This document shows, piece after piece, positions 1 to 64,000 of a stretch of 64,000 nt of DNA. The stretch lies in NCBI RefSeq assembly GCF_014270105.1, contig NZ_JACNMF010000002.1, positions 186,001 through 250,000 on the forward strand. Direction: 5' to 3'. A program made the translations under genes and the position numbers. Under the pieces are notes generated by a model. It did no database searches. It was not told the DNA's origin and saw only the letters and a list, made by a program, of their open reading frames with translations. Each line of letters starts with the position of its first letter. Within the stretch, counting starts at the first letter, position 1. The DNA comes from Hyunsoonleella aquatilis (GTDB lineage: Bacteria > Bacteroidota > Bacteroidia > Flavobacteriales > Flavobacteriaceae).

Positions 1-1343
1 CCTAAATCCACTATTTCATAATTATTACACGCTAATACCACACTCACAATATTTTTTCCAATATCATGAACATCACCTTTTACAGTTGCCATCAAAATCT
101 TTCCAACGGGCTCTGATTTATCTGATTTTTCTGCTTCAATAAAGGGATTCAAATAGGCCACGGCCTTTTTCATCACTCTAGCTGATTTCACCACTTGGGG
201 CAAAAACATTTTACCGGCTCCGAATAAATCGCCAACCACATTCATTCCAATCATTAAGTGACCTTCAATAACTTCAATAGGTTTTGAAGCTTCTTGTCTG
301 GCTTGTTCTACGTCTTCAATAATAAAAGCGTCAATACCTTTAACCAAAGCATGTGTAATTCTATCTTGAATGGAACCTTCACGCCAGGTTAAATCCACTG
401 TTTTTTCAGCTTTCGTGCCTTTTACGGTTTCAGCAAATTCCAATAAACGCTCTGTAGCATCATCGCGTCTGTCCAAAATAACATCCTCAACATGTTCCAA
501 TAAATCCTTTGGAATATCATCGTAAACCTCCAACATTGCTGGGTTTACAATACCCATGTTCATGCCGTTTTGAATGGCATGATATAAGAACACGGAGTGC
601 ATCGCCTCCCTTACTGTGTCATTTCCCCTAAAAGAAAAGGAAACATTACTTACACCTCCACTTACACTTACGTTTTCTAAATTTTGACGCACCCATCGTG
701 TGGCCTCAATAAAATCGATGGCATTTCTGCGGTGCTCCTCCATACCTGTTGCCACAGGGAATATATTCAAATCGAAAATGATATCTTCTGACGGAAAACC
801 AACTTTGTTCACCAGAACATCGTACGACCGTTTAGCAATTTCAATTCGTCGCTCATAATTATCGGCTTGGCCCACTTCATCAAAAGCCATCACAATTACG
901 GCCGCACCGTAACGCTTAATCTGAGTAGCCTCCCAAATAAATTTCTCTTCACCTTCTTTCAATGAAATAGAATTCACCACACATTTCCCCTGCACTACCT
1001 GCAATCCTGCTTCAATAATTTCCCATTTTGAGGAGTCGATCATAATGGGTACGCGACAAATATCAGGTTCGGCAGCGATCAAGTTTAAGAAACGCACCAT
1101 CGCTTCCTTTCCATCAATCAAACCATCGTCCATATTGATGTCGATAATCTGAGCACCACCGTCTACTTGATGTCTCGCGATATCAAGCGCCTCATCAAAT
1201 TTTTCTTCTTTTATTAAGCGCAAGAACTTTCGAGAACCTGCCACATTGGTGCGTTCCCCGACGTTAATAAAATTGCTGTTCTCGTTTAAAACCAAAGGTT
1301 CTAAACCAGAGAGCTTCATGTATTTGGTTTGTTTTATTTTCAT
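1..1343 (-). CDS. metH: methionine synthase, pterin- and cobalamin-binding part (partial, runs off left edge)
   Basis: Cobalamin-dependent methionine synthase without its homocysteine-binding module. Reading the minus strand from the ATG at 1341-1343 gives 447 codons with no stop before the window edge. The N-terminus carries the pterin-binding opening [14 protein letters not shown] (about residues 27-40), followed by the methyltetrahydrofolate TIM barrel, a helical cap (about 285-400), and the cobalamin motif DVHDIG (about 423-428), whose His is the lower axial ligand of B12. The remaining B12 domain and any activation domain lie outside the window. The homocysteine domain is the separate gene 7 nt upstream (1351-2370), so the two proteins should act as one enzyme, moving methyl from methyl-THF to cobalamin and then homocysteine. 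A split metH is, to my knowledge, usual in Bacteroidota, so this is not a frameshift artefact. Confidence 0.93.
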
Positions 1344-1350
1344 TTTGAAA

Positions 1351-2370
1351 TTAATGAGACGCTTCGACTGCGCTCAGCGTGACAATTTTCCGGGGTTGAT
1401 ATTTTGAGGCGATATCTGCTATAACACTGATATGCTCTGGTGAAGTACCACAGCAACCACCAATAATATTGATTAAATTCTTTTTTAGATATTCTTCAAT
1501 TTGCTCTCCCATTTGTTCTGGGGTTTCGTCATATTCCCCAAAGGCATTTGGTAATCCGGCATTTGGGTGCGCCGAAATGGCAAAATCCGTTTTATTGGCA
1601 ATGGCCTCTAAATGGGGTTGCAATAAATTGGCTCCCAAGGCACAGTTGAATCCGACGGATAACAAGGGCACATGCGATACTGAAATTAAAAATGCTTCTG
1701 CGGTTTGCCCGGACAGGGTTCTTCCCGATGCATCGGTAATCGTGCCACTTAGCATAATTGGAACATCTATATTTCGCTCAGCTTTTACTTCTTCAATGGC
1801 AAAAAGCGCAGCCTTCGCATTTAATGTATCAAATACCGTTTCAACCAATAACAAATCCGCACCACCATCAAGCAAAGCTTCAACTTGTTGCTTGTATGCA
1901 ATTCGTAACTCATCAAAAGTTACGGCTCGATATCCAGGGTCATTTACATCTGGGGACATGCTTGCCGTACGGTTTGTTGGGCCAATTGAACCCGCTACAA
2001 AACGTGGTTTGTGGGGTTCCCTGGCCGTGAATTCATCAGCGACTTCCTTGGCTATTTTAGCCGACTCATAGTTTAATTCATATACCAAATCCTCCATTTG
2101 ATAATCGGCCATGGCAATTGTGGTGCCTGAAAACGTATTGGTTTCAATAATATCGGCACCAGCCTCAAAGTATTTCCCATGAATGGTTTTAATAGCGTCG
2201 GGCTGCGTAATGGACAGCAAGTCGTTATTCCCTTGCAAAGGAATAGGGTAATCCTTAAATCGCTCACCCCTGAAATCTTCCTCAGTGAATTTATAGGCTT
2301 GAAGCATAGTACCCATGGCACCATCTAAAACCAAAATTCGCTCTTTTAAAGCTTTTCTAATATTTGACAT
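1351..2370 (-). CDS. metH: methionine synthase homocysteine-binding subunit (Hcy S-methyltransferase domain)
   Basis: Homocysteine S-methyltransferase domain protein, 339 aa, corresponding to the N-terminal module of MetH. It opens with [12 protein letters not shown] and has the zinc ligands of the family: a Cys in GFNCALGA (about residue 243) and the Cys pair in [10 protein letters not shown] (about 306-307). A TTG two codons upstream also opens the frame, but the ATG at 2368-2370 is the better start. It activates homocysteine as a zinc thiolate for methylation by the cobalamin/pterin partner encoded next (1-1343). The last nine or so codons (TLSAVEASH) come from a dispersed palindromic repeat (1361-1385), so the natural C-terminus appears to have been extended or replaced by repeat sequence. 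Confidence 0.92.
1361..1385. repeat. dispersed flavobacterial repeat overlapping the end of metH subunit
   Basis: The stretch from GCTTCGACTG to CAGCGTGACAA resembles a short element I know from many flavobacterial intergenic regions (variants of TTCGACTNCGCTCAGNNTGACA). Only one copy is in this window, though the TCGAAATGA-type element near 33660 may be a relative. Here it provides the C-terminal codons of the upstream CDS. Confidence 0.5.
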
Positions 2371-2386
2371 TTTCAAACATTTAATA

Positions 2387-2413
2387 CCTACAAGGTTTCG
2401 GAAACCTTGCAGG
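2387..2413. repeat. palindromic intergenic repeat, copy 1
   Basis: Near-perfect inverted repeat with arms CCTACAAGGTTTC and GAAACCTTGCAGG separated by one base. A second copy with a longer T loop lies at 25132-25159. Located between cysM and the metH subunit; on the transcript it would form a stem and could act as a processing or weak termination signal. Confidence 0.75.
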
Positions 2414-2427
2414 AAGTTTAATTTTTT

Positions 2428-3318
2428 TTATTCAAACAATGTTGAGGATAAATACCTATCCCCTCTATCGCATATTATCGCAACGATAACCCCTTCTTCA
2501 ATTCGTTCAGCAATGGTTAAGGCACAAAACACAGAACCTCCACTGCTCATTCCTGCAAATACACCTTCTTCTTTTGCCAACTTAATTGTGGTGGCCTTGG
2601 CGTCATCTTCAGATACATCTACAACAATGTCCACACGTTCTGGCTCAAAAAACTTGGGAACATACTCTGGCGACCACTTTCTGATGCCAGGTATTCTAGC
2701 ACCGTCTGCTGGTTGTGCTCCAACAATAGTTATGTCTTTGTTTTTCTCTTTTAAATATTTTGAAACGCCAGTTATGGTTCCTGTTGTTCCCATGGCCGAC
2801 ACAAAATGGGTTACTTTACCTTCGGTCGCTTCCCAGATTTCTGGACCGGTGGTTTTATAATGGGCTTTCCAGTTGTCGTGGTTTTCAAACTGATTTAAAA
2901 GGGTGTATCCTTTTTCATCTCTCAACTTAAATGCTAAATCTCGAGAGCCTTCGATACCGATATCCGCAGGGGTTAAAATCACCTCTGCTCCATAGGCCCG
3001 CATGGTTTTCACCCGTTCTTCAGTAGAGTTTTCAGGCATAATTAAAACCATTTTCAACCCCAACAATTTTGCGATAAACGCCAAAGCAATACCTGTATTT
3101 CCACTAGTTGCTTCCACCAAAGTGCCTCCTTTTTTGATATCACCTCTTTTCAACGCCTCATTTATCATATTGAAAGCAGGTCTGTCCTTAACACTTCCTC
3201 CGGGATTATTCCCTTCCAACTTCAAAAACAAACGCACACCTTTTTTATTGATAAGATGCGTCGCTTCCACCAAAGGCGTATTCCCTATTTGACCTATGAT
3301 ACTATTTTCGAATCCCAT
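2428..3318 (-). CDS. cysM: cysteine synthase B
   Basis: O-acetylserine sulfhydrylase of the CysK/CysM fold-type II PLP family, 296 aa. It converts O-acetylserine plus sulfide (or thiosulfate) to cysteine. Visible signatures are the PLP lysine in GGSVKDR (Lys44), the substrate loop SGNTG (72-76) and the phosphate-binding GTTGT (177-181). Length and the N-terminal IGNTPLV match CysM better than CysK. The gene overlaps the 3' end of cysE by 17 nt, so the donor (CysE) and user (CysM) of O-acetylserine are translationally coupled. Confidence 0.93.
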   Translation of the reverse strand: MGFENSIIGQIGNTPLVEATHLINKKGVRLFLKLEGNNPGGSVKDRPAFNMINEALKRGDIKKGGTLVEATSGNTGIALAFIAKLLGLKMVLIMPENSTEERVKTMRAYGAEVILTPADIGIEGSRDLAFKLRDEKGYTLLNQFENHDNWKAHYKTTGPEIWEATEGKVTHFVSAMGTTGTITGVSKYLKEKNKDITIVGAQPADGARIPGIRKWSPEYVPKFFEPERVDIVVDVSEDDAKATTIKLAKEEGVFAGMSSGGSVFCALTIAERIEEGVIVAIICDRGDRYLSSTLFE

Positions 3319-4045
3319 TCTTTTTCGGTCTTATTTTAATTTCAGTTTGATAGGTGACCAACGAATTCTCGGGTACCGGCTCAGTAATCCATACGTTTGC
3401 TCCAATAATACTATTGGCACCAATTACAATATCGCCACCTAAAATCGTGGCATTGGCATAGATGCAAACATCATCTTCAATAGTGGGGTGACGTTTGGTT
3501 TTAGCCAAACTCTTCGCCACTGAAATACCTCCTAAAGTAACCCCTTGATAAATTTTTACACCCTTGCCAATAATCGAGGTTTCACCAATCACAATACCTG
3601 TACCGTGGTCGATATAGAACGATTCCCCAATGGTAGCACCGGGGTGAATATCAATCCCCGTAATACCGTGAATGTATTCACTCATCATTCTGGGTAAAAT
3701 ATGCACATTGCGATTATAAAGCGCATGACTTAAACGGTAAATCGAAATGGCATGGAAACCAGGATAGGCCAGATAAATTTCTCGCAGACTATGGGAAGCC
3801 GGGTCGTTCTTCTCAAAGGCGATAGCATCCAAATCCAATTTTTGTCTTATTTCTGGAAGCTCGGCTTTAAAACTGGCCCAAATTTCTGTAACGTTTTCAA
3901 TCTCCAACGCCGAAAGTATCTTAAGGAATGTCTCCTCTAAATATTCACCATGGGCTTCTTCCTGCTCACAATCGAATAAAGAGTAAAACAGTCTTTTTGT
4001 AAACGTCTTCACCGTGTCCTTTAAGCAAACGTTGTAACTTTTCAT
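3302..4045 (-). CDS. cysE: serine O-acetyltransferase
   Basis: Serine acetyltransferase, 247 aa, making O-acetylserine from serine and acetyl-CoA in the cytoplasm. After a helical N-terminal domain, a left-handed beta-helix of hexapeptide repeats begins around residue 133 (IDIHPGATIGESFYIDHGTG). His147 in DHGTG is the catalytic base and Asp81 in NDPAS is its likely partner. The usual short C-terminal tail, which in other species docks into cysteine synthase, here ends in a basic stretch (IRPKKNGIRK) rather than a classic Ile terminus. It heads a small cysE-cysM-metH transcription unit, separated from the siroheme genes by a hairpin at 4123-4156. Confidence 0.93.
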   Translation of the reverse strand: MKSYNVCLKDTVKTFTKRLFYSLFDCEQEEAHGEYLEETFLKILSALEIENVTEIWASFKAELPEIRQKLDLDAIAFEKNDPASHSLREIYLAYPGFHAISIYRLSHALYNRNVHILPRMMSEYIHGITGIDIHPGATIGESFYIDHGTGIVIGETSIIGKGVKIYQGVTLGGISVAKSLAKTKRHPTIEDDVCIYANATILGGDIVIGANSIIGANVWITEPVPENSLVTYQTEIKIRPKKNGIRK

Positions 4046-4122
4046 TCCCTTGATTACATTTTAAAAATTTCAGTGGATAAAAATATAACTTATCCCTAAC
4101 AATCTGGTGTATTTAAACATTA

Positions 4123-4160
4123 AATCCCGCGAACTTAAAAGAAAACTCGCGGGATTTTTA
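4123..4160. terminator. rho-independent terminator, probably bidirectional
   Basis: Ten-base-pair stem with arms AATCCCGCGA (4123-4132) and TCGCGGGATT (4147-4156), followed by TTTTATTT on the plus side and a weaker T-rich stretch on the minus side. It lies just after the minus-strand flavoprotein gene ending at 4177, so it most likely ends the sulfate assimilation operon. Confidence 0.75.
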
Positions 4161-4176
4161 TTTATAAAGCTTAAAC

Positions 4177-5232
4177 TTAATTTATAGCTTGAACTACCGC
4201 TTTTGGTGCTTCCTTTCTTGTGCCGTCGAAACCGTTAACCCCAGAAACTGTTGTATATTTTAGCACGAACTTCTTTCCTGGATTAATAATTTTGTAGGCC
4301 GCTTGGCACATTATAGTCGCTTCGTGAAAACCACAAAGAATCAACTTTAACTTACCGGGATAGTAATTACCGTCCCCAATTGCAAAAATGCCGGGTATAT
4401 TGGTTTGGTAATCTAATGCATTATTTACCTTAATCGCATTTTTCTCAATCTCCAAGCCCCAATTGGCGATAGGGCCTAATTTAGGAGACAACCCAAATAA
4501 AGGTATAAAGTGGTCTGTTTCCAACCTAAAAGGTTCCTCGTCTTTTTTCGTGATTTCGATTGCTTCAACTTTACCATCACCCATAATGTCGGTAACCTCA
4601 GCCGGGGTAATCAAATTGATTTTACCATCATCTTTGAGCTCCTGGACTTTTTCAACTGAATCCAAATGCCCCCTAAACTCATTACGCCTGTGTATTAATG
4701 TTACGCTTTTAGCAACATCAGCTAAAAAGATACTCCAATCCAATGCAGAATCCCCTCCACCGGCAATCACAACATTTTTATCCCTATACATTTCGGGCTC
4801 TTTAATCATATATTCAACGCCTTTATCCTCGTAATCCACAAGGCTGTCAAGCGCTGGCTTTCTAGGTTCAAAACTACCTAATCCACTGGCAATAGCCACC
4901 ACCGGAGCTTGATGTTTTGTCCCTTTATTTGTGGTAACAATAAATGTTCCATCCTCTTGTTTTTCAACTTTATCGGCACGTTCTCCTAAAGTGAACCCTG
5001 GCTCGAACTGCTTACCTTGTTCCAGTAAATTTCTAGTTAAGTCACCTGCCAAAATCTCTGGGAACCCTGGAATATCATAAATGGGCTTTTTGGGATATAA
5101 TTCTGAACATTGTCCTCCTGGTTGAGGCAATGCGTCAATTAAGTGACACTTCAACTTTAACAATCCCGCTTCAAATACCGTAAACAACCCTGTTGGACCA
5201 GCTCCTATGATAAGTATATCCGTCTTAATCAT
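4177..5232 (-). CDS. ferredoxin/flavodoxin-NADP reductase (thioredoxin reductase-like)
   Basis: Two-dinucleotide-fold flavoprotein, 351 aa. FAD is bound by GAGPTG (10-15), NADPH by GGGDSALDW (158-166) with the HRR motif at 181-183. The CxxC redox pair of thioredoxin reductases is absent, so it belongs with ferredoxin-NADP reductases of the YumC/TrxB-like type. It starts 1 nt after the siroheme synthase gene and closes the sulfate assimilation operon, which suggests that it supplies electrons, through ferredoxin or flavodoxin, to the sulfite reductase at 6592-8697. That role is inference from context; the enzyme class is clear from sequence. Confidence 0.88.
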   Translation of the reverse strand: MIKTDILIIGAGPTGLFTVFEAGLLKLKCHLIDALPQPGGQCSELYPKKPIYDIPGFPEILAGDLTRNLLEQGKQFEPGFTLGERADKVEKQEDGTFIVTTNKGTKHQAPVVAIASGLGSFEPRKPALDSLVDYEDKGVEYMIKEPEMYRDKNVVIAGGGDSALDWSIFLADVAKSVTLIHRRNEFRGHLDSVEKVQELKDDGKINLITPAEVTDIMGDGKVEAIEITKKDEEPFRLETDHFIPLFGLSPKLGPIANWGLEIEKNAIKVNNALDYQTNIPGIFAIGDGNYYPGKLKLILCGFHEATIMCQAAYKIINPGKKFVLKYTTVSGVNGFDGTRKEAPKAVVQAIN

Positions 5233-5233
5233 T

Positions 5234-5818
5234 TTATGATTCTCTTTTTTGTATTAATCCTTTTGTGAATTCATTGAGGGTCTCTACTTTTTCCTCAAAA
5301 TCACCTTTTATGGTTTTTCTATATTCGTTTAAATTCTTCACCAAATCGTCAATGTTTTCAGGAATGACTTCCTCAAAAAATTGTCTCAAACGTTTGGCCG
5401 TTGTTGGCGATTTTCCGTTGGTTGAAATCGCTACTTTTACATTGCCTTTTGTTACAATGCCACCCATATAAAAATCACAGTATGGTGGGTTGTCGGCTAC
5501 ATTTACCAAAATGCTTCGCTTTCTACAATGTTTATGCACCTTCACGTTTACCTCTGGCACATCTGTCGTAGCAACAACAATATGTTTACCCTTCAGATAC
5601 TTCTTTTTATAGGTATCCTCAATCAGCTTTACATCTCCTTTTTCAGCCAGATCTATCGTGCCTTCCCTAAACATAGGCGACACCATAGTTACATGGGCAT
5701 CTGGACTTGATTTTAATAAGAAAGTTAATTTTTCTTCAGCAACGAACCCTCCACCAACAATCAACACATTTAGGCTTCGTGCCTTTAAAAAAATGGGATA
5801 TAAATTATTCCTTTCCAT
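5234..5818 (-). CDS. precorrin-2 dehydrogenase / sirohydrochlorin ferrochelatase (CysG N-terminal type)
   Basis: Short siroheme synthase module of 194 aa with the NAD-binding NVLIVGGGFVAEEK (17-30) near the N-terminus. Proteins of this type oxidise precorrin-2 to sirohydrochlorin and often insert iron. Together with the CobA-type methyltransferase encoded 3 nt upstream, it completes siroheme synthesis for the sulfite reductase. In enterobacteria both activities are in one CysG polypeptide; here they are two genes. It is the size of Met8p/SirC-like proteins, so whether it also chelates iron cannot be told from sequence. Confidence 0.88.
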   Translation of the reverse strand: MERNNLYPIFLKARSLNVLIVGGGFVAEEKLTFLLKSSPDAHVTMVSPMFREGTIDLAEKGDVKLIEDTYKKKYLKGKHIVVATTDVPEVNVKVHKHCRKRSILVNVADNPPYCDFYMGGIVTKGNVKVAISTNGKSPTTAKRLRQFFEEVIPENIDDLVKNLNEYRKTIKGDFEEKVETLNEFTKGLIQKRES

Positions 5819-5821
5819 AAT

Positions 5822-6583
5822 TTAACCCTGGGTCACTTCACTATAAATAGAACTCAAAACCGCTCTTTCCTTAACTACATCTCCGATAATAATAATTGCC
5901 GGGTTGGCCAATTGCTTTTCTCGGGCAATGCTCTCGATAGTTTTGATAGTCCCAATACCTACATTTTCATCTTCCCTAGTTCCATTTTGAATAATAGCTA
6001 CGGACGTATCCGCTTTTCCTTCTTTTGAAAAAATCTCCACGATTTCCACTAATTTGCCCATCCCCATCAATATCACAACTGTTGCGGTTGACTTAGCTGC
6101 CAAGGCCACATCGGCCGATAGTTTGTGTTGTTTTGTGGTTCCTGTGATTACCCAAAAACTTTCGGAAGCACCTCGTTTTGTTAACGGAATGCCCTGATAT
6201 GCTGGAACTGCAACCGAAGATGAAATCCCCGGTACTACAAAAGTTTCCAAACCAAATTGCCGTACATAATCAATCTCCTCTGCACCGCGACCAAAAATAA
6301 ATGGGTCACCCCCTTTAAGCCTTACCACATGTCCCTTTTCTTTCGCTTTTGAGACTATCAAATCGTTAATTTGCTCTTGTTGAAACGCATAACACCCCTT
6401 ACGTTTCCCAACAAAAATAAATTCGGTAGCTTCCGAAGCATACTTTAGCAAGGATTCGTTGATAAGCGCATCGTACAGAATGACATCCGCTGATTCAATA
6501 GCCTTAATCGCTTTAAGGGTAATCAAATCCTCGTCACCAGGCCCTGCACCTACAACCGTTAATTTTGGGGTTTTTATACTCAT
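5822..6583 (-). CDS. cobA: uroporphyrinogen-III C-methyltransferase
   Basis: SAM-dependent methyltransferase, 253 aa, forming precorrin-2 from uroporphyrinogen III. It has the family landmarks VVGAGPGDEDLIT near the N-terminus, the RLKGGDPFIFGRG substrate loop, and a VPGISS motif. It lies 8 nt after the sulfite reductase gene and 3 nt before the siroheme dehydrogenase, consistent with dedicated siroheme supply. The alternative product, cobalamin, shares precorrin-2, but no cobalamin genes are in the window. Confidence 0.92.
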   Translation of the reverse strand: MSIKTPKLTVVGAGPGDEDLITLKAIKAIESADVILYDALINESLLKYASEATEFIFVGKRKGCYAFQQEQINDLIVSKAKEKGHVVRLKGGDPFIFGRGAEEIDYVRQFGLETFVVPGISSSVAVPAYQGIPLTKRGASESFWVITGTTKQHKLSADVALAAKSTATVVILMGMGKLVEIVEIFSKEGKADTSVAIIQNGTREDENVGIGTIKTIESIAREKQLANPAIIIIGDVVKERAVLSSIYSEVTQG

Positions 6584-6591
6584 TTGAATTA

Positions 6592-8697
6592 TTAAACGGC
6601 TTTTTTAGCTGTGTTCAACTCCAATTCTCGGTATGCTCTTGTCTTATCTAAAAAGTCTTGAGCGCTTTCTATATATTGACTAGCAAACTCAGCGTTTGGT
6701 ACAAATTTATTGATTTGATAAACGATGTCAGTAAAAGAACCTTCTAATTTTATAGCTCCCGTTTCCACAAACAACTCATCAAATTGCTTGATAATTCCGG
6801 AATGCGTGTTTGTTTTTTTATTCTCTGCGGTCAACAACGCCTTAGCGGTATTTACCATTGAACTGTAAGCGTGGTAAATAGCTCCAGAATACACTTTGTT
6901 TCCCAAAGATTCTTTGGCATTTTCAATTTTCTCTTCACTTTCTAAGAACAAGGTTGCTACTAAATCGATTACCACACCGGCACATTCGCCGACACCAATT
7001 TCCTTAACATACTTTTCATCCGTTCCCCAATCAATAAGATCGGCGTCAGTTAAATTGCTGACATCTTGTAAATCTTGAAGGAAATCGTAGAAATACTTCT
7101 CCCCTTTTTCTTTATAGTAGTCAACAAATAATTTTCCATTGGAATTAGCCTCGTAATCGTCTAAAATTCTTCGCAATGCCTCTGGACCTCTTTTACTAGG
7201 TACTTTTACCACTTTATCTGCAAACACGCCATTGCCATCACCTAAGTTTCCACCCCCTAAAAGCACTTGTAACGCAGGCGCTACCAATTTATCAGGTGTA
7301 CGAACAGACATCCCTTGGAAACCAATATTCGCCATATTGTGCTGTCCACATGCATTCATACAACCACTGATTTTAATCACTAAATCTTCGTTGTTTAAAT
7401 ACTGAGGATATTCGGCTTTAATCACTCGCTCCAACTCATCAGCAATACCTGTACTACTTGCTATACCCAAATTACAGGTATCTGTACCTGGGCATGCAGT
7501 GATATCCACGGCTTTATTATAACCAGCTTCTACAAAACCTAATTTTTCCAATTCGGTATAGAAAAATGGCACTAATTCTCTTTTCACAAAAGGAATCACA
7601 ATATTTTGACGTAACGACAAACGAATTTCACCAGCGGCATAGTTCTCTACTAAATCAGCTAATAACCTCGCCTTGTCCGTATAGAAATCACCTAACAACA
7701 CCTTGATACCGATAGCCACATAACCTTCTTGTTTTTGAGGAATTAAGTTAGTTGACTTCCAAGTTTCAAAAGCCTGTTGGTCTTTAATAGTTACTTCTGG
7801 AATTTCAGTGATTTCAACTGGAACAGACGCTTCAAAGGCATCAGCATCGATAGCAACCGATTTTAATTCAATCGCATTTTGCTCAGCTTCAACCAATTCC
7901 TTAAAAGCATCCAAACCTATATCCTTAATTAAAAATTTCATTCTCGCTTTGGCGCGACTTTTACGCTCACCGTGACGGTCAAAAATTCGCAACACACCTT
8001 CCATTACTGGAATGATTTTATCAGTTTCCAGAAAATCATATAGCACATCAGCATGACGTGGTTGCGAACCCAATCCACCACCAATCATCACCTTAAATCC
8101 GCGAACACCATCTTTGATTTTAGCAATAAAGCCTAAATCGTGCATGTATGACAACCCTGTATCTTCATCGGAAGACGAGAAGGACACTTTGAATTTACGA
8201 CCCATTTCCTGACAGATCGGGTTTCGCAAAAAGAACTTGTATAATGCATCAGCATAAGGCGATACATCAAAAGGTTCATTGGGGTCGATACCCGCAGTTT
8301 CAGAAGCTGTCACGTTTCTTACTGTGTTGCCACAGGCTTCGCGAAGTGTTACGTCATCACGCTCCAATTCCGCCCAAAGCTCAGGTGTCCTGTTTAAATC
8401 CACATAGTGGATTTGAATATCCTGACGCGTAGTTATATGCAATCTTCCTCTCGAATATTCATCAGAAACATCAGAAATTCTGTGCAATTGATTGCTTTTT
8501 ACCTTTCCGTAAGGCAATTTAATACGAATCATTTGCACGCCTTCTTGACGCTGACCGTAAACCCCACGTGCTAAACGTAAGCTTCTAAATTTTTCTTCAT
8601 CTATTTTTCCGTTGTGAAACAGCTCAATTTTATTGGCTAATTCAATAATATCTCTCTCAACAACTGGATTTTCTATTTCTGTTCTAAAACTCTGCAT
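6592..8697 (-). CDS. ferredoxin-type sulfite (or nitrite) reductase with C-terminal HEPN-like domain
   Basis: Siroheme/4Fe-4S reductase, 701 aa, reducing sulfite to sulfide with six electrons. Two ferredoxin-like/siroheme half-domains occupy about residues 40-300 and 320-520, and the cluster ligands are Cys402, Cys408 (TACPGTDTCNLG), Cys446 and Cys450 (GCMNACG). Nitrite reductases share this layout, but the neighbours (cysHDN, siroheme genes) point to sulfite. Beyond the catalytic part, residues about 570-700 form an all-helical extension (AIYHAYSSMVNTAKALL) resembling HEPN domains; I recall related flavobacterial proteins being named HEPN domain proteins. The function of this tail is unknown. 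It starts 9 nt after the cysN stop. Confidence 0.88.
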   Translation of the reverse strand: MQSFRTEIENPVVERDIIELANKIELFHNGKIDEEKFRSLRLARGVYGQRQEGVQMIRIKLPYGKVKSNQLHRISDVSDEYSRGRLHITTRQDIQIHYVDLNRTPELWAELERDDVTLREACGNTVRNVTASETAGIDPNEPFDVSPYADALYKFFLRNPICQEMGRKFKVSFSSSDEDTGLSYMHDLGFIAKIKDGVRGFKVMIGGGLGSQPRHADVLYDFLETDKIIPVMEGVLRIFDRHGERKSRAKARMKFLIKDIGLDAFKELVEAEQNAIELKSVAIDADAFEASVPVEITEIPEVTIKDQQAFETWKSTNLIPQKQEGYVAIGIKVLLGDFYTDKARLLADLVENYAAGEIRLSLRQNIVIPFVKRELVPFFYTELEKLGFVEAGYNKAVDITACPGTDTCNLGIASSTGIADELERVIKAEYPQYLNNEDLVIKISGCMNACGQHNMANIGFQGMSVRTPDKLVAPALQVLLGGGNLGDGNGVFADKVVKVPSKRGPEALRRILDDYEANSNGKLFVDYYKEKGEKYFYDFLQDLQDVSNLTDADLIDWGTDEKYVKEIGVGECAGVVIDLVATLFLESEEKIENAKESLGNKVYSGAIYHAYSSMVNTAKALLTAENKKTNTHSGIIKQFDELFVETGAIKLEGSFTDIVYQINKFVPNAEFASQYIESAQDFLDKTRAYRELELNTAKKAV

Positions 8698-8706
8698 TTT
8701 CTTTTT

Positions 8707-9954
8707 CTATTGAATGAAACCAGCGCCAACAGTATTGTTAGACTGTGTATCTATTATAATGAATGACCCGTTAGTTCTATGGTTTTTAAACTGATCGTAA
8801 AAAATTGGTTTATTCAACTTGAATGTTACCGAAGCAATATCGTTGATTCCCAAACTTGTCACGCCCTTTTCAAAACCAGAATAGTCAGGGTTGATTTTAT
8901 GATTGATACGATCGACTTTAGCCAACACTTTATTGATACCATGTTGTACAATATATTTGCCACCAGGCACTAATTCATCAGTATCCATCCAACAAACATT
9001 GGCTGTAAATTGTTTATCGATGGTTGGCAAATCACCTTCCTTTACAATCATATCACCACGGCTTACGTTAATATCGTTTTCTAAGGTAATCGTTACTGAA
9101 GAACGTCTTGACGCCGTTTCGTAGTTCTCATCATAAAAGAAGATATCCTTAATTTTTGAACGCGTTTTTGATGGCAATACAATGATGTCATCACCTACAC
9201 TTAAATCGCCTCCGTACACTTTACCAGCATATCCTCTAAAATCGTGGTAATCCTCAGTTTTAGGGCGAATCACGTACTGCACAGGAAAACGTGGCGTACC
9301 AACATTAAAAATATCGGCCTTATCCAACCGCTCTAAATGCTCAAGCAACGCCTCGCCTTTGTACCAAGGCATTTTGTTGGATTTGTGAACTACGTTATCC
9401 CCTTTCAAAGCACTTACCGGGATAAATGATATTTTCTGGTCTTGATAATCACGTTTACTCATCAAAACTTCAAAATCTGCCTTAATTCTATTGTAAACTT
9501 CTTCCGAATAATCAACCAAGTCCATTTTATTGATAGCCACTACAACATCCTTAATTCTCAATAAATTATTGATAAAAAAGTGACGATTGGTTTGCTCAAT
9601 CACTCCCTTTCTAGCATCAATCAAGATAATAGATGCTTGGGATGTTGAAGCTCCAGTAACCATGTTTCGTGTGTACTCCACATGACCTGGGGTATCCGCG
9701 ATGATGTAGCTTTTATTTTTTGTTGAAAAATAGATGTGTGCCACATCAATTGTAATACCTTGCTCTCTTTCTGCTACTAAACCATCCGTGGCTAGAGAAA
9801 AATCCAAGTAATCGTATCCGCGCTGTTTACTTGTTTTTTCAATGGCTTCCAATTTATCCGTAGTTAATGACTTTGTATCATAAAGAATACGCCCGATAAG
9901 TGTACTCTTTCCATCATCTACACTTCCTGCTGTTGCTATTTTTAATACTTCCAT
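8707..9954 (-). CDS. cysN: sulfate adenylyltransferase subunit 1 (GTPase)
   Basis: Large subunit of ATP sulfurylase, 415 aa. GTP hydrolysis drives APS formation by CysD. It carries the P-loop GSVDDGKST (10-18), DTPGH (87-91) and NKMD (142-145), followed by EF-Tu-like beta-barrel domains. There is no C-terminal APS kinase domain as in CysNC fusions. A 121-nt gap containing an imperfect inverted repeat separates it from cysD. Confidence 0.94.
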   Translation of the reverse strand: MEVLKIATAGSVDDGKSTLIGRILYDTKSLTTDKLEAIEKTSKQRGYDYLDFSLATDGLVAEREQGITIDVAHIYFSTKNKSYIIADTPGHVEYTRNMVTGASTSQASIILIDARKGVIEQTNRHFFINNLLRIKDVVVAINKMDLVDYSEEVYNRIKADFEVLMSKRDYQDQKISFIPVSALKGDNVVHKSNKMPWYKGEALLEHLERLDKADIFNVGTPRFPVQYVIRPKTEDYHDFRGYAGKVYGGDLSVGDDIIVLPSKTRSKIKDIFFYDENYETASRRSSVTITLENDINVSRGDMIVKEGDLPTIDKQFTANVCWMDTDELVPGGKYIVQHGINKVLAKVDRINHKINPDYSGFEKGVTSLGINDIASVTFKLNKPIFYDQFKNHRTNGSFIIIDTQSNNTVGAGFIQ

Positions 9955-9960
9955 ATTTTT

Positions 9961-10060
9961 ATGGCTGTTAGCCTTTAGCTTTTGGCTCTTGGCTTATTTA
10001 TATTTTAAATTTGTTTTCAATTTTCAGCTAAAAGCTAATAGCCAATAGCTAAAGGCAAAA
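9961..10060. repeat. imperfect inverted repeat between cysD and cysN
   Basis: The spacer holds TTAGCCTTTAGCTTTTGGC on one side and GCTAAAAGCTAATAGCC plus AATAGCTAAAGGC on the other, which are roughly complementary and could fold into a long degenerate stem. Similar AGCTAAAAGCC-rich pieces occur between genes in many flavobacteria. No coding potential is seen. Confidence 0.6.
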
Positions 10061-10075
10061 TTTGCTATTGCAAAT

Positions 10076-10981
10076 TTAAAAATACCCCTGTTGTTTACGT
10101 TTTTCCATGGCTGCTTCGGAGCGTTTGTCGTCAATACGAGCACCACGTTCTGAAATTGAAGAATCTCTAATTTCTTCAACTACTTTTGAAATTGAAACCG
10201 CATCTGATAGCACAGCCGCCGTACAACTCATATCTCCAACCGTTCTAAAACGCACCATTTCCTCAAATACCTCTTCCTCTTCATCACGGTAAACGATATC
10301 ATCCTCAGCAGACCAAATCAAACCATCTCTTAAAAACACTTTACGTTTGTGTGCAAAATAAATTGATGGGATTTCAATGTTTTCTTTTTCGATATAAGAC
10401 CAAACGTCAAGCTCTGTCCAGTTTGAAATTGGGAATACACGAACATTCTGTCCCAAATCGATCTCCCCGTTCAACATATCGAATAACTCTGGTCTCTGAT
10501 TTTTTTCATCCCACTGACCAAAATCATCACGTACGGAGAAAATACGTTCTTTTGCTCTTGCTTTTTCTTCATCTCTACGCGCACCACCAATGGCGGCATC
10601 AAACTTGAATTCTTCCAAAGCATCTAAAAGCGTAGTGGTTTGCAACATATTTCTACTGGCGTAACGCCCGGATTCTTCTTTCACTTTTCCTTCATCTATA
10701 GAATCCTGAACATTGCGCACAATCAATTCCAAACCTAATTCTTTCACCAAACGGTCTCTAAATTCAATAGTTTCAGGGAAGTTATGTCCCGTATCAATGT
10801 GCATCAACGGAAATGGGATTTTAGCTGGATAAAATGCTTTTTGGGCTAACCTTACTAAGGTAATGGAGTCTTTCCCACCTGAGAACAACAACACAGGCTT
10901 TTCAAACTGTGCCGCTACTTCTCTAAAAATGTATATCGCTTCGTTTTCTAGTGAATTGATATGTGATGTGTCTTTCTTCAT
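10076..10981 (-). CDS. cysD: sulfate adenylyltransferase subunit 2
   Basis: Catalytic subunit of ATP sulfurylase, 301 aa, forming APS from sulfate and ATP together with CysN. The PP-loop ATP pyrophosphatase motif SGGKDS is at residues 34-39, and the C-terminal RGARIDDKRSEAAMEKRKQQGYF block is typical of CysD. It lies between cysH and cysN in one minus-strand operon. Confidence 0.95.
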   Translation of the reverse strand: MKKDTSHINSLENEAIYIFREVAAQFEKPVLLFSGGKDSITLVRLAQKAFYPAKIPFPLMHIDTGHNFPETIEFRDRLVKELGLELIVRNVQDSIDEGKVKEESGRYASRNMLQTTTLLDALEEFKFDAAIGGARRDEEKARAKERIFSVRDDFGQWDEKNQRPELFDMLNGEIDLGQNVRVFPISNWTELDVWSYIEKENIEIPSIYFAHKRKVFLRDGLIWSAEDDIVYRDEEEEVFEEMVRFRTVGDMSCTAAVLSDAVSISKVVEEIRDSSISERGARIDDKRSEAAMEKRKQQGYF

Positions 10982-10989
10982 AATAAAGG

Positions 10990-11035
10990 CCCCTCCTAAT
11001 CCCGCTGAGGCGGGACATTCTTACTCGGGCGGAGC
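10990..11035. repeat. short hairpin repeat between cysH and cysD
   Basis: A stem TCCCGC-TGAG-GCGGGA (11000-11015) inside a G+C-rich patch (continuing to GGGCGGAGCAAG) that contrasts with the A+T-rich surroundings. It resembles dispersed flavobacterial intergenic palindromes. No T-run follows on the minus strand, so read-through into cysD is expected. Confidence 0.6.
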
Positions 11036-11098
11036 AAGAGTTTTTGTTATTATTTTAATTTCCTATCTGTTTCACTGGTTACTGTAACTGCCTACTGA

Positions 11099-11725
11099 TT
11101 ATGCGTGTAAACCGCACTCTCTATTTTCTAATGCTTTAGTTGGGTCAAAATATTTAAACTCGTTTGGCAAGTTGTTCTCTTCTAAATAAGTATCCAATTT
11201 TTCGTCAGACCAATAATAGAATGGGCTAACTTTTAAAACACCATCCTTACTTAAACTGAAAATACCGATACTGTCTCTAAAAGCCGTTTGCCCCTGACGC
11301 AGGTTAGTGAACCACACATTTGGCTGATGCTCGTCCATTGCCCTTTTGAATGGCTCCAATTTCACTTGCTCCGTAAACTCTGCATGTTTTGGGTCGTCAA
11401 TAGAAGGAATGCCCATCACTACGTCGCGATGTGCTGAAGTTTGCTTTGGCACATATAAAAAGACATTCAAATCCAAATCCTTAATCACCTGTTCCGCGTG
11501 ACGGTAAGTATTAGGCGTATTATAACCTGTATCACACCAAACTACTGGAGTTTTAGCTTCCACCTGGCTAACCGCATGAAGGATTGCTGCCTCATAAGGT
11601 CTAAAATTAGTGGTAACAACAGCTTTGTTATTCAGTTCAAAAGCCTTTTGAATAATTTCAGCAGGCGTTGAAGTTTCAAACTCTTTATTTAATGCTTCTA
11701 TTTGATTTTCTGTAAACATACCCAT
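11099..11725 (-). CDS. cysH: phosphoadenylylsulfate (PAPS-type) reductase
   Basis: CysH-family reductase, 208 aa, reducing activated sulfate to sulfite with thioredoxin or glutaredoxin. The catalytic cysteine lies in the C-terminal ECGLHA. The CC...CxxC cysteines that hold the 4Fe-4S cluster of APS reductases are missing; the only other Cys is in VVWCDTG. By family rules this suggests that it uses PAPS rather than APS, yet no APS kinase (cysC) occurs in this operon or fused to cysN. It follows the DUF2061 gene by 6 nt and precedes cysD. Confidence 0.9.
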   Translation of the reverse strand: MGMFTENQIEALNKEFETSTPAEIIQKAFELNNKAVVTTNFRPYEAAILHAVSQVEAKTPVVWCDTGYNTPNTYRHAEQVIKDLDLNVFLYVPKQTSAHRDVVMGIPSIDDPKHAEFTEQVKLEPFKRAMDEHQPNVWFTNLRQGQTAFRDSIGIFSLSKDGVLKVSPFYYWSDEKLDTYLEENNLPNEFKYFDPTKALENRECGLHA

Positions 11726-11731
11726 ATCAAT

Positions 11732-11989
11732 TTATTTCCCCCATTTGATAAGATTCCAAAAACGCTCGTGAAAGAAGTACAAAATCAACTTCGTCACAAA
11801 ATCCACGGATGCTATTGAAGCGGCAAGAGATATTCTTCCTGTTAAAATATACGAAACCAAAAGCGTATCCAAAGTCCCTACTACCCTCCAACTTAACGCC
11901 TTGGCAACACTTCTAATTGGTTTTTCGCCGGCACTATCTTCCTTATAAGTGGACTTCTCTTTACTTTTTAATAACATCTGCGCAATCAT
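11732..11989 (-). CDS. DUF2061 small membrane protein
   Basis: 85-aa protein with two predicted membrane helices (about residues 37-51 and 54-72) and the DUF2061 pattern KALSWRVVGTLDT followed by SVDFVTKLILYFFHERFW. Function unknown. It is the first gene of the sulfate assimilation operon, 6 nt before cysH; I recall similar small genes beside cysH/cysD in other bacteria, which suggests a role near sulfate or sulfite handling at the membrane. Confidence 0.8.
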   Translation of the reverse strand: MIAQMLLKSKEKSTYKEDSAGEKPIRSVAKALSWRVVGTLDTLLVSYILTGRISLAASIASVDFVTKLILYFFHERFWNLIKWGK

Positions 11990-12007
11990 TTGTCGTTATT
12001 TTATATT

Positions 12008-12031
12008 AATCCTATCAATTTAATAGGGATT
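12008..12031. promoter_or_regulatory. dyad at the cys operon transcription start, candidate Rrf2-type operator
   Basis: Interrupted inverted repeat with arms AATCCTAT and ATAGGGATT around CAATTTA, positioned directly at and below the predicted transcription start. An Rrf2-family repressor gene ends 127 nt away, so a CymR/IscR-like repressor binding here is plausible. Operator identity is inference. Confidence 0.4.
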
Positions 12032-12032
12032 A

Positions 12033-12062
12033 CAAAAGTAATACTTTTTTCCGCTCTACAAA
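12033..12062 (-). promoter_or_regulatory. Bacteroidota-type promoter of the cys operon
   Basis: Minus-strand TTTG (12059-12062) and TACTTTTG (12033-12040), which matches the -7 consensus TAnnTTTG exactly, with an 18-nt spacer close to the usual spacing. The predicted start of transcription is near 12026, about 35 nt before the DUF2061 start codon. Confidence 0.65.
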
Positions 12063-12157
12063 GGTTCGAGCTTACTTTTTAGAATATTGGAGTATTTTGA
12101 CGATAAAATGAACAAAACTTACAAGGAAATGGCGTTATACTATTAATTTTTCAATGG

Positions 12158-12571
12158 CTAAACCCTAGATAAATCTGCTAAAGTGGTATTCCTAAACACT
12201 TTAAGGGTGCTATCACGTACCTCAATCATCAATCTGTGCACGCTACATTTATGCTCGTCCGGACAATCATCACACTTTTCATAATAGTTCAAACTTACAC
12301 AAGGCACCATTGCGATTGGGCCTTCCAAAACACGCATGACGTCAGTCATTTTGATTTCAGAAGGTTTGTTTCTCAGATAATAACCTCCATGTTTTCCTTT
12401 TTTAGAACCTAAAACTCCTGCTTTTCGCAAGGTTAATAAAATACTCTCCAAAAACTTCTGAGGAATTTGCTCGTTTTTCGCTATAGCACTAACCTGAACT
12501 GGAACATCATCCCCACTTCTTGCGATAAAAGTTAGAGCTTTTAAGCCGTATTTTGTCTTTTTGGAAAGCAT
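12158..12571 (-). CDS. Rrf2 family transcriptional regulator (candidate cysteine regulon repressor)
   Basis: 137-aa winged-helix regulator. The N-terminal MLSKKTKYGLKALTFIA and the wing LRKAGVLGSKKGKHGGY are typical of Rrf2/IscR/CymR proteins. Four cysteines cluster at residues 91, 100, 103 and 109 (CDDCPDEHKC), which could hold an Fe-S cluster or sense thiols as in IscR. It is the last gene of the metY-metX/AK/HSD-metZ-phzF unit behind a SAM-I riboswitch and lies just upstream of the sulfate assimilation operon, whose promoter carries a dyad at the start site. I infer that it represses the cys genes. Confidence 0.85.
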   Translation of the reverse strand: MLSKKTKYGLKALTFIARSGDDVPVQVSAIAKNEQIPQKFLESILLTLRKAGVLGSKKGKHGGYYLRNKPSEIKMTDVMRVLEGPIAMVPCVSLNYYEKCDDCPDEHKCSVHRLMIEVRDSTLKVFRNTTLADLSRV

Positions 12572-12587
12572 CGTGCTAAGATATAAA

Positions 12588-13385
12588 TTATAGCTTCAAT
12601 TTTGCCTCAAAAATGGTAATTGCTTTTCCCTTTATTTCTACTTTCTCGTCATTTAAGACAAGGTGCAAAATACCCCCTCGCTTAGAAATCTGATGAGAAA
12701 TCATTTGATTTTTTCCGAGTCTTTCGGCCCACAAAGGGGCCAAAGCACAATGCGCGGACCCCGTAACTGGATCTTCGTCTATGCCCGCTTGGGGCACAAA
12801 ACAGCGCACCACAAAATCAACATCTTCTGATTTTCCCTCAGAAGTTACCATTAATCGACCGAGTCCGTTTGCTTTGAGAGCATTGAAATCGGGCGTGCAG
12901 TTTTCAATAGCTTTCCGGTTTTCGGCTACTGCCACAATCCAATCGTAATCACTTTGATACATGGCAATTGGCTCAAAGCCCACTAAGCCATAAAAGTTTT
13001 GGGGAGTTTCAATTTCTGAAAGGTTATATTTTGGAAATGTCATTCCGATAAAATCCCCTTGTTTGGAAATAGTTAAACCCCCACCTTTTGCTCTAAAGTG
13101 AATCAACTCATTGGTTGTTTTAATTCCCAATTGATACATAATGTGGGCAGAAGCCAAAGTAGCATGCCCGCATAACGCAATTTCAACCGTTGGCGTAAAA
13201 TATTTAATATCATAACCGAGACCATTTGGCACAACGAAAGCTGTCTCAGATAAATTCATCTCCATGGCCATGTTTTGCATCCATGTTTCAGAGGGCAATT
13301 CATCTAAAATCATTACTCCTGCAGGGTTACCTCCAAAAGCCTCGTCCGTAAATGCATCAACTTGATATATGGTTTTGTTACGCAT
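12588..13385 (-). CDS. PhzF family isomerase/epimerase
   Basis: 265-aa protein of the PhzF/YddE diaminopimelate epimerase-like fold, with IYQVDAFTDEAFGGNPAGVM at the N-terminus and the mid-protein ALCGHATLASAH and C-terminal DPVTGSAHCALAPLWAERLG motifs. I chose the ATG at 13383-13385 (MRNKTIYQVDAF); an upstream in-frame start would overlap metZ and add non-conserved residues. The substrate is unknown. It sits 4 nt after metZ in a methionine operon, but family members occur in many contexts. Confidence 0.85.
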   Translation of the reverse strand: MRNKTIYQVDAFTDEAFGGNPAGVMILDELPSETWMQNMAMEMNLSETAFVVPNGLGYDIKYFTPTVEIALCGHATLASAHIMYQLGIKTTNELIHFRAKGGGLTISKQGDFIGMTFPKYNLSEIETPQNFYGLVGFEPIAMYQSDYDWIVAVAENRKAIENCTPDFNALKANGLGRLMVTSEGKSEDVDFVVRCFVPQAGIDEDPVTGSAHCALAPLWAERLGKNQMISHQISKRGGILHLVLNDEKVEIKGKAITIFEAKLKL

Positions 13386-13389
13386 CAAT

Positions 13390-14559
13390 TTAACCGAGAG
13401 CTTGTTCAATATCAGCAATAATATCATCCACATGCTCTAAACCAACGGAACACCTTACCATACCGTCCGTAATGCCGGCGGCAGTCTTCACTTCTGGCTC
13501 TACCTTTGCATGGGTTGTACTTGCAGGATGAGTAACAATCGTTCTTGTATCCCCAAGATTGGCCGATAAGGAACACATTTTAATGCCATCCAAAAATTGC
13601 CTTCCAGCCTCTAGTCCACCTTCCACTTCAAATGCCACAATATTTCCTCCTAATCGCATTTGCTTTTTAGCAATCTCATGTTTAGGATGTGACTTTAAAA
13701 AAGGATATTTTACCCATTTTACTTTGGGACGGGTTTCCAAATATTCGGCTAATTTTAATGCATTATCACAATGCTTTTCAACGCGAATGGCCAACGTTTC
13801 CAAAGATTTTGACAATACCCAAGCGTTAAAGGGACTCATGGATGGGCCTGTCAATCTGGAGAATAAATAAATCTCCCGGATCAATTCTTTTTTGCCAACG
13901 GTGATGCCTCCTAAAACGCGACCTTGACCGTCCATCAGTTTCGTCGCTGAATGAATGACCAAATCTGCACCAAATTTTATAGGATTCTGCAGATAAGGCG
14001 TAGCGAAGCAGTTATCAATCACCAATAACAAATCATGCTTTTTGCAAATGGCACTTAAAAATTCCAAATCCAAAACATCAACCCCAGGATTTGTGGGCGT
14101 TTCAGCATAAATAAATTTGGTGTTTGGCTGAATTAAGCTTTCAATGGAGTCCAATTCATTAATGTTGAAATACGAACATTCGATATTCCACTTCGGGAAA
14201 TATTTGGTAAACAATCCGTGGGTTGCCCCAAACACCGAACTACAGGATACCACGTGGTCACCTGCATCCAACAGTGTGGCAAAGGTGGAAAACACGGCCG
14301 CCATGCCGCTTGCAAATGCAAAACCGTCTTCTGCGCCTTCCATCTGGCAAACCTTTTCCACAAATTCGTTAACGTTCGGGTTGCTGTAGCGACTATATAA
14401 ATCGCGGTGTTTTTCCTCGGCAAACGAGGCTCGCATATCCTCGGCGTCATCAAATACAAACCCCGATGTTAAATATAAGGGTACAGAATGCTCCGAAAAT
14501 TGTGTGATTTCAGATTGCGTTCGTATGGCTTTGGTTTCGAATTGTTTTTTCTTGCTCAT
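13390..14559 (-). CDS. metZ: trans-sulfuration PLP enzyme, O-acyl-homoserine sulfhydrylase type
   Basis: 389-aa Cys/Met metabolism PLP enzyme (fold type I). PLP lysine is Lys207 in HSATKLMDGQGR; YSRYSNPNV supplies the Tyr/Arg that contact the neighbouring subunit's cofactor. It resembles O-succinylhomoserine sulfhydrylases, which make homocysteine from acylated homoserine and sulfide. The upstream MetX-type domain makes the acylated homoserine, and MetY (18101-19375) can do the same second step, so the operon holds two enzymes for one reaction; one may act as a cystathionine synthase or lyase instead. Confidence 0.85.
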   Translation of the reverse strand: MSKKKQFETKAIRTQSEITQFSEHSVPLYLTSGFVFDDAEDMRASFAEEKHRDLYSRYSNPNVNEFVEKVCQMEGAEDGFAFASGMAAVFSTFATLLDAGDHVVSCSSVFGATHGLFTKYFPKWNIECSYFNINELDSIESLIQPNTKFIYAETPTNPGVDVLDLEFLSAICKKHDLLLVIDNCFATPYLQNPIKFGADLVIHSATKLMDGQGRVLGGITVGKKELIREIYLFSRLTGPSMSPFNAWVLSKSLETLAIRVEKHCDNALKLAEYLETRPKVKWVKYPFLKSHPKHEIAKKQMRLGGNIVAFEVEGGLEAGRQFLDGIKMCSLSANLGDTRTIVTHPASTTHAKVEPEVKTAAGITDGMVRCSVGLEHVDDIIADIEQALG

Positions 14560-14598
14560 TTTATTTCTTCAAGAGGTTTAAAACCCTTGGAACCAATT

Positions 14599-17500
14599 TT
14601 AATTTATATGTTTAGACAGCCTCAAAATATCTCCAAACACCCCACGTGCAGTAACTTCCGAACCTGCACCTGCACCTTGAATCACGATAGGTTGCTCCCC
14701 ATAGCTTTCAGTAAATATCTCGAAAATGGCATCGCTCCCTTTTACATGGCCTAAAGTACTATCTGCTGGAATCGATACCAATTTCACTTCCAAATGGCCT
14801 TTGTCCTGAGACAAATCCCCTGACAAATCCCCAACATATCTGAGTACGTGTCCTTCTTTTTGTTCATCCTTCAATTTTTGATATTGCGCATCCAACACTT
14901 CTAATTGCGACAGGAAGTCTTCTACCGAAATATCGCGATAGGCTTCTGGAATTAAATTCAACACGGCAACATCCTCAAATTCATTTTGTAAATCCAACTC
15001 TCTTGCTAAAATTAATAGCTTTCTTGCCACATCATTTCCAGAGAAATCCTCCCTTGGGTCTGGCTCGGTAAATCCCTTTTCCACAGTTTCTCTAATAATG
15101 GCACTAAAGGGTTTGTCATGCACCGAAAAGTTATTAAATAAATAACTCAACGTTCCCGAAAACACCCCTCTAATTCGAGTGATATTTTCACCCGATTCGT
15201 GCAACAACTTAATCGTATCAATCAAAGGCAAACCGGCACCAACGGTGGTTTCGTACAAATATTCTTTATTGTGTTCTTTCAACTGCTCACGCAATTCTGT
15301 ATAAAACTCATGCGAAATGGTATTCGCAATTTTGTTGGACGATACCAAATCAAAACCTGCTTCAATCAACGGGATATAATTGTTATAAAACACATCACTC
15401 GCCGTATTGTCCACAGCAATTAAATTTTCCAAATGGTGGTTTTTCGCGTAGGTGATAATATCAGCAATAGAACTGTCATAAGTACTATGTTTGATGGCTT
15501 CCTTCCAATTTGAAGCAACGCCATTCTTGTCCAAAATCAACTTTGTGGAATTGGCAATGGCAAATACATTTAGATTGATACCTTTCCTTCGTTCAATCTC
15601 ATTTTTCGATTTTAAAATCTGATTGATAAGCGCTCCACCAACCCCGCCATGACCAAATATGGCTATATTAATTTTCTTCGAAATCCCGAAAATTTCACCA
15701 TGGATCACATTAAGCGCCTTATGCAATTGTGATTTTTTCAACACCAAACTTACGTTCTTTCCTGTGACTGTATTGTTGAACAATAACGGCGTAATCTGGT
15801 TTCGAATCAAAGCATTGAAGGGTTTATGGAACGAACTCAATTCAATACCCACAATGGAAATCACCGCCACGTCATCTACCACATCAATTTTGTTCACATC
15901 CTGTGAATAGAAATCGCTTTCAAATTCACGCTCCAAGGCAATCACTGCTTGGGTAGCTTGATCGGCATCAATGATCAGCCCAATGCCCCGCTCTGAAGAC
16001 CCCTGTGAAACAATACTCACGCTAATGCCATAATTACTCAACGCACCAAAAATTCGTGCGTCTACGCCAATTTTACCTAATAAGCCACGCCCTTCTAAAT
16101 TCAACAAGGCTACATTATCCAAAACGGATAACGAGGTCACTTCTTTGTTACTCGGTCGTGCCGTGATCAAAGTACCTTCATCATCAGCATTAAAGGTGTT
16201 TAAAATCCTGAGGTTGATATTTTTTTCCACCAAAGGAATAATGGTCTTGGCGTGCAACACCGAAGTACCAAAATTGGCCAACTCGTTCGCTTCACTGTAA
16301 GACAATTCCCTGATTTGTTTTGCATCGGAAACTAAGCTCGGGTCGGCCGTATAAATACCGCTGACGTGAGTGTAGTTTTCCAACTCCTCAGCATCCAAGA
16401 AATTGGCCAGTAAAGCGGCTGTATAATTGCTACCATTTCTACCCAAAGTAGTTGTTTCATTCTTCAAATTTGAAGCGATAAAACCAGTAACCACATTTAC
16501 GGCATCCTTGTGCTTTTTGAAATATCCTAGTATATTTTCCTTGGACAATTTTGACAGCGGTTGCGCATTTCCAAAGGCCTCATCGGTTTTTATCAACTCC
16601 CTTGCGTCCACGGCATTGGCCTTTATACCTTTGGCGTTCAAAATTTCGGTAATCAGCTTTACGGACAGCAATTCACCCTGCGCCAATATGGTGTCTTTGG
16701 TCTTTTTGCTGTAATCCCGCAACAAGCTTACACCTTCAAAAAGCTTGTCTAAAACTGCAAATTCCTTTGAAAAATCCACCGATTTTAGAGGCTCCACCTG
16801 ATACGCTTTAAATGCTTCAAGTTCCTCCTTATAAGCTTCACCTTTTAAAGCTTTGTTTAAAAGCCCTTCCAAATCGTTGGTAGCAGACCCTCTTGCCGAA
16901 ACCACAATGCTAATCCGTTCGCCAGCATTTACCTTATTTTCAATAATTGAAAGCACGGTATTCAGCCCTTTTCCATTAGCCAAAGACTTACCTCCAAATT
17001 TTAAAATCTTCATACGTTTACGTTTAGAATCGGGCACAAAAATGCCCTCTACTATTTCCTCTAATTGGTCATATTCCATTAAAAAAGCATCATGTCCGTG
17101 CACCGAGTGAATCTCATTATAAGTCACGTTGGGATGAGCCTGCGCCAATTGGCGATGCGTTTCCCTATTTTCTTCCGCAGTAAAAAACAAATCCGAGTCC
17201 ACCCCAACAATATGGATGTTGGCCTTGATATTTTCAAGCACATTAAAATTGCTTGCCCTACCTTTGGTGACATCGATCGTTTTCAACAACTGATTCATCA
17301 ATTTATAGGCAGACAGTTGAAAACGTTCCTGCAATTTTTTTCCGTGGTGCAACAACCAGCTTTCCACATTAAAAATTTCCAGATCCTCATTTTTAGACCG
17401 TTGGAAACGCTCCTTAAACGACTCTGGCGTACGGTAACACAGCATGGCATGCATGCGTGCATCGTGTACCGGATTCTTCGAATTCAACAGAAACTGCTCC

Positions 17501-17997
17501 TGAATTTGGCAATTTGCAATCAACCAATCCGTAGATTTCCAATCCGTGGCCACCACAATTAAATGCTCGGTAAAATCAGGTGCCAAAGCCGCCATTTCCC
17601 AAGCAATACCACCACCCAAAGAACCTCCAATCGTTGCAAATAATTGGCCCGTTTTCAAGATTTCCAAACCTTTCAAAAAGATATTCGCAACGTCGCGCGC
17701 CACAAAATCCTTATAGTTGTCGATCACAAAACCGTCAAAGCCATTTCCGGGAATATTAAATGCCAAAATGGTGTACAATTTGGTATCAATCACCTTGTCC
17801 ACACCAATCAAATCCTGCCACCAACCATCATCACCGGCCACGTTACTATTCCCAGTCAGCGCATGGTTTACCAAAACAATTGGCGCACTCCCCAAAGCTT
17901 GCCCAAACACCTGATAACTCAATTTTATCTCAGCATTTAGCGCACCACTTTCAGTAGTGTAATCTTTAATGATGATATGTTGTAAATCGTTTTTCAA
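14599..17997 (-). CDS. tri-domain homoserine O-acetyltransferase / aspartate kinase / homoserine dehydrogenase
   Basis: 1132-aa fusion in one uninterrupted frame. Residues 1-325 are a MetX-type alpha/beta hydrolase: nucleophile Ser126 in GGSLGGG, Asp269 and His302 (GHDAF) completing the triad. After a basic linker (VPDSKRKR), residues 329-620 are aspartate kinase (KFGGKSLANG, TLGRNGSNYTA), about 625-770 are ACT regulatory repeats, and 776-1132 are homoserine dehydrogenase (GHGGVGG at 782-788, RGVFSGTLSYL, DFSGNDVARKLL). One polypeptide therefore phosphorylates aspartate, reduces the semialdehyde to homoserine and acylates homoserine. The only suitable start is TTG at 17995-17997; an in-frame stop lies at 18016-18018. 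Met329 (ATG 17011-17013) could serve as an internal start giving a free AK-HSD. Confidence 0.9.
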   Translation of the reverse strand: MKNDLQHIIIKDYTTESGALNAEIKLSYQVFGQALGSAPIVLVNHALTGNSNVAGDDGWWQDLIGVDKVIDTKLYTILAFNIPGNGFDGFVIDNYKDFVARDVANIFLKGLEILKTGQLFATIGGSLGGGIAWEMAALAPDFTEHLIVVATDWKSTDWLIANCQIQEQFLLNSKNPVHDARMHAMLCYRTPESFKERFQRSKNEDLEIFNVESWLLHHGKKLQERFQLSAYKLMNQLLKTIDVTKGRASNFNVLENIKANIHIVGVDSDLFFTAEENRETHRQLAQAHPNVTYNEIHSVHGHDAFLMEYDQLEEIVEGIFVPDSKRKRMKILKFGGKSLANGKGLNTVLSIIENKVNAGERISIVVSARGSATNDLEGLLNKALKGEAYKEELEAFKAYQVEPLKSVDFSKEFAVLDKLFEGVSLLRDYSKKTKDTILAQGELLSVKLITEILNAKGIKANAVDARELIKTDEAFGNAQPLSKLSKENILGYFKKHKDAVNVVTGFIASNLKNETTTLGRNGSNYTAALLANFLDAEELENYTHVSGIYTADPSLVSDAKQIRELSYSEANELANFGTSVLHAKTIIPLVEKNINLRILNTFNADDEGTLITARPSNKEVTSLSVLDNVALLNLEGRGLLGKIGVDARIFGALSNYGISVSIVSQGSSERGIGLIIDADQATQAVIALEREFESDFYSQDVNKIDVVDDVAVISIVGIELSSFHKPFNALIRNQITPLLFNNTVTGKNVSLVLKKSQLHKALNVIHGEIFGISKKINIAIFGHGGVGGALINQILKSKNEIERRKGINLNVFAIANSTKLILDKNGVASNWKEAIKHSTYDSSIADIITYAKNHHLENLIAVDNTASDVFYNNYIPLIEAGFDLVSSNKIANTISHEFYTELREQLKEHNKEYLYETTVGAGLPLIDTIKLLHESGENITRIRGVFSGTLSYLFNNFSVHDKPFSAIIRETVEKGFTEPDPREDFSGNDVARKLLILARELDLQNEFEDVAVLNLIPEAYRDISVEDFLSQLEVLDAQYQKLKDEQKEGHVLRYVGDLSGDLSQDKGHLEVKLVSIPADSTLGHVKGSDAIFEIFTESYGEQPIVIQGAGAGSEVTARGVFGDILRLSKHIN

Positions 17998-18003
17998 TCT
18001 ATT

Positions 18004-18082
18004 TTTATTTGGGCGTTACCCTGCGGGTCGGGCTTTCACTACTCGCTCTCTCCCGATAGCTATCGGGACCTCCAAGGAGGGG
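18004..18082. repeat. dispersed G+C-rich repeat, copy 1
   Basis: Begins TTTTATTTGGGCGTTACC, continues with CTGCGGGTCGGGCTTTC and the palindrome TCCCGATAGCTATCGGGA, and ends near CAAGGAGGGG. A second, diverged copy is at 39125-39197 and a partial one at 49503-49542. It fills the gap between metY and the MetX-AK-HSD gene. Confidence 0.75.
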
Positions 18083-18100
18083 AATGGTTAACCCTATGTT

Positions 18101-19375
18101 TTAAATCTTAGCAAACGCCTGTTTCAAATCTGCTTTCAAATCCTCAACATCCTCAATACCTACGGACAATCGGATCAAATCTGCCGATACCCCAGCCGAT
18201 TCCTGTTGCGCTTCATCCAATTGCTGGTGTGTCGTACTTGATGGGTGAATAATCAAAGATTTAGTATCTCCGATATTAGCCAATAATGAGAAAATTTGTG
18301 TTTCGTCGGCCACTGTTTTGGCCGCTTCAAAGCCTCCTTTTGCACCAAATGTCACGATACCACTTTGTCCATTTGGCAAGTATTTATCGGCCAAAGCTTT
18401 ATATTTACTGCTTTCCAAACCTGGATAGTTTACCCAAGCCACTTCGGGCTGCGCTTCCAACCATTTAGCAATTTCCAAAGCATTTTCGCTGTGTTTTTTA
18501 ATACGAACCGGTAAGGTTTCCAAGCCTTGGATTATGTTGAATGCATTCGTCGGACTCATAGCGCCACCAAAATCCCGTAATCCTTCTAAGATTAATTTAA
18601 AGGTATAAGATGCCGCCCCTAAAGTTTCGTGATATTTTAAGCCATGATAGCCTGCTGATGGCTCAGTAAATTCAGGGAATTTCCCGTTAGCCCAATTAAA
18701 AGTTCCTGCATCAATAATTGCTCCACCCAAAGAAGTTCCTTGGCCACCAATATATTTGGTTAAGGAATGAATTACGATATTCGCTCCATGTTCAATCGGA
18801 TTCAACAATGCGGGAGTAGCCACCGTATTGTCCACAATAAATGGCACACCGGCCACTTTAGATTGTTCTGCAATGGCCTCCAAATCCAACACATCTAATT
18901 TTGGATTTCCTAAAGATTCTACAAAAAAGGCCCTAGTATTATCCTGCACAGCATCTGCAAAGTTTTGCGCATCCGAGGCATCCACAAAAGTTGTTGTGAT
19001 GCCCAATCTTGGTAAAGTTACGTTCAGTAAATTATAAGTACCACCGTATAAGCTACTTGAAGCCACAATATGATCGCCAGCCTTTAAAAGGGTTAACAAC
19101 CCTGTTGAAATTGCCGCTGTTCCGGAAGCAAACACTACAGCCCCAATACCACCTTCAACTGCCGCCAAACGTTCCTGTAAAACCTGATTAGTGGGGTTGT
19201 TTAATCGGGTGTAAATAAACCCTAGTTCCTGTAATGAAAACAGGTTGGCTGCATGGTCTGAATTGTTAAAGACGTAAGACGTGGTTTGATAAATTGGCAC
19301 TGCCCTAGTACCCCCGTTGGCTTTTACATCGTGTCCTGCATGCAATGCATTTGTCGCTAATTTTTGTTCGCTCAT
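18101..19375 (-). CDS. metY: O-acetylhomoserine sulfhydrylase
   Basis: 424-aa PLP enzyme of the O-acetylhomoserine aminocarboxypropyltransferase group, forming homocysteine from O-acetylhomoserine and sulfide. The PLP lysine is Lys207 in HSLTKYIGGQG, and the long insertion around FPEFTEPSAGYHGLKYHE separates MetY from MetZ/MetB. It is the first gene after the SAM-I riboswitch at 19496-19616, so its expression should fall when SAM is high. The next gene, 103 nt downstream, makes its substrate. Confidence 0.93.
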   Translation of the reverse strand: MSEQKLATNALHAGHDVKANGGTRAVPIYQTTSYVFNNSDHAANLFSLQELGFIYTRLNNPTNQVLQERLAAVEGGIGAVVFASGTAAISTGLLTLLKAGDHIVASSSLYGGTYNLLNVTLPRLGITTTFVDASDAQNFADAVQDNTRAFFVESLGNPKLDVLDLEAIAEQSKVAGVPFIVDNTVATPALLNPIEHGANIVIHSLTKYIGGQGTSLGGAIIDAGTFNWANGKFPEFTEPSAGYHGLKYHETLGAASYTFKLILEGLRDFGGAMSPTNAFNIIQGLETLPVRIKKHSENALEIAKWLEAQPEVAWVNYPGLESSKYKALADKYLPNGQSGIVTFGAKGGFEAAKTVADETQIFSLLANIGDTKSLIIHPSSTTHQQLDEAQQESAGVSADLIRLSVGIEDVEDLKADLKQAFAKI

Positions 19376-19471
19376 TTTTCTAGTTTTTTTCGATTTAATA
19401 AATAAATTAATTCAAAAGTCAAAATACACTTTTAAAGCGTACTTAATAGAAAAATGTTATGAAGAAGTTTG

Positions 19472-19490
19472 AAATTACAGTGTGTAATTT
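19472..19490 (-). promoter_or_regulatory. hairpin directly after the SAM-I aptamer
   Basis: Perfect eight-base arms AAATTACA and TGTAATTT around a three-base loop, starting 5 nt after the aptamer's P1 3' strand. No T-run follows, so it is not a standard intrinsic terminator. It may be part of the expression platform or an extra stem in the 120-nt leader. Confidence 0.45.
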
Positions 19491-19495
19491 GTTTG

Positions 19496-19616
19496 GTTAT
19501 CTATCCAAGCTTCGATAAATGAATCGGGGCTTAAGTAGAATTTAGCACCTTCTTTAGTAAGTCTAAAGGGTTGCTAAGGCTTCACCGGGTCTAATCCCTC
19601 CACCTTTCTTGATAAC
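19496..19616 (-). ncRNA. SAM-I (S-box) riboswitch
   Basis: On the minus strand the RNA reads GTTATCAAGAAAGGTGGAGG then GATTAGACCCGGTGAAGCC, TTAGCAACCC, a stem CTTTAG/CTAAAG, and AAGGTGCTAAATTC, closing with GATAAC. These are the conserved S-box P1, P2, kink-turn, P3 and J3/4 elements. P1 pairs 19611-19616 with 19496-19501. It lies 120 nt upstream of metY and should control the metY-metX/AK/HSD-metZ-phzF-rrf2 unit. Confidence 0.95.
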
Positions 19617-19697
19617 ATTTCAATACCTGTCTGAACTTTTGTGAATGCAAATATTCAAATAGAATCCGTTAATTTCCAAATTTTTCGAACAAAATTT

Positions 19698-21254
19698 TTA
19701 TTTTTTTTCCATGCTATTTTGAAATTTGTCCCTAATAACCTCACCAATTGGTCTATTTTCAATTTTGGATTCCAACCAGGAAATAATATCTAAATACAAG
19801 AAAGCGCGGCTCTGGTATGGATCATCCTCAAACTCTTTTAGTTTTTCATGAAGTTTGATAAATTCCCGTTTTACTTCATGTGGATAGATATCACCCAACA
19901 CACGTAAAAACTTAATAAACTCTTTTTGCACTTCGTACAAATCTTCCATTTTAATAAGGAACTTGTATGTGCTTCTGATCAATACATCTAAATTGTAATC
20001 TAGCCCAGCTTCATAATGGGCTACCAAGTTCAAAATTCTGGAAAAACACAACAAATCCTCTCGCATTTGCAACGATTTATTATTGATGATTTTTTCCAGA
20101 TAATGTATGCATTTTCGGTTTTCTCCCGCCCCAAAATACATGCTTGCTATCTTATAATAAAACACCATAATATGATGCTCATCGATACGATTTTGGTAAC
20201 TTTTCAACTTTTCCAAAACCTCATCAATCAACCGCAGGCCTTCCTGAAAACTGCCCTCGAAAAAATGAAGGTTGAATTTGTTGGTGTAGATATACAAAAA
20301 GGCCAACGACTCATTATTGTCATCCAGCGGAAACCATTTTTCAGTAACAACATCTTCAAAATTGGACAGCGTATCCTTAAACTTTTCATATTTACGCAGG
20401 TAGAACAATGCTTCCAGTAAATAATGATTTCCCCTGAGGAAAAACACAGGGTTGAGCACAATCATATCCTTGTTTTCATAAAACAGATCCACCCATTTTG
20501 AGGCGTATTTATAACATGATAGAAAATCCACCGTTAAGAAACTATACCACAGATATGATTTGTATAACCACAGCTTCTCCCTGAAACCAAGCCTGTTGAT
20601 GTCATAGGCGGGCAACCTGTCGTTAAAATACTTGGTGATAATTTTATGTTCTTCGTCATTTTTGATGTAGCCAGTTTTCAAAAACAAGCCATACAGTTGT
20701 AATGACAAATTAGAAAGTTTACTGGCTACTACATTTTGCAAGCTCAATTCTTTGGCCTGAATGGTCAACTCGTCTGCCCTGTTACTAATGCTCCTTGTAA
20801 TATATTGTGACTCAATTACTTTCTCTAATTCTACGATTTCGTATGCCACATTTTTTTCTTCGTGGGCGATCGCTAAGTTTTTGGCTTTGTCCAATATTTT
20901 CAAACTCTGTTTGTAAAGTCCTTTGTGGTACAAAATCGTTGCAAAATCAAGCTGTTCCCTGATTTGGATTCTAACATTTTGATGAGAGGGGTTTAGACGT
21001 AAACTGATCAATATTTGTTTGTAGAGATGAGCTTTTAGGTTAGATAGTTGCTGTTTCTTTACAATGCCCTTTTTTAAAATAGACGCCTCATCATAAAACT
21101 TCAACTTATCCAAAATATTGAACAACATCAGAAACTTGGAATCCTCGTTAACCCCTAGTCTTCCTACATAAAGCTTGAATTGTCGCTTTTCAGACTTGGA
21201 AAGCGATTTTACCAAAACAAATAAATTATCTTTTTGCTCTTTTAGCATAGTCAT
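19698..21254 (-). CDS. uncharacterised alpha-helical protein
   Basis: 518-aa protein I do not recognise by name. It has no signal peptide or membrane segment. Its composition (repeated pairs of amphipathic helices such as FATILYHKGLYKQSLKILDKAKNLA and FYYKIASMYFGAGENRKCIHYL) suggests a TPR-like or other helical-repeat scaffold over most of its length. The N-terminus LFVLVKSLSKSEKRQFKLYV is basic. It is divergent from leuA, with a perfect 12-bp-arm palindrome touching its start codon (21255-21280), and is followed by the SAM-I region. ATGs at 21254 and 21248 are both possible starts. I assign no function. Confidence 0.75.
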   Translation of the reverse strand: MTMLKEQKDNLFVLVKSLSKSEKRQFKLYVGRLGVNEDSKFLMLFNILDKLKFYDEASILKKGIVKKQQLSNLKAHLYKQILISLRLNPSHQNVRIQIREQLDFATILYHKGLYKQSLKILDKAKNLAIAHEEKNVAYEIVELEKVIESQYITRSISNRADELTIQAKELSLQNVVASKLSNLSLQLYGLFLKTGYIKNDEEHKIITKYFNDRLPAYDINRLGFREKLWLYKSYLWYSFLTVDFLSCYKYASKWVDLFYENKDMIVLNPVFFLRGNHYLLEALFYLRKYEKFKDTLSNFEDVVTEKWFPLDDNNESLAFLYIYTNKFNLHFFEGSFQEGLRLIDEVLEKLKSYQNRIDEHHIMVFYYKIASMYFGAGENRKCIHYLEKIINNKSLQMREDLLCFSRILNLVAHYEAGLDYNLDVLIRSTYKFLIKMEDLYEVQKEFIKFLRVLGDIYPHEVKREFIKLHEKLKEFEDDPYQSRAFLYLDIISWLESKIENRPIGEVIRDKFQNSMEKK

Positions 21255-21280
21255 AAAATCAGATTTAAAAATCTGATTTT
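21255..21280. promoter_or_regulatory. perfect palindrome abutting the start codon of the helical-repeat gene
   Basis: Arms AAAATCAGATTT and AAATCTGATTTT separated by AA. It lies in the divergent region between the unknown gene and leuA and directly touches the minus-strand ATG. It could be an operator or a translation-controlling hairpin. Confidence 0.55.
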
Positions 21281-21315
21281 CAGTTATTTAACATAACAAC
21301 ATACAAGTTAAACAT

Positions 21316-21349
21316 CGTAAAAAAAGCTATTGCAGTAGTAGTTTTTACG
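21316..21349 (+). promoter_or_regulatory. nested dyad upstream of leuA
   Basis: Arms CGTAAAAA (21316-21323) and TTTTTACG (21342-21349) enclose a second imperfect palindrome CTATTGCAGTAG. It lies about 50-80 nt before the leuA start codon. No leucine-rich leader peptide is present, so a protein operator is the simplest reading. Confidence 0.4.
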
Positions 21350-21397
21350 AAACCAAAATATACATTCGTAACACAATAAGAAAATATATTCTAATAA

Positions 21398-22573
21398 ATG
21401 TCTGATAATCACGTTCAAATTTTTGACACCACGCTACGCGATGGTGAACAAGTTCCTGGCTGTAAGTTAAATACTGACCAGAAATTGGTTATTGCCGAAC
21501 AGCTTGACCAACTTGGGGTAGATATTATTGAAGCAGGTTTCCCCGTGTCAAGTCCAGGTGATTTCAAATCCGTTGAGGAAATTTCAAAAATAGTAAAAAA
21601 TGCAACTGTTTGTGGCTTAACACGATCGGTTGAAAATGACATAAAAGTTGCTGCAGAAGCCTTAAAATATGCCAAAACACCAAGGATTCATACAGGTATC
21701 GGCACTTCAGAATCGCACATAAAGTTCAAATTCAAATCTACTCAGGAAGATGTGATTGATCGTGCGGTAAAAGCCGTGAAATATGCAAAATCCTTTGTGG
21801 AAAGCGTAGAGTTTTATGCCGAGGATGCAGGCAGAACCGATAACGAATACCTCGCTCGCGTGTGCGAAGCCGTAATAAAGGCCGGTGCAACAGTACTCAA
21901 TATTCCCGATACTACGGGCTATTGCTTACCAAGTGAGTACGGAGCAAAAATTAAGTACCTAAAGGAAAACGTTAAGGGGATCGAAAAAGCCATTATTTCT
22001 TGCCATTGTCATAACGATTTAGGTTTGGCAACGGCCAATTCCATCGAAGGAGTAATTAATGGCGCGCGCCAAATAGAGTGTACGATTAACGGTATTGGTG
22101 AGCGTGCCGGAAATACGGCCTTGGAAGAGGTAGTAATGATCTTAAGGCAACATCCTTACCTTAATTTGGATACTAAAATAAAATCTGAAATGCTTTACGG
22201 CATCAGTCAATTAGTTTCAAACAGCATGGGTATTTATACCCAACCGAACAAGGCCATCGTTGGTGCCAATGCGTTTGCGCACAGTTCAGGTATCCATCAG
22301 GACGGAGTGATTAAGAATCGGGAAACGTATGAAATTATAGATCCCAAAGATGTCGGCGTAACGGAATCCGCGATTGTGCTAACGGCAAGGAGCGGCAGGG
22401 CCGCGTTAGCATACAGGGCGAAAAACGTAGGCTATGAATTGACCAAACTGCAATTGGACGAAGTTTATGCCAAGTTTTTGGAATTTGCTGATCAGAAAAA
22501 GGAAATTGATGACAGCGACATCCATCAAATAGTAGAATCAACAAGTGTTTATAACGAAATCATTTCATCATAA
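21398..22573 (+). CDS. leuA: 2-isopropylmalate synthase, short form
   Basis: 391-aa enzyme condensing acetyl-CoA with 2-ketoisovalerate, the first step of leucine synthesis. The catalytic TIM barrel has DTTLRDGEQ (10-18) and the metal-binding HCHND (203-207), plus GIGERAGN. It ends at residue 391, lacking the C-terminal LeuA regulatory domain found in forms above 500 aa, so classical leucine feedback on this protein is not expected. Citramalate synthase is an alternative, but the N-terminal [16 protein letters not shown] and neighbouring leuB favour LeuA. leuB follows after 10 nt; leuC and leuD are not in the window. Confidence 0.9.
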
Positions 22574-22583
22574 CTATTAAATA

Positions 22584-23702
22584 ATGAAATTGAACATTGC
22601 CGTATTACCAGGAGATGGTATTGGCCCTGAAGTAACCGCTGAGGCGGTAAAGGTCCTCAAGGCTATTGGCTTGGCCTTTGAGCATACGTTTAATTTTGAT
22701 TACGGGTTGGTGGGTGCAGCGGCCATTAAAGAGCACAATAATCCTCTTCCTGAGGAAACTATTGCGCTTTGTAAAAAAGCAGATGCCGTGTTGTTCGGGG
22801 CAATTGGAGATACGGCCTACGACATTGACCCCGACGCCAAAGTACGTCCTGAACAGGGTTTATTAGGCTTGAGAAAAGCTTTGGGGTTGCATACCAATAT
22901 CCGTCCGGTAATTGCTTATGATGATTTGTTGAACAAATCATCACTTAAAGTCAAGCAGATAAAGGACACAAATATTTTGATTTATCGTGAGTTGACCGGG
23001 GGTATTTATTTTGGTGAGCGCAAACTAAGTGAAGACGGTAATACGGCTTCCGATTTGTGCGAGTATCACCGTTACGAAATAGAGCGAATTGCCCATGCCG
23101 CCTTTAAGGCTGCACAATCCCGAAAACGAAAACTAACCTTGGTTGATAAAGCCAATGTTTTGGAAAGCTCTAGGTTATGGCGTCGTGTGGTTTTGGAACT
23201 GGCCAAGCAATATCCCAATGTTACCATGGATTTTATGTTTGTGGATAATGCCGCTGTGGAACTCATTAAAAACCCGAGACAGTTTGACGTAATTCTTACG
23301 GAAAATATGTTTGGGGATATCCTATCAGAAGAAGCTAGCGTTATTGTTGGTTCTATCGGTCTTTTGGCTTCGGCCTCTCGCGGGGATAAACACGCGATGT
23401 TCGAGCCCATCCATGGGGCGTACCCAAAAGCCACCAATAAAGGTATCGCCAATCCGATTGCGTCAATTTTGTCGGCAGCATTATTACTGGATCATTTTGA
23501 TTTATCTGATGAAGCAGCACTTGTTCGCGAAGCGGTGGATAAATCGTTGCAATTACATATCACAACTCCGGATTTGAATACGCGATACAATAATATTACC
23601 ACTAGTAAGGTCGGTGAATTTATTGAGGATTTTATAAACAATCCAGAAGAAACAAATCTAAACTTTACCAACATTCACCTAGGACAATCCACCATTATTT
23701 AA
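22584..23702 (+). CDS. leuB: 3-isopropylmalate dehydrogenase
   Basis: 372-aa NAD-dependent decarboxylating dehydrogenase of leucine synthesis. Motifs include LPGDGIGPEV at the N-terminus, RELTGGIYFGER, VDKANVLESSRLWR and ENMFGDILSEEAS, which together hold the substrate and Mg. It is co-transcribed with leuA and followed by an intrinsic terminator at 23766-23792. Confidence 0.95.
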   Translation: MKLNIAVLPGDGIGPEVTAEAVKVLKAIGLAFEHTFNFDYGLVGAAAIKEHNNPLPEETIALCKKADAVLFGAIGDTAYDIDPDAKVRPEQGLLGLRKALGLHTNIRPVIAYDDLLNKSSLKVKQIKDTNILIYRELTGGIYFGERKLSEDGNTASDLCEYHRYEIERIAHAAFKAAQSRKRKLTLVDKANVLESSRLWRRVVLELAKQYPNVTMDFMFVDNAAVELIKNPRQFDVILTENMFGDILSEEASVIVGSIGLLASASRGDKHAMFEPIHGAYPKATNKGIANPIASILSAALLLDHFDLSDEAALVREAVDKSLQLHITTPDLNTRYNNITTSKVGEFIEDFINNPEETNLNFTNIHLGQSTII

Positions 23703-23765
23703 TTATTTGAGTTAGTCACCGATGCAATTAAATATACTAAACTAAAAGGAGACGTCCAGAAAACG

Positions 23766-23792
23766 AGAGCCCAATTCTAGGGCTCTTTTTCT
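23766..23792 (+). terminator. rho-independent terminator after leuB
   Basis: Stem AGAGCCC (23766-23772) with GGGCTCT (23780-23786) and a following T-run TTTTTCTTT. It lies between convergent leuB and argH and may also stop minus-strand transcription weakly. Confidence 0.88.
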
Positions 23793-23803
23793 TTAGTAAA
23801 AGC

Positions 23804-25078
23804 TTAAACAGGAAACTTATTTCTGATCTTATCCAAACTCAAATTATGGATACTGCCAATATGCGTGTGCTTTTTTGAAGTATCAGGCTTGTAAGTTCCG
23901 TCCTGAACTTGTCCACCAATTTTTTGATAGGCTTCCCTAAAACTCTTGCCTTCTACTACCAAAGTATTAATATTATCCACAGTGAAGAGATATTTGTATT
24001 TGTCGTCATTCAAATCCACATCCTTTACAATGGCTTGTTGAATGGAATAATTGAAGATATCCAAAATGTCCTTTAACTCCTCAAAAGCCGCAATCATGTT
24101 TTCTTTCAGCAATTGAAAATCCCTGTGATAGCCACTGGGCAAATTATTGGTAATCAAAACCATTTCAGTCGGTAGCGCCTGTATCTTATTGCATTTGCCA
24201 CGTATCAATTCAAAAACATCAGGATTCTTTTTGTGGGGCATAATGCTACTTCCCGTGGTCAATTCATCAGGAAAGGAAATAAAATCAAAATTTTGGCTCA
24301 TGTACAAACATGTATCCATTGCAAATCGCGCCAAAGTATTGCCCAAGCTTGCTAAAGCGACCGCAATTGTGCGTTCGTTTTTACCCCGACCCATTTGGGC
24401 GGCCACCACGTTGTATTTTAGGGTAGAAAACTCCATTTCCTTGGCAGTCAACTCCCGATCAATAGGAAAAGAACTACCATATCCAGCTGCGGAACCTAAA
24501 GGGTTTTGGTCCACGGTTTTTAAAGCCGCGTTTAACAGATACACATCGTCTATCATCAATTCGGCATAGGCCGAAAACCATAGCCCAAAAGAAGACGGCA
24601 TGGCCACCTGCAAATGCGTGTAACCCGGTAATAGTTTGTATTTGTGGGTTTCGGCTAAATCCAATAGCGTATCAAAAAGCGTTTTTACCTTGGATAAAAT
24701 CAATTGCAAATTCTCCTTATAATACAACTGACAAGCCACTAAAACCTGATCGTTTCTGGAACGCGCCGTGTGGATTTTTTTTCCAACTTCCCCAAGCGAT
24801 TTGGTGAGTTCAAATTCAATTTTAGAATGCACATCTTCAAATTGGGCATCAATTTCGAAAGTACCGGCTTCAATTTGTTGCGCCAAAACATCCAGCCCAC
24901 CTAATAATCGTTCCAATTCTTCTGAAGATAATATCCCAATACTTTCCAACATTTTGGCGTGCGCCTTGGAAGCAATTACGTCGTATTTCGCGATATGGAT
25001 ATCAATTTCACGGTCGTTTCCAACAGTAAATTGTTCTATTTTTTTATCAATGGATATGCCTTTGTCCCAGAGTTTCAT
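23804..25078 (-). CDS. argH: argininosuccinate lyase
   Basis: 424-aa fumarase/aspartase superfamily enzyme splitting argininosuccinate to arginine and fumarate. The signature GSSIMPHKKNPD is at residues 276-287 and the active-site HTARSRNDQV near 103-112. It is the last gene of the arginine/proline operon, after a gap of 95 nt filled with palindromic repeats. Confidence 0.95.
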   Translation of the reverse strand: MKLWDKGISIDKKIEQFTVGNDREIDIHIAKYDVIASKAHAKMLESIGILSSEELERLLGGLDVLAQQIEAGTFEIDAQFEDVHSKIEFELTKSLGEVGKKIHTARSRNDQVLVACQLYYKENLQLILSKVKTLFDTLLDLAETHKYKLLPGYTHLQVAMPSSFGLWFSAYAELMIDDVYLLNAALKTVDQNPLGSAAGYGSSFPIDRELTAKEMEFSTLKYNVVAAQMGRGKNERTIAVALASLGNTLARFAMDTCLYMSQNFDFISFPDELTTGSSIMPHKKNPDVFELIRGKCNKIQALPTEMVLITNNLPSGYHRDFQLLKENMIAAFEELKDILDIFNYSIQQAIVKDVDLNDDKYKYLFTVDNINTLVVEGKSFREAYQKIGGQVQDGTYKPDTSKKHTHIGSIHNLSLDKIRNKFPV

Positions 25079-25080
25079 AA

Positions 25081-25197
25081 ATTCCTGAGAAAGCAGGAAT
25101 CTCTGCCTTCTTTTTAAGTTAATATTTTAGACCTACAAGGTTTTTTGAAACCTTGCAGGAGTACTTGTCATATTTAGATTCCTGCTTTCGCAGGAAT
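25081..25197. repeat. cluster of three intergenic palindromes between argE-type gene and argH
   Basis: First ATTCCTGAGAAAGCAGGAAT (25081-25100); second arms CCTACAAGG/CCTTGCAGG (25132-25159), the same family as 2387-2413; third ATTCCTG-CTTTCG-CAGGAAT (25178-25197), related to the first. The third runs into the upstream gene and encodes its last residues (LIPAKAGI). Confidence 0.75.
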
Positions 25198-26256
25198 TAG
25201 TACCCGATTCAACAATTCAACATATATCTTAATCCCTTCTTCTATTTCGTGTAAATGGATAAATTCATCTGCCGAATGTGAGCGCGTGCTATCCCCTGGC
25301 CCCAATTTCAATGAGGGGCAGGACAATACTGCTTGATCGGATAAAGTTGGCGAGCCATAGGTTGTTCTACCCATGGCAATACCAGCCTGCACTAAAGGAT
25401 GCTCCATTGGAATGGAAGACGAATTTAATCGTAAGCTACGTGGTGTAATGCTAGTTACCGGGGCTTCTTTTTGCAAAATTTCAGCTATTTCTTCATTGGA
25501 ATACGCATCATTCACACGTACATCAATTACCAAACTTAAATCGGCCGGAACGGCATTATGCTGTTTCCCTGCGCTGATTTGGCTTACAGTGAGTTTTACA
25601 TCACCGAGAGCATCAGACCCTTTCTCAAATCTAAAATCTTTGAACCACTGCAAGGTTTCAATCGACTTATAAATCACATTGTCGTCATTAGGATGTGCCG
25701 CGTGACTTGGCGTTCCTGTAAGCACCACATCAAAAACCACTAACCCCTTTTCGGCAACAGCCAAATTCATAAGTGTTGGCTCACCAACAATGGCTACGTC
25801 AACATTTGGAATAATTGGCAACATACTGTTCAGCCCATTTGGCCCACTGCTTTCCTCTTCCGCGGAAGCGACAATTACTAAATTATATTTTAAATTGTCG
25901 TGATTATAATAATACGTAAACACAGCAATTAAAGACACCAAACATCCACCTGCATCGTTGCTTCCCAAACCGTATAATTTACCATCTTCAACAATGGCTT
26001 TCAACGGATCCTTGGTATACGCGGAATTCGGCTTTACGGTATCGTGATGGGAGTTTAGTAACAAGGTCGGCTTACCTTCCTCAAAGTTCTTATTGACAGC
26101 CCAAACATTATTTCCATTGCGTTTGTACGCGATTTTATAACGCTTAAACCAATCTTCGATATGTGAAGCCGTCACCTCTTCTTCGGAAGAAAAAGATTGA
26201 GTTTCGATAAGCTGTTTTAAAAGCTCAATAGCCCCTTTTGTAAGTTGCTCTATCAT
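25174..26256 (-). CDS. M20 family N-acyl-ornithine/N-acyl-citrulline deacylase
   Basis: 360-aa metallopeptidase-fold deacylase. Zinc and catalytic residues are visible in NSHHDTV (His70, Asp72), SNDAGG (Asp101) and SAEEESSG (Glu133/Glu134), with an internal dimerisation domain around 170-285. In a pathway with acyl-ornithine carbamoyltransferase (27571-28509) its natural substrate should be N-acyl-citrulline rather than N-acetylornithine, releasing citrulline for ArgG. The start overlaps the argB stop by 4 nt (ATGA). The C-terminal LIPAKAGI is encoded by a dispersed palindromic repeat. Confidence 0.85.
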   Translation of the reverse strand: MIEQLTKGAIELLKQLIETQSFSSEEEVTASHIEDWFKRYKIAYKRNGNNVWAVNKNFEEGKPTLLLNSHHDTVKPNSAYTKDPLKAIVEDGKLYGLGSNDAGGCLVSLIAVFTYYYNHDNLKYNLVIVASAEEESSGPNGLNSMLPIIPNVDVAIVGEPTLMNLAVAEKGLVVFDVVLTGTPSHAAHPNDDNVIYKSIETLQWFKDFRFEKGSDALGDVKLTVSQISAGKQHNAVPADLSLVIDVRVNDAYSNEEIAEILQKEAPVTSITPRSLRLNSSSIPMEHPLVQAGIAMGRTTYGSPTLSDQAVLSCPSLKLGPGDSTRSHSADEFIHLHEIEEGIKIYVELLNRVLIPAKAGI

Positions 26257-27029
26257 AAATACAAGGTAGTAAACTTTTGCTCTTTATTACTTATCACCGT
26301 TGGGTTTCCTATAAACACCCTAGACACACCGGATTCGATGGCGTGAAAGCTATTATCCAATTTGGGAAGCATCCCGTCATGAAATGTGCCTTGATGTTTT
26401 AATATCTCATAGGTGCCGTAATCCATATATTCAATAACCGAATTTTCATCTTCAACCGACTTTAGCACACCATTTTTTTCAAAACAATAATACAACTCCA
26501 CATGATACAATTTTGAAAGCCCGATGGCTAATTCAGAGGCTATCGTATCCGCATTCGTATTCAGCAATTGCCCATTGCCGTCATGGGTAATGGCACAAAA
26601 TACGGGCGTAAAATCAGCTTCAATTAATTTATTAATTGACTTATGCGCCACAGTTTTAACGTCTCCCACATAACCAAAATCAATTTCTTTTACAGGTCTT
26701 TTTTCAGAATAAATACTGTTAATATCTGCACCTGTTAATCCAATCGCGTCAACATTCAATCCTTGGAGTTTAGCGACAATATTTTTATTCACCAAACCAC
26801 CATAAACCATGGTAATGACTTCCAAAGTATCGGCATCGGTAATTCTTCGGCCGTTCACCATTTTGGACTCAATTCCCAATTTGGATGCAATATGGGTAGC
26901 TCTTTTGCCACCACCGTGTACCAAAATTTTTTTGCCTTCTAACTTCGAAAATAGTTTTAAAAACGTATTTAGAGCGTTGGCATCTTCAATAACATTGCCT
27001 CCTATTTTTACTATGGATAGTTTTTCCAT
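26253..27029 (-). CDS. argB: N-acylglutamate kinase
   Basis: 258-aa amino acid kinase. The glycine-rich loops KIGGNVIED (8-16) and LVHGGGK (37-43) match ArgB, and NTNADTIASELA is the C-terminal substrate/ATP segment. It phosphorylates N-acetyl- or N-succinylglutamate in the second step of arginine synthesis; which acyl group is used here depends on the carbamoyltransferase discussed below. No N-terminal extension for arginine feedback is visible. Confidence 0.92.
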   Translation of the reverse strand: MEKLSIVKIGGNVIEDANALNTFLKLFSKLEGKKILVHGGGKRATHIASKLGIESKMVNGRRITDADTLEVITMVYGGLVNKNIVAKLQGLNVDAIGLTGADINSIYSEKRPVKEIDFGYVGDVKTVAHKSINKLIEADFTPVFCAITHDGNGQLLNTNADTIASELAIGLSKLYHVELYYCFEKNGVLKSVEDENSVIEYMDYGTYEILKHQGTFHDGMLPKLDNSFHAIESGVSRVFIGNPTVISNKEQKFTTLYL

Positions 27030-27062
27030 TTTATTATTTTGTAAAGCTGAAATTCAATACTA

Positions 27063-27557
27063 TCAATGCAGATCTTTATAATTTATTTTACTTCGATTAA
27101 TCTTTTTCATTTTATATAGAAACAATTCCTTCAGTCTTTGATTGAATTCGTGCTTTTTATTAAAAGCATCATTTCCTTGAGAGTCAAAAATCATTAAGCA
27201 GGCAAAATAGTCATTTATAGTTTCTGTACCATCCGCGACAATGGTAAAAACCTCTTCAGAACTCTCAAACAGTTTTAAATCCTCCCAAATAAATCTCTTA
27301 ATATTTTTTTGGTACTTCCCTTCCGCTTCTTTATCCCAAGTACCATAGTTTTGATTTATCAAACCAATTCCATCCAATGCAGATTTAATGTTGTAAAATC
27401 GTAATTCATTAAGGAACAATGTATCTTTTTCATTCTCATAAACGAATGGCACTTGGACTATTTCATATTTAACGTCATTCTTTTTCTTATCAATATTTTT
27501 AGCTACTGAACAGTTTAAATACGTTAAAAGTGTCAACATAAACAGAACGTTTTTCAT
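27063..27557 (-). CDS. small exported protein of unknown function in the arg operon
   Basis: 164-aa protein with a hydrophobic signal segment MKNVLFMLTLLTYLNCSVA; a Cys follows YLN, giving only a weak lipobox. The rest is charged and unlike any family I recognise. It sits between argF' (13 nt after it) and argB (33 nt) in the same direction, and is noticeably more A+T-rich than its neighbours, which hints at a later insertion. Nothing in it suggests an arginine-pathway enzyme. Confidence 0.7.
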   Translation of the reverse strand: MKNVLFMLTLLTYLNCSVAKNIDKKKNDVKYEIVQVPFVYENEKDTLFLNELRFYNIKSALDGIGLINQNYGTWDKEAEGKYQKNIKRFIWEDLKLFESSEEVFTIVADGTETINDYFACLMIFDSQGNDAFNKKHEFNQRLKELFLYKMKKINRSKINYKDLH

Positions 27558-27570
27558 ATGCTAAACGCGC

Positions 27571-28509
27571 TTACAAATTCTCCAATAATTTTTTCAAAAC
27601 CAATTGCGCCGCATAAGTCCTGTTATTGGCCTGTTGAATTACTAACGAACTATCAGAATCCAGTACCGCATCTTCAACCACAACGTTTCGTCTAACTGGC
27701 AAGCAGTGCAAAAATTTAGCTTTGCCAATTTCATCTTTTGTAATCATCCAATCTGAGTCTTTTTTGATAACCTTCCCATAGCTTTCATACGAACTCCAGT
27801 TTTTGGTGTACACAAAATCGGCATCCTTAAAGGCCTCCTTTTGATTATGGAAAATGGGTGTGTCGCCAGTGATTTCAGGATTTAGGTCATAGCCTTCCGG
27901 ATTGGCAATCACAAATTCAACATCCATCTTTTGCATTGCTTGAACAAAACTATTTGCCACTGCATGAGGCAATGCTTTAGTGTGGGGTGCCCAACTGAGT
28001 ACTACTTTTGGTTTTGAAACCTGAGCATGCTCCGAAATTGTCAAAGCATCCGTAAGCCCTTGTAATGGATGTCCCGTGGCACTTTCCATATTCACAATTG
28101 GGACGGAGGCATATTTTACAAACGATTTTAACACCTGCTCACTTTCATCCTTTACTTTGTCCGTTAAGGTTGGAAACGCCCTTACCGCAATAATATCGCA
28201 ATATTGCGATACAACGGCCGCCGCTTCCTTAATATGTTCTGCAGTGGTACCATTCATCACAGTGCCATCTCCAAACTCAATGCCCCAAGCATCACCCGAT
28301 ACATTCATCACAATAGGGTTCATCCCCAAATTCAATGCTGCTTTTTGTGTGCTTAACCGGGTACGCAAGCTGGAATTAAAGAATAACAAGCCTATGGTTT
28401 TGTTTCGGCCTAATTCGACATGTTTTAGCGGATTCGCCTTTAATGCCTTGGCTTCCTCTATCCAATTGCCCATATCGTCTATATCGTGAATGGATGTATA
28501 ATGTTTCAT
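27571..28509 (-). CDS. argF': N-acyl-ornithine carbamoyltransferase (ArgF')
   Basis: 312-aa transcarbamylase of the Bacteroidota acyl-ornithine type. The carbamoyl phosphate loop is NSSLRTRLS (45-53) in place of the usual STRTR, followed by HPLQGLTD and HCLPVRRN, as in N-succinylornithine transcarbamylase of Bacteroides fragilis. It transfers carbamoyl to N-acyl-ornithine, giving N-acyl-citrulline. At position 90, where the B. fragilis enzyme has Pro (succinyl) and the Xanthomonas enzyme Glu (acetyl), this protein has Ala (GTTAEHIKEA), so acyl preference is open. It follows proB by 37 nt. Confidence 0.9.
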   Translation of the reverse strand: MKHYTSIHDIDDMGNWIEEAKALKANPLKHVELGRNKTIGLLFFNSSLRTRLSTQKAALNLGMNPIVMNVSGDAWGIEFGDGTVMNGTTAEHIKEAAAVVSQYCDIIAVRAFPTLTDKVKDESEQVLKSFVKYASVPIVNMESATGHPLQGLTDALTISEHAQVSKPKVVLSWAPHTKALPHAVANSFVQAMQKMDVEFVIANPEGYDLNPEITGDTPIFHNQKEAFKDADFVYTKNWSSYESYGKVIKKDSDWMITKDEIGKAKFLHCLPVRRNVVVEDAVLDSDSSLVIQQANNRTYAAQLVLKKLLENL

Positions 28510-28523
28510 TTTCTTAATTTTTC

Positions 28524-28538
28524 AGACCTGGCAGGTCT
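28524..28538. repeat. short palindrome between proB and argF'
   Basis: Arms AGACCTG and CAGGTCT with one central base. The AGACCTGNCAGGTCT type is another dispersed flavobacterial intergenic palindrome. No other copy is seen in this window. Confidence 0.55.
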
Positions 28539-28546
28539 CAATTTCG

Positions 28547-29311
28547 TCATTTTATTTTGGTAAGTGGCACTTTGCCTTCCATAGCATTCACTATAAAATT
28601 GTCTTCTAAACCATTTACTATCCAAGTTTCAATATTTGATGCTTTGGCTACCTGAGCTGCCTCTATTTTACTCTTCATACCACCACTCCCATGGGAGGAT
28701 TTCGAATTGATCACCTCATCGGCCAACTCATCAAAATCACTTACATTTTCAATGGTTTTTGGTGTCCCATTTCCCATAGATGCCTTTGTATAAATACCAT
28801 TGGTGTTGGTTGCTATGATAAATAAATCTACATCCAAAAGCGAGGCTGTTAAGGCGCCCAACTTATCGTTATCGCCAAACTTGATTTCATCTGTTGCCAC
28901 CGTATCATTTTCATTAATGATCGGAATATAATTATTGTTCACCAACACATTGATGGTATTCATAATGTTGGTCCGGCTTTCCTTTTTCTCAAAGTCCGAA
29001 TACGATAGCAAACACTGCGAACTCAACAAACCATATTCCCGAAAAATCTCCTGATAAATTCTTATTAAATGGGGCTGACCAATGGACGCCAAAGCCTGTT
29101 TTACAAAGATTTCCTTTCGCTTGCTTTCCAATTTCACAAACTGCTTGGCCACCGCAATTGCTCCAGAACTCACGATAATAAATTCACAGGAATCCTTTAA
29201 TTGAGCAATTTGACTAGCAATATCCTCAATCTTTCCTCTTGAAATATTGTCGGTTTCCTTGGTAAGCGTATTGGAGCCTACTTTTAGCAATATGCGTTTC
29301 TTTTTCAGCAT
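28547..29311 (-). CDS. proB: glutamate 5-kinase
   Basis: 254-aa amino acid kinase making gamma-glutamyl phosphate for proline synthesis. It begins MLKKKRILLKVGSNTLT and has IIVSSGAIAVAK, ENDTVATDEIKFGDND and SHGSGGMKSKIEAA. It lacks the C-terminal PUA domain of the long E. coli form. I chose the ATG at 29309-29311, 1 nt after the proA stop, because it places the kinase motif at the usual distance; an in-frame start at 29335 would overlap proA. Confidence 0.92.
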   Translation of the reverse strand: MLKKKRILLKVGSNTLTKETDNISRGKIEDIASQIAQLKDSCEFIIVSSGAIAVAKQFVKLESKRKEIFVKQALASIGQPHLIRIYQEIFREYGLLSSQCLLSYSDFEKKESRTNIMNTINVLVNNNYIPIINENDTVATDEIKFGDNDKLGALTASLLDVDLFIIATNTNGIYTKASMGNGTPKTIENVSDFDELADEVINSKSSHGSGGMKSKIEAAQVAKASNIETWIVNGLEDNFIVNAMEGKVPLTKIK

Positions 29312-29312
29312 T

Positions 29313-30509
29313 CTATCGTATTTGACCGTTACCATGAACGTACCATTTATTGGTGACCAAATGTTGTAATCCGATTGGTCCTCTTTGGTGTAATTTATCG
29401 GTACTTATTGCCAATTCTCCTCCTAGCCCTAACTGACCTCCATCCGTAAAACGGGTAGAGGCATTGTGATAAACTGCTGCGGTATCTACATTAGCCATAA
29501 AGGTTTGTGCTTCGGTTTCATTTGTGGTGATGATAGACGATGAATGCCCTCCGGAATAGGTATTAATTTTTCCGATGGCATCTTCGTTCGAACCAATTTC
29601 ACCAATCACGATTTTATAATCCAAAAACTCCTCATACCAAATATCATTCGATTCATATTTTGAAACCCCATCTATTTGTGAAGTCGCTTCATCACCTAAA
29701 ATCTCAACACTGAATGACTTTAATTTTGAAATCAATGTTTCAACAAACTCATCTTTATTCGGAAGATTGGCATCAATCAAAACTTTGTCTACAGCATTGC
29801 AGGCAGAAATTTTTGCTGTTTTTCCATTAACGATCACATCTGTCGCAATGTCTAAATCGGCTTCCTTGTGCACATACACAAAGTTATTACCACGACCGCT
29901 GACAATCACCGGACAGGCTGCATGCCGTTTTACAAAGGCAATCAAACGCTCGCCACCACGAGGTACAATTAAATCTACACGTTGCGTTGGCTTTTCCAAA
30001 AATGCTTGGGTTTCTGTTCTGTTGAATTGCAGATATTCCACCCAATCCGTAGAAGCGCCTTGTTCTTTTAAGGCTTGATGCCACAATTCCACAATTTTCA
30101 GATTGGAACGTAGCGACTCCTTGCCTCCCTTGAGTAATATTTTGTTGCCGGATTTAAAAGCAATCCCGGCAGCCTCTACAGTAACATCAGGCCTAGATTC
30201 GTAAATAATCAATATGGTTCCAAACGATGCAGTTTTATTGTACACCTGCATCCCGTTTTCATGCTTGAAGCTGAAGCGCTCTACACCCACAGGGTCATCT
30301 TGTGAAGCCAAATGGGTTACTGCCCTTTTCATTTCATCTACTTTGGAATCGTCTACTTTTAAACGGTCAAACATGGAAATATCGTCGCCATCATAACTAT
30401 CTAAATCGGTTTTGTTGATGGCAATGATTGCCTTTCTTTCCTGTTCCAAAAGTTCGGCCATTCTTAATAAAACGGCGTTTCTGGTTTCTATGGATAATAA
30501 TGTGTTCAT
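29313..30509 (-). CDS. proA: glutamate-5-semialdehyde dehydrogenase
   Basis: 398-aa NADPH-dependent gamma-glutamyl phosphate reductase of the aldehyde dehydrogenase fold. The catalytic Cys is in KISACNAVDKVL (Cys237), with LIVPRGGERLI upstream. ProB feeds its substrate and the gene order proC-argD-proA-proB interleaves proline with arginine synthesis, both of which start from glutamate. Confidence 0.94.
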   Translation of the reverse strand: MNTLLSIETRNAVLLRMAELLEQERKAIIAINKTDLDSYDGDDISMFDRLKVDDSKVDEMKRAVTHLASQDDPVGVERFSFKHENGMQVYNKTASFGTILIIYESRPDVTVEAAGIAFKSGNKILLKGGKESLRSNLKIVELWHQALKEQGASTDWVEYLQFNRTETQAFLEKPTQRVDLIVPRGGERLIAFVKRHAACPVIVSGRGNNFVYVHKEADLDIATDVIVNGKTAKISACNAVDKVLIDANLPNKDEFVETLISKLKSFSVEILGDEATSQIDGVSKYESNDIWYEEFLDYKIVIGEIGSNEDAIGKINTYSGGHSSSIITTNETEAQTFMANVDTAAVYHNASTRFTDGGQLGLGGELAISTDKLHQRGPIGLQHLVTNKWYVHGNGQIR

Positions 30510-30533
30510 CTTATCTAGTTTTCAGTCGCAGTC

Positions 30534-31682
30534 TCAGTTTACAGTTTGTTCAACTTCGTTTAAAGCTTTCTTTAGTGCCTCAAAAAATTGATCAATATGC
30601 TCTTTTTTCACATTCAACGGTGGCAAAATTCGCAATAACTTTTTATTCGAAGCTCCTCCAGTAAAAATCTTATGGTTATAGATTAATTCCTTTCTTAATT
30701 CGCCCACTTCAAAATCAAATTCCAACCCCAACATTAAACCCCTTCCTTTGATTTGCTTTATCTGAGGGATTGCTTTCGCCTTTTCAACAAAGTAAGCGCC
30801 CATGTTATTCACATTGTCCGGCAAGTTTTCAGATTCAATCGTGTTTAATACGGCTAAACCTGCCGCACATGCCAAATGATTGCCACCAAAGGTGGTTCCC
30901 AACATGCCATATTTGGCTTCAATATCTGGGTGAATCAAGATACCTCCAATTGGGAATCCGTTACCCATGCCTTTAGCCAAGGAAATGATATCTGGAGTAA
31001 CATTGTAATGTTGAAATGCAAAAAACTTTCCAGACCTGGCGTAACCACATTGAATTTCATCTGCTATAAACATGGTGTTGTTTGCCTTGCACAACGCATC
31101 CACTTGCTCAAAGAACGCAGCCGTTCCTTGGTCAAGTCCACCAATTCCCTGAATAAACTCTACAATTACCGCACAAACATCCCCTTTTTCAAGCTCTCGT
31201 TTTACACCTTCAACATCATTCAGTTCTAAAATTGTAACCTCTTGCTGTGCATTTATTGGTGCAATAATATTTTTATTGTCCGTTGCCGCTACCGCTGCCG
31301 AAGTTCTTCCATGGAACCCTTTGGTAAAAGCAACTACTCGTTTTTTACCTGTTTTAAAGGAAGCCAATTTTAAAGCATTTTCATTGGCCTCCGCTCCCGA
31401 ATTCACTAAAAATAATTGGTAACCTTCACAACATGATAGTTTTTCTAATTTGGAAGCCAACTCCTTTTGTAATGGATTTTGAATGGCATTGGAATAAAAT
31501 CCTAAGGTCTGCACTTGGCTTGTAACAGCCTTTACATAATTTGGGTGCGCATGCCCAATTGAGATTACGGCATGTCCGCCATAAAGGTCTAAATACTCAG
31601 CGCCCTGGTCATCATAAACATGGATGCCTTTACCCGAAACCGGGGTAACATTGTATAATGGATAAACGTCAAATAATGGCAT
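30534..31682 (-). CDS. argD: acyl-ornithine aminotransferase
   Basis: 382-aa class III PLP aminotransferase converting N-acyl-glutamate semialdehyde to N-acyl-ornithine. Landmarks are NSGAEANENALKLA, FHGRTSAAVAAT, ADEIQCGYARSGKFFA and the PLP lysine in SLAKGMGNGFPIG. It begins 2 nt after the proC stop. Ornithine aminotransferase is a related alternative, but the operon context supports ArgD. Confidence 0.92.
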   Translation of the reverse strand: MPLFDVYPLYNVTPVSGKGIHVYDDQGAEYLDLYGGHAVISIGHAHPNYVKAVTSQVQTLGFYSNAIQNPLQKELASKLEKLSCCEGYQLFLVNSGAEANENALKLASFKTGKKRVVAFTKGFHGRTSAAVAATDNKNIIAPINAQQEVTILELNDVEGVKRELEKGDVCAVIVEFIQGIGGLDQGTAAFFEQVDALCKANNTMFIADEIQCGYARSGKFFAFQHYNVTPDIISLAKGMGNGFPIGGILIHPDIEAKYGMLGTTFGGNHLACAAGLAVLNTIESENLPDNVNNMGAYFVEKAKAIPQIKQIKGRGLMLGLEFDFEVGELRKELIYNHKIFTGGASNKKLLRILPPLNVKKEHIDQFFEALKKALNEVEQTVN

Positions 31683-31684
31683 GG

Positions 31685-32479
31685 CTAACTGTTTTTAATT
31701 TGATTAATTTTTTCAAATGAAGCGTTAATCCCTTTGATTAAGGATGAACTTAATCCTTGGTGCTCCATTTCATTCAACCCTTCAATAGTGCATCCACTTG
31801 GTGTGGTTACCCTATCGATTTCCGCCTCTGGGTGTCTGCCCGATTCTTTCAGTAAGCTTGCCGCCCCGTAACAGGTCTGCAAGGCTAGTTCATGGGCTTC
31901 TTCTGCTTCAAAGCCTAATTGAATAGCACCTTGGGTAGTAGCCCGCACCAAGCGCATCCAAAAGGCAATACCACTCGCACAAATTACTGTAGCCGCCTGA
32001 ATTTGCTCCTCAGGAATCACCATGGTAGTTCCCAACTGATTGAAAATATCCTTGGCCATTCCCAATTTATGTTCGCCGCTATCATTAGCCGAAAGGCAGG
32101 TCATGGATTTACCAATGGAAATCGCTGTGTTTGGCATTACACGGATGATTTGTTTATCGCTTCCTATAATACCCTCTATCCTTGAAATCTCAAACCCAGC
32201 CGCTACCGACATGACCACGTGATCATCAGTTATCAAAGGCTCGACTTCTTTTAAAACACCTTCAATATGACGCGGTTGCAACGCAAAAATTACCACATCG
32301 CTATTCTCCACTGCCGTGGCATTGCTATTCGTGATTTTTACGTAGGGCTCATCCACAAATTGATTCACCGCCGAGGTGTTTTTATCACTTAAATACAACG
32401 CCGAAAAGGACTTGTTTTTTATCAGCCCCTTTGCAATGGAACTCCCTAAATTCCCAGTACCTATAATTGCTATTTTCAT
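31685..32479 (-). CDS. proC: pyrroline-5-carboxylate reductase
   Basis: 264-aa NAD(P)H-dependent enzyme finishing proline synthesis. The Rossmann motif is MKIAIIGTGNLGSSIAKGL, and the C-terminal dimerisation part shows TQGAIQL and VTTPSGCTIEGL. It lies between argC and argD, with a 172-nt repeat-filled gap to argC. Confidence 0.94.
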   Translation of the reverse strand: MKIAIIGTGNLGSSIAKGLIKNKSFSALYLSDKNTSAVNQFVDEPYVKITNSNATAVENSDVVIFALQPRHIEGVLKEVEPLITDDHVVMSVAAGFEISRIEGIIGSDKQIIRVMPNTAISIGKSMTCLSANDSGEHKLGMAKDIFNQLGTTMVIPEEQIQAATVICASGIAFWMRLVRATTQGAIQLGFEAEEAHELALQTCYGAASLLKESGRHPEAEIDRVTTPSGCTIEGLNEMEHQGLSSSLIKGINASFEKINQIKNS

Positions 32480-32484
32480 AATTA

Positions 32485-32651
32485 AATAAAAGCCTCCCCC
32501 AACCCCTCCGAAGGAGGGGAGTACTTACTCATATTTTAAAATTATTATTTCATTTTTAGCTTATCTACTTTTATCTTTTTTGTCGTTACTCAAACGTAAA
32601 ACTCCGCAAGAGTTTCCTCCCCTTTGGGGAGGTTAGGTGGGGCCTGAGGCT
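32485..32651. repeat. inverted-repeat element filling the argC-proC gap
   Basis: Left end AAAAGCCTCCCCCAACCCC plus the hairpin CCCCTCCGAAGGAGGGG; right end TCCTCCCCTTTGGGGAGG then TTAGGTGGGGCCTGAGGCTTT. Outer ends pair (AAAGCCTC with GAGGCTTT), so the whole gap forms an inverted repeat about 165 bp long, like a small MITE. The type is common in flavobacterial genomes as I know them. Confidence 0.7.
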
Positions 32652-33635
32652 TTAGAAATACGTTGCCTTTAATCCTAACCCTGCGGTTTCTTCCAAACCA
32701 AACATCAAGTTCATATTTTGAATTGCTTGACCAGAAGCACCTTTTAATAAATTATCAATAATACTCGTTACTAGTAATTTACCATTGTGTTTATGCAGAT
32801 GAATTAAACATTTGTTAGTGTTGACCACTTGCTTTAAATGCAATTGATTCTCAGAAACAAAAGTAAATTTCGCGTCCTTATAATACTCACTATATATTCT
32901 TATGGCATCTTCAACAGAACCGCTAAAATCCGTATAAATAGTAGCAAAAATACCTCTTGAAAAATTACCCCGATTGGGCATAAACAATATTTCTGAGTTA
33001 AACCCTTCTTGCAATTGATTCACGGATTGGTTAATCTCTCCCAAGTGCTGATGCATAAAAGGCTTGTAATACGAAAAATTGTTGTCCCTCCATGTAAAAT
33101 GCGTGGTAGCTGACAGTGATGTCCCTGCTCCCGTAGCTCCAGTTACGGCATTGATATGCACGTCGGTATTCAACAATCCTTTATCTGCCAATGGCAACAA
33201 ACCTAATTGAATAGCCGTTGCAAAACATCCTGGGTTTGCAATATAATTTGCACTTTCAATAGAGGACTTGTTCAATTCTGGCAACCCGTAAACAAATGTT
33301 TTTCCATCAAATACCTTATCGGCTTCCAATCTAAAATCATTACCTAAATCGATGATTTTGGTGTTTTCAGAAAAAGAATTTGCTTTTAAAAACTTTACTG
33401 AATTCCCATGTCCCAAACACAAAAACAATACGTCCACATTAGGGTTTACCGTATCAGTAAAAGTCTTATCTAAAGACCCCACTAAATCTTGGTGTACTTT
33501 AGAAATTTGATTTCCTGCATTAGATGTACTATATACAAAATTAATCTCCGTTTCAGGGTGATGAATCAATAACCTAATTAATTCACCAGCCGTATAACCC
33601 GCACCACCTATGATTCCAACTTTTATTTTTCTCAT
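32652..33635 (-). CDS. argC: N-acyl-gamma-glutamyl-phosphate reductase
   Basis: 327-aa reductase forming N-acyl-glutamate semialdehyde. The NADP-binding IIGGAGYTAGELIRLL is at the N-terminus and the catalytic Cys137 is in YIANPGCFATAIQL. The length fits type 1 ArgC. It lies between argG and proC with repeat-rich gaps on both sides. Confidence 0.94.
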   Translation of the reverse strand: MRKIKVGIIGGAGYTAGELIRLLIHHPETEINFVYSTSNAGNQISKVHQDLVGSLDKTFTDTVNPNVDVLFLCLGHGNSVKFLKANSFSENTKIIDLGNDFRLEADKVFDGKTFVYGLPELNKSSIESANYIANPGCFATAIQLGLLPLADKGLLNTDVHINAVTGATGAGTSLSATTHFTWRDNNFSYYKPFMHQHLGEINQSVNQLQEGFNSEILFMPNRGNFSRGIFATIYTDFSGSVEDAIRIYSEYYKDAKFTFVSENQLHLKQVVNTNKCLIHLHKHNGKLLVTSIIDNLLKGASGQAIQNMNLMFGLEETAGLGLKATYF

Positions 33636-33654
33636 TTATATTTTATTTCCTTTG

Positions 33655-33790
33655 TCATGTCGAAATGAGGAACGATTGAGACATCGCATCATCAAAATTA
33701 CGTGATTTCTCCATTCGTCGAAATGACTTTAGTTCTTCATTATTATTTCAAACGTACTGAGATGCTGAAACAAGTTCAGCATGACAAAAT
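33655..33790. repeat. dispersed palindromes between argG and argC
   Basis: Holds two pieces TGTCGAAATGA and TCGTCGAAATGAC in the same orientation about 65 nt apart, and the hairpin TGCTGAA-ACAAG-TTCAGCA (33763-33781) followed by TGACAAA. Both resemble short elements scattered in flavobacterial intergenic regions. No gene is seen. Confidence 0.6.
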
Positions 33791-33792
33791 GA

Positions 33793-34968
33793 TCAAGAGT
33801 TTACTTGTTGATAAATCTTGTTTTGATTACCTAGGATTTTAATAAACCCTTTAGCATCATCGGCAGTCCATGCTTTGTTTTCCTCGCCATAGCTTCCAAA
33901 CTTTGCACTCATTAGGTCGTGCTTGGAAATAATGCCATCCAATGCAAAATGGTACGGCTTCAAAGTAACGATAACATCACCTGACACCTTTTCCTGACTG
34001 CTCTCCAAAAAGGCCTCAATATTTCGCATCACTGGATCCAAATACTGTCCTTCGTGCAAATGCATCCCGTAAAAACTGGACAGATAATCCTTGTGTTGCA
34101 ATTGCCATTTGGTTAACGTATGTTTTTCCAAAAGGTGATGGGCTTTCACAGTAATCAAAGCGGCAGCAGCCTCAAAACCAACCCTTCCTTTGATGCCCAC
34201 GATGGTATCGCCAACATGAATATCCCTGCCAATAGCATAGGCCGAAGCAATATCATTTAACTTTTCAATATTCACTTCCGGGGCATTCCTTTCACCATTA
34301 AATGCAACAAATTCACCCTTATCAAAAGTCAAAGTTACCTTTTCCTCTCCTGTTTTTTCCAATTGGGATGGATAGGCTTCCTCCGGCAAAGCTTTTTCAG
34401 AAGTTAAAGTCTCTGCCCCACCAACGCTGGTACCCCAAAGTCCTTTATTGATGGAGTATTTTGCCTTTTCCCAAGACATGTCAATACCATTGGCCTTCAA
34501 ATAGTCGATCTCCTCCTGTCTTGTCAATTTTTGATCCCGAATTGGAGTGATAATTTTTATCCCTGGCGCCAAAGTTTGAAAAATCATATCGAAACGCACT
34601 TGGTCGTTTCCAGCGCCTGTACTGCCATGGGCGATATATTCCGCATCGATACTTTTGGCATATTCAATAATCTCAATCGCCTGAATGATACGCTCAGCAC
34701 TCACAGATAACGGATACGTATTGTTCTTCAATACATTTCCAAAAATTAAGTACTTCACCACTTTTTGATAAAATGTGGGTACTGCATCAATATTTTTATA
34801 AGTACTTACGCCCATTTTATAGGCGTTGCTTTCAATATGTTGAATTTCTTCGGCAGTAAACCCACCTGTGTTAACGCTTACAGCATGCACGTCATATTCC
34901 TTTGACAAACTTACTGCGCAATATGAGGTATCCAATCCGCCACTGTATGCAATTACTAATTTCTTCAT
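33793..34968 (-). CDS. argG: argininosuccinate synthase
   Basis: 391-aa enzyme joining citrulline and aspartate with ATP. The PP-loop LVIAYSGGLDTSYCAV is at residues 4-19, and GSTGAGNDQVRFD is the citrulline/ATP segment. The stop of the upstream GNAT gene is immediately before its ATG (no spacer), so the two are tightly coupled. Confidence 0.94.
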   Translation of the reverse strand: MKKLVIAYSGGLDTSYCAVSLSKEYDVHAVSVNTGGFTAEEIQHIESNAYKMGVSTYKNIDAVPTFYQKVVKYLIFGNVLKNNTYPLSVSAERIIQAIEIIEYAKSIDAEYIAHGSTGAGNDQVRFDMIFQTLAPGIKIITPIRDQKLTRQEEIDYLKANGIDMSWEKAKYSINKGLWGTSVGGAETLTSEKALPEEAYPSQLEKTGEEKVTLTFDKGEFVAFNGERNAPEVNIEKLNDIASAYAIGRDIHVGDTIVGIKGRVGFEAAAALITVKAHHLLEKHTLTKWQLQHKDYLSSFYGMHLHEGQYLDPVMRNIEAFLESSQEKVSGDVIVTLKPYHFALDGIISKHDLMSAKFGSYGEENKAWTADDAKGFIKILGNQNKIYQQVNS

Positions 34969-35595
34969 CTATCTATCCTTATTTTTATCTTTTTTAAGGA
35001 ACAAAGCTTCCTTTATTCTTTTTAATCTTTTAAATGTCCTAGCTTTTATCTGAGTTTTCTCCTCTTTTTCCACTTTTTTAGGGTCGTAGAGCATCCCTGT
35101 ACATAAGCACATTTTACGACTGGTTCTGGACAACACATCGTAATTTTTGCAAGTTTGACAGCCATCCCAAAAGGTTTGGTCATCAGTTAATTCTGAAAAG
35201 GTAACAGGTTTATAACCCAAATCGCTATTCATTTTCATTACGGCCAAGCCTGTGGTAATACTGAAAACTTTGGCATCCGGAAACTTCTCTCTGGAATGCG
35301 CAAAAACCTTAAGTTTTATCTTTTTGGCTAAACCTTGGCCTCTGTAATTTGGATGCACAATCAACCCCGAGTTGGCCACAAATTTACCGTGGCCCCATTT
35401 TTCGATGTAACAAAATCCCGCAAATTTATCACCGTCCAATGCAATTACTGCGTTGCCGTTTTCAATCTTCTTGGATATATATTCCGGGGTCCTTCTAGCG
35501 ATACCAGTACCCCTAACGGAAGCAGACTCTGCAATGGTCTCGCAAATTTCCTCGGCGTATTTTATATGTGATGTGTCGGCTATAACAACCTTCAT
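34969..35595 (-). CDS. GNAT acyltransferase, candidate N-acylglutamate synthase
   Basis: 208-aa GCN5-type acyltransferase. The acyl-CoA loop is VHPNYRGQGLAKKIK (motif A) and the C-terminal part has clustered cysteines (WDGCQTCKNYD, RKMCLCTG) that may bind metal. I chose the ATG at 35593-35595 (MKVVIADTSHIKYAEEI); the open frame upstream reads through leader sequence. It is the first structural gene of the arg/pro operon and directly abuts argG. The operon otherwise lacks a first enzyme (ArgA/ArgJ), and I recall genetic work in Bacteroides that assigned N-acylglutamate synthesis to a GNAT protein in this position. Assignment here is inference. Confidence 0.75.
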   Translation of the reverse strand: MKVVIADTSHIKYAEEICETIAESASVRGTGIARRTPEYISKKIENGNAVIALDGDKFAGFCYIEKWGHGKFVANSGLIVHPNYRGQGLAKKIKLKVFAHSREKFPDAKVFSITTGLAVMKMNSDLGYKPVTFSELTDDQTFWDGCQTCKNYDVLSRTSRKMCLCTGMLYDPKKVEKEEKTQIKARTFKRLKRIKEALFLKKDKNKDR

Positions 35596-35681
35596 GTCTG
35601 TCGTCTTTGTGTTTCTGTTAAAGTGTTTTCTGTGGAATACTGAACCGGACGCACCTGGGTTCAAAAATAAATAATATACCC

Positions 35682-35714
35682 TTACGGGCGACGGGGAAAA
35701 CGACGACGCATCAT
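35682..35714 (-). CDS. arginine-rich leader peptide 2 of the arg/pro operon
   Basis: Ten-codon reading frame with its ATG at 35712-35714 and TAA at 35682-35684, encoding MMRRRFPRRP: five of ten residues are Arg, using CGT and CGC codons. The stop is 86 nt upstream of the GNAT start codon. Just after the stop, GGGT can pair with ACCC 17 nt later, and CCC-GTAA-GGG can form across the stop codon, so alternative structures are possible. No T-run terminator is evident. The Arg-codon block shares TTTCCCCGT with leader 1, suggesting duplication. Regulatory function (ribosome-sensed arginine supply) is inference. Confidence 0.65.
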   Translation of the reverse strand: MMRRRFPRRP

Positions 35715-35827
35715 AAGCCCTTGGTTAATTGTTGAATTAACTTTGATTTGATTTACTATGATTTGGATTTTTGACACTGTGTTGAAAAATTAAAAATGAC
35801 GTTTTAGGTTTACTTCGCTTTAGGGCA

Positions 35828-35899
35828 TTAGAAGCGACGGCGCCTGCGCACGGGGAAACCGGGAGTGGTAAAACGTATGTTGTTTTTTAAATTTTTCAT
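35828..35899 (-). CDS. arginine-rich leader peptide 1 of the arg/pro operon
   Basis: Twenty-three-codon frame, ATG at 35897-35899, TAA at 35828-35830. The peptide begins MKNLKNNIRFTTPGFPV and ends RRRRRF, with six Arg in total and five in a row just before the end (codons CGC AGG CGC CGT CGC). A run of Arg codons next to the stop is the classic design of an amino acid leader peptide, here ahead of an arginine operon. The last Arg codon lies in a possible stem (CGCTT 35832-35836 with AAGCG 35816-35820). It is G+C-rich in A+T-rich surroundings only because of the Arg codons. Confidence 0.7.
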   Translation of the reverse strand: MKNLKNNIRFTTPGFPVRRRRRF

Positions 35900-35957
35900 G
35901 CCGTAAAACTAAGACATTATTTTCTAAACGCCTAAAAATGACTCAGTTTTTAGAAAT

Positions 35958-35976
35958 AATTGAGGAAATTTCAATT
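35958..35976. promoter_or_regulatory. dyad upstream of the arginine leader peptides
   Basis: Inverted repeat AATTGA (35958-35963) and TCAATT (35971-35976) with a 7-bp spacer, about 60 nt upstream of leader peptide 1. The A+T-rich symmetry loosely recalls ArgR boxes, but I cannot show homology; an operator is possible. Confidence 0.3.
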
Positions 35977-36060
35977 TTAGGAAGATTTTGTTTCAAAAAA
36001 TTAAATATTTCTTGGAATAGCTAAAAAAACAAGCATTGCAGAACTAAAACAAGTCTTCAA

Positions 36061-37155
36061 CTAAAGTCTTGTTACACTGTATAATTGAACTTCGGATGTC
36101 TTTCCCCTTAATAGCAGTTTATCGACTTCTTCAAATGAAAAAACATCCGCATCACCCAATCTCTCTCTAAGTTCTTTCGATATCAAAACTTTAGAATTCA
36201 ATGCATTGCATTTATCCTGTATACGAGAGGCGGTGTTTAGTATATCGCCTGTATGAACTATATCCTTTTTTATGATTCCTATTTCACCCGTTGTTACTTT
36301 GCCTATGTGATACCCGGCCTTAAATTCTGGCACCAAACCAAATTTCTTTTGATAATAGGATTTCTTCCTATTCACAGCATCTTCAATCTTAAAAAAACAA
36401 TGCAAACAGTTGTTATTCTCAATACCTGATTTTTCATTCCATGTAACTACAATTTCATCACCTACATATTGATACACTTGCCCTGAAGTCTCTAATATAG
36501 CGTTAGACATGTTTGCGTAGTATGCCCTTAATAACTCAAAATACGTTTCGCTGCCCAAACGTTCCGCAATCGTTGTGGAGGATTTCATATCCAAAAACAT
36601 AAAAGTACACACTTCCTCTTTCGGCCTGTGATACCTGCCCATATATTTAGGCAACAAATCCGTTCCAAAATATTCTTCCATTTCAGAATAAAATAGGGCC
36701 ACATCCAATGCAAGCCCAACGTAAATAACAATAGCCCAAAAAGAAAATGTTTGGACAAATTGCGTAATCAACTCCAAAACAAAAGGATCAAAAACCGAAA
36801 CTTGATTGACCCTGGCCGTATATACCAAACCAAAAACCAATAAAAACGTGACGGTAAGTGCCAGGTAAAACACGCTCTTAAAGAGCATTTTTACCCATAA
36901 AGATTTATTTCGAAATTGCTTTTTGAGCCATAATACCTCAATACCACCTTGGATAAATCCCATTAAAAATGAGCCGATGCAGATCGCAACCAGTGAAGAC
37001 CTGAAATGGTATTTATTCCCAGTAGCTGGATAGAAGCCCGTCCTACCAATAATTCCATACTCCAACAGTGCATAGCAAAAGCCGAAAAACAACCAAATTA
37101 CAGCAAACGACAGGATAAGCCGAATATTACGAATATGGTTGGCATGAAGTGACAT
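36061..37155 (-). CDS. membrane-bound class III adenylate/guanylate cyclase
   Basis: 364-aa protein with four predicted N-terminal membrane helices (about 10-33, 53-75, 90-113, 127-155) followed by a cytoplasmic cyclase homology domain (about 180-360). Metal-binding Asp189 (FLDMKSST) and Asp233 (GDEIVVTW), the substrate Lys279 (PEFKAG), and the transition-state Asn307/Arg311 (ILNTASRIQ) are all present, so it should be active; the Lys suggests ATP as substrate. No effector domain other than the membrane part is seen. It runs toward the arg leader but is probably a separate unit. Confidence 0.88.
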   Translation of the reverse strand: MSLHANHIRNIRLILSFAVIWLFFGFCYALLEYGIIGRTGFYPATGNKYHFRSSLVAICIGSFLMGFIQGGIEVLWLKKQFRNKSLWVKMLFKSVFYLALTVTFLLVFGLVYTARVNQVSVFDPFVLELITQFVQTFSFWAIVIYVGLALDVALFYSEMEEYFGTDLLPKYMGRYHRPKEEVCTFMFLDMKSSTTIAERLGSETYFELLRAYYANMSNAILETSGQVYQYVGDEIVVTWNEKSGIENNNCLHCFFKIEDAVNRKKSYYQKKFGLVPEFKAGYHIGKVTTGEIGIIKKDIVHTGDILNTASRIQDKCNALNSKVLISKELRERLGDADVFSFEEVDKLLLRGKTSEVQLYSVTRL

Positions 37156-37266
37156 TTCGTAAAATTAAGCAAACCCAAATATAAAATCGAAGGAAATGGA
37201 AGGATTACGTCTTCATAAATTGAGCCTTCAACAATTGGGCAAATCTCTTGATCACAACTTTAACAA

Positions 37267-38061
37267 CTAATCCAACTCCCGAACCCAAATATTGCGGTAG
37301 CTCACACGACTATTATCCCCATGGTCTTGAAGTCTCAAAGAGGCTTTTCCATGTGCTTCGTTTTTTGGCCATCCAGTATATTCGGTGGTACCTTTGATTT
37401 CAAAAAGATCTTGAATTAACACCCCATTGTGAAGCACTGTTATTGTCGCCGATTTGGTTTTTTCACCTTTATCATCAAACTCTGGCGCATGATAGATAAT
37501 GTCATAACTATTCCATTCCCCCGAAGGTACCGAAGCCATAGCTAAGGGTACAGACTGTTTATAAATGGAACCAACCTGCCCATTTACATAGGTATCATTA
37601 TTATTGTTGTCCAATACCTGCACCTCGTATCTACCTTGTAAAAACACACCGCTGTTCCCTCTGTTTTGTCCTTTTCCCTGGATTTCTTTAGGCGATTGCC
37701 ATTCAATGTGAAGCTGGACACTGCCAAATTTTTGCTTGCTTTGAATATCGCCTGATTTATCCTTAACGGTCATCGAACCGTACTCATTTAAAATCCATTC
37801 CACGGGTCTGCCATCCTTAGAATGTTCCCAAGCTTGAAAGCCAGACCCATCAAACAAAATAATGGCATCACTTGGCGCACCATTTTGCCCAAATGGATTT
37901 ACCGTGGGTGGTACCGGTTCGTAAAATTCGGTTGCCTCTGGTTTCGTAGGCTCCGCAGGAACCTCAACTTTCTTTTCAGATTTCTGTTTGGCTGATGTAT
38001 CATTATTTTGAACGCAGGCAAAAACAATCAAACAAGAAAGAAAAAAACATAATCGATGCAT
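37267..38061 (-). CDS. DUF1080 (3-keto-disaccharide hydrolase) lipoprotein
   Basis: 264-aa lipoprotein: signal MHRLCFFLSCLIVFAC with lipobox VFAC, a charged linker, then a DUF1080 jelly-roll domain (ILFDGSGFQAWEHSKDGRPVEW through the C-terminal RVSYRNIWVREL). This family is now linked to hydrolysis of 3-keto-disaccharides and to LamG-like sugar binding. It should act in the periplasm or on the outer membrane. It is 2 nt downstream of a sugar isomerase and part of the putative keto-sugar cluster; a second member is at 45053-45847. Confidence 0.85.
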   Translation of the reverse strand: MHRLCFFLSCLIVFACVQNNDTSAKQKSEKKVEVPAEPTKPEATEFYEPVPPTVNPFGQNGAPSDAIILFDGSGFQAWEHSKDGRPVEWILNEYGSMTVKDKSGDIQSKQKFGSVQLHIEWQSPKEIQGKGQNRGNSGVFLQGRYEVQVLDNNNNDTYVNGQVGSIYKQSVPLAMASVPSGEWNSYDIIYHAPEFDDKGEKTKSATITVLHNGVLIQDLFEIKGTTEYTGWPKNEAHGKASLRLQDHGDNSRVSYRNIWVRELD

Positions 38062-38063
38062 AT

Positions 38064-39116
38064 CTATATCCCCAAAACACTCTTTAAATAATCCTCATCA
38101 ATATCACCACCAGCAAAATCATCAAAACTACGGGTTGCCGCCTCGATAATATGCTTTTGAATAAATGGCGCTCCCTCTCTGGCGCCTTGCTCGGAGGATT
38201 TTATGCAACACTCCCATTCCATAACGGCCCATAAATCCAATCCGTATTTGGTCAGCTTAGAAAAGATCGCCCCAAAATCCACTTGTCCATCTCCTAAACT
38301 TCTAAAGCGTCCTGCGCGGTCTTTCCAATCTGCATATCCTCCATAAACCCCTTGTCTGCCTGTCGGATTAAACTCTGCATCCTTCACATGAAACGCTCGT
38401 ATTCGTTCGTGATAGATATCTATAAAATCCAAATAATCCAATTGTTGCAGTACAAAATGGCTAGGGTCGTATAATAAATTAGCTCGCACATGATTCCCCG
38501 TAGCTTCCAAAAAACGCTCATAAGAAATCCCATCGTGCAAATCCTCCCCCGGATGGATTTCATAACATACATCAACCCCTTCTTCATCAAAATGGTTCAA
38601 AATAGGCAACCACCGATTTGCCAGCTCCTTAAACCCCATTTCCACCAACCCATTCGGTCGTTGTGGCCAGGGATACACCGTATGCCACATCAATGCGCCC
38701 GAAAACGACGCGTGAGATTTTAATCCCAATCGCCTGCTGGCTGTTCCACATTTTTTAACAAAATCAATGGCCCATTCTGTTCGCGCCTTGGGGTTGCCCC
38801 TCACCGCTTCTGGTGCGAATCCATCAAACATAGTGTCATAAGCCGGGTTTACAGCCACCAATTGCCCCTGCAAATGGGTCGATAATTCCGTAATTTCCAA
38901 ACCATAAGAATTTACCTTTCCTTTTAGTTCATCACAGTAGGTTTGGCTTTCGGCAGCTTTTTCAATATCAATCAAACTCGCTTCCCACGTAGGGATTTGA
39001 ATTCCTTTGTACCCCAAATCCGAAGCCCATTGACACATCCCGTCCAATGAATTGAATGGCGCTTCACTTCCCGCAAACTGCGCCAAAAATACCGCTGGTC
39101 CTTTTATGGTTTTCAT
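38064..39116 (-). CDS. sugar phosphate isomerase/epimerase family TIM barrel protein
   Basis: 350-aa xylose isomerase-like barrel. Likely metal ligands are visible in CYEIHPGED, LLYDPSHF, AFHVKDAEF and VMEWECC. Members of this family isomerise or epimerise sugars and inositols, including 3-keto-sugar intermediates. No signal peptide, so cytoplasmic. It is transcribed with a Gfo/Idh/MocA dehydrogenase and an MFS transporter, consistent with sugar breakdown; the actual substrate is unknown. Confidence 0.85.
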   Translation of the reverse strand: MKTIKGPAVFLAQFAGSEAPFNSLDGMCQWASDLGYKGIQIPTWEASLIDIEKAAESQTYCDELKGKVNSYGLEITELSTHLQGQLVAVNPAYDTMFDGFAPEAVRGNPKARTEWAIDFVKKCGTASRRLGLKSHASFSGALMWHTVYPWPQRPNGLVEMGFKELANRWLPILNHFDEEGVDVCYEIHPGEDLHDGISYERFLEATGNHVRANLLYDPSHFVLQQLDYLDFIDIYHERIRAFHVKDAEFNPTGRQGVYGGYADWKDRAGRFRSLGDGQVDFGAIFSKLTKYGLDLWAVMEWECCIKSSEQGAREGAPFIQKHIIEAATRSFDDFAGGDIDEDYLKSVLGI

Positions 39117-39124
39117 GCTTTTAA

Positions 39125-39197
39125 ATATTTTTGGGCGTTACCCTGCGTGCCGGGCTTTCGGGAGTCACTCTCTCCCGATAGCTACCGGGAGAGAGCT
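39125..39197. repeat. dispersed G+C-rich repeat, copy 2
   Basis: TTTTTGGGCGTTACCCTGCG, then CCGGGCTTTC and CTCTCTCCCGATAGCTACC with GGGAGAGAG: the same element as 18004-18082, with differences in the middle. It lies between the dehydrogenase and isomerase genes. Confidence 0.75.
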
Positions 39198-39253
39198 TCA
39201 ACAAACCCCTCAATCCTTAACGCAGGCCTATCCGCCAACTTTAATTGTTGTAG

Positions 39254-40402
39254 TTATTTAATCTCTGTCCAAGCCGCGTTGTTGCTATCACTTTCTACCG
39301 CAGCGTAAATAAATTTCATGCCGCGAACGCCATCTTCCACCGTTGGGTAATCAGGATGTTCAATAGATTCACCTGTATTTATAGCATTCAAATGCGTTGC
39401 GAAATTCTTGTAAATCGTTGCAAAAGCCTCCAGATATCCCTCAGGATGTCCCGCTGGAATCCGACACACCTCCAAAGCTTCAGGATGCAAACCATTACCA
39501 TTTGGTGTGTAGGTTTTTTTAGGTTCTTCCAACCAACGTGTAATTAATTCATTTGGGTTTTCCTGATACCATTCCAAGCTACCCTTAGTGCCATATACCT
39601 TAATGCCCAGATTATTTTCTTCACCTAAAGCAATCTGCGAAATCGAAATCGTTCCTTTTGCACCATTCTCCATTCTGATCAGCATATTGCCATCATCATC
39701 AAGTGTTCGGCCTTCTCCAAATCGGCCCAAATCGGCCGCAATCTCTTTGATTTTTAGTCCGGTGATATATTCAATTAAATTTTCGGCGTGTGTTCCAATA
39801 TCGCCCAAAGCACCACCAATACCTGAGCGTTTTGGGTCTACCCGCCACGCCGCTTGTTTCTGCTCCGTTTTTTCTATAGAAGTAGATAACCACCCTTGAA
39901 GGTACTGCGCCTGTATTTTTCTGATGGTGCCCAACTCTCCCTTTGCTACCATAGCTTTGGCTTGTTTTACCATAGAGTTGCCTGTATAATTATGGGTGAG
40001 CGCAAACAACTTTCCGCTTTTAGCTACAATTTTTTCAAGTGCTTGCGCTTCTTCTAAAGTCAAAGTAACCGGTTTATCAGATACGACATGGAATCCATGT
40101 TCCAAAGCCATTTTAGCAGGTGGAAAATGCATGTGGTTTGGCGTTACGATAGCCAGAAAATCCATGCGTACACCATCGGGCAATTCGGTTTCCTTTAGAA
40201 TCATTTCCTCAAACGTGCCATAGCATCTGCTCTCATCCAAACCAAGGGCTTTTCCGGAGGAAATCGACTTTTCAACAGTACTACTAAATGCACCGCATAC
40301 CAATTCTATCATACCGTCAATGGCAGCCGCTTTTCTATGGACATCGCCAATGAACGAACCGGCACCTCCGCCAACCATTCCCATTCTTAGTTTTCTACTC
40401 AT
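39254..40402 (-). CDS. Gfo/Idh/MocA family oxidoreductase
   Basis: 382-aa NAD(P)-dependent sugar dehydrogenase. The Rossmann N-terminus is MGMVGGGAGSFIGDVHRKAA, the EKP-like motif is VVSDKPVTLTLEEA, and the C-terminal half is the GFO/IDH/MocA beta-sheet domain. Cytoplasmic by lack of a signal. With the TIM barrel and DUF1080 genes it could reduce or oxidise a keto-sugar. It lies 7 nt after the MFS gene. Confidence 0.88.
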   Translation of the reverse strand: MSRKLRMGMVGGGAGSFIGDVHRKAAAIDGMIELVCGAFSSTVEKSISSGKALGLDESRCYGTFEEMILKETELPDGVRMDFLAIVTPNHMHFPPAKMALEHGFHVVSDKPVTLTLEEAQALEKIVAKSGKLFALTHNYTGNSMVKQAKAMVAKGELGTIRKIQAQYLQGWLSTSIEKTEQKQAAWRVDPKRSGIGGALGDIGTHAENLIEYITGLKIKEIAADLGRFGEGRTLDDDGNMLIRMENGAKGTISISQIALGEENNLGIKVYGTKGSLEWYQENPNELITRWLEEPKKTYTPNGNGLHPEALEVCRIPAGHPEGYLEAFATIYKNFATHLNAINTGESIEHPDYPTVEDGVRGMKFIYAAVESDSNNAAWTEIK

Positions 40403-40409
40403 AAATATT

Positions 40410-41582
40410 TTATACTGCTAAAGTTTTACTTCTTTTTTTCATGTAAATATGTAACCCTAAAAATGCCACAATCAGTATAGCGGGTAAGATAGACATTGTC
40501 CTAAGCGCTTCACCTGCACTAGCATTGTCCATTAAATTCCCCATTACAGGTAGCACGATGGACACAGAAAACATACCTGCCCCGCCCATAATCGAAAGCC
40601 CCAAGGCTCCAGTTTCGGGCAAGTATTCTGCCACAAAACCAAGCATTGTCGGCCAAAAGAATGTGACACCAATGGCAAAAACCGCTGCGGCTACAAATGT
40701 CATTCCACCGGTTGTTATGGTCAACATCCATAACCCCACAAATGTAAAAATTGCTGAATACAGCAACATTCCCGAGGGACTTAGCTTATGAACCACTTGA
40801 CCCGCGGACAGACGCCCCAATGCCATGATTCCGTTGATAAACGCCAACACCAAAAGTGGTTTAGCAACCGACTCTTTTAACAGGGATTCAATGCGTTGGG
40901 TTGTTCCCAATTCCGATGCAGCCGTCAAAAACATACACGCCACCATGAACAAAAATAGTGGTTGAAGTACACTTGAAAACATCTTCTTATTACTGATACC
41001 CATCTGCACTCGCTCGGTAACCGGTATGTTTTGTCCCCAAAACAAAATACCATAAATTATCAAAGGGATAAACAGTGTGCCCACCATGATTTGCCAACTT
41101 AAACCTAGCACATCCATCACGAGCCACCCTACCAATGCCCCAATAACAATACCTCCCGGAAACCAAACATGGAACCTATTTAACATTTTGGTCTTTTCTT
41201 CTGGATACATGGAAGCTACCATTGGATTTAATGCCGCCTCAACAAAACCATTGCCAATTCCAATAAATAATGTGGCAACAAACAATGACGTCATCGAGTC
41301 TGCCAATAAGGTAAGCACAATACCAACGGCATGGGTTATAAACGCCATCCAAGTAATTTTTTTGATGCCCAATAAATCTACTAATGGTCCACCAATTATC
41401 ATGGCGATTGTAAATCCAAAAAATGCGGGCGCAAAGGCATAGCCGATCTGTTCTAAAGTAAGCCCAATGCCCTCAGGCCCAAACACGGTTTCCAAACGCG
41501 CTCTAATCGCAAACGTCATCGCCGTAGTTATTAAGGCTAGGCAACTTCCTAAAAACAATCTATTCTTATTGATATTTTCCAT
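40410..41582 (-). CDS. MFS transporter
   Basis: 390-aa major facilitator with about 12 hydrophobic helices and the loop GGPLVDLLGIKK in place of the typical MFS motif A after helix 2. The closest types I recognise are sugar/proton symporters that accompany Gfo/Idh/MocA and TIM-barrel isomerase genes. It probably imports a sugar derivative produced in the periplasm, such as a 3-keto-glucose, but the substrate cannot be read from sequence. Confidence 0.85.
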   Translation of the reverse strand: MENINKNRLFLGSCLALITTAMTFAIRARLETVFGPEGIGLTLEQIGYAFAPAFFGFTIAMIIGGPLVDLLGIKKITWMAFITHAVGIVLTLLADSMTSLFVATLFIGIGNGFVEAALNPMVASMYPEEKTKMLNRFHVWFPGGIVIGALVGWLVMDVLGLSWQIMVGTLFIPLIIYGILFWGQNIPVTERVQMGISNKKMFSSVLQPLFLFMVACMFLTAASELGTTQRIESLLKESVAKPLLVLAFINGIMALGRLSAGQVVHKLSPSGMLLYSAIFTFVGLWMLTITTGGMTFVAAAVFAIGVTFFWPTMLGFVAEYLPETGALGLSIMGGAGMFSVSIVLPVMGNLMDNASAGEALRTMSILPAILIVAFLGLHIYMKKRSKTLAV

Positions 41583-41605
41583 ATATCCAGTTTAGTCAAA
41601 ATTTT

Positions 41606-42571
41606 TTAAGTCAGTTCTTTGCCAACTTTAATCAGCAAGTCACGTGTGGCCCTTATGCCTTCTTCTTCTGGAATTGTCTTACCTTCAAACTCCACACCAA
41701 CAAAGCCCTTATATCCGGAATCCTTTACCATTTGCATGACGCGTTTATAATCAATTGTGGTTTCATTCCCGTCGGCATCAAAAGCGTAGGATTTTGCACT
41801 TACCGCTTTGGCAAAGGGTAATAACTCCTTCATGCCTTTATACCTGTCATAGGCCTCCAAACAATTTCTGTCCTTATCTTTTTCAATACAGAAGTTTCCA
41901 AAATCGGGTAAAGTGCCACAATTTTCATTTTCTATTTGCGAAAACACCTTATGCATCCATTCCCCATTTGAAGAAAATCCGCCGTGGTTTTCTACCAAAA
42001 TATTGATGTTGGATCCTTTGGCAAATTCTGACAGTTTTATTAAGGAATCCACCCCGCTTTTAATAGCATTTTCATAATTTATTCCTCCCGCGAGATTCAC
42101 ACGAATGGCATGACATCCCAAAAAATGGGCAGCCTCCACCCACTTGTAATGGTTTTCAATAGCTTTCAATCGCTTCGATGCATCGGCATCAGCCAAGCTA
42201 CCTTCACCATCTATCATAATCAACACATTTTGTTGTCCTTCAGCATTTGCCCGAGCATTCATTTCTTTAAGGTAGGCCATATCCTTGGCTTTATCCTTAA
42301 AAAAACTATTCACATATTCAACACCTTCAAACCCCATGGCACTTGCTTTTGATGCAAAGTCAAGATTTTTCATCTCTCCTTTTTGTAGGGCCCTGTGCAA
42401 AGACCACTGCGCTAAGGAGATTTTAAAGAATAGTTCATTTGTTGCTCCCGTATCACTTACCTCATCGGCAACCACTTTTTTTTCTTTTGAATCTTTACAA
42501 GCGTACCAGCCAAGTGCCGAAAGTACAATACCTGATTTTGAGGTTTTTATTATAAAATCCCTTCTTTTCAT
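41606..42571 (-). CDS. exported sugar isomerase/hydroxypyruvate isomerase-like TIM barrel protein
   Basis: 321-aa protein with a Tat-like signal (MKRRDFIIKTSKSGIVLSAL) and a possible lipobox ending in YACK, then a xylose isomerase-like barrel (ISLAQWSLHRAL, LVENHGGFSSNG, GTLPDFGNFC, VGVEFEG). The Glu of VENHG, the Asp of LPDFGN and the Glu of VEFEG are the likely metal ligands. Unlike the isomerase at 38064, it should be periplasmic. It heads the minus-strand half of the cluster, divergent from the GMC oxidoreductase. Confidence 0.85.
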   Translation of the reverse strand: MKRRDFIIKTSKSGIVLSALGWYACKDSKEKKVVADEVSDTGATNELFFKISLAQWSLHRALQKGEMKNLDFASKASAMGFEGVEYVNSFFKDKAKDMAYLKEMNARANAEGQQNVLIMIDGEGSLADADASKRLKAIENHYKWVEAAHFLGCHAIRVNLAGGINYENAIKSGVDSLIKLSEFAKGSNINILVENHGGFSSNGEWMHKVFSQIENENCGTLPDFGNFCIEKDKDRNCLEAYDRYKGMKELLPFAKAVSAKSYAFDADGNETTIDYKRVMQMVKDSGYKGFVGVEFEGKTIPEEEGIRATRDLLIKVGKELT

Positions 42572-42748
42572 AAAACGTAAATATAAACTGGATTAGACCT
42601 CCACATGAACTATTTAAATAGAACCTTTTGAATTATTAGTAGGCACAAAATAGCCATTTTTCCAATTATATTGATATTTTTATAAACTTATCACAATAAA
42701 TCTGTTAAGTTATTACCATATTAATACATTAAACACAACCCTCAAAAC

Positions 42749-44458
42749 ATGACCGATACATTAAAAATGGCCAGTACAAAATTTGACGCGATAGTTATAG
42801 GCTCTGGAATGACCGGTGGCTGGGCAGCAAAAGAACTATGTGAAGGCGGCCTTAAGACTTTGGTACTGGAACGAGGACGGATGGTGGAGCATATTAAAGA
42901 CTATCCAACAATGAACTTAGACCCATGGGATATGGAACTTCGAGGCGACCCAACTGCCGAACAAAAAGCGAGACAATATAAACAGGCCAGAACAAGCTAT
43001 GTTGTAAAACAGGATTCCCGACATTGGTTTGTTGATGATATTGACCATCCCTACAATGAAAAAAAACGATTTGATTGGATTCGCGGCTACCATGTTGGCG
43101 GGCGTTCCATAACCTGGGGAAAACAAACCTACAGATTGAGCGATTTGGATTTTGAAGCCAATAAAAAAGACGGTTATGGCGTAGATTGGCCCATTCGCTA
43201 TAAAGACATAGAACCATGGTACAGCTACGTAGAGCGTTATATCGGTATTAGTGGCGAGGCTCTGGGCTTGCCTCAATTGCCTGATAGTGTTTTTGAGCCG
43301 CCGATGGAGCTGAATTGCGTGGAACAGCATCTTAAAGCACAAATGGCGAAAAACCAAGGTCGGGTTTTAACCATTGGCAGGGTAGCACATATTACGGGAG
43401 ATGAACCCCACGAAGGGCGTGGCAAATGCCAATACCGGCATAGATGCCGACGAGGATGTCCTTACGGCGCCTATTTCAGTAGTGTTTCTTCTACTATTCC
43501 GGCCGCAGAAAGAACTGGTAATTTAACGTTAAGGCCAAATTCCATAACCTATCAGATCATTTATGATGAATCGACTAAAAAAGCAAAGGGAGTAAAGGTA
43601 ATTGACGAAAAAACAAAGGAAAAACTGGAGTTTGAGGCAGATATCATTTTTTGCTGTGCCTCGGCCATTGCTTCAGCTTCTATTTTAATGCAGTCCAAAT
43701 CCGATAGGTTTCCAAATGGATTGGGAAATGACTCAGGCGAATTAGGTCATAATATTATGGACCATCATCTAGGGTCGGGCGCCTCGGGTACAATTGATGG
43801 GTTTGAAGACAAATATTACAAGGGAAGAAGGCCCAACGGCATATACATTCCCCGTTTTAGAAACCTTGGCGACAAGGAAAGCAGACAAAAATCATTTCTA
43901 AGAGGTTACGGCTACCAAGGCGGCGCTGGCAGACGTGGTATTTCCGAGCATGTTGCCGAACTGGGCTATGGTGCCGAATTTAAGGAAGAACTGTTAAAAC
44001 CAGGGCCATGGCGCATGCACCTTGGCGGTTTTGGAGAATGCCTTCCTTACCATGACAATAAAATGACCTTGGATTATGATAAATTGGACCAATGGGGATT
44101 ACCTACCATAACCTTTGATGCCGAATGGAAAGAGAACGAGCTTAATATGAGAAAAGATATTATCGAACAAGCCGTGGACATGCTTGAAAAAGCAGGATTT
44201 AAGGACATTCAAACCTTTGATAGACCGTCCGGGCCTGGCATTGGCATCCACGAAATGGGTACTGCAAGAATGGGAAGAGACCCCAAAACTTCGCTGCTTA
44301 ACAAATACAATCAAATCCACAGCGTGCCCAATGTATATGTTACCGATGGGGCGTGCATGACTTCTGCAGGTTGCCAAAACCCCTCCTTAACCTATATGGC
44401 ATTAACGGCTAGGGCCGCAAACCTTGCCGTTAAAGAATTTAAAGCCAAAAACTCATGA
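42749..44458 (+). CDS. GMC family oxidoreductase, candidate glycoside 3-dehydrogenase large subunit
   Basis: 569-aa flavoprotein. FAD is bound by VIGSGMTGGWAAKEL (16-30); active-site His501 (IHEMGTARMG) and Asn544 (CQNPSLTYM) match GMC sugar dehydrogenases. A three-cysteine segment, Cys227, Cys233 and Cys237 (CQYRHRCRRGCPYGAY), resembles the 3Fe-4S ligand region of bacterial FAD-glucose dehydrogenases. It has no signal peptide; the small subunit encoded next (4-nt overlap) carries a Tat-like signal and could carry it across the membrane. Best reading: oxidation of sugars or disaccharides to 3-keto forms in the periplasm. The exact substrate is inferred from neighbours. Confidence 0.88.
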   Translation: MTDTLKMASTKFDAIVIGSGMTGGWAAKELCEGGLKTLVLERGRMVEHIKDYPTMNLDPWDMELRGDPTAEQKARQYKQARTSYVVKQDSRHWFVDDIDHPYNEKKRFDWIRGYHVGGRSITWGKQTYRLSDLDFEANKKDGYGVDWPIRYKDIEPWYSYVERYIGISGEALGLPQLPDSVFEPPMELNCVEQHLKAQMAKNQGRVLTIGRVAHITGDEPHEGRGKCQYRHRCRRGCPYGAYFSSVSSTIPAAERTGNLTLRPNSITYQIIYDESTKKAKGVKVIDEKTKEKLEFEADIIFCCASAIASASILMQSKSDRFPNGLGNDSGELGHNIMDHHLGSGASGTIDGFEDKYYKGRRPNGIYIPRFRNLGDKESRQKSFLRGYGYQGGAGRRGISEHVAELGYGAEFKEELLKPGPWRMHLGGFGECLPYHDNKMTLDYDKLDQWGLPTITFDAEWKENELNMRKDIIEQAVDMLEKAGFKDIQTFDRPSGPGIGIHEMGTARMGRDPKTSLLNKYNQIHSVPNVYVTDGACMTSAGCQNPSLTYMALTARAANLAVKEFKAKNS

Positions 44459-45042
44459 AACGAAGAGACGCATTAAAAAATATAGGTGCAGCCATCGGCT
44501 ACACTGTTGCTTTACCCAGTGCTTTCAGTTTATTGCAAAATTGTACATCCGAAAAAGAAAAATGGATACCACTTTTCTTTTCAGCAGATGAAGCCATCGT
44601 GATCAAAAATTTGGTAGATCTCATTCTTCCAAAAACGGATAAAACTCCAGGGGCACTAGATGTTAATGTCCCCCAATTTATCGACTTGTATGCCCACAAC
44701 GTTTACGTTGAAGAAGAATTAGAGGAATATCGACTTGGCATCGATAGTATTCTTAAGGCATTAGCTATCCCTGAAACTGGGGCAAAAGATCTTAAATACG
44801 AAGACTACGATAACCTGTTAAAAAAATACCTTAAAGCCAGCAAGGAGAAAAAACAACACTATATCGCAGAAGAAAATATAACTTTTGAAGCTCTGATGAA
44901 TTTAAGAAACCAATCTGTTTGGGCTTATAAAACCAGCAAAACTATCGGAAAAGACGTATTAGCTTATGACCCCATACCGGCCGTTCAAAAAGGATGTATT
45001 TCTGTTGAAGAAGCTACGGGGGGAAAGGCTTGGTCCTTATAA
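44455..45042 (+). CDS. gluconate 2-dehydrogenase subunit 3 family protein, small subunit of the GMC enzyme
   Basis: 195-aa partner of GMC dehydrogenases. The N-terminus MKRRDALKNIGAAIGYTVAL is a Tat-type signal (KRRDA) followed by a Cys in LLQNC that could be lipidated. The rest is helical (WIPLFFSADEAIVIKNLVDLILP) as in the family. Overlap ATGA with the large subunit gene indicates coupled translation and a 1:1 complex, probably folded with cofactor before Tat export. Confidence 0.88.
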   Translation: MKRRDALKNIGAAIGYTVALPSAFSLLQNCTSEKEKWIPLFFSADEAIVIKNLVDLILPKTDKTPGALDVNVPQFIDLYAHNVYVEEELEEYRLGIDSILKALAIPETGAKDLKYEDYDNLLKKYLKASKEKKQHYIAEENITFEALMNLRNQSVWAYKTSKTIGKDVLAYDPIPAVQKGCISVEEATGGKAWSL

Positions 45043-45052
45043 ATATTTTAAA

Positions 45053-45847
45053 ATGAAAGATTTTTTAATCCAACTTACAGTTATTTCGACATTGCTCTAT
45101 TTCACTTTATCATGTAAGCAAAAACCTGAGAATTCCATCTCAAAACCAGAATGGATAACCCTTTTTAATGGCGAGGATTTAGACGGATGGACACCAAAAA
45201 TAATGGGTTTTGAATACGGCAATAATTACAAAAACACGTTTATAGTTGAAGATGGCCTATTAAAAGTTTCGTATAAAGCTTACGATTCATTTAATAATGC
45301 CTTTGGACATCTGTTCTACAAAACGCCATACAGAAACTACAGATTTAAGATGGATTATCGCTTTACTGGCGAGCAAGTTGCAGGTGGAAAAGCTTGGGCA
45401 TTGAGGAATAGCGGGATTATGATTCATTGTGAAGACCCAAAAGGCATGGGGCTAAGTCAAAACTTTCCAGTATCCATTGAAGTCCAACTGTTGGGGGGCA
45501 ATGGCATCGATGAACGTTCCACCGGAAATTTATGTACGCCGGGGACACATGTATATTACAAAGATTCTCTGGTAACAGAACACATCATTAAGTCCTCATC
45601 CAAAACCTATCATGGCGATCAATGGGTAAATGTTGAAATCGAAGTACGAAACGATTCCATGATAAAGCATTTTATAAATGGAAAAGAAGTATTGATGTAT
45701 CACAAACCCCATATTGGGGGCGGTGCCGTAAACACAGGCGATAAATGGAAAGCCAAAGAAAATCAGCCCTTAAAAGGCGGTTATATTTCCCTGCAAAGTG
45801 AAAGCCATCCCATAGAATTTAAGAACATCAAATTGCTCGAACTTTAA
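45053..45847 (+). CDS. DUF1080 (3-keto-disaccharide hydrolase) lipoprotein
   Basis: 264-aa lipoprotein. The ATG at 45053-45055 gives a clean signal ending in LYFTLSC; the frame is open further upstream but overlaps the previous gene. The DUF1080 domain begins WITLFNGEDLDGWTPK and ends HPIEFKNIKLLEL. It follows the dehydrogenase subunits by 10 nt and is a paralogue of 37267-38061. In the proposed pathway it would cleave the 3-keto-disaccharide made by the GMC complex. Confidence 0.87.
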   Translation: MKDFLIQLTVISTLLYFTLSCKQKPENSISKPEWITLFNGEDLDGWTPKIMGFEYGNNYKNTFIVEDGLLKVSYKAYDSFNNAFGHLFYKTPYRNYRFKMDYRFTGEQVAGGKAWALRNSGIMIHCEDPKGMGLSQNFPVSIEVQLLGGNGIDERSTGNLCTPGTHVYYKDSLVTEHIIKSSSKTYHGDQWVNVEIEVRNDSMIKHFINGKEVLMYHKPHIGGGAVNTGDKWKAKENQPLKGGYISLQSESHPIEFKNIKLLEL

Positions 45848-45862
45848 ATTTCAGTGCACTTA

Positions 45863-46594
45863 ATGAAACGTTTTGCCGTATTTATTTTCCTAAGCCTCTT
45901 TTTGGTGCATTTTAATAGTGCAAATGGCCAGGAGAAATCCCAACCATTGGTATATGTGTTTTCTAAAACAACAGGGTTTAGGCATACCTCTATTGAGCCC
46001 GGCATTGAAAGTATTAAAAAATTGGGCAGCACAAACAGCTTTAGGGTTAAGGCCACCGAAGATGCTGATGAATTGATTTCCAACTTAAAGAAAATTGACG
46101 CCGTTGTTTTTTTGAGTCCTTCAGGGGATATTTTAAATGATAAACAGCAAAAAAAGTTTGAAAAATTCATCAAAAAAGGAGGAGGCTTTGTAGGCATACA
46201 TGCCGCCACTGTGGCCGAGACAAACTGGCAATGGTACAATTCTTTGGTGGGCGCCCAATTTAATGGCCACCCAAAAGAAAAACAAAATGCTGCTTTAAGT
46301 GTTTTGGATAAAACACATCAATCCGTAGCCTTTTTGGATGGCGAAAACTGGATAAAGTTCGACGAATGGTATAACTTTAAAAACATGAACTCCAACGTAA
46401 AGGTAATCCTAACCGTTGATGAAGACAGTTATAGGGGCGGAAAACATGGTAAGTTTCACCCCATTGCTTGGCACCACGAAACGCTTGGTGGTCGTGCCTT
46501 TTATACTGCCTTGGGTCATACGAATGAAAGTTATTCAGAACCATTATTCCTGCAACATATTTTAGGCGGCATTTTATACGCCATTGGGGAATAA
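45863..46594 (+). CDS. ThuA domain protein, exported
   Basis: 243-aa protein with a signal peptide (MKRFAVFIFLSLFLVHFNSA, cleavage near NGQ) and a ThuA/glutamine amidotransferase-like domain (VYVFSKTTGFRHTSIEPGIE, GGGFVGIHAAT, PIAWHHETLGGRAFYTALGHT). ThuA proteins accompany sugar 3-dehydrogenases in rhizobial trehalose utilisation; the biochemical role is unsettled. I chose the ATG at 45863 over a GTG at 45854. Last gene of the plus-strand part of the cluster. Confidence 0.85.
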   Translation: MKRFAVFIFLSLFLVHFNSANGQEKSQPLVYVFSKTTGFRHTSIEPGIESIKKLGSTNSFRVKATEDADELISNLKKIDAVVFLSPSGDILNDKQQKKFEKFIKKGGGFVGIHAATVAETNWQWYNSLVGAQFNGHPKEKQNAALSVLDKTHQSVAFLDGENWIKFDEWYNFKNMNSNVKVILTVDEDSYRGGKHGKFHPIAWHHETLGGRAFYTALGHTNESYSEPLFLQHILGGILYAIGE

Positions 46595-46608
46595 CAGTAA
46601 TTGGCTTG

Positions 46609-47127
46609 CTATTGCTCAACAATAAACTTCCCTTTCATTAAGGCATAATGACCAGGGAAACTACAGATAAAATCGTAAGTACCAGGAGCAGGCGCATCAA
46701 ATTCGATGGATGTGGTTTGGCCACCACCTATCATATTCGTGTACGCAATAATATCGCCTTCAGCACCAGCAGGAATGTATTTTGTGTCTCTCGCGGTAGC
46801 TGCTTTACCAGCAAAAGCTGAAATGTCCACACCTTGTTTTAATATAACAACATTATGCCCCATGACATTAACATCCATCTTACCAGTGTGCCTTAATGTT
46901 AATTTTACCTTTTGGCCTGCTTTTACCCTTAGCTCTTTTTTATCAAATTGCATGGCATCAGTCCCAGCAATGACTAGGTTGGCAACATTGCCATCTACTT
47001 TTTTTTCTTCTTTTTTGGTACCTAATTTTATTTTTTCCTTCGGGGCTTCTTTCTTTTTATCACCACCGCAATTGAATAAAAGTGTTGTCACAAAAACTGC
47101 CGTTAACAGGTATTTTAAGGTTTTCAT
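46609..47127 (-). CDS. azurin-type blue copper lipoprotein
   Basis: 172-aa type 1 copper protein. Signal and lipobox end in LLFNC (Cys20), followed by a Lys/Glu linker and an azurin fold. Copper ligands His91 (MGHNVVI), Cys155, His160 and Met164 (CSFPGHYALMKG) are in the correct order and spacing. It carries electrons in the periplasm. The ATG at 47125-47127 was chosen because it starts the signal peptide; longer frames are non-coding. It converges on the ThuA gene with a 14-nt gap and could accept electrons from the GMC dehydrogenase, but this is speculation. Confidence 0.92.
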   Translation of the reverse strand: MKTLKYLLTAVFVTTLLFNCGGDKKKEAPKEKIKLGTKKEEKKVDGNVANLVIAGTDAMQFDKKELRVKAGQKVKLTLRHTGKMDVNVMGHNVVILKQGVDISAFAGKAATARDTKYIPAGAEGDIIAYTNMIGGGQTTSIEFDAPAPGTYDFICSFPGHYALMKGKFIVEQ

Positions 47128-47236
47128 TTGATATATAATTTTAGTGATTTTTTGCCTAACAAAGATAATTATTACTGCTCGATTATTGTAAAGTTTTATA
47201 CGGTGAAAGGCAATAAACTTGTTATCGATTCTGTTT

Positions 47237-47710
47237 TTAGTCAAAAAAATGAACATATAAAAATGTCATTTTTGTTTCTTTATTTACCCATAAATAATAC
47301 TCACTAAAAGTATGGTCTAAAAAATCTCGTTTATAATAAACTAATTCAGTGTTTTCATTTGGTATTTGCATCCATTTAGGATGATGGGCGTCCCTCTTCA
47401 ATTCTTCAATTATGTGAAGAAATTCAGAACTATTTTTTTCAGCTACATTAAGAGGTTGGTCATGTGCTATTATTTTACTAAAAACCTCAGAATCGTATGT
47501 AAATGACATCCAATGAACCTCGGTATCGTACATCCCCCAATTCTTCAGCTTTATTTTTTCAACAGATTGAGGTGGTTTAAATCCAAAATTATCCTCGAAA
47601 GAGGATACTAGCTTTTCCCTATTTTGTGACTCAAAGGCACATCCATAGCTAAAAAGGAAAATAAATAACACCCATGATTTTAGAAATGTATTCAACCCTT
47701 TTCCTTTCAT
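47237..47710 (-). CDS. uncharacterised small lipoprotein
   Basis: 157-aa protein with a signal MKGKGLNTFLKSWVLFIFLF ending in a lipobox-like SYGC. The mature part (FGFKPPQSVEKIKLKNWGMYDTEVHW and later YYLWVNKETKMTFLYVHFFD) is A+T-rich and has no family I recognise. The ATG at 47710 is chosen over one at 47725 because it gives a compact signal peptide. Neighbours give no clue. Confidence 0.65.
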   Translation of the reverse strand: MKGKGLNTFLKSWVLFIFLFSYGCAFESQNREKLVSSFEDNFGFKPPQSVEKIKLKNWGMYDTEVHWMSFTYDSEVFSKIIAHDQPLNVAEKNSSEFLHIIEELKRDAHHPKWMQIPNENTELVYYKRDFLDHTFSEYYLWVNKETKMTFLYVHFFD

Positions 47711-47740
47711 CAATATTATTCCCACTTTATTTTTTACAAC

Positions 47741-49333
47741 CTATAAAATATAATCCGTACTAATAAAATTGGAGGTTTTCTTATCCAGCAACTCATTTAG
47801 AATTGCATTATTGTAGTCGTTGTCCTTGGAGGCCACGAAAGTTCTGATAGAAAACGAACGTAGTGCATCGGTAACACTTAAAGTTCCAACAGCAGAGTCT
47901 TTCCTTCCCGTGAATGGGTAAACATCTGGCCCTCGCTGACAAGAGCTGTTCAAATTCACACGACACACCAAATTTACCAAGGTATCGATTAATGGGGAAA
48001 GGGTATTCACGTTCTTTCCAAATAGACTGACCTGTTGACCGTAATTGGATTCGGCCATGTCATTCAGCGGTTCTTCAATATCTGAAAAGGGAACCACGGG
48101 AATTACTGGACCAAACTGCTCTTCTTCAAATACTCGCATGTCTTTAGTTACAGGAAACAACACTGCTGGAAAAATAAAATTCTCAATAATTTCACCGCCT
48201 TTTTTATTCAAAATTTGAGCGCCTTTTTTGGTAGCATCGTCAATCAATTCTTGAATATATGATGGCTTATCTACTTCTGGTAGTGGTGTTAATTTTGCAC
48301 CATCCTCCCATGGGTTTCCAAATTTTAATTGATCTACTTTATAAGCAAAACGTCTGTTGAATTCTTCCACAATCGACTCGTGTACATACAACACTTTCAA
48401 TGCCGTACAGCGTTGCCCGTTAAAGGACAAGGTACCCGTGATACATTCCTCAACGGCCAAATCCAAATCCGCATCGGGCAAAACAATTGCCGGGTTTTTG
48501 GCCTCCAAGCCCAACACCATACGGAGCCTGTTGCCCTTTGGGTGCTGACTTTGTAGTGCGTTAGCAGATTTACTATTGCCAATCAATGCCAAAACATCCA
48601 CCTTGCCAGATTCCATTATTGGTGTAGCCAAAACACGACCACGGCCGTAAACAATATTCACCACACCTTTTGGGAAACTGTTTTGAAAGGCTTCCAACAA
48701 AGGTGAAATCAACAACACTCCCAATTTTGCGGGTTTAAAAATGGTAGTATTTCCCATCATCAGAGCAGGAATCAGCAAACAAAATGTTTCATTCAGTGGA
48801 TAATTATAAGGCCCTAAACACAGTACAACACCCAGAGGGCCTCTACGAATATGGGCATGTACTCCCGAATGTTTTTGAAAACGTGCTGAATCCCTGTCTA
48901 TATCCTTGTAAGCTTCAATGGTATCGTAAATGTATTCTATGGTTCTGTCGAATTCCTTTTGGGAGTCTGGCAGGTTTTTGCCAATTTCCCACATCAAGAG
49001 TTTCACCACCTCATCCCGTTTGGCCTTCATTTGCTCCACAAATTTTTCCATACAGGCAATTCTATCTTCCACCTTCATGGTTGGCCACAATCCTTGCCCA
49101 TTGTCATACGCCTTTACGGCCGAATCCAAAGCTTCCATAGCCTCATACCCCCCCAACTGTGGAATAGTGCCCAACAACGTTGGCTTGTATTTTTCTGTTG
49201 AAGATATGGTGGAATAAATCTCGGCAGTAGCTCCATTCCATTGTTTTAATTCACCATCCACCAAATAAGTCGTTTGGTGCAATAACGATTGGATTTGAAA
49301 TTCTTCTGGAATACGTATTGATGTTTTATTCAT
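47741..49333 (-). CDS. gapN: NADP-dependent non-phosphorylating glyceraldehyde-3-phosphate dehydrogenase-like aldehyde dehydrogenase
   Basis: 530-aa aldehyde dehydrogenase. Catalytic Cys309 ([10 protein letters not shown]) and general base Glu277 ([11 protein letters not shown]) are present, along with [13 protein letters not shown] and KPAKLG for cofactor binding; [10 protein letters not shown] and the C-terminal [27 protein letters not shown] are characteristic of GapN. It would oxidise glyceraldehyde 3-phosphate straight to 3-phosphoglycerate with NADPH production. The ATG at 49333 ([12 protein letters not shown]) is preferred to an upstream in-frame ATG at 49366. Confidence 0.87.
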
Positions 49334-49473
49334 TGTTTTAGTTTTTAGGAGTGCTAAGATACCCATTATTTAGGATAACTTCTTTTAATTGAAGTCGTCA
49401 AAACAGAATAAAACTTAGGATTTAACAGCAATTTTACGTTGAAAATCGCCTATATCGATTGCGAGGGTATTAC

Positions 49474-49542
49474 AATGGTAGAGTACCATTTTATGACACA
49501 CCCCTTCCCAATAACTATCGGGATCCCATCTTCTTAGAGGGG
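49474..49542. repeat. palindrome and partial dispersed repeat between ilvA and gapN
   Basis: A hairpin AATGGTA-GAG-TACCATT (49474-49490) about 140 nt upstream of the gapN start, then a partial copy of the 18004 element (CCCAATAACTATCGGGATCC and TTAGAGGGG). The hairpin could be an operator for gapN; nothing confirms this. Confidence 0.45.
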
Positions 49543-49586
49543 ACGCTCAAACGCAACCAAAATTATGTATTAATTTGATGAATAGA

Positions 49587-50846
49587 TCAAACCAAAAATC
49601 GGAACAAGTCGGGAGAGTTGTTGAGATAATCCCCATAAAAGTTTCGCTCTTTCATTTTGGTAATCAGTGGCTCCAAATCTGCAGAAGATTTCAGTTCAAT
49701 ACCAACCACCGCTGCGCCATTCTCACGGTTGGTTTTTTTTGTATATTCAAAATGGGTGATATCATCATTTGGGCCTAAAATATCCACCACAAATTCCTTT
49801 AACGCTCCGGCCCGTTGGGGAAATTTTACAATAAAGTAGTGCTTCAGGTTTTTATAGAGCAATGCTCTTTCTTTAATTTCAGGGGTTCGGGTGATGTCGT
49901 TATTGCTACCGCTAACGATGCATACCACGTTTTTGCCTTTGATCTTATCGGCATAAAAATCCAAAGCGGCCAAACTTAAAGCCCCGGCAGGCTCAACTAC
50001 AATGGCATCCCGGTTGTACATCTCCAAAATGGTTTGGCAAATCTTTCCTTCTGGCATCGTGATAACATCGTCAAGATTCTGTTGACAAATCGGAAACGTT
50101 AAATCTCCAACACGTTTAACCGCAGCACCGTCCACGAACTTGTCTATCTTTTCAAGTGTGGTGTTTTTGTTGTTCTTAAGCGATGTGACCATAGAAGGCG
50201 CTCCTTCCGGTTCTACCCCAACAATCTTTGTTTTTGGAGACAATTTCTTAAATACCGTTGAAACCCCGGCAGCCAGTCCACCGCCACCAATAGGCATGAA
50301 CAAATAATCTATCTGATCCTTGGACTGCTCCAAAATCTCCAGGCCAATTGTAGCCTGTCCTTCAATGACTTTATGATCGTCAAACGGGTGTATAAATGTT
50401 TTGTTGAGTCGCTCGCATTCTTCTTTAGCAGCGTAAAAGGCATCATCAAAAGTATCTCCAACCAGCTTTATTTTAATAAAATCCTCACCAAACATTTCCA
50501 CCTGTTCTACCTTTTGTTTAGGGGTAGGTGTTGGCATAAAAATAGTACCTTCAATTTGAAGCAACTTGCACGACAGAGCTACACCTTGGGCGTGATTCCC
50601 TGCGCTGGCGCATACCACTCCTTTTTTTGCTTCTTCAGCAGACAAAGAGCTGATTTTATTATATGCTCCACGGATCTTATAAGAGCGTACCTGTTGCAAA
50701 TCTTCTCGTTTCAAAAACACGTTTGCACCGTACTGTTTGGAGAATCTTAAGCTTTTACCCAAAGGCGTCACCTCCGAAATATTTTGAATGGTAACAGCCG
50801 CTGTTTTGATATCGCTAATATTTGGAAAATAGGTGGTACTGTGCAT
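49587..50846 (-). CDS. ilvA: threonine deaminase
   Basis: 419-aa PLP enzyme making 2-ketobutyrate from threonine, the entry to isoleucine. The PLP lysine lies in RSYKIRGAYNK, the substrate loop is SAGNHAQG, and the phosphate loop is GGGGLAAG. A C-terminal ACT-like domain (about 335-415, FIVKFPQRAGALKEFV) should allow allosteric control by isoleucine. It follows ilvC but is separated from it by an intrinsic terminator at 50957-50991, so its transcription is probably partly independent of the ilv attenuator. Confidence 0.93.
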   Translation of the reverse strand: MHSTTYFPNISDIKTAAVTIQNISEVTPLGKSLRFSKQYGANVFLKREDLQQVRSYKIRGAYNKISSLSAEEAKKGVVCASAGNHAQGVALSCKLLQIEGTIFMPTPTPKQKVEQVEMFGEDFIKIKLVGDTFDDAFYAAKEECERLNKTFIHPFDDHKVIEGQATIGLEILEQSKDQIDYLFMPIGGGGLAAGVSTVFKKLSPKTKIVGVEPEGAPSMVTSLKNNKNTTLEKIDKFVDGAAVKRVGDLTFPICQQNLDDVITMPEGKICQTILEMYNRDAIVVEPAGALSLAALDFYADKIKGKNVVCIVSGSNNDITRTPEIKERALLYKNLKHYFIVKFPQRAGALKEFVVDILGPNDDITHFEYTKKTNRENGAAVVGIELKSSADLEPLITKMKERNFYGDYLNNSPDLFRFLV

Positions 50847-50956
50847 GATATAAACCGAAACTTTTCAACCTTGAAAACTGATGGACAATTTTAACTGCAA
50901 GTTACGCAAATTAATATTTTGAGATACCCTTAAACACATCTTTAAAAATTTATGCA

Positions 50957-50991
50957 TAAAAAAATCCCCATGTGAATTCACGTGGGGATTT
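50957..50991 (-). terminator. rho-independent terminator after ilvC
   Basis: Arms AAATCCCCATGTG (50962-50974) and CACGTGGGGATTT (50979-50991) around AATT, followed on the minus strand by a run of T. It is 39 nt past the ilvC stop. Confidence 0.88.
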
Positions 50992-51029
50992 CGCAACATT
51001 TTTCAATGTGCCATATAGTTTAGTTTAGC

Positions 51030-52505
51030 TTAAACGATTGGCTTCATGGCGGTCATGGACTCTCTTAAGAATGTACCGATTTTTTCAACTGGGTGATTTC
51101 TTAAAGCCGCATTAATTTCAATTAACTTAGCATTATCCACGCCTTCACCGTTGTCCTTGGCATAAGGCTTTCCAATAACATCTACATCAATACCCTTCAT
51201 GAAGTCTTTCAATAAAGGCTTACACGCGTGGTCGAACAAGTAACAACCGTACTCCGCAGTATCTGAAATCACACGGTTCATTTCATATAATTTCTTTCTA
51301 GCGATAGTGTTTGCAATTAATGGTGTTTCGTGTAAAGATTCGTAATAAGCAGATTCATCGATAATTCCTGATTCAATCATAGCCTCAAAAGCTAATTCCA
51401 CACCTGCTCTTACCAATGCTACCATCAATACACCATTATCATAGTATTCCTGCTCTGAAATTTCAACATCACCTGCTGGCGTTTTTTCAAAAGCGGTTTC
51501 GGCAGTTTCAGCTCTCCAACCTAACAAATTAGCATCATTATTAGCCCAATCAGCCATCATCGTACTTGAGAACACACCTTCCATAATGTCGTCCATGTGC
51601 TTTTGGAACAATGGACGCATGATGTCCTTCAACTCTTCGGACAATTCGAAAGCTTTGATTTTTGCAGGGTTGGACAATCTGTCCATCATGTTTGTAACTC
51701 CACCATATTTTAAACCTTCTGTTACGGTTTCCCAACCATATTGGATTAATTTTGAAGCATATCCTGGATCGATACCTTTTTCAATCATTTTATCAAAACA
51801 AAGGATAGAACCGGTTTGCAACAATCCACAAAGTATGGTTTGCTCTCCCATTAAATCCGATTTTACCTCAGCTACGAAAGACGATTCTAAAACACCTGCT
51901 CTGTCGCCACCAGTTGCCACTGCGTAAGCTTTTGCTTGTGCCAAACCTTTTGCTTCAGGGTCGTTTTCAGGGTGAACTGCAATCAATGTAGGTACACCGA
52001 ATCCTCTTTTGTACTCCTCACGCACCTCAGAACCTGGTGACTTTGGAGCACACATGATTACAGTGATATCTTCGCGTACTTTCATTCCTTCTTCTACAAT
52101 ATTGAAACCGTGGGAATAAGATAAGGTAGCTCCTTTTTTCATTAAAGGCATTACGGCATTCACCACATTGGTGTGCTGCTTGTCTGGAGTAAGATTTAAC
52201 ACTAAATCAGCCGTTGGGATCAACTCTTCGTAAGTCCCCACTTTGAATCCGTTTTCAGTAGCGTTTACGTAAGATGCACGCTTTTCTTTTATGGCGACCT
52301 CACGCAAAGTATATGAAATATCCAATCCGGAATCCCTCATGTTCAATCCTTGGTTCAACCCTTGGGCTCCGCAACCTACAATCACAATTTTTTTGCCTTT
52401 TAATGCATTTACACCGTCAGCAAATTCCGAGGCATCCATAAATCTACATTTAGACAATTGGTTTAATTTCCCAGCTAATGTAAGTGTGTTAAAATAATTT
52501 TCCAT
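51030..52505 (-). CDS. ilvC: ketol-acid reductoisomerase, class II
   Basis: 491-aa enzyme converting acetolactate and acetohydroxybutyrate to dihydroxy acids using NADPH and Mg. The Rossmann motif is [18 protein letters not shown], and the duplicated knotted C-terminal domain makes it a long, class II form like that of E. coli. It follows ilvN by 70 nt in the ilvDBNC operon. Confidence 0.95.
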
Positions 52506-52575
52506 TGTTATTTATTAATTTAATAGTCTGTTCGCATCTTTAATTTTTGAGATGCTTTTATTTAATTTTGATTTG

Positions 52576-53109
52576 TTATTGATTTCTAAATTCTTCTAGT
52601 ATTTCAGAAACTTTCATTTCATCCTTGGTAACGGCAATACGCCCCGAACGCACAAATTGCATGATACCAAAGGCATCCAATTTCTCTCTTAACTTTTCAA
52701 TTTCATGACGTCTTCCAGTACTTTCCAATACAAAAAATTCACGATTAACAGTAACGATCCTTGATTCACTGTCTTTTATAATATTTTGAATTTGCGGTTC
52801 TTCAAAAAGCAATTCACTCCTTATCTTGAACATGCAGTTTTCAGTAAAAATGGTTTCTTCATTCGTATGATAATACGCCCGAATAGTTTCTACTTGCTTT
52901 TCAATCTGACGTACCACTTTAATGGCTTGGTCTTCAGTAATTTTTACCACAATTACAAAACGATTGACGTCTTTAATTTCAGATTGCGATGTGGTTAAAC
53001 TTTCGATATTGATATGCCTACGTTGAAAAATAGCCGAAATACGATTAAGTAGTCCGATATTATTTTCAGTGTAAACCGATATTGTGAATGTTTTAATGTC
53101 TTGACTCAT
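52576..53109 (-). CDS. ilvN: acetolactate synthase small (regulatory) subunit
   Basis: 177-aa subunit with an N-terminal ACT domain (about 5-80: FTISVYTENNIGLLNRISAI and HINIESLTTSQSE) and a C-terminal half typical of IlvN/IlvH. It activates IlvB and carries valine feedback. It starts 22 nt after the ilvB stop. Confidence 0.94.
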   Translation of the reverse strand: MSQDIKTFTISVYTENNIGLLNRISAIFQRRHINIESLTTSQSEIKDVNRFVIVVKITEDQAIKVVRQIEKQVETIRAYYHTNEETIFTENCMFKIRSELLFEEPQIQNIIKDSESRIVTVNREFFVLESTGRRHEIEKLREKLDAFGIMQFVRSGRIAVTKDEMKVSEILEEFRNQ

Positions 53110-53131
53110 TGTAATCTTTTTAAATACTGAC

Positions 53132-54865
53132 TTAACTTAGCCTAATGTCTGAAACCGAGGCTCCCGAAGGAATCATTGGGAATACATTATCTTCTTTTTC
53201 CACACAAACTTCCAAGAAGTATGATGCATCAGATTCAATCATTTCCTTAACAGCATCGGCTAGCTCTTCTCGCTTTGTAACGCGCTTGGCATCAATATGA
53301 TAACCTTTAGCAATAGTTACAAAATCGGGGTTGGTCATTTCAGTAGAGGCATAGCGTTTGTCAAAAAACAACTGTTGCCACTGACGTACCATTCCTAAAA
53401 ATTCGTTGTTTAACACCACTATCTTAACAGGCACCTTCTGTTGGAAAATTGTTCCAAGTTCCTGAATGTTCATTTGGTAACCACCATCGCCAATAATGGC
53501 AACAACCTCTCGACTTGGTTCTGCCATTTTTGCACCAATCGCCGCCGGCAAAGCAAAGCCCATTGTACCCAAACCACCTGATGTGATATTACTTTTAGAC
53601 TTATTGAACTCTGCATAACGGCACGCAATCATCTGATGTTGCCCAACATCCGAAACAATGGCCGCATCACCATTAGTACAATTATTGATTTCCTTTAAAA
53701 CCTCACCCATGGTAAGGCCTTCCTTCTCAGGTAATAAATCATTTTTGATGACGGCTTCGTATTCAATGGCATACAAATCCTTAAATTCCTGGAGCCATTC
53801 GTCATGGGAGTTCTCTTTTAGTTCATTAAGCAACATGGCCAAACTCTCTTTTGAATCTCCCAAAACTGCCAGATCAACTTTTACATTCTTGTTGATTTCG
53901 GCTGGGTCAATATCAAAATGAATTATCTTAGCCTGTTTTGCGTAAGTATTTAAATCACCAGTAACACGGTCGTCAAAACGCATCCCAATAGCAATGAGCA
54001 CATCACACTCATTCGTCAATTTATTTGGCCCATAGTTACCGTGCATGCCCACCATTCCCACATTTAACGGATGCGATGTAGGAATTGCCGAAGCCCCCAA
54101 AATTGTCCATGCTGCCGGAACGCCTGATTTTTCAACAACCGCTTTTAGCTCTTCTTCGGCTTTACCCAAAATAACGCCTTGCCCCCAAACAATCATAGGT
54201 TTCTTTGCATTATTGATGATTTCGGCTGCCTCCTTTACAGCATTTATATCCGTTTTCGGGGTAGGGTTGTAGCTTCTTACCGCCGTACACTTCTCATATT
54301 TAAAATCGAATTCCTCAAATTGGGCATCTTTCGTAATATCAATAAGTACTGGTCCTGGCCTACCGCTTTTGGCTATGTAAAAGGCTTTTGCCATTACTTC
54401 AGGGATTTCTGAAGCTTTTGTGACCTGAGCATTCCATTTTGTTACAGGAGTTGAAATACCCACAATGTCCGTTTCCTGAAACGCATCGCTTCCCAACAAG
54501 TGTGAGGGCACCTGCCCAGTAATGCACACCAATGGTGTAGAATCGATTTGTGCATCGGCAATGCCAGTAACCAAATTGGTTGCCCCAGGACCGGAAGTCG
54601 CCATAGCTACGCCCACTCTTCCAGAAATCCTGGCATAGCCCTGGGCGGCATGGGCCGCGCCTTGTTCGTGGCGTGTCAGCACGTGATGAATTTGCCCTTG
54701 GTATTTGTACAACTCGTCATAAACCGGCATTATCGCCCCTCCGGGATAACCGTAAAGGATATCAACGCCTTCGGCAATCAAACATTTGATAATAGCCTCA
54801 CAACCTGTGATACGTTCTGTTTTTGCCGATTTATTTTCTTCTTTTTTTATGGTTTCTGTATTCAT
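53132..54865 (-). CDS. ilvB: acetolactate synthase large subunit
   Basis: 577-aa thiamine diphosphate enzyme. The catalytic Glu is in HEQGAAHAAQGYAR, and the ThDP/Mg motif is GDGGYQMNIQELGT...NN. It joins pyruvate with pyruvate or 2-ketobutyrate for valine/leucine or isoleucine. The ATG at 54863-54865 is chosen; a GTG three codons earlier also opens the frame. Confidence 0.95.
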   Translation of the reverse strand: MNTETIKKEENKSAKTERITGCEAIIKCLIAEGVDILYGYPGGAIMPVYDELYKYQGQIHHVLTRHEQGAAHAAQGYARISGRVGVAMATSGPGATNLVTGIADAQIDSTPLVCITGQVPSHLLGSDAFQETDIVGISTPVTKWNAQVTKASEIPEVMAKAFYIAKSGRPGPVLIDITKDAQFEEFDFKYEKCTAVRSYNPTPKTDINAVKEAAEIINNAKKPMIVWGQGVILGKAEEELKAVVEKSGVPAAWTILGASAIPTSHPLNVGMVGMHGNYGPNKLTNECDVLIAIGMRFDDRVTGDLNTYAKQAKIIHFDIDPAEINKNVKVDLAVLGDSKESLAMLLNELKENSHDEWLQEFKDLYAIEYEAVIKNDLLPEKEGLTMGEVLKEINNCTNGDAAIVSDVGQHQMIACRYAEFNKSKSNITSGGLGTMGFALPAAIGAKMAEPSREVVAIIGDGGYQMNIQELGTIFQQKVPVKIVVLNNEFLGMVRQWQQLFFDKRYASTEMTNPDFVTIAKGYHIDAKRVTKREELADAVKEMIESDASYFLEVCVEKEDNVFPMIPSGASVSDIRLS

Positions 54866-54882
54866 AATCCCCACTTAAATTT

Positions 54883-54904
54883 ATGAGATTTCTACATTCG
54901 CAGA
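54883..54904. repeat. short intergenic hairpin between ilvD and ilvB
   Basis: GAGATTTCT and AGAAATTT flank ACATTCGC, an eight-base-pair stem of the ATTTCTGCGAATG type also seen as dispersed flavobacterial palindromes. It occupies the 42-nt ilvD-ilvB gap. Confidence 0.5.
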
Positions 54905-54907
54905 AAT

Positions 54908-56593
54908 TTAGAATGCATCCGTTACACAGCCTTTGGAAGCTGAAGCAACCGATTTTGCAAACTTATAAAGTATTCCTTTTTTATGTTTTAATGGTGGTTC
55001 TACCCACGCTGCTTTTCTTTTAGCCAATTCCTCCTCTGACAATAGAACGTTAATTGAATTGTCTTCCGCACTAATCCTGATTCGATCCCCAGTTTTTACT
55101 AATGCAATAGCACCTCCAGACTGTGCTTCGGGGGTGATGTGTCCCACCACAAATCCGTGGGTACCTCCAGAGAAACGTCCATCTGTAATTAATGCTACTG
55201 ATTTACCCAAACCGGCACCCATAATCATAGAGGTGGGCTTCAACATCTCTGGCATTCCCGGTCCGCCCTTAGGGCCGACATAACGGATAACGACAACATC
55301 CCCTTTCTCCACATCGCCATTGCTTATCCCTGTATTTGCCTCTTGCTCGCTATTGTAAACGACAGCTTTTCCTTCAAAAACCAAGCCTTCATTTCCAGAG
55401 ATTTTTGCCACAGCACCTTCAGTTGCTAAATTCCCGTATAAAATCTGTAAATTACCCGAAGGTTTTAAAGCCTTGTCCGCTGGATAAATGACATCTTGGT
55501 CGTCTTCAAATTCCAGTGGTTCTACGTCAGCTAAATTCTCAGCTAAAGTTTTCCCGGTAACGGTTAAACAATCGCCATGCATATAGCCTTTTTCCAACAA
55601 ATATTTCATCACGGCAGGTATGCCTCCAACGCCATGTACGTCCTCCATCAAATATTTACCGCTTGGTTTTAAATCGCCTATTAAAGGTGTTCTATCACTT
55701 ACACGCTGAAAATCCTCCAGCGTAAAATCGATATCAGCAGCAAAGGCGATGGCCAAAAAGTGGAGCACCGCATTGGTAGAACCCCCAAGGGCATTCACCA
55801 CGGTAACAGCATTTTCCAAGGACTTTTTAGTGATGATATCCATAGGCTTTAAATCCCGTTCCAACAGGTTTTTGATGGCCCTTGCATATCTTTCTGCTTC
55901 CGATAGCTTATTGGGATTTTCAGCAGGAATGGAGGAGTTATATGGCAAGGCAAATCCCATGGCCTCAATGGCTGATGCCATCGTATTTGCAGTGTACATC
56001 CCTCCACAAGCTCCAGCTCCTGGGATAGACCGCTTGATAATTTCCCTGTATTCCTCTTCATCTATTTCACCGGCAACTTTCTGTCCTAAAGCTTCAAAAG
56101 CGGAAACCACATTCAATTTTTTACCCTTGTAGTTTCCAGACTTAATGGTACCCCCATACATCATAATGGAAGGTCGGTTTAACCGTAACATCGCGATTAC
56201 GGCACCTGGCATATTTTTATCGCAACCCACTACCGGAATTAGCGCATCATAGCTTTGCGCTTGCATCACAGTTTCAATGGAATCCGCAATTAAATCACGT
56301 GATGCCAAGGAATAATTCATCCCTGAGGTTCCCATCGAAATACCATCGCTTACGCCAATAGTATTAAACCCCAAACCAACTAAACCAGCAATATTGCATT
56401 CCGTTTTCACCTCTGCCGCAAGACCGTTCAAATGCATGTTGCAGGGGTTGCCATCATAACCCGTGCTAGCAATGCCCACTTGCGCTTTTTTCATATCTTC
56501 ATCGGTCAAGCCTGCCGCATACAACATGGCCTGCGACGCCGGCTGAGATTCATCCTGGGTCAGTCTTTTGCTATATTTGTTTAGTTCCTTCAT
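54908..56593 (-). CDS. ilvD: dihydroxy-acid dehydratase
   Basis: 561-aa Fe-S dehydratase producing 2-keto acids for Ile and Val. Cluster-binding cysteines are visible at Cys51 (NPCNMH), Cys124 (VGCDKNMPG) and Cys196 ([12 protein letters not shown]). It is the first structural gene of the ilv operon. An Ile/Val-rich leader peptide and attenuator lie 236-362 nt upstream of its start. Confidence 0.95.
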
Positions 56594-56828
56594 TTTTATT
56601 GAAAATAGTTTTAGGTTATAGTTGATTTAGTTGCGAATATTTCTATTTCATTAAGAATTTTAACAATAATCCTTTAATTCAAGAAACGAAAATACTTCTT
56701 TATGCCGTTCCTTGAATCCCTTCTCATTTTAACAGGTTAAATTCACTGCATTAAAAATTTTAACAAACAATTGATTTACAGTTAATTAAACTCAATTTTT
56801 TATGATGTTCAAATGAAAAAAAAGTCGT

Positions 56829-56858
56829 AAAAAAAACCTTCCCAATAAATTAGGAAGG
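56829..56858 (-). terminator. attenuator terminator of the ilv operon
   Basis: Minus-strand stem CCTTCC (56858-56853) with GGAAGG (56842-56837) followed by eight T (56836-56829). It lies between the leader peptide and ilvD. The upstream strand CTTCCT (56857-56852) can instead pair with AGGAAG (56894-56889), which begins directly after the leader stop codon, giving the mutually exclusive antiterminator. Confidence 0.85.
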
Positions 56859-56895
56859 CTTGTATATTTTTTCTCGTATTAAATAGCACTTCCTA

Positions 56896-56955
56896 TCAAT
56901 GTGAAATAATCACAATCACAATAATAGAAATGATATTTAAAACTTGTTTTTTCAT
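56896..56955 (-). CDS. ilv operon leader peptide
   Basis: Nineteen-residue frame, ATG 56953-56955, TGA 56896-56898, reading MKKQVLNIISIIVIVIISH: seven Ile, three Val and one Leu. The AGGAAG antiterminator arm starts 1 nt after the stop codon. A ribosome stalled on Ile/Val codons leaves that arm free (antitermination); one that reaches the stop codon covers it and lets the terminator form. This is the classical attenuation design and controls ilvDBNC. Confidence 0.88.
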   Translation of the reverse strand: MKKQVLNIISIIVIVIISH

Positions 56956-57046
56956 TTGAGAATAACAAATATTTGGAAATAAAATGAATTGACCTAATTT
57001 CAATATGAAAAAAACTAAAATCCCCATTCTTTTTCTTTAATTTTTT

Positions 57047-57054
57047 TACTTTTG
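57047..57054 (+). promoter_or_regulatory. metK promoter -7 element
   Basis: TACTTTTG matches TAnnTTTG exactly. The -33 TTTG is not clearly present upstream (T-rich CTTTTTCTTTAATT instead). The transcript would start near 57061, just before the riboswitch. Confidence 0.55.
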
Positions 57055-57069
57055 CACCTCATAAATCAC

Positions 57070-57142
57070 AGAGGAAAGATTTGACTGATTGCAACCTCTT
57101 ACATCTTATCTTAAAAGATGTAGAAAAAATGCTAAAGGCAGT
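57070..57142 (+). ncRNA. SAM-II-type riboswitch upstream of metK
   Basis: Hairpin AGAGG (57070-57074)/CCTCT (57095-57099) whose loop carries GATTTGACTGATTGCAA, then AAAAAATGCTAAAGGCAGT. Loop ACTG (57084-57087) pairs with CAGT (57139-57142), making the H-type pseudoknot of SAM-II; ATTTGA, TTGCAA and TGCTAAA match its conserved bases. An extra stem TACATCTT/AAGATGTA (57100-57122) is inserted between the two halves. It lies 53 nt upstream of metK. Downstream GTCAAATCTT can pair with the aptamer core. Confidence 0.82.
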
Positions 57143-57154
57143 GTAAACTCCTGA

Positions 57155-57174
57155 GACGTTTTCCGTCAAATCTT
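57155..57174 (+). promoter_or_regulatory. candidate expression platform of the metK riboswitch
   Basis: GTCAAATCTT (57165-57174) is a perfect 10-base complement of AAGATTTGAC (57076-57085) inside the aptamer, and its first bases also close the small hairpin GACG-TTTTC-CGTC (57155-57167). The two pairings exclude each other, and the long one excludes the SAM-bound pseudoknot. This suggests a switch acting 20-30 nt before the start codon. Confidence 0.5.
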
Positions 57175-57194
57175 GCTTCTTTAATTATAGTAAT

Positions 57195-58448
57195 ATGCCA
57201 TATTTATTTACTTCGGAAAGTGTTTCTGAGGGACATCCAGACAAAGTCGCTGACCAAATTAGCGATGCACTAATCGACAACTTTTTAGCCTTTGATGAGA
57301 ATTCAAAAGTAGCTTGTGAAACCTTGGTTACTACTGGTCAGGTAGTGCTTGCGGGAGAAGTAAAATCCAAGACCTATTTGGATGTTCAAAAGATAGCTCG
57401 AGACACCATCAACAAGATTGGCTATACGAAAGGAGAATACATGTTTGACGGCAATTCCTGTGGTGTGTTTTCAGCAATTCATCCCCAATCTCCAGAGATA
57501 AACCAAGGTGTTGATCGTGCCTCTAAAGAGGAACAAGGTGCTGGTGATCAAGGGATGATGTTTGGTTACGCCACCAACGAAACCGAAAACTATATGCCTC
57601 TGGCTTTGGATTTATCGCATCGTATTTTAATTGAACTTGCTGCCTTACGACGCGAAAACAAGGACATTACCTATTTGCGCCCGGATTCCAAAAGTCAAGT
57701 AACTATTGAATATAGTGATGACAACGTGCCTCAGCTTATTGATGCTATCGTGGTATCCACCCAGCATGATGAATTTGCGGATGACGACACGATGCTAGCA
57801 AAAATCAGGGAGGATATTATAAATATCTTAATCCCAAGAGTGGTGGCCAAACTGCCAGCGCACATCCAAAAGTTATTTAACACGGATATTGTCTATCACA
57901 TTAACCCAACTGGAAAATTTGTTATTGGCGGGCCACATGGCGACACAGGCCTAACAGGCCGAAAAATTATTGTGGACACCTATGGAGGTAAGGGGGCACA
58001 TGGTGGTGGTGCATTTTCAGGTAAAGACCCAAGTAAAGTAGATAGAAGTGCCGCTTATGCCACGCGTCATATTGCGAAAAATTTGGTGGCCGCTGGTGTA
58101 GCTGATGAAATTTTGGTTCAAGTTAGCTACGCGATTGGTGTTGTAGAACCTATGGGTATTTTTATCGATACATATGGCACCTCAAAAGTGGATGCTACTG
58201 ATGGCGAAATTGCTAAAAAGGTTTCCGAAATTTTTGATATGCGACCTTATGCTATTGAAACGCGCTTAAAATTGCGCTCTCCAATGTATAGTGAAACAGC
58301 AGCATACGGACACATGGGGCGCACCAACAGAACAGTAACCAAAACGTTTAGTCAAGCCAATGGAGCGAATGTAACCGTGGACGTGGAACTGTTTACTTGG
58401 GAAAAGCTAGATTATGTGGACAAAGTTAAAGACGCATTTAACCTATAA
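57195..58448 (+). CDS. metK: S-adenosylmethionine synthetase
   Basis: 417-aa enzyme making SAM from methionine and ATP. Signatures are [15 protein letters not shown] near the N-terminus, [12 protein letters not shown] and [20 protein letters not shown], giving the methionine loop, ATP and metal sites. It is monocistronic, with a SAM-II-like riboswitch before it and a terminator after it, so the enzyme is likely repressed by its own product. Confidence 0.96.
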
Positions 58449-58472
58449 TCCACCGTTATAATACTTCGAAAA

Positions 58473-58510
58473 AAATCCTTTGAGCAACGACGCCCAAAGG
58501 ATTTTTTATT
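58473..58510 (+). terminator. rho-independent terminator after metK
   Basis: Stem AATCCTTTG (58474-58482) with CAAAGGATT (58495-58503), followed by TTTTATTTTTT. Confidence 0.9.
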
Positions 58511-58562
58511 TTTTATCGGCCTAGAGGGTAGGAATTTATCGATGTAAACTGTTATATTAGCA

Positions 58563-58584
58563 GATGACTGCTATAGCAGTCATC
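58563..58584. promoter_or_regulatory. perfect 22-bp palindrome upstream of a lipoprotein gene
   Basis: GATGACTGCTA directly followed by its reverse complement TAGCAGTCATC, with no spacer. It ends 28 nt before the lipoprotein start codon. Such uninterrupted symmetry suits a dimeric repressor; as RNA it would form a stem in the 5' leader. It is not followed by a T-run. Confidence 0.55.
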
Positions 58585-58612
58585 ACCCAAATTGTTTAAC
58601 CTACAAATAATC

Positions 58613-60412
58613 ATGATTATGAAACTTAAACTATTGTTTGCCCTTTGTCTTTTGGGGACGGTTTTGTCCTGCGACAAAGACAACGTTTCTGGTGACGACC
58701 AGCAAAACAACGAACAGACCAATTTCAGTGAAAATTTTGGCAGTGAAATTACAAGATCATTCCTGGGGAATGTTGTGGACACCAACGGCAGTCCTTTAGA
58801 AAATGTAACCATTACCATTGGTGCAAACCAAGTGCAAACCGATGAAAATGGTGTGTTTAGCATCGAGGATGCCCAAGTGAACCAACGCTTTGCTTACGTC
58901 AAAGCTGAAAAAACCGGATACATTCACGGCTCGCGTGCTTTGGTACCAACCAATGGCGTGAACAAAGTAAGCATTATGCTTTTAGCCGAAACCGTTGCGG
59001 GCACAACGTCCAGTGGCACAGAAGAAACTATTGCCATCCCGAATGGTGCTTCCGTAAGTTTAAAAGGAGATTACATTAAAGCCGATGGTACGCCCTACTC
59101 TGGAAATTTAGATGTCATCATTCATCACCTCGACCCTACAGACGAGAATGTGAACATGCAAATGCCAGGTATGCTTTATGCTGCAAACGCATCCAATGAA
59201 GAGCGCATGTTGCAAACCTTAGGGATGCTTGCCGTGGAACTGCGAGGAACCGGTGGCGAGGATTTGAATTTAGGAGAAAATAGTTCAGCAGAAATCAAAA
59301 TTCCGGTGGATGCAAGTTTGTTGTCTATGGCTCCAAGCACCATCCCGCTTTGGTATTTTGATGAGGATAAAGGCTACTGGATCGAAGAAGGCGAAGCAAA
59401 TTTGGTGGGCAGCAATTATATCGGAACGGTGAAACACTTTTCGTTCTGGAACTGTGATATTCCGGCCGAAGCCATCAACCTTTGCGTTACCGTAATGAAT
59501 AGCGATGAAACGGCCTATGCCAATACCAGAGTTACCATTACCAGTACTACATTTGGAACCCGTAGCGGTTACACCAATGAATTAGGTGAAGTTTGCGGAT
59601 TAGTCCCCAGCGGTGAAACTCTGGAAATTAATGTTTATGATTTTGCAGTTTGTGGTTCAAATGTGATTTACACCTCCATGATTGGCCCTTACAACGCCGA
59701 TGACAACATCACTGTAGTAGTCCAGGAAGACACCAATATTATCAGTGAAACGGTGATTGGCACCTTTGCCGATTGTAATGAAACACCAATTACCAACGGA
59801 TATGTGGTATTAACTTATGGCGATCAAACTTTTTATGATAGCGTTACCGATGGTGCTTTTGAAATCAATTTGCTACGTTGTGCTACCTCCGACAGTTTTA
59901 CCATCGAAGCAATCGATACCGATAATTTGCAAACCACAGGTGCTATTAATTATACCTTCGATACCGAAGCCACAAATTTAGGCAACCTATTGGCCTGTGA
60001 TGCTGTATCCGAATTTATACAGTACACCGTTGATGATACTGAAGAGTTATTAATTACTACTAATATCCAAGCCAGCTTTATGGCTACAGGAGGCAATAGT
60101 GACAATAGCTTAAACATTTCTGGACAAACAGAAAGTGGCACCAATAACGGTTGTTTCTATCTATTTGGAACCTTAGACGATGCCCCACACACTGGCACAT
60201 ATGACACCCTGGATTTTCAAGATATGAACGACACCGGTATCTTTATTGGCGAGTGTATCTCCATTTCCGAAAACAATAATAACATCATGTACAATGTAAC
60301 CGCCCTAGGCAATGTTGGTGAATATATCGACATTAACTTTAGCGGTAGCTATGAAGACCGCCAAGGCAATCCGCATACCATTACGGGTGTGATTCATGTG
60401 TTGAGAGATTAA
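58613..60412 (+). CDS. large lipoprotein with carboxypeptidase-regulatory-like domains
   Basis: 599-aa surface lipoprotein. The signal MIMKLKLLFALCLLGTVLSC ends in a good lipobox (VLSC). Residues about 45-110 form a CarboxypepD-regulatory-like beta domain (GNVVDTNGSPLENVTITIGA, VQTDENGVFSI). Further Ig-like beta modules (ATVTN-type repeats around residues 290-440) follow, rich in Asn, Thr and Asp. Probably an outer-membrane-anchored structural or binding protein; no enzymatic motif is seen. ATGs at 58613 and 58619 are equally good. Confidence 0.8.
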   Translation: MIMKLKLLFALCLLGTVLSCDKDNVSGDDQQNNEQTNFSENFGSEITRSFLGNVVDTNGSPLENVTITIGANQVQTDENGVFSIEDAQVNQRFAYVKAEKTGYIHGSRALVPTNGVNKVSIMLLAETVAGTTSSGTEETIAIPNGASVSLKGDYIKADGTPYSGNLDVIIHHLDPTDENVNMQMPGMLYAANASNEERMLQTLGMLAVELRGTGGEDLNLGENSSAEIKIPVDASLLSMAPSTIPLWYFDEDKGYWIEEGEANLVGSNYIGTVKHFSFWNCDIPAEAINLCVTVMNSDETAYANTRVTITSTTFGTRSGYTNELGEVCGLVPSGETLEINVYDFAVCGSNVIYTSMIGPYNADDNITVVVQEDTNIISETVIGTFADCNETPITNGYVVLTYGDQTFYDSVTDGAFEINLLRCATSDSFTIEAIDTDNLQTTGAINYTFDTEATNLGNLLACDAVSEFIQYTVDDTEELLITTNIQASFMATGGNSDNSLNISGQTESGTNNGCFYLFGTLDDAPHTGTYDTLDFQDMNDTGIFIGECISISENNNNIMYNVTALGNVGEYIDINFSGSYEDRQGNPHTITGVIHVLRD

Positions 60413-60440
60413 TTTTTAGAATTATTATAGTATTGAAAAA

Positions 60441-60464
60441 GGCCACTGTTTAGTGGTCTTTTTT
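60441..60464 (+). terminator. rho-independent terminator after the lipoprotein gene
   Basis: Stem GGCCACT (60441-60447) with AGTGGTC (60452-60458), loop GTTT, then TTTTTT. Confidence 0.88.
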
Positions 60465-60584
60465 AGTTATTTTCAACTTGACTTTGTAGAATTTTTCCGC
60501 TAACTTCGCTTATCGGATGATATAGTTCATTAAAACGGAACCATATCTTGATTGCTAGCAAATATAAAATGAAAATATATAACG

Positions 60585-61784
60585 ATGAAAAAGACAAAAC
60601 TATTTATCCTACTTTTTTTAAGCGGTATTTCTGCATTTACCCAAGAATGGGAAATTCAAAATGAAGTGCCTCTTGGCAGTCGATTAAGATAGGTATCTTT
60701 TGTATCCGAAAACGTAGGTTATGCTGTTGGGGAGAATGGTAAAATATTAAAAACTACTGATGGTGAAACTTGGGAAGATATATCACTTAGCACCCCAACT
60801 TATATTTTTTCTGTACATTTTATAGATGCTAATACAGGCTATATTGCAGGAGCATTGGGTATGTTGAAAAAAACAACAGATGGAGGGTTAAACTGGGTAG
60901 ACCAGGAAATAGAAACAGATGAATACTTATACTGTGTGAGTTTTTTAAACTCAAATATAGGTTTTGCTGTTGGTGCAAAAGGCACAATATTAAAAACTAG
61001 TAATGGAGGAGAGAATTGGGTGGATCTAACGAAACCCAGCTTCGGTGCAGATATAAATGATGTTCATATTATTGATTCAAACATTATTTATCTCGCTGTT
61101 TATAGTAGTGGCGGGTCTGATAGCCTTCGAAAAACTACTAATGGAGGTCAAGATTGGGTGTCATTATGGACAGGAACTAATGGACCTCTTTCCTCTGTCC
61201 ACTTCTCCAATAAAAGTAATGGTGTAGTTGTAGGAGAAAGAGGTGCATTATCTAGAACCATCGACCATGGGGAAAATTGGCAATTAACAAGTAGCAAAAC
61301 ACCTTGGGACTTGTGCTCTATTGACTTTATAGATGACAATCATGGGTATGCAACTGGTCATTTAGGTACAATTAGCAAAACAATTGATGGAGGAGAGACT
61401 TGGGAGAAAGAATCAAGTGGAACTAATAATATTTTATACGCAGTTGAAATGATTGAAAACTCAATTTATGCCGTTGGAACCCAATCTATAATACTGAAAA
61501 AAGTTGATGAAAATTTGTCTATAAATGAGAATTCTAAAAGTAATAAAATATTATTATATCCAACGATTACAAGTGGTAAAGTAAAAGTGTCTACAAGTTT
61601 AACTCAGACTTTATCCCATATCAAAATAATTAATTTACAGGGAGAGATAGTTCAATCTGCCGATCTAAACTTAACAACAGATGAAACTATTACGCTTAAC
61701 CCAACATTGCAAAATGGGTTATACTTCATTAGAATCTCAATGGGTAATTCAATAATTTCAAAAAAGATTATACTAAAAAAATAA
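60585..61784 (+). pseudogene. T9SS-exported YCF48/BNR-repeat protein interrupted by an in-frame amber codon
   Basis: The intact protein would start at the ATG 60585-60587 with a signal peptide (MKKTKLFILLFLSGISAFTQ), but codon 36 is TAG (60690-60692). The same frame continues without another stop for 363 codons, beginning VSFVSENVGYAVGENGKIL and running through about six repeats (ILKTTDGG-NW type, as in YCF48-like or BNR propellers) to a C-terminal T9SS type A sorting domain (residues from ILLYPTITSGKVKV to SKKIILKK). A downstream ATG at 60855 would give a protein without a signal. Either a recent null mutation or a sequencing error; read-through is less likely. Confidence 0.8.
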
Positions 61785-61981
61785 TCATTCTTTAAAATGG
61801 CAATTTCAGAATCTGTAACGCAAACCAAATTACGTTTACAAACTCAAGACGTGTATATTCAATTGCTAGCTTCTTACCTACTAGTAAAAATCATCGCTGA
61901 TTTTCTATTTAGTCCGTATTTGTTGTTTTTAATGCCTAAACATCGCATCTGAAACATATACAAAAACGATAAGCGAGACCC

Positions 61982-64000
61982 CTAAATCTCATACCGCAAT
62001 CGAAACGTCACAAACCGAGGTTGTATAAAATACTCCGAAGCAAAAACCGATACATTGTTATTACCGTTTTGCACTTGCCGTGTGGTGTTTAGCAAGTTGG
62101 TAGCTTTAATGGTATATTCCCATTTGGCATCCCTATTCTTTCTATAAGATAGCGAGGCGTTCCAAATTTCAAATTCCTGTGGGGAGCCGTTGGGGTTGCT
62201 TTGGCGGTTATAGGTATAGTCGGTTAAAAACGTAAATTTCTTCCAGATATAGGCATCAAAGTCGATGGAAGGCGCATTCGTGGTAAACTTGGTGCTTCTG
62301 CCTCCTTGTTCGTTGTTATTTACAGCATATCGGTATCGAATTCTAAAGTTTGGGGCTTCCTTAAAATTACTGCGAATCTCTGGCGTGTAGCTTTGGGAAA
62401 AACTTTCGTTTATGGAGCGTTCTCCTTGCACGAACTGATTGAACTTACTATAACTAACCCTCGCGTTTAAGCTCAATCGAAACTTACCAAATGTGCGCTG
62501 TATTCTTCCAAAAGAAGATACACTTTCGTCCGCAAAACCTGAATTAAAAAAGTTGTTGGTCCGAACTACACTTTCAAAGTCCGCAATAGACCGAATTTGG
62601 TCTACCGCATTGCTATAGGTCACCGAGGCAAACACATTGGTGTAATTAAACAGGTTAAAACTGCGATAAAACAAGCTGACATTATTGGTTACCGCATTTT
62701 GCAATTCCGGATTCCCAATGTTAATACTGTTAAAACTATTCAATACTATACCACTGGCCAAACGGGTCACATCAGTAAACTGGTTGCGCATATTATAGCG
62801 CAAAGTCAGACTTTCGCTCTTTTTAAACTGGATTCGGGTTTCAAAACTTGGCAATACCAATCCAAAATTATCCTGGGTTTCTACTCCAAACTGTTCGTTG
62901 CCGTAACGGTAGGCATGCGCCGAAACACCCGGGGTAAAAGTAAAGATACCCGCCTTCAAAGTGTATTTCACTCCCAAATAATAATCGCTAAAATTGTATT
63001 GAGTATCGTTGGTATCCAGTCCGTCATTATCCGTTGGAACGGGGTCAAAACTGCTACCATCATCCAATAGCTGAAACAAGTTGGAATTGAAATCCTGTCG
63101 GCTCACCATGGCGCCAAGGGTGAAATTGATATTACTGCGATCGTTCAAAATGTTCCAATAATCCAATTTGGCGTCCATTTGATTGGACTTTACGCGTCTG
63201 TTTTGATTCACATTATAACCTATTTGATCGGGGTCGAGCCCTAAATTATCTGCAATGCTTCCATAATTATCCTTATCCTCTAAAATGGCGTTGTAAAACG
63301 GATCTTCATCCTGCAATAAATGTTGTACCTCTAAAGCGAAAATATTATCGTCATTCAAAGTGTAATAATAGTTCAAATTCTGACTGATGCTGTATGGCGT
63401 ATTATCTTCAATCTCATTTGTATTCCCTAATACAAAGGACTCTAAATTCTGTTCTTGAGATTCTTTGGTCAACCGCCCTAACACATCATAATCCAATTGA
63501 TTATTAATATTTGGCTTATAGACAGTGCTTAATTTCAACAGGCCAATATCCGATCGTTGGGTGGTCATTTGGTCGGTTTCATCATCCGGTATCCCTGAAT
63601 TAGGATTGGAATATTGGATAGACCGTTTTTGGCGAATATCCACACGACTGCTATTAAAAATACCAAACCCGCTAATATCCAAAGCTTTAGTGGGCGAATA
63701 ACTGAAATTACCCGAGGCCAATTTGTTTTCAATATCCTGGGCACGATTATTTTGTGTTGCCAAAAATCCTAAACTATTATTACCTAAACTTAAATTGGTA
63801 CCGCTATCTCTACTTGGCGGACGAAAGCCCCCTCCAAATCCCCGTAAATCACTTCGCGTAAGTGCGGGTTCTCCGGTATTGTTCAAATCGCCAATTAGGT
63901 TGATGCTGTATTTTGGGCTGTAGTAAAACAGTTTTGGTTGAAATAAATACAGTTCATTGTCCGTTGAAGCCCCGCCTCCGGCCGTCACATTCCCAAACCA
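61982..64000 (-). CDS. TonB-dependent receptor-like outer membrane beta-barrel protein (partial, runs off right edge)
   Basis: The minus-strand frame is open to the window edge, so the N-terminal plug and signal lie outside. The visible 672 residues are a beta-barrel: alternating hydrophobic strands, Asn-rich loops, many Tyr/Phe at strand ends, and a terminal strand FRLRYEI ending in a polar-aromatic pattern. The type is the outer membrane beta-barrel/CarboxypepD-regulatory family (repeated LRYNMRNQFTDVTRLA and LFYRSFNLFNYTNVFASVTYS). Such proteins take up or bind surface polymers; ligand unknown. A Met at 63988 is internal, not the start. Confidence 0.85.
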   Translation of the reverse strand, partial: WFGNVTAGGGASTDNELYLFQPKLFYYSPKYSINLIGDLNNTGEPALTRSDLRGFGGGFRPPSRDSGTNLSLGNNSLGFLATQNNRAQDIENKLASGNFSYSPTKALDISGFGIFNSSRVDIRQKRSIQYSNPNSGIPDDETDQMTTQRSDIGLLKLSTVYKPNINNQLDYDVLGRLTKESQEQNLESFVLGNTNEIEDNTPYSISQNLNYYYTLNDDNIFALEVQHLLQDEDPFYNAILEDKDNYGSIADNLGLDPDQIGYNVNQNRRVKSNQMDAKLDYWNILNDRSNINFTLGAMVSRQDFNSNLFQLLDDGSSFDPVPTDNDGLDTNDTQYNFSDYYLGVKYTLKAGIFTFTPGVSAHAYRYGNEQFGVETQDNFGLVLPSFETRIQFKKSESLTLRYNMRNQFTDVTRLASGIVLNSFNSINIGNPELQNAVTNNVSLFYRSFNLFNYTNVFASVTYSNAVDQIRSIADFESVVRTNNFFNSGFADESVSSFGRIQRTFGKFRLSLNARVSYSKFNQFVQGERSINESFSQSYTPEIRSNFKEAPNFRIRYRYAVNNNEQGGRSTKFTTNAPSIDFDAYIWKKFTFLTDYTYNRQSNPNGSPQEFEIWNASLSYRKNRDAKWEYTIKATNLLNTTRQVQNGNNNVSVFASEYFIQPRFVTFRLRYEI

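Follow-up and report, generated by a model that had tools for sequence, protein, structure and literature searches.

The leader of the arginine operon analyzed here carries two short arginine-rich reading frames in series on the minus strand, and these frames are real, far beyond chance. They are conserved in relatives, their Arg-rich ends are selected as codons with a bias toward CGY, and the second is followed by two small hairpins, P1 and P2, the latter with covarying arms. We consider it likely that this leader is a ribosome-read arginine sensor in which the state of P1 and P2 sets expression of the GNAT–argG operon, probably in a factor-dependent way. The sequence-only reading had proposed a ribosome-mediated arginine sensor with tandem leaders; its prediction that the frames and the Arg runs would be conserved was tested in relatives and upheld, which supports the proposal. 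That reading did not include the conserved hairpins P1 and P2, a further hairpin P0 of the tandem group, or the single-leader form seen in other families. The window, to which all coordinates refer, is the whole analyzed stretch of 64,000 nucleotides from Hyunsoonleella aquatilis.

The first gene of the operon encodes a GNAT acetyltransferase (34969–35595, minus strand; PF00583), next to argG for argininosuccinate synthase (33793–34968, minus strand; PF00764 and PF20979). The remaining arginine/proline genes (26253–33635, minus strand) are argC, proC, an argD-type aminotransferase, proA, proB, an ornithine-type carbamoyltransferase and an argB-type kinase; their families come from Pfam, the specific names are our reading, and proB, left unscanned, is wholly a reading. 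A guanylate/adenylate cyclase-domain gene (PF00211; 36061–37155, same strand) lies directly upstream of the leader region. The GNAT protein served as the anchor of the family survey, and a protein search found its gene in 130 of 199 Flavobacteriaceae genomes. Our 141 family loci comprise the best 80 of 165 (L006–L085), 60 fetched from the 100 GNAT places that had no automatic locus (40 from the upper part of the list, 20 from the lower) and the window; the set is weighted to close relatives and leaves out 28 automatic loci (L086–L113). The 80 relatives' loci include four genus-group genomes, among them Hyunsoonleella flava, H. jejuensis and Jejuia pallidilutea. Within the genus group, five of 12 genomes have the GNAT gene and seven gave no match, one of the seven being less than 90% complete.

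Leader 1 (MKNLKNNIRFTTPGFPVRRRRRF) lies where the sequence-only reading had placed it, at 35828–35899 on the minus strand, and runs for 23 codons from ATG to TAA with six Arg codons, five of them CGC/CGT. Four nucleotides 5′ of its ATG, the sequence TAGTTTTA (35904–35911, minus strand) has the form of a Bacteroidota sigma-A −7 box (TAnnTTTG type). The same leader or a close equivalent occupies about −300 to −228 from the downstream gene in many of the 80 relatives. A strict rule requiring an ATG start, a TAnnTTTR-type box no more than 16 nt away, three or more Arg in the last nine residues and an end between −300 and −205 finds leader 1 in 89 of the 141 family loci; seven further loci have a GTG-start leader 1 by pattern (L009, L016, L017, L053, L055, L139 and L150), and L081 also has one, with fewer Arg. 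Of the 89 loci, 74 have the box 4 nt from the ATG, 13 have it at 5 nt and two at 6 nt; the selection of these loci required a box within 16 nt but set no exact spacing. In Flavobacterium psychrophilum, the promoter box was placed at −12 to −5, and leaderless mRNAs made up 5.5% of the mRNAs examined in that study (PMC9723704). A box at that distance, 4–6 nt before the ATG, would put the start at the ATG or 1–2 nt before it, and we thus predict that transcription in the window starts at the A of the leader-1 ATG and that the mRNA of the tandem form is leaderless or nearly so. A possible hairpin (TCGCTT/AAGCGA; 35815–35837, minus strand) spans the leader-1 stop, at a similar position and with differing sequence in many relatives; in 64 of 89 loci it scores higher than the mean of shuffles, a weak signal inflated by related sequences.

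Leader 2 (MSKIQIIVNQIKVNSTINQGLMMRRRFPRRP; 35682–35777, minus strand) is probably a 31-codon frame with a GTG start, as its open frame and its conservation suggest. A 10-codon mini-gene, MMRRRFPRRP (35682–35714, minus strand), had been read here earlier: its end at 35682 and its peptide from the ATG at 35714 hold, its length does not, since it is the terminal part of a frame that stays open to the GTG at 35777. An in-frame GTG, TTG or ATG stands 85–108 nt before the leader-2 end in 80 of 86 tandem loci (TTG 34, GTG 34, ATG 12), and an ATG near the start proposed earlier in 32 of the 86 only. In many of the 80 relatives, leader 2 lies at about −180 to −85 from the downstream gene. Leader 2, P1 and P2 occur together by pattern in 126 of the 141 family loci, and in these the leader-2 frame is open upstream of P1 for a median of 39 codons (range 20–64, at least 25 in 124), against medians of 10 and 12 in the other two frames (at least 25 in 19 and 10 loci); a frame so much longer than its two neighbors is no chance ORF. 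Among the remaining 15 loci, four have P2 with a P1 missed by the pattern (L136, L139, L150, L071), and the P2 pattern finds nothing in the other eleven; of these, L154, L163, L170 and L172 are variants by eye, L010 and L045 have a lost or degenerate region, and in L155, L162, L166, L167 and L168 P2 is absent also by eye. It had also been suggested, from the shared TTTCCCCGT, that one leader is a duplicate of the other. We rejected this idea, as any 9-mer common to both leaders occurs in only 4 of 86 tandem loci.

We followed codon changes along a minimum spanning tree of aligned codons, dropping edges more than 30% different, under a simple model whose kappa of 2 and AT-rich base weights were assumed rather than fitted. 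For leader 2, the test set was the 98 of 126 loci whose leader ends in Arg-Pro and stays open for 30 codons or more. Across codons −9 to −3, 62 of 132 single-change codons were synonymous against 34.3 expected (p = 1.8e-7), and across codons −30 to −10, 52 of 256 against 62.0 (p = 0.94). For leader 1 (79 of the 89 loci, split by length), the figures were 41 of 97 against 25.5 at length 23 (p = 4.6e-4), 45 of 105 against 26.4 at length 24 (p = 5.5e-5) and 16 of 48 against 12.0 at length 22 (p = 0.12). The synonymous excess at the Arg-rich ends, with none in the leader-2 body, means that the ends are kept as codons and the body is free; the last two leader-2 codons are beyond judgement, because CGC-CC is at once a selection pattern and the P1 stem. 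The leader thus has two features of an attenuator: a short ORF with several codons for the end product, and regulatory codons selected as codons in the spanning-tree test.

These results bear on two other explanations of the frames. It is very improbable that they are chance or low-complexity ORFs overlying a conserved RNA. The leader-2 body does evolve as non-coding sequence would, but the long open frame (median 39 codons versus 10 and 12), the synonymous excess at both leaders' ends and the recurrence of the pattern in other families under shuffle control all speak against chance. Nascent-peptide arrest is exemplified by the fungal arginine attenuator peptide (AAP) and the bacterial SpeFL; here, the peptide itself, with (V)RRxFPRRP at its C terminus before the stop, would stall the ribosome, and arginine might be its ligand. 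Residues at the end of leader 2 are indeed recurrent: in the 98 leaders ending in Arg-Pro (so chosen), Arg stands at −3 in 88, at −8 in 62 and at −7 in 57, and Phe at −5 in 65. Even so, position −6 varies widely, −4 is Pro in 53 and Arg in 22 of the 98, and the CGC-CC end doubles as P1 stem and selection pattern. Conservation beyond the regulatory residues was not found for leader-2 codons −30 to −10, which show no selection on the peptide (p = 0.94), and we regard peptide arrest as quite unlikely.

Codon choice sets the leaders apart from neighboring genes. The 465 Arg codons of leader 1 include 254 CGC and 122 CGT (together 376) and 40 AGA. Among 623 Arg codons in the GNAT gene of 80 loci, there are 378 AGA, 94 CGT and 41 CGC (CGC and CGT together 135), and among 130 in 13 window genes, 43 AGA, 20 CGT and nine CGC. 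Biased regulatory codons are known from attenuation leaders, where they were explained by selective charging (PMC1183508). As an alternative, the GC-rich codons may serve RNA pairing; P1 could account in this way for the leader-2 end only.

The most upstream of three hairpins, P0 (GTTAATT-CAAC-AATTAAC; 35724–35741, minus strand), lies within leader 2 and keeps a constant place in many tandem loci with differing paired sequences. It is not general among single-leader loci, and P0-type hairpins passed a lax test in 111 of 126 loci against 78 expected, which is too weak alone. P1 (GCCC-GTAA-GGGT; 35678–35689, minus strand) holds the leader-2 stop codon in its loop. Its paired sequence differs in L136, L150 and, less clearly, L139 (GCAC/GTGC type, by eye), and in several Polaribacter-type loci leader 2 stops a few codons past P1. 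About 16 nt 3′ of P1 follows P2 (GAACC-CA-GG-TGCGT-CC-GGTTC; 35642–35662, minus strand), whose arms covary, with the loop motif AGGTGNGTCC at 35647–35656 on the minus strand. Its general form is a stem of 5–6 bp, one or two unpaired bases ending in A, the pairs GG/CC and the loop U-G-N-G-U.

For the structure analysis, we picked 66 of the 130 motif-bearing loci for diversity. In P1 and P2, 89.2% of cells are paired and double changes occur in six of 13 pairs, five of these in P2, whose arms have eight pairs. The whole-structure covariation score is 0.223 against 0.132 for shuffled data, and none of 500 shuffles scored as high. Sliding the 3′ partners always lowers both the paired cells and the score, the best being 0.148 at +1, where doubly changed cells are equal in number (39), doubly changed pairs are five versus six and paired cells 54.3% versus 89.2%. 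The GG/CC pairs of P2 are invariant in the 66-locus set; in one locus of another genome (L208, G184), AGATGTGTTC is, by eye, a double change that preserves the inner pair. The middle base of the loop, over 130 loci, is A in 88, T in 23 and C in 19, and never G.

P1 and P2 might themselves be the sensor, either a riboswitch or a site bound by a repressor protein, with the leaders of minor importance. P2 is the most conserved part of the region, its loop almost invariant and its stem covarying, as such a sensor would be. Synonymous change, however, keeps the Arg-rich ends both upstream of P1 and in leader 1, whose end in the window is some 140 nt upstream of P1, and the Arg-ending leaders of other families often come without a P2-like loop (23 of 37 have no CC-YNHGY-GG), so that we find this explanation unlikely. 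Several narrower ideas about P2 were also discarded. A mimic of the tRNA-Arg anticodon was dropped because the middle loop base varies among A, T and C, and a third ORF through P2 because, by eye, its frame is broken by the bulge length. Covarying arms fit an RNA rather than a repressor's DNA palindrome, and a Shine-Dalgarno-like AGGUG was dropped since by eye a start codon at a fitting distance is absent. Within its own genome, AGGTGNGTCCNGTTC has a single exact match, at P2. With up to two mismatches, the P2 motif (17 + 21 matches) is about as common as a control pattern (24 + 11), and among 29 other genomic matches with a locus (eight more have none), four fit a lax P1 pattern and none of these four resembles P1 plus P2 by eye.

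The earlier observation that no intrinsic terminator is obvious was borne out. A lenient terminator rule was passed after leader 2 in eight of 126 loci against 0.6 expected, each time by a weak P1 hairpin; after leader 1, in two of 89 against 0.4; and in other families, in two of 37 against 0.2. The same rule finds the his terminator, our positive control: upstream of hisG in the same genome (L204, reverse strand), a leader with His codons (MNITQTHHHFYICSQAK) precedes a strong terminator made of a hairpin and a T-run, so that the his operon likely uses classical attenuation. A conserved canonical intrinsic terminator was not found at the arginine leader in the 126 leader-2 and 89 leader-1 loci, and no mutually exclusive antiterminator/terminator pair was noticed on unsystematic inspection. 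These findings limit the case for classical attenuation at the arginine operon, in which P1 and the U-rich linker would form a weak intrinsic terminator blocked by a ribosome stalled on Arg codons. That P1 spans the stop codon and that all eight passes fall on P1, against 0.6 expected, would suit it. Against it stand the 118 of 126 loci that fail the rule, a stem of only 4–5 bp with a linker that is not a U-run, and the real terminator form at the his leader; it would also leave P2 without a role despite its better-conserved loop. We therefore doubt this explanation, and the output of the arginine leader is probably not a canonical terminator.

The arginine sensor that we favor may be pictured as follows. 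Transcription would begin at, or 1–2 nt from, the leader-1 ATG, as the promoter box suggests, and ribosomes would translate leader 1 and next leader 2. When charged tRNA-Arg for CGC/CGT is scarce, ribosomes would slow at the Arg codons that end each leader. A ribosome held at the last Arg codons of leader 2 would cover P1 and keep it open, and one that reaches the stop and leaves would let P1 form beside P2. The state of P1 and P2 would then set the expression level of the GNAT–argG operon, with arginine scarcity presumably raising it. The output is most likely factor-dependent, through Rho-type termination or its prevention or through a protein that reads P2, given the lack of a canonical intrinsic terminator. 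Sequence alone does not separate Rho-dependent termination from the action of a protein on P2 or from a translational effect.

Some observations count against the sensor model. A ribosome that stalls at the Arg codons would not extend as far as P2. Few-Arg leaders exist, those of L033–L036 and L054 ending in MCHIFPRRP with two Arg. Two tandem relatives are natural mutants: both keep leader 1, but the P1/P2 region is gone from L010 and damaged in L045. To these we add the 35 of 75 loci from other families in which no Arg-ending ORF was found under a rule of 12–60 codons.

In the single-leader form, the promoter box, where found, mostly lies 7 nt before the start of the leader-2 counterpart (11 of 18 loci), as examples of which we give MKGQRHISNTLSNLAPVRPFSRRRRP (L119) and MKNKTQAIYSNWAAVPVRSFVPVRRRP (L146). 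Among 40 loci without leader 1 under the strict rule, a box adjoining leader 2 was not found in 16. On a tree of 65 GNAT proteins, whose rows were labelled by hand (10 unlabelled, some long branches), 28 of 31 tandem rows fall into one 33-row branch with support 99/93, together with four unclear rows and one single; the other three tandem rows (G014, G018, G122) lie outside. Label changes for the tandem group number eight against a shuffled mean of 21.9, a low number due partly to the 10 rows without label. Single-leader rows and outgroups surround the main tandem branch, which suggests that the tandem form is the derived one, found chiefly in a single Flavobacteriaceae clade. Two leader ORFs on one leader RNA, as in a tandem attenuator, are present, a common transcript being inferred, and the Arg-richness of both points to one signal.

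With model R1, the window's genome yielded a single strong match (E 3e-21), the next best being at E 0.03, and six of 12 genus-group genomes were matched, the five with the GNAT gene and G009. The weak match in G009 (L218) is a P1-like hairpin without P2 and was rejected. Among 295 genomes of the class there were six matches, strong in G000, G142, G477 and G184, all in the family; among 296 of the order there were 25, and the 22 strong ones (E < 1e-10) all belong to the family. The wide searches used stricter filters, so weak relatives may be missed. A weak match in G399 (L209) lies inside a CRISPR-like array and was taken as chance, and in those of G303 (L210), G679 (L238) and G608 (L237) P1 and P2 do not occur together by eye. 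Three Flavobacterium-type genomes (L241, L242 and L243) have a differing conserved leader, MNKxSLHITSLSRT...SPEVRxL, with an adjacent promoter box; it lies about −330 to −240 before the GNAT gene and has few Arg codons, and P1 and P2 are absent by eye.

Across the class, the GNAT anchor finds the gene in 85 of 247 genomes. Of the 79 upstream regions examined at this level, 27 came from automatic loci and 52 were fetched; 75 lie outside the Flavobacteriaceae. In 40 of these 75, against 4.1 expected from shuffles, the GNAT gene is preceded by an ORF of 12–60 codons with at least three Arg in its last 14 and an end at −200 to −50; on the other strand, a laxer rule gave 12 of 75. For closer analysis, 37 of the 75 loci were chosen by hand, with leaders such as MTKETTYSIFTPSASAARRPFGRRPARV (f32), MKTFINIAQIENLHRTSMVVSEPVVNFSPVRRRRYFFRV (f16) and MKIYQTYHLSLFPLRRFRRPSGV (f63). 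The pattern CC-YNHGY-GG occurs in the last 170 nt of 16 of the 75 loci, from nine families, against 0.95 expected, in a test that is not independent because the pattern was formed after seeing these sequences; 14 of the 16 are among the 37, the other 23 of which gave no such match. The Flavobacteriaceae-type GG-YNHGY-CC was found in three of 75 against 0.83 expected, and two reversed control patterns in none and two against 1.07 and 0.9. Arg-ending leaders thus precede the same gene in other families of the Bacteroidia, some with a P2-like hairpin. A broader reading is possible, and we offer it tentatively: a class-wide and hitherto undescribed regulatory RNA of the Bacteroidia, in which a leader peptide with leaderless or near-leaderless mRNA would gauge the charging of the CGY-reading arginine tRNA and P1 would switch P2, whose pentaloop is Y-N-H-G-Y and which would be read by a trans-acting factor that admits RNA polymerase or ribosomes to the arginine operon, one Flavobacteriaceae clade having added a second leader in series. 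If this is right, the second leader would sharpen the response.

An arginine T-box or another known RNA family was rejected, since no Rfam match rose above the cut-off: in the window at 35400–36200, with E up to 5, four matches (E 1.4–3.3) were all far below the cut-offs and none was a T-box, and at gathering scores 10 of the 141 loci gave none. The F. psychrophilum study mentions attenuation by leader peptides ahead of amino acid operons, as well as new 5′ elements upstream of pheA and hisG; its main text names arginine once, concerning cyanophycin, and its supplement may hold more (PMC9723704). Among the open-access matches listed, there is no report of an arginine leader or of leader-peptide control of arginine biosynthesis in Bacteroidota; a prior description, for instance in a subscription journal or a preprint, is possible. 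Should the sensor reading be true, the Bacteroidia would gain an arginine sensor, with attenuation-like control whose output is other than an intrinsic terminator. The loci would also allow a single sensor to be compared with two in series as nature has arranged them, and would provide a test of why leaders prefer CGC/CGT, codons little used by neighboring genes.

Like the his, trp, leu and thr attenuators, the leader has a short ORF with end-product codons before a biosynthetic operon, and its regulatory codons are biased, as in attenuation leaders (PMC1183508); it differs in the amino acid, arginine, in its two serial leaders, in the absence of a canonical terminator and in the conserved P2. 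In Staphylococcus aureus, Arg codons in the leader peptide rbfL likewise sense arginine limitation, but rbfL has 8 codons with AGA/AGG, acts by blocking a biofilm regulator's ribosome site and is not part of a biosynthetic operon (PMC13009471). LoaP antitermination uses a small UNCG-type hairpin in the leader mRNA, to which the P2 loop has a formal likeness only, its U-G-N-G-U being the pattern by which the family loci were selected; LoaP is a NusG paralog, and the passages concerned mention no leader peptide (PMC12691694). The actinobacterial LEU element before leuA, for which a protein target was proposed, also joins an ORF with regulatory codons to a conserved RNA structure; there the pseudoknot reaches the Shine-Dalgarno box, the amino acid is leucine and the phylum is another (PMC1262725). 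Finally, mgtM and mgtP of the Salmonella mgtCBR leader are two leader ORFs on one leader mRNA, one with codons for a limiting amino acid; they respond to two signals, ATP and proline, whereas both leaders described here carry Arg codons (PMC3641672).
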